DNA from: a virus
Reading direction: 5' to 3' (one strand)
Virus record (IMG/VR): IMGVR_UViG_3300051212_001551
Location: 1-22,708 of that record
DNA length: 22,708 nt
The notes beneath the pieces are model-generated. The model was given only the letters and a program-made list of their open reading frames with translations. It did not search any database and was not told the origin of the DNA. The stretch's first letter is position 1. Each line of letters starts with the position of its first letter. Below are positions 1 to 22,708 of the stretch, piece after piece. The translations under genes and the position numbers were made by a program.

Positions 1-1
1 A

Positions 2-1279
2 TCTGCTGATTTTAAAGAGTATCTAGGTAAGACAGGATTGAAAGCAGAGCCCGATGTTGTTTTAGACTTTTTAAGATCTAAAGGAATGCCTACTGATGCT
101 GCTGAGAAGATTATCGCTGCAGGTCCTGAAAAAAGTATGTTGGCTAAAGGCATGGATGCTATCAAGGGCATGGTCAAAGGCAAAGGCACTGGAGCACAAC
201 AACCTCAAGATGCTGGAGGACAGCAGCAACAACCTTCGCAACAGAAAAAACAACCGGCAGGTGATAATCCACAGCCTCAAAATAGAGTTGAACCTAAACT
301 AGATCCAGAAACTCCACAACAGCAGGATCCTGCACAAAAACCTAATTTCAATAATCAGTTAGGCGGAGGACAGCAAAAAATTTCAACCGGTGGAACTAAT
401 GATCCATCTACATTTAAAAATGTTCCAGGGACTCAACAGGTTCCAACAGGTGTTCCATCGACTACAGATCCGAGAACAGCATTCGCTAAACCAGCACAAG
501 GAGCCGAACAACCAGAGACTCCTGCAGGCCGTAAGCAAGGTGGCGGTAAAGTTGCAGGACAACTGAGTCAGACTCCTGGTGCAGTTAAGAAGAGAGATGC
601 CAGAGCAGCGGCTAAATCAGGAAGCACTAATAATGCGATTAGTCAATTTGTAAAAACACAAACTGGTGATAATCCTATCAAGATGAATCCAGAACCTCAG
701 CAGAATCCTGTACCACAGAAACAGAAACAACCACGTCAAAGAAAGAAACCAGGAGCACCCGGCGGTAAAGTTGAAAGTATATCAAGATTTAGTGAATCAG
801 TTGAGTACGAATTTGATCTTTTATTAGAAGCATTAAGCAGAGGTCAGTTAGATAAAATCTTCATGGCAGTTGCACAAGATTCAGCTAAAGCAGGAGTCCA
901 GGGCGGAGGCGGTCAACAGCAAGCAGGCGGTCAACAAGGTGGTGGTCAACAAGCTGGCGGAGCTCAATCTGGTGGACAACAAGGTGGTCAGAAAGCCGGA
1001 GGTGCTGCAGGTGGATTTATTAGAGGTCTTATGGGTCAAGATGATTCAGAAGGACCTGGCGGAATCAAAGGTAACTTAAATGTTAATCAGTTAGCGGCAA
1101 TGTTACCAGGAGTAGATCCTAAAGTATTAACACAGGCTATTTCTGTGATTAGACAAGGAAGACAGCCAAATAGAAATCAAATAACCACTTTGGGTAACGC
1201 AATGATTGCTATTATCAAAGCAGATCCTCAAACAACACAACAGATAATGATGCAGTTGAAAAAGGTTCAAGCCAAATGA
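2..1279 (+). CDS. Gln/Gly/Pro-rich hypothetical protein, 5'-truncated by window edge
   Basis: I do not recognise this protein. The frame is open from the first full codon (position 2) to a TGA at 1277-1279, giving 425 visible residues. A TTG at 38 could serve as a start, but the frame continues upstream with normal-looking protein (SADFKEYLGKTGL), so the true start is probably outside the window. It has three parts: a short helical N-terminal segment (about 2-170), a long hydrophilic linker rich in Q, P, N, G and K (about 170-770), and a helical segment with the motif FDLLLEALSRGQLDKIF (about 815-865). A Gly/Gln tract (about 902-1018) and a final helical domain (about 1070-1275) follow. LLE followed by A at 821-832 resembles the LxE cleavage sites of T4-type prohead proteases, so a head-internal protein is possible but unproven. 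It overlaps the next gene by 4 nt, suggesting translational coupling. Confidence 0.75.
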   Translation, partial: SADFKEYLGKTGLKAEPDVVLDFLRSKGMPTDAAEKIIAAGPEKSMLAKGMDAIKGMVKGKGTGAQQPQDAGGQQQQPSQQKKQPAGDNPQPQNRVEPKLDPETPQQQDPAQKPNFNNQLGGGQQKISTGGTNDPSTFKNVPGTQQVPTGVPSTTDPRTAFAKPAQGAEQPETPAGRKQGGGKVAGQLSQTPGAVKKRDARAAAKSGSTNNAISQFVKTQTGDNPIKMNPEPQQNPVPQKQKQPRQRKKPGAPGGKVESISRFSESVEYEFDLLLEALSRGQLDKIFMAVAQDSAKAGVQGGGGQQQAGGQQGGGQQAGGAQSGGQQGGQKAGGAAGGFIRGLMGQDDSEGPGGIKGNLNVNQLAAMLPGVDPKVLTQAISVIRQGRQPNRNQITTLGNAMIAIIKADPQTTQQIMMQLKKVQAK

Positions 1280-1725
1280 GATTTTATGAGTTTGAATTAA
1301 TCAAACACAAACAACCTGGCGAAATCGCCGACAAAGGAATTTCTGCTGCTAAATCGGCAGCAGGTGCTTCTAAAAGTGCTCTAGGTTCTTTAGGAAGGGG
1401 TGTCGCCAGAGGAGTTGGAATGTTTTTCAAAGATTTTGATCCAGCTATGCAGATGCTGTATAAAGACGGAGATCTCGAACAACAGAAAAAGCCAGCAGGA
1501 GCCGAAGATCGAAAGCGATTAAAGAATGCTCTGGGTAAGGTCTTAAACAACGAACCGATCGACGATAACGACCGCAGAGATTTAAAATTAGGATTAAATC
1601 GAGAGTGGTTTAAGGATATGGAAGATCCAGATTTTAAATCTGGAATACAAAAAATAATAGCTAAACAAACACCGCAAGGTCAAGAATTAGTTATGTTAAA
1701 GCGTGTACACGCAAAGATGTTTTAA
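1276..1725 (+). CDS. Hypothetical protein, 149 aa, coupled to upstream gene
   Basis: No family is recognised. The ATG at 1276 overlaps the TGA of the upstream gene (ATGA, 1276-1279), the usual signature of translational coupling, so the two proteins are probably made together. The protein begins MRFYEFELIKH, has an Ala/Gly/Ser-rich stretch (residues about 22-48), and then a charged, probably helical C-terminal half with DRKRLKNAL and DRRDLKLGL segments. No signal peptide or clear membrane helix is visible. The opening MRFYEF loosely resembles the MKLLEF start of the small protein at 7242 and the MKTYQEF capsid-targeting start of T4 internal head proteins; this is only a weak hint. Its stop codon (1723-1725) overlaps the convergent stop codon of the gp26 frameshift extension (1722-1724). 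Confidence 0.75.
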   Translation: MRFYEFELIKHKQPGEIADKGISAAKSAAGASKSALGSLGRGVARGVGMFFKDFDPAMQMLYKDGDLEQQKKPAGAEDRKRLKNALGKVLNNEPIDDNDRRDLKLGLNREWFKDMEDPDFKSGIQKIIAKQTPQGQELVMLKRVHAKMF

Positions 1726-1949
1726 AAGAAAGGCATCCCAGTCTTTTTTGTAGTTTCTAAGTTATCTTTGATAATTTCGCCAACAATCTTTCTTTCTTCA
1801 TAACTGAGGTGCATTGCCTCAGAATAAGACATTCCACGCATGTACCAGCATAATTTCAGTACATCGCGTTTTATCTCCAGAGCCTCTTTGTCTAGTTGAT
1901 CAGCATACAGTAAGATCTCCGGCTCGGATGATGTTAAGACCTTACCGCG
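1722..1949 (-). CDS. -1 frame extension of gp26 (probable frameshift product, 75 codons)
   Basis: The -1 frame relative to gp26 is open from about 1988 down to a TAA at 1722-1724 and has no ATG, GTG or TTG until an internal ATG at 1841-1839. After slippage at the TTTTTTC heptamer (1955-1949), translation would add 75 residues starting RGKVLTSSEPEILLYADQLD and ending KKTGMPFF, giving a fusion of about 357 aa (282 from gp26 plus 75). The extension is a plausible compact helical protein, with KEALEIKRDVLKLCWYMRG and SYEERKIVGEIIKDNLE segments, and fills what would otherwise be a 208-nt convergent gap. From memory, similar short proteins follow gp26 in T4-like cyanophages; a counterpart of gp51 is possible but not shown. 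Alternatives are initiation at a CTG behind a GGAG (about 1919-1907) or a missing T in the homopolymer. Confidence 0.7.
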   Translation of the reverse strand, partial: RGKVLTSSEPEILLYADQLDKEALEIKRDVLKLCWYMRGMSYSEAMHLSYEERKIVGEIIKDNLETTKKTGMPFF

Positions 1950-1958
1950 AAAAAATTT
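1910..1958 (-). promoter_or_regulatory. Probable programmed -1 ribosomal frameshift signal (slippery site plus hairpin)
   Basis: On the minus strand the gp26 codons TCA AAT TTT TTC contain two overlapping X XXY YYZ heptamers: A AAT TTT (1958-1952) and T TTT TTC (1955-1949). Three nucleotides downstream, GTAAGGTC (1945-1938) can pair with GATCTTAC (1917-1910), giving 8 base pairs with one G-U. Its loop holds a second hairpin, TCCG-AGC-CGGA (1928-1918). The outer stem could extend towards the heptamer with G-U pairs. The gp26 stop codon (1936-1934) lies just after the site. Slippery site, close downstream structure, nearby 0-frame stop and a start-less -1 frame are the four usual components of a frameshift cassette. 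Confidence 0.7.
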
Positions 1959-2794
1959 GATTGATCCATCGTGATTGGAGTGGTAAACTCATGTTCACAA
2001 TGTCCGCATTTAACTGATTGTGGTTTTAAATCAATCTCGTTTTTTATCTTTAACACATGATCGTGTATTTTTTCAAATACATCTTTTGGAGCATTATTTA
2101 GAAATTCATTGATAAATTGTTGATCAGTGACTGAACCTTCTGGAGTTTCGATTCTAGTAATACAACCTGCAACAAGATCAACAGTTAATTTTGTTAATTT
2201 AATAAATCCAGCTTGAAATTTTTCAATTTTTTCTTCATCGCTCATATTGTCATCGGTAGCGATTTGAACTAGTTTTTGTTGTTCTAATGTTTGTAAACTT
2301 GCTTTGGTAATTTCTCTATAAGCGTAAGGACGGATCTTAATAGTCAACGGATCAGCATCAACTGTATCGATATATTCAAATTGATCAAATTGATTGAGCC
2401 ACATTCTTAAATTCATCGCATAATCATTATCCTCTTTACAGCTAGGACATGTAACTGTAATTTCCATGTTTTCTCCGTATGTTGCTAAACGGATTGCAAT
2501 TAAACAGACATCAACATCAATCGAAGGCATATTCCATGGTTCTTTAATCGCTGGAATACAGCTTTTTATAACTTCAACTGTGCTTTGGCCAGATAATAAT
2601 GCATCTGGTGTTTTAAACAGCAACTCATCTTTGGCAGTCATGGCAAACACGGGATATTCGTCGTTAACACTTCTATCCAAACTACCTTCCGGATACCAAT
2701 GGCCTTTTGATGGTAACCTAATCCATATTTTAGGCTGTCGATAATATTGAGCCAGTGGATTATTGTTTTGTTGTGTTTTTTGCATTTCTGCCAT
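1934..2794 (-). CDS. 26: Baseplate hub / tail assembly protein, T4 gp26 family
   Basis: The 286-aa protein shows the T4 gp26-type baseplate family pattern: WIRLPSKGHWYP (residues 24-35), YPVFAMTAKDELLFKTPDAL (47-66), VIKSCIPAIK (75-84), DVDVCLIAIRLATYGE (93-108). Two Cys pairs, CPSC (116-119) and CGHC (263-266), look like a four-cysteine zinc site. T4 gp26 is 208 aa, so this is a longer form. The start at 2794 (MAEMQK) is chosen because GGAGA lies just upstream and the longer reading to 2872 would run through the promoter region. In T4, gp26 acts in assembly of the baseplate hub. Here it is transcribed divergently from the probable tape-measure gene. Its 3' end carries a probable -1 frameshift signal that would create a longer version with a helical tail, as in the G/GT tail assembly chaperones of lambda-like phages. 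Confidence 0.85.
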   Translation of the reverse strand: MAEMQKTQQNNNPLAQYYRQPKIWIRLPSKGHWYPEGSLDRSVNDEYPVFAMTAKDELLFKTPDALLSGQSTVEVIKSCIPAIKEPWNMPSIDVDVCLIAIRLATYGENMEITVTCPSCKEDNDYAMNLRMWLNQFDQFEYIDTVDADPLTIKIRPYAYREITKASLQTLEQQKLVQIATDDNMSDEEKIEKFQAGFIKLTKLTVDLVAGCITRIETPEGSVTDQQFINEFLNNAPKDVFEKIHDHVLKIKNEIDLKPQSVKCGHCEHEFTTPITMDQSNFFAVRS

Positions 2795-2805
2795 TTTTAG
2801 TCTCC

Positions 2806-2813
2806 GATAAATA
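2806..2813 (+). promoter_or_regulatory. T4-like late promoter (GATAAATA) for the tape-measure gene
   Basis: GATAAATAC matches the T4 late-promoter box TATAAATA in seven of eight positions. Transcription would be expected to begin about six nucleotides after the box, near 2819, leaving a 41-nt leader before the ATG at 2860. It faces an identical box on the other strand (2833-2826). Confidence 0.65.
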
Positions 2814-2825
2814 CTATAAGCAGAA

Positions 2826-2833
2826 TATTTATC
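2826..2833 (-). promoter_or_regulatory. T4-like late promoter (GATAAATA) for the gp26 gene
   Basis: Read on the minus strand this is AGATAAATATT, with the box at 2833-2826. The expected start is near 2820, about 26 nt before the gp26 ATG at 2794, with the GGAGA ribosome-binding site inside that leader. With the box at 2806-2813 it forms a perfect 8-bp inverted repeat with a 12-nt spacer. Confidence 0.65.
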
Positions 2834-2859
2834 TGCGCACTTTTTGTGGAAAATGCATA

Positions 2860-5508
2860 ATGGCCGTAACAATTGACATTCCTGGTGTAGGGCTAATTGA
2901 AGCCAATAATGCCGCTTCTGAGCAAACTCTAAAAGAGTTGCTTAAGATTATGAAAAAATGGGATCGCAAAATGGGCGGTGGCGGCCGTGGCGGCGGTGGA
3001 GGCACAGGTGGAGGCACAGGTGGGTCAGGAGGCGGCGGTGCTGGACCATATGATGAAAAAGGTCCGGTAGCAAGATCAATGAATCAATTTGGTTTAGCGA
3101 TAAACAGAGCCGCTATAATGACCGTGAGATTAGCCGATGGTATTACTAATACTTTGTCAACATTGGCTAATATGGGTGACAGTGTAGAATCTGCTGCCGC
3201 TGTGTTTTCAAAGATACCTATCATGGGAACTGTGTTTGCTGCGGTTGCTAGTGCGGTATCACAGACTACAAAAGCCTATCAATCCGCTGCACAATCAGGA
3301 GCAACGTTTGGCGGAAGTGTAAGCAATTTTGCTATGGCAGCTAGTAATGCTGGCATGACAATGCAGCAGTTTGGTCAGCTTATTGCACAAAATGGTGAAG
3401 CATTAAGATTATTGGGCGGCAACACCGAAAGCGGTGGTAAACGATTTGCCGATATTAGCAGAACATTAAGAAGTACTAGTCGTGATTTGTATAACATGGG
3501 TTATACCACCGAAGAAGTAAATCAAGGCCTAGCCAATTATACAAAGTTAACAGTACAGGGCGGTAAGAATACCAACATGACTAATGCAGAATTAGTCGCT
3601 GGTAGTAGAAAATATCTAAAAGAAATGGACTTGTTAGCTAAAGTAACAGGTGAAACTCGCAAACAACAAGAAGAAGCACAGGCAAAGTTAGCAGCAGATG
3701 CACAATATCAAGCAGCAATGGCAGGCATGAGTAAAGAAGTTGCTGACTCATTTAGAAACACAGTTACAGGATTACCGGGGCCATTAAGAGATGTTGCTAA
3801 AGATATCATGGCAACTGGTTCTGCGACTACGGAAGAAAGTCAACGTTTCATGGCAATGATGCCGCAGTCTGCAGAAATGATGAGACAGTTTGCTGAAAAA
3901 ACACAGCGCGGCGAAGAAATTAGCATGGCAGAAAGAAACAAGCTAAATGAAATGCTACGCATAGAAGGCAAGCAGGCAGCGAATCAATATAAAGATATTG
4001 GTAGATTTAGTGCAGACTTTGCTAAACAAACGAATATGTTTAATGCTGCCGCAGGAATTGGTGAAAACGCTTTAATAGATGGTGCCGCAGCACAAGAAGA
4101 GGCTGCTAAAAAGACAGACGGTCAAGCAGCGGCTTTAGAAGGAATTAAACAACAATTAGCAGCAATCAGCAATGAATTTTTAATGATGTTATCTAGTTCT
4201 GGTGTTATCGGAACAATGATGTCAATGCTGAGAGCAGTTGTTGATATTGTTAGAGATTTTGTAATACCAGCATTTCAAAATTATCTAGTTCCGGCAGTAA
4301 CTTGGGCAGCTGAAGTGTTTATCAACTATCTTGTACCAGCAGCAAAATGGTTAATCAAGGGTCTTATTCGTGCTGCTGAAGTTGTTATTGATTTTGTAAC
4401 TCCAATCTTTAATTGGCTAGGAAAAACGATAAAACATGTAATACATGAATTTGTAGTTCCTGCGATGTTGACAATTAGAAATATTATACAGGATTATTGG
4501 AAACCAATATTTCTAGGAATCGCAACAGTGATTGCAATAAAAGTGATACCATCATTGATTGCCAATGCGGCTACTATGATTGCAACGGCATTGGCAACAG
4601 CAGCCGCATGGTTGCCTGCTATTGCGGTAGCTGCGTTAGTTATAGGCGGATTCATGGCTATTAAATGGGCTATGGATAAATTTGGTCTAGATCTAGGGCT
4701 AATAGGTGATGGATTTAAATGGCTGTGGTCGTATCTTCAAGAATTTGGTCAAAATATTAAATTACTGGCACTTAAATTAATGGACATGATCACTGTCGGT
4801 GACGAATATAAACAAGCTATCAAAGATCAAGAAGAAGTAATTACCAAGACCAAAACTGATCGAGAGACTCTTGAAAAAGATATGTTGACCCGCCAACAAA
4901 AAAATCTTGATGAAAGAGCAAGGATAGAAAGAGAGCGAGAAAACGATAGGAAAAAAGCTGCACAAGGAAATTATCTAGAAGCACTGACCGGAATGAAAAT
5001 GTCAGATCTTAAAGGTCCGCAGTGGGGTAATACGCACTTAGGTGGCGGTGGTGGTGGCGGTTCTTGGACTAATCCTGCTAATCTTGGAAACATGCCAGGT
5101 TCCGGTAATACTATTGAAGATTATAAACCAGGCGCCGCCGGTCCAGGTTCATCAGGCCCAGTGGATTTAGGAAATATGAGTCCTGAAGAAAGTGCAAGAT
5201 ATGCATATAGTCTCCAGAATCCATCCATGGCAGGTGCTGATGCCCAGAAAAAACAAATAGAAGACAAGGCCAAAACTGAAGCTGAGGCAAAAGTCAAAGC
5301 AGAAGAAGCTGAACGTAAGAAAACAGAAAGTCAAAAAGGTGCTGCTGTCAACAGACCAGAATCTGCAGAATCGCTGTTAGCTGGCGTAAATACTAAACTT
5401 GAACAATTAATTAAGGTTAATAAGGTAGTAGCTGATTTAGCTGAAAGACAATTAAGCGTACAGAAAGGATTAGGCAATAACGTATTTGCATCGCCTACTA
5501 TGGCATAA
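2860..5508 (+). CDS. Probable tail tape-measure protein, 882 aa
   Basis: The architecture is typical of a tape measure, though no specific family is certain. After an N-terminal helix (MAVTIDIPGVGLIEANN) comes a Gly-rich linker (residues about 38-61), a long helical region (65-445) and a hydrophobic region (about 447-607). The hydrophobic region has spaced VPA/IPA and W/F motifs and membrane-helix-like stretches near 550-605. A charged coiled coil (about 651-704), a poly-Gly stretch (about 726-735) and an Ala/Lys/Glu helix (about 796-829) follow. T4 gp29, the T4 tape measure, is 590 aa, so a longer tail is possible. An in-frame GTG at 2755 would add 35 residues but would start inside the divergent gp26 gene; the ATG at 2860 sits downstream of the late-promoter box and a GGAAA. 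Adjacency to a gp26 gene with a probable chaperone-type frameshift supports the call. Confidence 0.7.
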   Translation: MAVTIDIPGVGLIEANNAASEQTLKELLKIMKKWDRKMGGGGRGGGGGTGGGTGGSGGGGAGPYDEKGPVARSMNQFGLAINRAAIMTVRLADGITNTLSTLANMGDSVESAAAVFSKIPIMGTVFAAVASAVSQTTKAYQSAAQSGATFGGSVSNFAMAASNAGMTMQQFGQLIAQNGEALRLLGGNTESGGKRFADISRTLRSTSRDLYNMGYTTEEVNQGLANYTKLTVQGGKNTNMTNAELVAGSRKYLKEMDLLAKVTGETRKQQEEAQAKLAADAQYQAAMAGMSKEVADSFRNTVTGLPGPLRDVAKDIMATGSATTEESQRFMAMMPQSAEMMRQFAEKTQRGEEISMAERNKLNEMLRIEGKQAANQYKDIGRFSADFAKQTNMFNAAAGIGENALIDGAAAQEEAAKKTDGQAAALEGIKQQLAAISNEFLMMLSSSGVIGTMMSMLRAVVDIVRDFVIPAFQNYLVPAVTWAAEVFINYLVPAAKWLIKGLIRAAEVVIDFVTPIFNWLGKTIKHVIHEFVVPAMLTIRNIIQDYWKPIFLGIATVIAIKVIPSLIANAATMIATALATAAAWLPAIAVAALVIGGFMAIKWAMDKFGLDLGLIGDGFKWLWSYLQEFGQNIKLLALKLMDMITVGDEYKQAIKDQEEVITKTKTDRETLEKDMLTRQQKNLDERARIERERENDRKKAAQGNYLEALTGMKMSDLKGPQWGNTHLGGGGGGGSWTNPANLGNMPGSGNTIEDYKPGAAGPGSSGPVDLGNMSPEESARYAYSLQNPSMAGADAQKKQIEDKAKTEAEAKVKAEEAERKKTESQKGAAVNRPESAESLLAGVNTKLEQLIKVNKVVADLAERQLSVQKGLGNNVFASPTMA

Positions 5509-5520
5509 TTTGGAATTAAT

Positions 5521-7221
5521 ATGAGTTGGAAAAAATATTTTACACCTGTGAAAATTGAAGGGCAAGGAGGTCAATTTAGTCCTCTTGGCAATGGAGGTGG
5601 GAAACCAGGTCCAGCTCGCGCAAATTATTCTAATTATTTGCCCGATGTCTATGCCGGTACACCTAATCGCGTTGAGCGATATATGCAGTACAATACCATG
5701 GATATGGACAGTGAGATTAATGCTGCACTTGATATCCTTGCAGAATTCTGTACTCAAAAGAACAGAGAAAACAGCACAGCGTTTCAGATTTTCTTCAAAG
5801 GTCAACCTACGGCAACAGAAGTTAAGTTGTTAAAAGATAGCCTACAGAAATGGCACAAAATACAACAGTTTGAAAACAGAGTTTTTAAAATTGTAAGAAA
5901 CACTTTTAAATACGGAGATTGTTTCTTCGTAAGAGATCCAGAAAACCTAAAATGGTATTATGTCGATCCTGCAAAAGTTTCAAAAATTATCGTGAACGAA
6001 AGCGAAGGTAAAGAACCCGAGCAATATGTAATACAAGACTTTAATTTTAATTTTAAAGAACTTGTAGCAACATCGATACATCCAAACACCCATACTAGTC
6101 CGCAGGGCACAGCCAGTTATGTAAGCGGTGGTGCGCTAGGTCGCGGTATGGTGGGAACTACTCCGCAGGCAACCGGTACTAGATTTTCAACACAGGTAAA
6201 TGAAGTTGCTGTAAATGCAAAAAATGTTATACACATTAGCCTAAGTGAGGGATTAGACAACAACTATCCTTTTGGTAATTCATTATTAGAATCAGTTTTC
6301 AAAGTCTACAAGCAAAAAGAATTGCTTGAAGATGCGATTATTATCTATCGTATTCAACGTGCTCCAGAAAGACGTATTTTCTATGTAGACGTTGGAAACA
6401 TGCCAGCGCACATGGCCATGGGATTTGTTGAGAGAGTAAAAAATGAAATCCATCAAAGACGTATTCCAAGTTCAACGGGCGGCGGAACTAGTGTTGTTGA
6501 TGCTAGTTACAATCCGTTGTCAATTAACGAAGATTATTTTTTCCCACAGACCGCAGAGGGACGTGGATCCAAAGTTGAGACCCTGCCTGGAGGGACGAAT
6601 CTCGGTGAAATCGACGATCTAAAATATTTTACAAATAAATTATTCCGTGCATTACGTATTCCAAGCAGCTACTTACCAACAGGTCCAGACGACAGTCAGA
6701 TGTCATTTACCGACGGAAAAGTAGGTACTGCATACATTCAAGAACTGCGTTTTAATGAATATTGTAAGCGTTTACAAAGCTTAATTGTTGAAGAATTTGA
6801 TCTAGAATTTAAAGTTTGGATTCAAAAACAAGGCATTAATATTGATAATAGTCTATTCGAATTAAAGTTTAATCCGCCACAAAACTTTGCCGCTTATCGT
6901 CAAAGTGAGCTAGATAACGCTAGAATTCAAAGCTTTACGGGGCTACAAGAAGTTGCTTATATGAGCAAGCGTTTTGCTCTAAAACGATTCTTAGGATTAA
7001 CCGAAGAAGAAATCAGAGAAAACGAACGCCTCTGGAAAGAAGAAAACGGAGACAAAGTTTCTGCCCTTAGCGATGCTGCCGGAGACATGCGTTCTATGGG
7101 AATTACTCCTAGCGGAATGCAAGCAGATATGGCAGATCAATCAGCCGAAGCTCCAGAAGATATGGCTGCACAAGCAGCAACTGGTGCTGAAGCAGAAGCC
7201 GGTGCTGCTCCAGCACAGTAA
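5521..7221 (+). CDS. 20: Portal vertex protein, T4 gp20 family
   Basis: The 566-aa protein matches the gp20 portal pattern: the N-terminal MSWKKYF, RVERYMQYNTMDMDSEINAA (start of the conserved region), then FKYGDCFFVRDP, YYVDPAKVSKI, HISLSEGLDNNYPFGNSLLE, RIQRAPERRIFYVDVGNMP and FFPQTAEGRGSKVETLPGG, followed by LFRALRIPSSYL. Twelve such subunits would form the dodecameric ring that nucleates prohead assembly, acts as the DNA gate for terminase and joins the neck. T4 gp20 is 524 aa; the extra length is mainly an Ala/Glu-rich C-terminal tail (from about residue 520). The ATG at 5521 is 12 nt after the tape-measure stop, with TTGGAA as a weak ribosome-binding site, so the gene probably shares that transcript. 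Confidence 0.95.
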   Translation: MSWKKYFTPVKIEGQGGQFSPLGNGGGKPGPARANYSNYLPDVYAGTPNRVERYMQYNTMDMDSEINAALDILAEFCTQKNRENSTAFQIFFKGQPTATEVKLLKDSLQKWHKIQQFENRVFKIVRNTFKYGDCFFVRDPENLKWYYVDPAKVSKIIVNESEGKEPEQYVIQDFNFNFKELVATSIHPNTHTSPQGTASYVSGGALGRGMVGTTPQATGTRFSTQVNEVAVNAKNVIHISLSEGLDNNYPFGNSLLESVFKVYKQKELLEDAIIIYRIQRAPERRIFYVDVGNMPAHMAMGFVERVKNEIHQRRIPSSTGGGTSVVDASYNPLSINEDYFFPQTAEGRGSKVETLPGGTNLGEIDDLKYFTNKLFRALRIPSSYLPTGPDDSQMSFTDGKVGTAYIQELRFNEYCKRLQSLIVEEFDLEFKVWIQKQGINIDNSLFELKFNPPQNFAAYRQSELDNARIQSFTGLQEVAYMSKRFALKRFLGLTEEEIRENERLWKEENGDKVSALSDAAGDMRSMGITPSGMQADMADQSAEAPEDMAAQAATGAEAEAGAAPAQ

Positions 7222-7229
7222 CCAAAACA

Positions 7230-7237
7230 GATAAATA
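7230..7237 (+). promoter_or_regulatory. T4-like late promoter (GATAAATA) abutting a start codon
   Basis: GATAAATAC lies between the gp20 stop (7219-7221) and the ATG at 7242. The last base of the box is only five positions before the A of the ATG. With T4 spacing the transcript would begin at about the start codon, giving a leaderless mRNA or one serving the next gene. Confidence 0.6.
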
Positions 7238-7241
7238 CAAG

Positions 7242-7490
7242 ATGAAACTTTTAGAGTTCTTTTATTTTAACGATAAAAATAACAATTACAGCATTGACCG
7301 CAGGTACAGTGCCGAGAACGATTCATCTGTTTTGGATCAAGAAGATACTAGAAAAGTACGGCTAACCTTTAAACAAATCAATCTGTTACGTATGCAGAGT
7401 GAAGCACACGAAGCTGAAAAAGAAGCCGAACTTGGTTTTGTAAGACAGATGTATGGCCAACCACCAGCAACCGCAGAACAACCCCAGTAA
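7242..7490 (+). CDS. Small hypothetical protein, 82 aa, between gp20 and head-core genes
   Basis: No family is recognised. It starts MKLLEFFYFND, has a basic and polar middle (KVRLTFKQINLLRMQSEA), an acidic and probably helical stretch (HEAEKEAELGFVRQMY) and ends in a Pro/Gln-rich tail. It lies in the interval where T4 carries gene 67, but its sequence is not like gp67; the gene at 8172 is the better match. There is no Shine-Dalgarno sequence, and a late-promoter box ends four bases before the ATG, so translation may be leaderless. Its last 38 nt overlap the next gene in another frame. The role is unknown; a small head or portal accessory protein would be a guess. Confidence 0.7.
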   Translation: MKLLEFFYFNDKNNNYSIDRRYSAENDSSVLDQEDTRKVRLTFKQINLLRMQSEAHEAEKEAELGFVRQMYGQPPATAEQPQ

Positions 7491-8082
7491 ACCCGCATTT
7501 GTATTAGGAAATGGACGTAGTCGTTTAGCAATCAATATAAACGATTTACTTCCTAAAGGTATTACCTTTGCCTGTAATGCGATATACAGAGAAGCGTCAG
7601 TTGATCATTTAATTGCAGTCGATGTAAAAATGGTCAATGAAATCGTATCTGCAGGATACAATCAGAATCATACTGTTTGGACAAATCCAAACAAAGGTAT
7701 CCTTAACACTACTAATCTTAACTTTTTTGATCCGCACAAAGGCTGGAGTAGCGGACCTACTGCACTTTGGTTAGCAGCAACTATGGGTCATAGAGAAATT
7801 TACATTTTAGGATTTGATTTTGAGGGTATAGAAGGCAAATTTAATAATGTATATGCTGATACCTTTAACTATAAAAACAGTTGGGAAGTTCCTACATTTT
7901 ACGGTAATTGGGTAACTCAAACAGAACGTGTTATTAAAGATTTCCCATCTACAACTTTTTATAGATTAGTTGGAAATAAAAAATATTTCACACCACCTGC
8001 ACTAGCAGATCAAAGAAATCTAATTCATATGAATTACGACACTTTAGCTACAAATTTTGGACTAACGCTTCAAAAATCTTAA
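7453..8082 (+). CDS. Conserved hypothetical protein, probable Rossmann-like fold (DUF115/MptE-like resemblance)
   Basis: The 209-aa protein has a sharp glycine motif, FVLGNGRSR (residues 16-24), CNAIYRE (41-47), an AVD motif (55-57), SSGPTALWLAATMG (99-112), EIYILGFDFEG (115-125) and NNVYADTFNYK (131-141). This order resembles DUF115/MptE-type and glycosyltransferase-like nucleotide-binding proteins, but I cannot assign a reaction. Such a gene is unexpected inside a head-assembly cluster; it may be an auxiliary enzyme modifying a head component or host glycan. The ATG at 7453 overlaps the upstream gene by 38 nt, and the first 12 residues (ANHQQPQNNPSK) look like a spill-over of the overlapping frame rather than part of the domain. 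The real domain starts near residue 13, and the start is therefore uncertain. Confidence 0.75.
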   Translation: MANHQQPQNNPSKPAFVLGNGRSRLAININDLLPKGITFACNAIYREASVDHLIAVDVKMVNEIVSAGYNQNHTVWTNPNKGILNTTNLNFFDPHKGWSSGPTALWLAATMGHREIYILGFDFEGIEGKFNNVYADTFNYKNSWEVPTFYGNWVTQTERVIKDFPSTTFYRLVGNKKYFTPPALADQRNLIHMNYDTLATNFGLTLQKS

Positions 8083-8127
8083 AAACGATCAAAAAAACGT
8101 CGTTTCAAGCCAATTTATAATAATAGT

Positions 8128-8135
8128 AGTAAATA
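8128..8135 (+). promoter_or_regulatory. Possible weak late promoter (AGTAAATA) for the head-scaffold genes
   Basis: The 89-nt gap 8083-8171 before the gp67-like gene contains AGTAAATA, one base from the RATAAATA boxes elsewhere in the window, 36 nt before the ATG at 8172. TATAAT also occurs at 8116-8121 but no good -35 element precedes it. A strong Shine-Dalgarno (GAGGAG) follows at about 8157-8163. Confidence 0.35.
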
Positions 8136-8171
8136 ATTCGACAGCCTAATTACCATTGAGGAGATTACACC

Positions 8172-9017
8172 ATGGCAGATAAAACCACTCTTGAGCAGAT
8201 GCTCGAGCACCTAGTTAATGGCGAAACAGACAAAGCAGATGAGCTGTTTCACGAATATGTAGTAGCAAAATCACGCGAAATTTACGAAGGTCTAATTGAG
8301 TCCGAGATTGAGGACGAGCAGACAGAAGAATCCGCAGACAGCGACGAAGAAGCAGTAGAAGAAGATTTCGAAGATCTAGAAGTTACCGAAGGTGACGACG
8401 AAGAAGGCGAAGACGAAGGAGATCCTACTGACAGCCTTATGAAAGACATTGAAGGCGATGACGACGAAGGCGAAGAAGGCGATTCCGACGAGCCAGCAAC
8501 CAAGCAAGACGTTCGCGATGGATTTGACGAATTAATGGCAAAATTTGATGAACTAGCATCCGAAGTCGGCGGCGACGATATGGGCGACGAAATGCCTGAT
8601 ATGGGCGGTGACGATATGGACGGAATGCCAGGCATGGGAATGAAAGATTCTTTTGAACCAGAAATGGCAACTGTACGTGAATATGTAGAAAAAGTTGCAG
8701 GCGGCCATGGCGCTGAGAAGAAAGGTTCCGGCGAAGCATCTGGTGCAAACACTAAGTCTATCATCGATAATATGAAAAATGATATGGGCGGTACAACCGC
8801 TAACATCGCAAAAGGCGGTACAGGTTCAGAAAAAGGTACAGCTGGCGGTTTAGCAAGCAATAAGCCACAACAAATGAATACCGGTAACGTAAATGTACCA
8901 GGCGGTAACGCAGGTAAGACCGGTTTTAAATCAAAAGAACCAGGACACGGCGCTGAGAAGAAGGGCGCAGGTGAACAAGGCGGAACAAATAGCGCAAGCT
9001 TGTTCCGTAACAAGTAA
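8172..9017 (+). CDS. 67: Acidic prohead core protein, T4 gp67-like
   Basis: This 281-aa protein sits directly before gp21, the T4 position of gene 67. Its start (LEQMLEHLVNGETDKADELF, then YVVAKSREIYEGLIE) resembles the N-terminal helix of T4 gp67, followed by a very acidic segment (residues about 42-108), like the acidic tail of gp67. T4 gp67 is only 80 aa; here a second helix (FDELMAKFDELASEV), a Met/Asp/Gly-rich stretch (132-156) and a Gly-rich tail follow. The tail contains a near-duplicate, GHGAEKKGSGE (178-188) and GHGAEKKGAGE (258-268). Family knowledge suggests an internal scaffold component whose fragments are removed or retained after gp21 cleavage. GAGGAG lies upstream of the ATG. 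The gp67 assignment rests on position, composition and weak N-terminal resemblance. Confidence 0.7.
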   Translation: MADKTTLEQMLEHLVNGETDKADELFHEYVVAKSREIYEGLIESEIEDEQTEESADSDEEAVEEDFEDLEVTEGDDEEGEDEGDPTDSLMKDIEGDDDEGEEGDSDEPATKQDVRDGFDELMAKFDELASEVGGDDMGDEMPDMGGDDMDGMPGMGMKDSFEPEMATVREYVEKVAGGHGAEKKGSGEASGANTKSIIDNMKNDMGGTTANIAKGGTGSEKGTAGGLASNKPQQMNTGNVNVPGGNAGKTGFKSKEPGHGAEKKGAGEQGGTNSASLFRNK

Positions 9018-9030
9018 TCGGAGCCTTTAG

Positions 9031-9663
9031 GTGAAAAATTACCTTAGCGAGCATCTGAGTTTTGACCAGGCAGGTCTAGTTATTGAGTCAGTTGAAGAAG
9101 CTGGAAAAAAATCTCTACACCTTAACGGTATTTGCATCCAGGGCGATATTCGCAATGCAAATCAGAGAATATATCCAGTCTCCGAAATTGGTAGGGCTGT
9201 CAAAACCATCAATGAACAGATAGCTGGCGGATATTCAGTGCTAGGGGAAGTTGATCACCCTGCGGACCTACGCATTAATTTGGATCGTGTTAGCCACATG
9301 TTAACAAAAATGTGGATGGATGGTCCAAATGGATACGGAAAATTAAAGATTCTACCAACTCCTATGGGACAGTTAATTTCAACCATGTTGGAGAGTGGAG
9401 TCAAGCTTGGCGTATCAAGCAGAGGTTCCGGTAATGTTGCTGAAGACGGAAGCGGAAAAGTAAGTGATTTTGAAATCATTACAGTTGATATAGTAGCTCA
9501 ACCATCCGCTCCAGGAGCATATCCGACACCAGTTTACGAACACATAATGAATCAAACAGGCGGTTATAGATCATTCAATATAGCAAGGGAAGTACAAGGC
9601 GATCCAAAGGCACAGAAATACATAGCAGAAAGCCTGAAAAAAATTATTTCAGGTCTCAAATAA
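9031..9663 (+). CDS. 21: Prohead core protein and maturation protease, T4 gp21 family
   Basis: At 210 aa it matches T4 gp21 (212 aa) closely in length and motifs: LNGICIQGDIRNANQRIYP (residues 31-49), GEVDHP (72-77) and GVSSRG (127-132). His76 and Ser129 or Ser130 are the likely catalytic His and Ser of this serine protease family; DFEIITVDIVAQPSAPGAY (146-164) is the other conserved segment. It would be built into the prohead core, activate itself, and cut scaffold and capsid proteins after LxE sites; LSE at residues 5-7 may be a self-cleavage site. The start is a GTG at 9031 with CGGAG ending 7 nt before it; no ATG fits better. It lies 13 nt after the gp67-like gene and 15 nt before gp22, in one transcription unit. 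Confidence 0.93.
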   Translation: MKNYLSEHLSFDQAGLVIESVEEAGKKSLHLNGICIQGDIRNANQRIYPVSEIGRAVKTINEQIAGGYSVLGEVDHPADLRINLDRVSHMLTKMWMDGPNGYGKLKILPTPMGQLISTMLESGVKLGVSSRGSGNVAEDGSGKVSDFEIITVDIVAQPSAPGAYPTPVYEHIMNQTGGYRSFNIAREVQGDPKAQKYIAESLKKIISGLK

Positions 9664-9678
9664 CAGTAGGAGAATCAC

Positions 9679-10770
9679 ATGCTAGATTTAGTTAAACAAC
9701 TCTTTGAAAATAATGTGATTTCCGAGGAAATGAAATCGGAGATTGAAACAGCTTGGAATACAAGAATTCAAGAAAACCGAGATCAAGTTACAGCAGAGCT
9801 ACGTGAAGAGTTCGCACAAAAATACGAACACGACAAAACAGTAATGGTCGAAGCAGTTGAAAAAATGCTAGAAGACCGTTTACAAGCAGAGCTAGGCGAA
9901 TTAGCAGAAGACCGTCAAGGTTTAATTGAAGCTAAAGCCAAGTATGCTAAGAAAATGAAAGATGATGCTAAGAAAATGGAAGAATTCGTTCTACATAAAT
10001 TAGTTTCTGAACTTTCTGAACTTCACGAAGATCGCAAGAGAGTAGCATCAAATGTTGCTAAGTTAGAATCTTTTATTGTGGATAGTCTAGCCAAAGAAAT
10101 AGCAGAATTCCACGTTGACAAGAAAGACCTTGCAGAAACCAAAGTAAAATTAGTTCGCGAAAGCAAAGCTAAATTTGAAAGTGTTAAGAAACAATTCCTA
10201 TCACGTTCTGCAGTTCTAGTTAAAGAAGCAGTAGAAAAAACTCTACGTTCTGAAATTGGTCAACTAAAAGAAGACATCGAAGCTGCTCGCAAAAATGACT
10301 TTGGTCGTCGTATTTTTGAAAGCTTTGCAAGCGAATACGCTGCATCTCACTTAAATGAGAAATCTGAAACAGCAAAACTTCTACAGGTTGTTAAAACCAG
10401 AGAAGCTGAGCTAGAAGAAGCAGCAAAAATTGTAGCAGAACATCAAAGAATCGTTGAAAGCAAAGACAGAGAAATTCGCATTGCGAAAGATCTTGCAGTC
10501 CGTAAAGACATTATGAGTGAACTTTTAGGACCACTTGCTGGAGACAAGCGTACAGTAATGAACGAGTTGCTAGAAAGCGTAGCAACAGACAAACTCCGCG
10601 GAGCATACGATAAGTATCTACCAGCCGTAATGGCCGGCGAAGCTCCTAAGAAGAAGGCACTAGTAGAAGGCAAAGAGATTACAGGCGATAAAGAGGCACA
10701 TACACCAAGCGGCGAAGGGAAAGCCGCTGAAATTTTCACAATCCGCAAGCTTGCGGGACTTAAAGTTTAA
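9679..10770 (+). CDS. 22: Prohead scaffold core protein, T4 gp22 family
   Basis: The 363-aa protein is almost entirely charged amphipathic helix, as expected for gp22 (T4: 269 aa), the main scaffold inside the prohead that gp21 degrades during maturation. The N-terminal MLDLVKQLFENNVISEEMK and the C-terminal region (MSELLGPLAGDKRTVMNELL, then AGLKV) fit the family. The central region contains about four related helical repeats with an ELGELAEDR, ELSELHEDR, EIAEFHVDK and EIGQLKEDI core (residues about 71-79, 111-119, 140-148, 192-200), so part of the extra length may come from internal duplication. TAGGAG precedes the ATG. It lies 11 nt before gp23, matching the T4 gene order 21-22-23. Confidence 0.9.
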   Translation: MLDLVKQLFENNVISEEMKSEIETAWNTRIQENRDQVTAELREEFAQKYEHDKTVMVEAVEKMLEDRLQAELGELAEDRQGLIEAKAKYAKKMKDDAKKMEEFVLHKLVSELSELHEDRKRVASNVAKLESFIVDSLAKEIAEFHVDKKDLAETKVKLVRESKAKFESVKKQFLSRSAVLVKEAVEKTLRSEIGQLKEDIEAARKNDFGRRIFESFASEYAASHLNEKSETAKLLQVVKTREAELEEAAKIVAEHQRIVESKDREIRIAKDLAVRKDIMSELLGPLAGDKRTVMNELLESVATDKLRGAYDKYLPAVMAGEAPKKKALVEGKEITGDKEAHTPSGEGKAAEIFTIRKLAGLKV

Positions 10771-10781
10771 GGAGAACTAAT

Positions 10782-11951
10782 ATGTCAGAACTACTCGAGT
10801 CACGCTGGCAGGAAACCAAAGAGGCACTATTAGAAGGCCTACAAGGAACTCGTCGTTCAGTAATGGCCACTACTTTAGAAAATACCCGCAAGTATTTGTC
10901 TGAGAGTGCCACTGCTGGTGCTACTTCTGCCGGTAACGTTGCAACCCTAAATCGTGTGATCCTTCCAGTGATCAGACGTGTGATGCCTACGGTCATCGCT
11001 AATGAATTAGTTGGCGTCCAGCCAATGACTGGCCCAGTTGGCCAAATTCATACTCTACGTGTTCGCTATGCAGATAGCGGTAACAACGTAACAGCTGGTG
11101 AGGAAGCATTCAGCCCATTCAAGATTGCTGCTGCATATTCTGGTAATGATACTGATTCCACACCAAAAGCTAACTCTACTGCTACATTAGAAGGTCAAGC
11201 AGGTAAGAGAATGAGCATTCAAATCCTCAAGCAAACTGTCGAGGCAAAAACTCGTAAGTTAAGCGCACGTTGGACATTTGAAGCTGCTCAAGATGCACAA
11301 GCACAGCAAGGCATCGACATTGAAGCAGAAATCATGGCTGCTCTAGCACAAGAAATTACTGCTGAAATCGATCAAGAAGTTCTAGCTTCTTTACGTACTC
11401 TAGCAGGTACAGCTACTGAGACTTATAACCAAGCAGCAGTTAGCGGTACAGCAACTTTCGTTGGTGACGAACACGCTGCTTTAGCTGTTCAAATCAACCG
11501 TGTTGCAAACTTGATCGCTCAGCGTACACGTCGTGGTGCAGGTAACTATGCAGTTGTTAGCCCATTTGCGTTAACAATTCTTCAGTCTGCAACTACTTCT
11601 GCGTTTGCACGTACCACTGAAGGTACTTTCGAAGCACCTACAAACACCAAGTTTGTTGGTACATTGAACAGCGCAATGCGTGTTTATGTTGACGGTTATG
11701 CTGCTGATAGCACATCAGTACTAATTGGTTACAAAGGTTCTAGCGAATCTGACGCACCAGCATTCTACTGCCCATACATTCCATTGATGAGCAGCGGTGT
11801 TGTTCTAGATCCAACAACATTTGAGCCAGTAGTTAGCTTCATGACACGTTATGGTTATGTTGAGTTAACTAACGTTGCATCTTCTCTAGGTAACGCAGCT
11901 GACTACCTAGGTAAAGTTGATATTACTAGCGCAAACGTTAAGTTTAGCTAA
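10782..11951 (+). CDS. 23: Major capsid protein, T4 gp23 family
   Basis: The 389-aa protein shows gp23 features: an N-terminal helical propeptide, then LNRVILPVIRRVMPTVIANE, LVGVQPMTGPVGQIHTLRVRY, KRMSIQILKQTVEAKTRKLS and ARWTFEAAQDAQAQQGIDIE, followed by EIMAALAQEITAEIDQEVL. Later conserved stretches are NYAVVSPFALTIL and CPYIPLM. It would form the hexamers of the head shell. T4 gp23 is 521 aa, so this is a compact form, probably lacking insertions. LSE at residues 39-41 followed by Ser fits the LxE rule for gp21 cleavage; cleavage there would leave a mature protein of 348 aa (T4 removes 65 residues). AAGGAG precedes the ATG, and a strong terminator follows the stop, as expected for the most heavily made virion protein. 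No vertex protein (gp24) gene is seen in the window. Confidence 0.95.
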   Translation: MSELLESRWQETKEALLEGLQGTRRSVMATTLENTRKYLSESATAGATSAGNVATLNRVILPVIRRVMPTVIANELVGVQPMTGPVGQIHTLRVRYADSGNNVTAGEEAFSPFKIAAAYSGNDTDSTPKANSTATLEGQAGKRMSIQILKQTVEAKTRKLSARWTFEAAQDAQAQQGIDIEAEIMAALAQEITAEIDQEVLASLRTLAGTATETYNQAAVSGTATFVGDEHAALAVQINRVANLIAQRTRRGAGNYAVVSPFALTILQSATTSAFARTTEGTFEAPTNTKFVGTLNSAMRVYVDGYAADSTSVLIGYKGSSESDAPAFYCPYIPLMSSGVVLDPTTFEPVVSFMTRYGYVELTNVASSLGNAADYLGKVDITSANVKFS

Positions 11952-11978
11952 TCAACCAAAAACATTTTATATGTTTTC

Positions 11979-12002
11979 AAAAAGGGCCTTTGGGCCCTTT
12001 TT
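11979..12002 (+). terminator. Strong intrinsic terminator after gp23
   Basis: AAAAAGGGCC (11979-11988) pairs perfectly with GGCCCTTTTT (11993-12002) around a TTTG loop: a 10-bp stem, 28 nt past the gp23 stop, ending in a T-run. The A-tract on the left means it could also act on the opposite strand, though no convergent gene is present. Confidence 0.92.
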
Positions 12003-12008
12003 GTTTGG

Positions 12009-12016
12009 CTTAAATA
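12009..12016 (+). promoter_or_regulatory. Possible late promoter (CTTAAATA) abutting a start codon
   Basis: CTTAAATA shares TAAATA with the other late boxes and directly follows the gp23 terminator, where a new promoter is needed. Its last base is five positions before the A of the ATG at 12021, exactly the geometry seen at 7230-7242. Confidence 0.45.
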
Positions 12017-12020
12017 TCGG

Positions 12021-12290
12021 ATGCAAGTTGAAAGTGATAAAGATTTTCCGGAGTTGCGTAAAAGAATAAACGATTGGCGCAGACGATTTCCTATGTTTGC
12101 TCATGATGTAAATCAGATCGAACATATTATAGAACAACGTATTCAAAATTTTGCCATAGCCGGTGTTCATTACAGACAAACCAAAAGTAAAAAATACCTA
12201 GAATTAGCACAGCAAGAATTAGATGAAATTAACAGAGTAATTTCTACAGTGGAAAAATTAGAACTGATGGCATTGCTTTCCCAAAGATAA
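12021..12290 (+). CDS. Small helical hypothetical protein, 89 aa, downstream of gp23
   Basis: No family is recognised with confidence. The sequence is charged and predicted helical throughout: FPELRKRINDWRRRFPMFA (residues 9-27), DVNQIEHIIEQRIQNFAIAG (29-48), then a Lys-rich turn and YLELAQQELDEINRVISTVE (59-78). No membrane or signal segment is seen. It begins 69 nt after gp23, past the terminator, with only CGG as a ribosome-binding candidate and a late-promoter-like box ending four bases before the ATG, so it may be expressed from a leaderless mRNA. Its stop codon is embedded in the next late-promoter box (12286-12293). Confidence 0.75.
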   Translation: MQVESDKDFPELRKRINDWRRRFPMFAHDVNQIEHIIEQRIQNFAIAGVHYRQTKSKKYLELAQQELDEINRVISTVEKLELMALLSQR

Positions 12291-12293
12291 ATA
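12286..12293 (+). promoter_or_regulatory. T4-like late promoter (GATAAATA) for the tail-fibre gene block
   Basis: GATAAATAC overlaps the stop codon (12288-12290) of the small gene. The expected start near 12299 would place a structured leader of about 80 nt before the ATG at 12381. Confidence 0.65.
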
Positions 12294-12297
12294 CATT

Positions 12298-12352
12298 GTC
12301 TAGTAAATGAGCTTGCATGGGGCAAGACTTATGCGGTACCCGCCGCGTAGAC
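12298..12352 (+). other. Structured 5' leader, three-way-junction-like
   Basis: Within the 90-nt untranslated stretch 12291-12380, GTCTA (12298-12302) can pair with TAGAC (12348-12352). They enclose two hairpins: CTTGC/GCAAG (12312-12316 with 12322-12326) and GCGG/CCGC (12333-12336 with 12340-12343). All pairs are Watson-Crick. An AAGGAG ribosome-binding site follows at about 12370. It matches no riboswitch class that I recognise. It shares GCGTAGACC and a GCGGTACCCGC-like element with the leader at 16693-16768. Confidence 0.4.
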
Positions 12353-12380
12353 CTAAAACGTCATATTTAAGGAGAAACAA

Positions 12381-12764
12381 ATGGGACGTCCATTAAGAAA
12401 AGATATCAATGGTGTTGATGTATTAAACACCTATGCAACAACAAATACCGGTATTCGAGTTGAATTCCACGATGGTACAAGCCTAAGAACCGACGGTATT
12501 CTAATCAAACAACGTGGTGCAAAAACTTTTGTAGTAGCAAGAATTGGAACCCCAACAGTATTAACAACTTGTGTAATGCAAAATGCTACTCCATCGGCAG
12601 TTGGTCAAATGAATCTATTTGGTTATGTTGGTGGTAACGGTGGTGCAAAAGTAAATCTTGCAAAAATCACCAAACGTGTAGCAACAGATTTTAGCAACAA
12701 TCGTTATACATGGGTTCTACAAAATGATAGCTCAAACGATTATATTGTTTTAACAGCAATCTAA
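12381..12764 (+). CDS. Probable virion structural protein, 127 aa
   Basis: The protein begins MGRPLRKDINGVDVLN and then looks beta-rich: GIRVEFHDGTSLRTDGILIK, GAKTFVVARIGTPTVLTTCV and KRVATDFSNNRYTWVLQNDS. The opening MGRPL recalls short structural proteins of T4-like cyanophages, but that is from memory and no function is known. It has no cysteine-rich, catalytic or membrane motif. A good AAGGAG precedes the ATG, and the stop is 12 nt before the next gene. As first gene of the fibre block, a small decoration or baseplate-associated protein is a reasonable guess. Confidence 0.7.
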   Translation: MGRPLRKDINGVDVLNTYATTNTGIRVEFHDGTSLRTDGILIKQRGAKTFVVARIGTPTVLTTCVMQNATPSAVGQMNLFGYVGGNGGAKVNLAKITKRVATDFSNNRYTWVLQNDSSNDYIVLTAI

Positions 12765-12776
12765 TAGAGGATTAAC

Positions 12777-14030
12777 ATGTCACAGGTAGTACAAACCAAC
12801 GGCAATTATACAATTAAAACATCTAGTGCTGGTGTTATTAGACTGGACACTGGTGTAGGTATCGGTGAAGTTAGAGTCACTGGTAACCTTGTTGTTGATG
12901 GTACTACCGTAACCATCGAAGCTGAAAATATTAATGTTCAAGATAACATTTTAGTTTTTAATTCTGGCGAAACTGCTAATGGTGTATCTCTAGGATATTC
13001 GGGTTTTGAAATAGATAGAGGATATGCTGCTGGTATCACAACAGTAATTAGTGTTACTGGTGGTTCTTGGAGTAACGGTGTTGCAACATTAACTTTTTCT
13101 CTAACAAATCCACAACCATTTCAAATCGGAGACAGAGTTACTATTTCAAATGTAACTCCGTCTGGTTATAATTTAGGCGGAGTTTCTGTTGTATTAACTG
13201 CGGCCACAACTACATCAATTTCATATCCTATAGTATCGGATCCTGGAAGTTGGACTTCCGGTGGTGTGATAGCAGGAAGTTTAGCGAATCCTAGAGCATC
13301 ATTGACATTTAATGAATCAACTGATACTTTTGAAATTGCACAAAGAACTGGTCCCGGTGTTTATAATTTTTCTTCCAGCGCATTAAAAACCAGATTTATA
13401 AGAACAGATCCGAGCGTAGATGAGGGAGATCTAACATTAATAGGTTCGGGAAAAGGAGTAGTTAAGGTAACTGGTACAACCGATTATCTGAATGAAATTT
13501 TATTAACTATTGCTAACCCAACTAATCCTCCTGCATCATCAGTAACAGCAACATTGGCCGATGATATTTTAGCCAATGTGAAGTATGTTAATTATGCAGT
13601 TTTAAATAATCCAACTTACTTCTTAAGAGATAACGATACTACTGTTAGAACTCTTGATTCGTCTGATAAAGCATCTCTATTTGGTGGAGGATCTAGTAGA
13701 ATTCGTTTAGATGTAGATGGTGTAATCGTAGCTAATTTCTATCGTGACAATTTAGAAATGTACGGATTAAATTTTAGTCCTAACACTATTTCAGCGGTAA
13801 ACACCAATGACGGAATAACTTTAGATGCAAACGGTACTGGAAAAATTAAAATAAATGCACCATTGCAGTTAGAAAATGAAGCATCAGTTCCGTCTTCGGT
13901 GGCAGGAAATACAATAATTTATTCTGCAACTCCGGGCACAGGAAATAGTGGTGTATTTTTTGTAAATACATCAAGCACAAATGAATTAACAAATAAAAAT
14001 AGAGCACTTCTTTGGAGTATGCTCTTTTAA
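12777..14030 (+). CDS. Tail-fibre-like structural protein with inserted beta domain, 417 aa
   Basis: Low-complexity beta-rich repeats typical of phage fibres are visible: GVGIGEVRVTGNLVVDGTTV (residues 27-46), AENINVQDNILVFNSGE (49-65), and later GKGVVKVTG, SSRIRLDVDGVIVANF and ITLDANGTGKIKINAPLQLE. The C-terminus KNRALLWSMLF looks like a fibre end. A separate domain (residues about 84-168) with QPFQIGDRVTISNV, NLGGVSVVLTAATTTSISY and WTSGG resembles the FCCH-like beta module common in phage tail proteins. It splits the phrase GFEIDRG from RASLTFNESTDTFEI, so it looks inserted. AGAGGA precedes the ATG. Role: fibre or baseplate-attached structural protein; the exact position in the virion is unknown. 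Confidence 0.8.
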   Translation: MSQVVQTNGNYTIKTSSAGVIRLDTGVGIGEVRVTGNLVVDGTTVTIEAENINVQDNILVFNSGETANGVSLGYSGFEIDRGYAAGITTVISVTGGSWSNGVATLTFSLTNPQPFQIGDRVTISNVTPSGYNLGGVSVVLTAATTTSISYPIVSDPGSWTSGGVIAGSLANPRASLTFNESTDTFEIAQRTGPGVYNFSSSALKTRFIRTDPSVDEGDLTLIGSGKGVVKVTGTTDYLNEILLTIANPTNPPASSVTATLADDILANVKYVNYAVLNNPTYFLRDNDTTVRTLDSSDKASLFGGGSSRIRLDVDGVIVANFYRDNLEMYGLNFSPNTISAVNTNDGITLDANGTGKIKINAPLQLENEASVPSSVAGNTIIYSATPGTGNSGVFFVNTSSTNELTNKNRALLWSMLF

Positions 14031-14044
14031 CGGAAAAAATATAA

Positions 14045-14608
14045 ATGATTCAATCAACACTGTTACTTTCTGCATACGATACCACAATTTATTCAAGCAC
14101 AAACACGAATGCTATTACAACTATGGTATTTTGCAACACTGCAACTCCTGATCCTGCAGATGAGTCAGTGAGAGCTGTATCTTTAGAAGTACATTTAATT
14201 AAGTCTGGCAAAGCAAAATTTGCTTCTAATACAATTATTAAAAATTTAAACATCCCTGCAGGCGAAACTTTATTCTTTGACACCGAGAGAGTTGTTTTAG
14301 ACAACGGTGATAGTATATTAGCGACAGCAACAGGAACTAATAGACAAATTAGTATTACAGGTGTTAGTCAAGCAGCTCAAGCAGTCGTGACAGCGGTCGG
14401 TCATAATTTAGAAGCAGGCAACTATGTTAGTATCTCCGGCGTGGGCGGAATGACAGAACTAAATGGTAACACCTATCAGGTTGTTGCGGTATTAACAAAT
14501 GACACGTTTTCCATTAATGTAAATTCGACAGGATTTACAGCATATAGTTCTAGTGGAACTGTAGACGTAGGTTATCTTGCAGCAACTATTAGTACATTGA
14601 CAGTATAA
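14045..14608 (+). CDS. Virion structural protein with beta-sandwich and FCCH-like domain, 187 aa
   Basis: The N-terminal part (residues 1-105) follows the pattern of the 109-aa protein at 18301: TTMVFCNT, VSLEVHLIKSG, NTIIKNLNIPAGETLFFD, then RVVLDNGDSILATA. This suggests the same small beta-sandwich family. Residues about 107-175 are a clear FCCH-like module: VVTAVGHNLEAGNYVSISGV, GMTELNGNTYQVVAV, DTFSINV, GFTAYSSSGTV. The last 12 residues (VGYLAATISTLTV) look like the final strand of the first domain, so the module may sit inside it. There is no clear Shine-Dalgarno, only GGAAAA; TATAAATG at the start is not a usable promoter for this gene. It lies 14 nt after the previous gene and 1 nt before the next. 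Confidence 0.78.
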   Translation: MIQSTLLLSAYDTTIYSSTNTNAITTMVFCNTATPDPADESVRAVSLEVHLIKSGKAKFASNTIIKNLNIPAGETLFFDTERVVLDNGDSILATATGTNRQISITGVSQAAQAVVTAVGHNLEAGNYVSISGVGGMTELNGNTYQVVAVLTNDTFSINVNSTGFTAYSSSGTVDVGYLAATISTLTV

Positions 14609-14609
14609 A

Positions 14610-15128
14610 ATGAAATTTTTAAAAACTAAAAATATTTCTAAATTTAGTCCTAGCGATAATGCTTATATCCAATATCCATCTGGACGTATTGTCATTGACT
14701 CAACAAACAGCATGAGAGTTCCTAAGGGAACTACAGCACAACAGCCACAAGCTAGTTTATTAACCGGTGGTATGGTGCGTTATAATACCAGTTCTGGTGC
14801 AGGAGCAAATCCCGCATCGACAAGTATTGGTTTAGAAATTTACCATGACGGTGCTTGGAGAACTTTGCGATTAAAGGGCCCTAGCACTATTACTAAACAA
14901 ACTCTCGGTCCAGGCAATGCTACAGAAACAAAATTTGGCCCTTTAACATTTGTTCCTGCAAGTGCAGATAATATTATCGTTCTAGTAGAAAACGTTATTC
15001 AAATTTCTACTACAAATTTCACAATAGTAACTAATCCGCTCGGATATCCTTCTGGTACATATCTTAATTTCTTGTCCGCAGTTCCAACAGGAAAAGAAAT
15101 TACTGTCTACTACGGTTTCGATCAATAA
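14610..15128 (+). CDS. Virion structural / fibre protein with GTTA-RYN module, 172 aa
   Basis: The ATG follows the previous stop by a single base, implying coupled translation. Residues about 36-90 carry a fibre module seen several times in this window: VPKGTTAQQPQASLLTGGM, VRYNTSSG, GLEIYHDGAWRTLRLKG. The C-terminal half (FGPLTFVPASADNIIVLVEN, VIQISTTNFTI, YLNFLSAVPTGKEITVYYGF) looks like a small beta domain often found at the ends of phage fibre and tail proteins. The N-terminus (MKFLKTKNISKFSPSDN) is short and polar. No enzymatic motif is present. Likely a small fibre or fibre-tip component. Confidence 0.77.
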   Translation: MKFLKTKNISKFSPSDNAYIQYPSGRIVIDSTNSMRVPKGTTAQQPQASLLTGGMVRYNTSSGAGANPASTSIGLEIYHDGAWRTLRLKGPSTITKQTLGPGNATETKFGPLTFVPASADNIIVLVENVIQISTTNFTIVTNPLGYPSGTYLNFLSAVPTGKEITVYYGFDQ

Positions 15129-15144
15129 ACATCTCTGCCCTTCC

Positions 15145-15152
15145 AATAAATA
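15145..15152 (+). promoter_or_regulatory. T4-like late promoter (AATAAATA)
   Basis: AATAAATAC lies in the 41-nt gap before the ATG at 15170, with AGGAAG as ribosome-binding site in between. Expected start near 15158. Confidence 0.6.
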
Positions 15153-15169
15153 CATAAAAGGAAGATAAC

Positions 15170-16666
15170 ATGGCAGATATCGGTAGAATTTCCGGCCCAA
15201 TGCTCGCAGACGACCTGTTAAGACAGGACGTTGACCTTGCCTTTGATACTGATTTACTCTACTTAGACGTCGGTTTAAACGGCGGCCAAGGCGGTGTCGG
15301 AATTAATACTGATGCATTTACTAGAACATTAGAGATCAACGGTAAAACTAGAACAGTTGAATTAATCGCTCCTAGATCAACTTTAGAAGGCACTGTTTTA
15401 GAAAACAATCAAGTTAAAACAATTAACGGCCCATTATACATTACTGCCTCGGGCGGGCAGAATGGCGTTATTGTTATGGATCGAAATGAAGTTGACGATC
15501 TTTACTTTGATGGAAATGTCATTGGATCAAAAAATTCTAATGTTAATATTAACTTAGATACATCTGGAACTGGCGATACTAATTTTTATCAGCAACTAGA
15601 TATTAATGGAAATCTGTATCTTACAGGAACTATTAATGTTGATGGAAATGTTTTGATTGGTGGTCAAATCGCTATTGGTGCAGACCCAAATGACACTGTT
15701 GATATTAATCCGGTCTTTACTCAAAATTTAAATCCCGCATCAACGGGATTATATTCTCTAGGTACTAGTTCTTATCGTTGGCTTGCTGGTTATATTTCAG
15801 ATTATGTTGACCTAGAAAATCTTAGAATAGAAGCCAACACTCTTAAAACTACTATATCCAATTCTAACTTAGAATTGTCTGGCAGCGGAACCGGAGGAAT
15901 TTCTGCAGAACATATTAGATTTGCCGATAATGTAATTTCGAATACAATCAGCAATACTATCGTTTTTAATCCGAACGTAGTTTTTGATAAAACTAATGCA
16001 ACACTTTTACCTGTAGGAACAACAGCACAACGATCATCGTTAAACAGTGGCGAATTAAGATATAATACCACTAAGAATAATTTCGAAGGATATGCAGGCA
16101 GCAGTTTTGTATCTTTTAATGAAATAGCCGATACTGATGTAAACACCAAGATTTATATTGATCCTATAAGATCGAATGATAGTAACAGTATCAAGTTTCA
16201 AATTAACGGTATTTTAACAACCACGATTGATTCAACAAAAGTAAACACTTCTAAAATTACTGTAAACGATACAATTTCTATAGATTCGGCAGTTAGTAAA
16301 ATTACCACCCAGACAGTAAATGGCGATGTATTACTTTCAGCACAGGGAACTGGAGACTTAATTGTTGAGCAATTTAATTTTAGTGGCAATACTATTTCTA
16401 GCACCAGTCAAAATATAAATTTAAGTACTACCGGTCGTGGATATTTCAAATTTGCAGGAAATAATGGACTTGTTATTCCTAGCGGTCCAACAATTGCAAC
16501 AGCACCTCCAGGAACCCAAATTGGTGATTTTCGTCTAAACACTGACACTAACAATCTAGAAGTGTTTAATGGAGTCACTTATGCTCTATCTATCGGTCCT
16601 AGCACCTCCATTACTCAAAACGAGTTAGAAGAAATCATCGATCTTTACACCATCATCTTTGGTTAA
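15170..16666 (+). CDS. Tail-fibre-like structural protein, paralogue A, 498 aa
   Basis: The N-terminus GRISGPMLADDLLRQDVDLA, FDTDLLYLDV, then GGVGINTDAFTRTLEINGKT is shared with the next gene (16786). The body is beta-rich and repetitive: GNLYLTGTINVDGNVLIGGQ, an LGTSSYRWLAGY motif typical of phage fibre shafts, SNLELSGSGTGGISAEHIRF, and two GTTA/RYN-type modules (LPVGTTAQRSSLNSGELRYN, and near the C-terminus FRLNTDTNNLEVFNG). The end, SITQNELEEIIDLYTIIFG, may form a helix. Proteins with this opening occur, to my knowledge, in T4-like cyanophages as virion structural proteins, without a firm function. AGGAAG precedes the ATG, and a late-promoter box lies at 15145. Confidence 0.82.
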   Translation: MADIGRISGPMLADDLLRQDVDLAFDTDLLYLDVGLNGGQGGVGINTDAFTRTLEINGKTRTVELIAPRSTLEGTVLENNQVKTINGPLYITASGGQNGVIVMDRNEVDDLYFDGNVIGSKNSNVNINLDTSGTGDTNFYQQLDINGNLYLTGTINVDGNVLIGGQIAIGADPNDTVDINPVFTQNLNPASTGLYSLGTSSYRWLAGYISDYVDLENLRIEANTLKTTISNSNLELSGSGTGGISAEHIRFADNVISNTISNTIVFNPNVVFDKTNATLLPVGTTAQRSSLNSGELRYNTTKNNFEGYAGSSFVSFNEIADTDVNTKIYIDPIRSNDSNSIKFQINGILTTTIDSTKVNTSKITVNDTISIDSAVSKITTQTVNGDVLLSAQGTGDLIVEQFNFSGNTISSTSQNINLSTTGRGYFKFAGNNGLVIPSGPTIATAPPGTQIGDFRLNTDTNNLEVFNGVTYALSIGPSTSITQNELEEIIDLYTIIFG

Positions 16667-16677
16667 ATCCAATTTTG

Positions 16678-16685
16678 AATAAATA
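16678..16685 (+). promoter_or_regulatory. T4-like late promoter (AATAAATA)
   Basis: AATAAATAA begins 12 nt after the stop of the upstream paralogue. An expected start near 16691 would produce a leader of about 95 nt before the ATG at 16786. Confidence 0.55.
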
Positions 16686-16692
16686 AACTAGT

Positions 16693-16768
16693 ACAAGCGT
16701 AGACCAAACACTTGTTCAATTAAACTGTGGTAAACCCGCAATGTAAGGTGGTTAACCGTGAAACACGG
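16693..16768 (+). other. Structured 5' leader of the second fibre paralogue
   Basis: The 119-nt gap 16667-16785 has no gene. It contains three hairpins: ACAAG/CTTGT (16693-16697 with 16711-16715), TGTGG/CCGCA with one G-U (16726-16730 with 16736-16740), and CCGTG-AAA-CACGG (16756-16768). GGTTAACC (16750-16757) overlaps the third and could compete with it. A GAGGAG ribosome-binding site follows about 6 nt later. GCGTAGACC (16698-16706) recurs exactly in the leader at 12345-12353. No known riboswitch is recognised. Confidence 0.4.
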
Positions 16769-16785
16769 GGTATTGAGGAGAGCGC

Positions 16786-18297
16786 ATGGCTGTTGGTCGT
16801 ATTTCCGGTCCGCTCTTGAAAGCGAATTTACTTCGTAACGGAGTAGATCTGGCTTTTGAGACCGACCTATTATTCCTAAAGGTGAATTCACCTACTAACT
16901 CAAATCCTAGAGTAGGAATCAACACGAACAATCCTCAATACGATTTAGATGTTGCAGGTGTAACACGCACTACAGATTTAGAAGTTATCAACCAAGCTAA
17001 GATTGGTAGTTTAATTTTCGATGGCAATAATCTAAGCTCAACAACAAACACTTTATCCTTTTTACCAGCCAATAATGACTTTACAGTTTATCAGTCTAAA
17101 ATACAGATTGACGATCTAGTAATTCAAAATAATCAAATCTCAACAGCAGTTTCGAATTCAAATCTACAGTTTAGACCAAACGGTACTGGTAAAGTTGAAA
17201 TATTTTCTGATGCAAACGTCTACGGAAATTTATATACATCGGGAAATATTACCGCCGACGGCGATATCAATATTGGCGGAAATATTACAATCGGTAACGA
17301 ATCGACTGATACTATTTCCATTGTTGCAGGTATTACTAGTAATCTAAGACCAGAAACAACAGATACTTACACACTAGGTACTGACAGTTTGCGTTGGAAA
17401 GATCTTTATGCTAACAGATTAGTGTTATCAGACATTGAGATCTTTGATAATGTTATTAGAACTATTACATCTAATGCTAATCTAGAACTTAAAGCGAACG
17501 GCACTGGAGCAATTCGTTTAGAAAAAATAGATATTAACGAAAATGTTATTTCTACTTGGGATAGCAATCAAGACTTAATCTTAAGACCCAATGGTTCCGG
17601 AGTTATCAGATTTGATACAACACAAGCAATAACATTACCAAGAGGTACCACAGCAGAAAGACCATTATCTGCAACTGCCGGTATGTTAAGATATAATACA
17701 GAAACTAGCAAATATGAAGGTTACGATGGAAGTGCTTGGTACAGCTTAGCCGGTGTTGAAGATGCTGACGGAAATACTAAAATCACAGCAGAATTAACCC
17801 CTGGCGCAAATGACAATACTATTAGATTTTATTCCAATGGCAATATAGTTGCTGACATGAATGCAACTAGATTTAATATTAATAATTCTCTTACTGTTGG
17901 AAATATTAGTATTCAAAGCAATTTAATTACTACAACAGTATCAAATGAAAACTTTACTATTGAAGCGAATGGAACAGGGTCAGTAAGATTAGCAAATTTT
18001 GCTTTTAATAATAACACAATTACTAATACAGTAACTGATGCAGTTAGTCTATTACAACCTACCGGAAATGGATACTTTAAATTTCAAGGCACCAACGGTT
18101 TCGTTCTGCCGGTAGGATCAAGCTTAGAAAGACCAACAGCATATGCAGTAGTTGGTATGACTAGATTTAATACTGATAATCAAGTAGTTGAAATATGGAA
18201 CGGTTCTACATGGCAGAATCCATCTGGAGCGCAAGGTGCTATTACTGAAGCAGTAGCAATCGATGTAGCAATTGAGAAAGTTATACAACTAGGATAA
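16786..18297 (+). CDS. Tail-fibre-like structural protein, paralogue B, 503 aa
   Basis: This is a tandem paralogue of the preceding gene. It shares GRISGPLLKANLLRNGVDLA, FETDLLFLKV, VGINTNNPQYDLDVAGVTRT, the shaft motif YTLGTDSLRWKDLYANRL, repeated SNANLELKANGTGAIRLEKI-type strands and two GTTA/RYN modules (LPRGTTAERPLSATAGMLRY, then YEGYDGSAWYSL; and LPVGSSLERPTAYAVVGMTR, then VEIWNGSTWQNP). The end, ITEAVAIDVAIEKVIQLG, corresponds to the helical tail of paralogue A. The two have diverged widely in the middle, so the duplication is old. GAGGAG precedes the ATG, and a long structured leader lies upstream. Likely a fibre shaft subunit; partner and position are unknown. Confidence 0.82.
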   Translation: MAVGRISGPLLKANLLRNGVDLAFETDLLFLKVNSPTNSNPRVGINTNNPQYDLDVAGVTRTTDLEVINQAKIGSLIFDGNNLSSTTNTLSFLPANNDFTVYQSKIQIDDLVIQNNQISTAVSNSNLQFRPNGTGKVEIFSDANVYGNLYTSGNITADGDINIGGNITIGNESTDTISIVAGITSNLRPETTDTYTLGTDSLRWKDLYANRLVLSDIEIFDNVIRTITSNANLELKANGTGAIRLEKIDINENVISTWDSNQDLILRPNGSGVIRFDTTQAITLPRGTTAERPLSATAGMLRYNTETSKYEGYDGSAWYSLAGVEDADGNTKITAELTPGANDNTIRFYSNGNIVADMNATRFNINNSLTVGNISIQSNLITTTVSNENFTIEANGTGSVRLANFAFNNNTITNTVTDAVSLLQPTGNGYFKFQGTNGFVLPVGSSLERPTAYAVVGMTRFNTDNQVVEIWNGSTWQNPSGAQGAITEAVAIDVAIEKVIQLG

Positions 18298-18300
18298 AAA

Positions 18301-18630
18301 ATGGCAACAGCATTTAAAAACACAGTTATACCAGAAATAGGAACAACACCAACACAAGTTATCCAAACCGGTGCTTCGGCTAGAGTTACTATTATTGGTT
18401 TTAGTATGACTAATCTTTTAGAAGAAGCTGTTCAAGTTAGTGTGCTGATGACAGACACTTCTAGTACAACTGCGTATTTTATTAAAGAAACAATTATTCC
18501 TCCTTTTCAAACGTTAAGGGCGATCAATGGCGGAGAAAAATTGATTCTTATGAGCGATAACGAAATGAAAGTTGTTAGCACAAAACCAAATTCAGTTGAT
18601 GTTGTTGTAAGCTACGTAGAAATAACATAA
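18301..18630 (+). CDS. Small beta-sandwich virion protein, 109 aa
   Basis: The ATG follows the previous stop by three bases. The protein consists of alternating strands: TPTQVIQTGASARVTIIGFS, NLLEEAVQVSVLMTD, TAYFIKETIIPPFQTLRAIN, GGEKLILMSDNEMKVVSTKP, SVDVVVSYVEIT. The pattern resembles residues 1-105 of the 187-aa protein at 14045 and loosely the partial protein at 22416, suggesting a small family of repeated beta domains in this block. No catalytic residue is recognised. A tail or fibre accessory (decoration) role fits the context but is inferred. Confidence 0.75.
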   Translation: MATAFKNTVIPEIGTTPTQVIQTGASARVTIIGFSMTNLLEEAVQVSVLMTDTSSTTAYFIKETIIPPFQTLRAINGGEKLILMSDNEMKVVSTKPNSVDVVVSYVEIT

Positions 18631-18642
18631 GGAAATATTATT

Positions 18643-19017
18643 ATGAGTCAAACATATTACGTTGGTGCACCAGATCTAAGCTCGATGCTTGGTGAAGGTA
18701 ATATTAGATATTTTTATGGATTACGTAGAGACGCAGAAGGAAATATTTTCTTAAGTAAAGTTGACCAAGTGTTGGGCGACGATGTTGTTACAGTTAATAT
18801 CGCAGGACCGTTTGACGATAATTTTAATGATTTTGAATTTGGTGTTGATTTCTTCGACGGAACACTAGATGATAAAACAAGGCCTTATCCAAATTTATAC
18901 TACGATCAGTACAAATGGGATGAGCGTAACATTTATTATTATATTAATGAAAATGGCGAGTTGGTAGCACGTATCAATAAAAAATATGATTACAGTGCAG
19001 TGGATGTTGGACAATAA
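18643..19017 (+). CDS. Hypothetical virion protein, 124 aa, acidic and Tyr-rich
   Basis: The protein is acidic and rich in Tyr, Asp and Asn: SQTYYVGAPDLSSMLGEGNI, RYFYGLRRDAEGNIFLSKVD, then GPFDDNFNDFEFGVDFFDG, YPNLYYDQYKWDERNIYYYI and NENGELVARI. I recognise no domain with confidence. AAGGAAA precedes the ATG. The stop codon (19015-19017) is embedded in a late-promoter box for the large fibre gene. Because it lies between fibre genes on the same strand, a fibre-associated structural role is likely; a fibre chaperone is an alternative. Confidence 0.72.
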   Translation: MSQTYYVGAPDLSSMLGEGNIRYFYGLRRDAEGNIFLSKVDQVLGDDVVTVNIAGPFDDNFNDFEFGVDFFDGTLDDKTRPYPNLYYDQYKWDERNIYYYINENGELVARINKKYDYSAVDVGQ

Positions 19018-19020
19018 ATA
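19013..19020 (+). promoter_or_regulatory. T4-like late promoter (AATAAATA) for the large fibre gene
   Basis: AATAAATATA overlaps the stop codon of the 124-aa gene and lies 22 nt before the ATG at 19043. A GGGGAT ribosome-binding site follows in the short leader. Confidence 0.6.
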
Positions 19021-19042
19021 TAAAAATTAACGGGGATTAACC

Positions 19043-22000
19043 ATGGCAGAGTTTAAATTAGGTAGATTGCGTTTTGTATGGAAGAATACATGGGCAATTT
19101 CTACCGCATATGTTAAAGATGATATTGTAAGATATGGTGGTAAAGCCTATGTCTGCGTATCCAGTCACACATCGTCATCAACAGCAGCTGGTGGATTCTA
19201 CACTGACCTAGCTGCCGCAAGATGGCAATTAATGAATGACGGTATTCAGTGGGCACAAACATGGACCACTAATACATATTATAAAGTCGCTGACGTTGTA
19301 AAATACGGAGGCCGTGCTTATATCTGTATCACTGGTCATACATCTGCTGCTACTGCTACCTTAGGTTTAGAAAATAACTCTGCTAATTGGGAAGTTTTAG
19401 TTGACGGTATTGCATTTGCAGGCGCATGGTCTGGTACAACACGATACAAAGTTAATGACGTTGTTGGGTACGGTGGCCAATTATATCTCTGTACTACACA
19501 CCACACAAGTATCGCAACATTTGAACCTGCTAACTGGTCATTATTCGCATCTGGACTACAGTTTGAAGGTGCTTATAACGGAGCAACATTATACCAGCCA
19601 GGCGATGTAGTAACTTATGGTTCAAACTCATACGTTGCAGTACAAAGTACAACGGGCAATCTTCCAACTAACGCCACATATTGGACAGCAATTACAACCG
19701 GTATTCAATTTAGAGGTGCTTACGATAACGGAACAGCCTATAGAAAAGGCGACATCGTTTCTTTTGGTGCATATACATATGTTGCTAAACAAGATTCAAC
19801 AGGTAATGCTCCTAGCAATGCTACCTATTGGGATGTTCTAAACCCATCGGTTAAATTAAGTGGAACATATGCAGGAGGTACAACTTATAATATTGGAGAA
19901 GTTGTCCAATATGGTGGATATCAATATGTAGCTAAACAAACTACCACAGGTAATCTTCCAACAAACGCAACCTATTGGGATGTGTTGGTAAAAGGTTATA
20001 CCTATGCAGGAACTTACAGTTCTGGTAGTACATATAAACCGGGTGAATTAGTTGACTACGGTGGAAGTATTTTTGCAGCGAAAGTAGATGTTGCAACCAG
20101 TCAGGATCCATCAGATAATACTAAATGGGATCCGTTCTCAAGAGGTTTTAAATTCCAAGGTGTATGGTCATCAAGTCCTGCGGCTCCGTATGTTCCTGGT
20201 GACATCGTACGATACGGTGGTCATGTTTATGTAAACATTTTAACTCCAACTTCAAATCAAGTACCTACTAATGCAACATATTGGACAAAATATGTTGACG
20301 GTCTAAGTTTTGTTGGTAATTATGCAGATGCTACGGCTTACAAACCTGGCGAAGCTGTAAGATATGGCGGAAGAGTATACCTATGTATATTAGGACATAC
20401 TTCTGATAATGCGACAAATATTGAACCGCCAAACGCTACTTACTGGGAACTATTAAGTTCTGGTATGAAGTGGATGGGAACATGGAGCAGCGGTACAGAA
20501 TATGATCTAGACGATGTTGTTTCTTATCTACAGAGTTCATATATTTCGATTGTTAGCGACAACATCGCTAACGATCCTGTTTCATCACCAAGTTCGTGGC
20601 AATTAGTTGCACAAACAGGTGACCTAGGCCCTGTATTAACAACAACAGGTGACACATATTTTAGAAACTCTGCAGGCGCTGTTGCTAGACTACCTATCGG
20701 AACTAACGGTCAAATTTTAGTTGCTAGTGCAGCAGGTATTCCTAACTACGAAAATAATAATCAAACAGCAAATGTTTATTATGTTACTCCAGAAGGAAGT
20801 AACAGCAACAATGGTAGAACAATGAATCGTGCATTTGCATCTATTAGATACGCATGTACTCAAGTAAGTGGTCCTGCAACAATCTATGTCAAGAGCGGAA
20901 CATATAGCGAACAGTTACCAATCGTTGTTCCTCCGAGCGTGGCAATTGTTGGCGATGGTGTGAGAACCACAACAGTGGCGGCCGCAGCAGGAACAAGCAC
21001 AGACGGATCAACTTTGAACAGTCGTTCGACCATGTTCTTGATGAGCAATGCTTCAATGGTTAAGGATTTAAATTGTACAGGAATGGACGGTTTTGTTAAG
21101 AGTGTTGGAACACCAACTAGCATCGAAGCAGCTACTAGGGGTGGTGCATTCTTTGCACTAAATCCAGATAGCCCAGTGACTACCAAGAGTCCATACGTTC
21201 AGGATGTTACTACATTCTCAACAGGAGGCATTGGCGCATTAATAGACGGTGGTGTACATGGATCAGGATACAAGTCTATGGTTCTTAGTAACTTTACTGC
21301 TATTAATGATGGCGGTGTTGGAGTATGGACAAGACATGCAGCTAAAGTTGAATTAGTTTCAGTGTTTACATACTATTGTGTATTTGGATACGCATCATCA
21401 GACGGTGGTCAGATCCGTGCGCTAAACGGTAATAACAGTTATGGAACATATGGTTCTTCGTCTGAAGGATATGACAATTTAGAAACTCCGGTCACTGGCG
21501 CATTGTATGGCGGATTGATAACATATCAAAGCATCATTGGAGGATCATTTAGCCCAGGTCAGACAATTACTGGACAGACTTCAGGAGCTACGGGAACAGT
21601 ATTAAGTTCCCAGGAAGGTGTTAGCAGAATCTATTACAAAGCAACTGCATTAACATTCCAAGCAGGTGAAACTATTTCAAATGGTTCTGGTGTTTCGGCA
21701 GTCATTGCAACTGGCGGCGTCACTGGCCAGAAAGGATATGTTTTAGCGTTTTCTGGATTAAGTGCAGAACCGAAAGCTGGTGCAAGTATTACAATCACAG
21801 GCGATTCACAACCTTATATTATACAAACAGTTGCTGATTATTCAGCTGGTGCGTCGGGGTATAAGCCTGCAGGTTACGCTCTAGTAATTTTAACAACAGA
21901 AAAAACAACAGCCAGTGTTGATACAACAACAATTACTTTGAGATATAGATTTAGCACAGTAAGATTGACAGGCCACGATTTCCTAAATGTAGGAACTGGC

Positions 22001-22393
22001 GGTATATCAACAACTAACTACCCTGGTACACCAAGTCAATTACCAAGTCAGGCTAATGAAGTTATTGAAACATATCCGGGTCGTGTTTACTATGTAACAA
22101 CTGATCAGGATGGTAATTTTAGAGTCGGTGAATACTTTAAAGTTGATCAGGCAACTGGTAAGGCAACCTTGAATGCCAGCGCATTTGATTTATCTGGTTT
22201 GACCAGTTTAAGATTGGGTGCAATTGGTGCTCAATTAGGTGAATTAATTAATGAATTTTCATCAGATACATCATTGGGCGGAAATTCAAACTCAGCAGTA
22301 CCAACAGAGGCAGCAGTTAAGACGTATGTTGATACTCAAAATACGCAAACAAACGTTAACTCGATCGCTTACTCCATTGCGTTAGGCGGATAA
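19043..22393 (+). CDS. Large tail fibre with chitin-binding-like repeats and beta-helix, 1116 aa
   Basis: After MAEFKLGR, residues about 8-528 form ten repeats of roughly 50 aa with the pattern W/Y...Y..GD-V-YGG..Y......T.....W....G, for example FAGAWSGTTRYKVNDVVGYG and YVAVQSTTGNLPTNATYWTA. The pattern resembles small carbohydrate-binding modules of the chitin-binding (CBM5/12) type. Residues about 529-575 (GDTYFRNSAGAVARLPIGTN) are a linker. From about 576 (NVYYVTPEGSNSNNGRTMNR) to about 810 the sequence looks like a pectate-lyase-type beta-helix (IYVKSGTYSEQLPIVVPPSV). A Gly/Thr-rich beta domain and a C-terminal section with VPTEAAVKTYVDTQN follow. No enzymatic active site is evident. Likely role: a long adsorption or side fibre binding surface glycans. 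A late promoter overlaps the preceding stop codon. Confidence 0.85.
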   Translation: MAEFKLGRLRFVWKNTWAISTAYVKDDIVRYGGKAYVCVSSHTSSSTAAGGFYTDLAAARWQLMNDGIQWAQTWTTNTYYKVADVVKYGGRAYICITGHTSAATATLGLENNSANWEVLVDGIAFAGAWSGTTRYKVNDVVGYGGQLYLCTTHHTSIATFEPANWSLFASGLQFEGAYNGATLYQPGDVVTYGSNSYVAVQSTTGNLPTNATYWTAITTGIQFRGAYDNGTAYRKGDIVSFGAYTYVAKQDSTGNAPSNATYWDVLNPSVKLSGTYAGGTTYNIGEVVQYGGYQYVAKQTTTGNLPTNATYWDVLVKGYTYAGTYSSGSTYKPGELVDYGGSIFAAKVDVATSQDPSDNTKWDPFSRGFKFQGVWSSSPAAPYVPGDIVRYGGHVYVNILTPTSNQVPTNATYWTKYVDGLSFVGNYADATAYKPGEAVRYGGRVYLCILGHTSDNATNIEPPNATYWELLSSGMKWMGTWSSGTEYDLDDVVSYLQSSYISIVSDNIANDPVSSPSSWQLVAQTGDLGPVLTTTGDTYFRNSAGAVARLPIGTNGQILVASAAGIPNYENNNQTANVYYVTPEGSNSNNGRTMNRAFASIRYACTQVSGPATIYVKSGTYSEQLPIVVPPSVAIVGDGVRTTTVAAAAGTSTDGSTLNSRSTMFLMSNASMVKDLNCTGMDGFVKSVGTPTSIEAATRGGAFFALNPDSPVTTKSPYVQDVTTFSTGGIGALIDGGVHGSGYKSMVLSNFTAINDGGVGVWTRHAAKVELVSVFTYYCVFGYASSDGGQIRALNGNNSYGTYGSSSEGYDNLETPVTGALYGGLITYQSIIGGSFSPGQTITGQTSGATGTVLSSQEGVSRIYYKATALTFQAGETISNGSGVSAVIATGGVTGQKGYVLAFSGLSAEPKAGASITITGDSQPYIIQTVADYSAGASGYKPAGYALVILTTEKTTASVDTTTITLRYRFSTVRLTGHDFLNVGTGGISTTNYPGTPSQLPSQANEVIETYPGRVYYVTTDQDGNFRVGEYFKVDQATGKATLNASAFDLSGLTSLRLGAIGAQLGELINEFSSDTSLGGNSNSAVPTEAAVKTYVDTQNTQTNVNSIAYSIALGG
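19064..20630 (+). repeat. Tandem array of about ten carbohydrate-binding-like protein repeats
   Basis: Ten units of about 49-60 codons lie end to end inside the fibre gene, each holding a YGG or equivalent turn and a closing W followed by a Gly 5-7 residues later. Units 4, 5 and 6 are the most alike; NLPTNATYW recurs exactly in units 4 and 6 and as NAPSNATYW in unit 5, which suggests recent expansion or exchange. Units 1-3 and 9 retain an HTS motif that units 4-6 have lost. Confidence 0.85.
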
Positions 22394-22396
22394 ATA
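22389..22396 (+). promoter_or_regulatory. T4-like late promoter (GATAAATA)
   Basis: GATAAATAC overlaps the stop codon (22391-22393) of the large fibre gene and lies 20 nt before the ATG at 22416, with AAGGAT as ribosome-binding site. Confidence 0.62.
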
Positions 22397-22415
22397 CAAA
22401 AAAGGATAGAAATAA

Positions 22416-22708
22416 ATGGCTAAGTCACTAGTTTTTAATTACACATTTACACCGGGATCAGATTCTATCACGGTCGATGGTAACGTTTCACCAAAAAGGG
22501 TGCTACTGGTTACCAACGTAACTCGAAACATAATCATGTTTAATTTTGCTGATACCAGCAAAAAGATTCTGAGTTCAACGTATAGTACTACAAATGATAC
22601 TACAACATTCGTGCTACAGTATGATTGTGCTGCGATGAGCTCCGGCGATAATTTGCAGATCTTTATTGAACAAGATTTTATTGAAATCGAACCAAGTCCA
22701 ACATTCAC
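22416..22708 (+). CDS. Virion structural protein, 3'-truncated by window edge
   Basis: The frame is open from the ATG at 22416 to the end of the window (97 codons). It begins MAKSLVFNYTFTPGSDSITV, then SPKRVLLVTNVTRNIIMFNF, TFVLQYDCAAMSSGDNLQIF, and IEQDFIEIEPSPTF. This is a beta-rich opening that loosely recalls the small beta-sandwich proteins at 14045 and 18301. AAGGAT lies at a good distance upstream, and a late-promoter box lies at 22389. I recognise no catalytic motif. Its position after the large fibre suggests another fibre or baseplate-associated structural protein, probably considerably longer than what is visible. Confidence 0.78.
   Translation, partial: MAKSLVFNYTFTPGSDSITVDGNVSPKRVLLVTNVTRNIIMFNFADTSKKILSSTYSTTNDTTTFVLQYDCAAMSSGDNLQIFIEQDFIEIEPSPTF

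Follow-up and report, generated by a model that had tools for sequence, protein, structure and literature searches.

A very probable -1 ribosomal frameshift at the end of gp26 in an uncultured T4-like phage and its relatives

Our analysis of a T4-like myovirus contig from an uncultured phage (the window, 22.7 kb, an entire IMG/VR record) indicates that ribosomes very probably slip back by one base near the end of gp26, so that two tail-assembly helpers, one short and one long, would come from a single message. We give a probability of about 0.93 to this reading, according to which hairpin-aided -1 ribosomal frameshifting makes the longer of two tail assembly chaperones (TAC-NC) and gp26 itself is the shorter (TAC-N), as for G and GT of phage lambda. 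Sequence comparison establishes the conservation of the slippery site, of the frame offset, of the extension and of the hairpin, together with homology to T4 gp26 and gp51. An earlier examination of the window without database searches (hereafter the sequence-only reading) had proposed a -1 frameshift joining gp26 to a start-less downstream frame, and the proposal is now backed by the conserved site and offset, by coding selection on the extension and by a covarying stem. When relatives were aligned as it had suggested, heptamer, offset and an open -1 frame under purifying selection were found in 40/40 members, and the stem was found to be conserved.

gp26, its slippery site and the -1 frame extension

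Besides gp26, the genes of the window that can be recognised by family encode the portal protein gp20, a head protease, the major head protein and a tail fibre. The gp26 homologue (1934-2794, minus strand, 286 residues) is the candidate TAC-N and is annotated in relatives as a baseplate hub subunit. It matches Pfam T4_baseplate (PF12322) with an E-value of 3.6e-21 and PHROG 150 (baseplate hub) with one of 3.3e-24. In fold searches, its predicted structure (mean pLDDT 77) hit T4-like gp26 models of BFVD (E 1.4e-24) but nothing significant among the solved structures of the PDB. A plus-strand open frame at 2-1279, truncated at the contig start, encodes 425 Gln/Gly-rich residues and had no match in a PHROG search.

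The 3' end of gp26 reads, on the minus strand, GAT CAA TCA AAT TTT TTC GCG GTA AGG TCT TAA and includes a double slippery site, A_AAT_TTT_TTC (1949-1958, minus strand), located four codons ahead of the stop. The two overlapping heptamers noticed at the outset, AAATTTT (1958-1952) and TTTTTTC (1955-1949), are both present and, read as A_AAT_TTT and T_TTT_TTC in the gp26 frame, both in the correct phase for -1 slippage. Taken from the window alone, their occurrence is not above chance: 38 in-frame XXXYYYZ heptamers are found per ~7205 codons, and T_TTT_TTC itself occurs in frame twice, the second time in the portal gene. Since heptamers are this common in the window, the case for a frameshift rests on the relatives, whose comparison excludes chance overwhelmingly. 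In a non-redundant set of 40 window-family sequences (<95% identity), T_TTT_TTC is invariant (40/40).

The -1 frame extension (TAC-C; 1722-1949, minus strand) comprises 75 codons and a stop. It runs from RGKVLTSS to KKTGMPFF (1949-1725), ends with a stop codon at 1722-1724 and fills the space exactly up to the convergent gene at 1276-1725. A scan of frames and starts bore out the earlier description of a frame open for 75 codons and start-less until its last 39, the first ATG, GTG or TTG being at 1841. The predicted frameshift product would thus be a TAC-NC of ~357 residues (1722-2794, minus strand), made of 282 residues of gp26 and 75 of the -1 frame. The extension alone is modelled as helical with low confidence, and this jumbo-type sequence gave no family match of its own.

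With the extension as sole query, homologues turned up in 445 IMG/VR stretches. All of the relatives first fetched (84/84) encode it in the -1 frame with respect to gp26 and have an in-phase T_TTT_TTC. Across the 40 non-redundant members, the extension frame is free of stops in every case while the two other frames average 5.2 and 5.4 stops, its pN/pS is 0.275 versus 1.23 and 1.39 in these frames, and diversity is 0.27/0.16/0.50 by codon position. Judged from these substitution patterns, the extension is under purifying selection.

A covarying hairpin downstream of the slip site

A putative 3' stimulatory RNA hairpin (1907-1948, minus strand) is located behind the heptamer after a spacer of 3 nt, which is rather short and speaks to some degree against the frameshift reading. 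The window hairpin has a minimum free energy of -17.8 kcal/mol (z -3.2), and 2 of 200 shuffled sequences fold equally well. The hairpin that the sequence-only reading had described is real and begins 3 nt past the slip, with a conserved stem of 10 bp (1945-1936 with 1919-1910); the second hairpin placed in its loop did not hold up, having only 2 bp in the minimum free energy structure and no conservation.

As RNAalifold alone predicted only five of the ten conserved pairs, the stem was tested for covariation as a named 10-pair structure, on 38 distinct aligned rows and against 500 shuffles. Among the cells of these rows, 91.3% are paired. Changes on both sides that keep the pairing amount to 27, versus a shuffle mean of 9.3, and none of the 500 shuffles reaches the score. 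When the stem partner is slid by one to three columns, pairing falls from 91% to 33-50%. The pair at columns 19-48 is AU in 23 sequences, GC in 14 and broken in none. By this covariation evidence, the stem shows compensatory changes and the hairpin is under selection.

Position-specific folding extends the observation beyond the window family. Over 169 non-redundant loci, the 45 nt that follow the slip have a mean z of -1.52, with 35% of loci below -2, versus mean z values from +0.20 to -0.29 and 5-8% below -2 at eight control offsets of the same loci (p 2.3e-28). A downstream hairpin is a general feature across lineages, and its sequence varies. Covariation and position-specific folding back the structure itself; stimulation of slippage is its putative role.

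Distribution in T4-like phages and competing explanations

Two scans, jumbo-type and cyanophage-type, were made with the gp26 profile only, so that the extension was not selected for. The -1 extension was found in 160 of the 160 loci obtained in this way, which are near neighbours of the queries rather than a census (three extensions are truncated by the contig end). The slip site is T_TTT_TT(C/T) in 151 and A_AAT_TTT in nine. These nine loci form a sub-lineage (L122, L126, L128, L134, L138, L144, L148, L167 and L175) whose gp26 ends with GTA AAT TTT TC(A/C) followed by the stop. Because T_TTT_TTC is missing there, A_AAT_TTT must serve alone as slip site; several of the loci have a strong hairpin directly after it (z -6.0 in L167).

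Slip site and -1 extension are also shared by 20 isolated T4-like phages, namely Phosso, Atu_ph07, PA5oct, 121Q, RaK2, S-CAM8, Bakedbeans, XaC1, Vibrio 2.275.O, SCTP-2, XacN1, CBB, GAP32, S-PM2, HTVC008M, ValKK3, phiM7, Moby, AS-szw and S13. The long protein is absent from the annotations of the isolate records examined.

The alternative that survives best, which we consider improbable, is that the extension is a separate gene with its own, perhaps non-canonical, start, translated by ribosomes that re-initiate upon terminating at the end of gp26. Such genes are real in Cygsa01 and Vibrio K476, where the heptamer is absent and the ATG of the extension overlaps the gp26 stop, and 54 of 70 cyano-like loci have an ATG close to the junction that might be used. 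In the window, however, initiation at the first available start would leave 39 residues only, and just 2 of 29 window-family loci have an ATG from which 80% or more of the extension could be made; a separate gene would also leave the slippery codons and the covarying stem unexplained.

Still less probable is transcriptional slippage, in which RNA polymerase would add a U at the T6 run and part of the mRNAs would carry gp26 and the extension in one frame. An extra U does give the same downstream frame and poly-T runs can slip, but six Ts are short for efficient transcriptional slippage, and in one sub-lineage the -1 extension persists behind AAATTTTTC, where there are five Ts only. The X_XXY_YYZ phase and a covarying hairpin at a fixed distance are better suited to slippage of the ribosome.

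Finally, an assembly or sequencing error that removed a T and split one continuous gene, the main alternative of the sequence-only reading, is refuted and its chance is negligible, error-prone as homopolymer runs are: the same offset recurs in 84/84 relatives, in 160/160 gp26-selected loci from different samples and in 20 isolates, the few isolates with runs of at least seven Ts (XacN1, HTVC008M, phiM7) still have the extension in -1, and none of ~260 independently assembled loci has a single continuous frame.

The signals that may stimulate ribosomal frameshifting differ between lineages: unrelated hairpins in jumbo phages, a hairpin together with an upstream Shine-Dalgarno-like element in cyanophages, and A_AAT_TTT alone in one sub-lineage. 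The Shine-Dalgarno-like GAGG/AAGG precedes the slip in 70/70 non-redundant cyano-like loci (L187-L266, L093, L267) and in 0/29 window-family loci. It overlaps conserved Glu-Gly codons, hence protein constraint may explain the motif; it may stimulate slippage or merely encode these two residues. We lean, by a modest margin of belief, towards the gp26 frameshift being the ancestral and near-universal route of T4-like phages to two chaperones, retained in the ~20 isolates sampled while its stimulators were exchanged, with the duplication in T4 and the split genes of Cygsa01 and K476 as derived losses.

Exceptions to the arrangement are T4, which has no slip site and separate genes 26 and 51, and the already mentioned Cygsa01 and Vibrio K476. 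In CBA120 (Ackermannviridae, L271, ~1690-1890), gp26 ends with GAG ATT TTC ATT TAA and has no heptamer; a homologous-looking -1 extension follows, without ATG and unannotated. S-SCSM1 (MK867354, L092, 3128-3371) keeps the T6 run at the gp26 end, with the extension in +1 and an ATG of its own; an indel or a sequencing error could account for this offset, or else the extension has become a gene in its own right. The case of Moby (L272, 1612-1793) is ambiguous, since the T_TTT_TTC slip coexists with an annotated ribosome-binding site and an ATG for the extension; it may stand midway between the frameshift and split-gene forms.

Relation to known tail assembly chaperones

By analogy with lambda, gp26 would be the abundant TAC-N. 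At A_AAT_TTT_TTC, a minority of ribosomes would slip back by one base with the aid of the hairpin 3 nt downstream, and would read 75 further codons in the -1 frame to make the scarce TAC-NC. Many copies of TAC-N and few of TAC-NC would then cover the tape-measure protein and bring in subunits of the tail tube. That slippage takes place in the window phage, with what efficiency, and that the products act as chaperones, is what we infer from sequence. In the lambda model, the tape measure protein is held by G and GT, which also attract the subunits of the tube (PMC5009743). Lambda G/GT resembles the window in combining a short protein with a low-level longer -1 form, in having an X_XXY_YYZ site near the 3' end and probably in the adjacent tape-measure gene. 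It differs by its protein family (that of the window is T4_baseplate, PF12322), by its slip sequence (T_TTT_TTC in the window) and by the orientation of the tape-measure gene, the probable one of the window being divergent.

A further parallel is offered by the T4 chaperones gp26 (TAC-N) and gp51 (TAC-NC). T4 gp26 is a direct homologue of window gp26, and both T4 gp26 and T4 gp51 match PF12322 as window gp26 does. phrog_634 is matched by residues 147-246 of T4 gp51, by the S-CAM8 and Bakedbeans -1 extensions and by the extension of S-SCSM1. The profile of the jumbo-type extension aligned with that of the gp51 C-terminal domain and cyanophage extensions over 34 columns (P 9.9e-6, probability 82%), whereas comparison of the extension profile with the single T4 gp51 sequence by hhalign gave no useful match. 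With this one profile match, we have moderate confidence that the window extension is homologous to, and corresponds to, the gp51 C-terminal domain. Unlike in the window, the long form of T4 comes from a second gene (51), and gene 26 ends with GAG TTC TTT GAG TTA CTA TAA, without slippery site. The shared profiles make T4 gp51 look like a ready-made copy of what would be the frameshift product in other T4-like phages, which fits the initial suggestion of an equivalence between G/GT and the separate T4 genes 26 and 51. An abstract by Vladimirov and colleagues from 2022 reportedly states that frameshifting appears conserved in several T4-like groups, the T4 group using genes 26 and 51.

In cyanophages (S-PM2, S-CAM8, S-SSM7), gp26 and gp51 (phrog_150 and phrog_634) are annotated as two genes; as in the window, a T_TTT_TTC, here one codon ahead of the gp26 stop, is followed by a homologous -1 extension, and unlike in the window family, GAGG/AAGG precedes the slip. 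The jumbo phages RaK2, 121Q, Atu_ph07 and PA5oct share the slip and the -1 extension with the window and, in most of them, the order portal, tape-measure-like gene and divergent gp26. Differences are that their gp26 has ~30-37% identity to that of the window and that their extension either is recorded as a small hypothetical protein or lacks annotation. In the Vandenendeviridae phage Adele, a member of another phage family, a -1 frameshift in the TAC gene (motif GTTTTT) was deduced by the same comparative logic; the accessible part of that report gives no covariation of an RNA stem (PMC12846349).

Among long-tailed phages, frameshifting of the G-T type is described by Atkins et al. 2016 (PMC5009743) as widely conserved, with T4 as the exception ('except T4'). 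The sequence-only reading knew of no described frameshift at this locus in T4-like phages; as far as the accessible text of PMC10885494 and PMC12846349 goes, this was overtaken, since Vladimirov, Gautam and Davidson 2022 (Virology 566:9-15) identified T4-like TAC genes and are the source given in the latter for -1 signals of the poly-T kind within the TAC-N genes of T4-like phages. The accessible part of PMC10885494 also states that certain T4-like phages rely, in place of frameshifting, on two genes, a short one and a long, fused one. Our main addition is the covarying hairpin, which recurs in different lineages with a different sequence; the accessible portions of these sources describe neither this nor the extension in the jumbo-type family. 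The findings place a G/GT-type frameshift, as a very probable event, among the numerous T4-like phages, although T4, the best known of them, had long been quoted as the exception. They would account for the 'hypothetical proteins' of small size and the gaps in annotation that follow gp26 in the genomes of jumbo phages and cyanophages. The loci also lend themselves to the study of constant slip sites with changing stimulators, and of the replacement of a frameshift by a duplicated gene.

The probable tape-measure gene (2860-5508, plus strand, 882 residues), which the sequence-only reading had placed next to gp26, does adjoin it but is transcribed divergently, which is not the usual operon layout. 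This divergence makes the layout unlike that of lambda and counts against the frameshift and chaperone reading. The product has two strongly hydrophobic segments, at residues 550 and 577, and no convincing family match in Pfam or PHROG. The equivalent gene of RaK2 is annotated as similar to tape measure protein, and the divergent arrangement is kept in window-family loci. In HTVC008M, the annotated tape measure gene is co-directional, downstream and one small gene away. As for the proteins themselves, the PA5oct record flags neighbours of gp26, and not gp26, by ESI-MS/MS, and gp26 is annotated as structural in the record of CBB.
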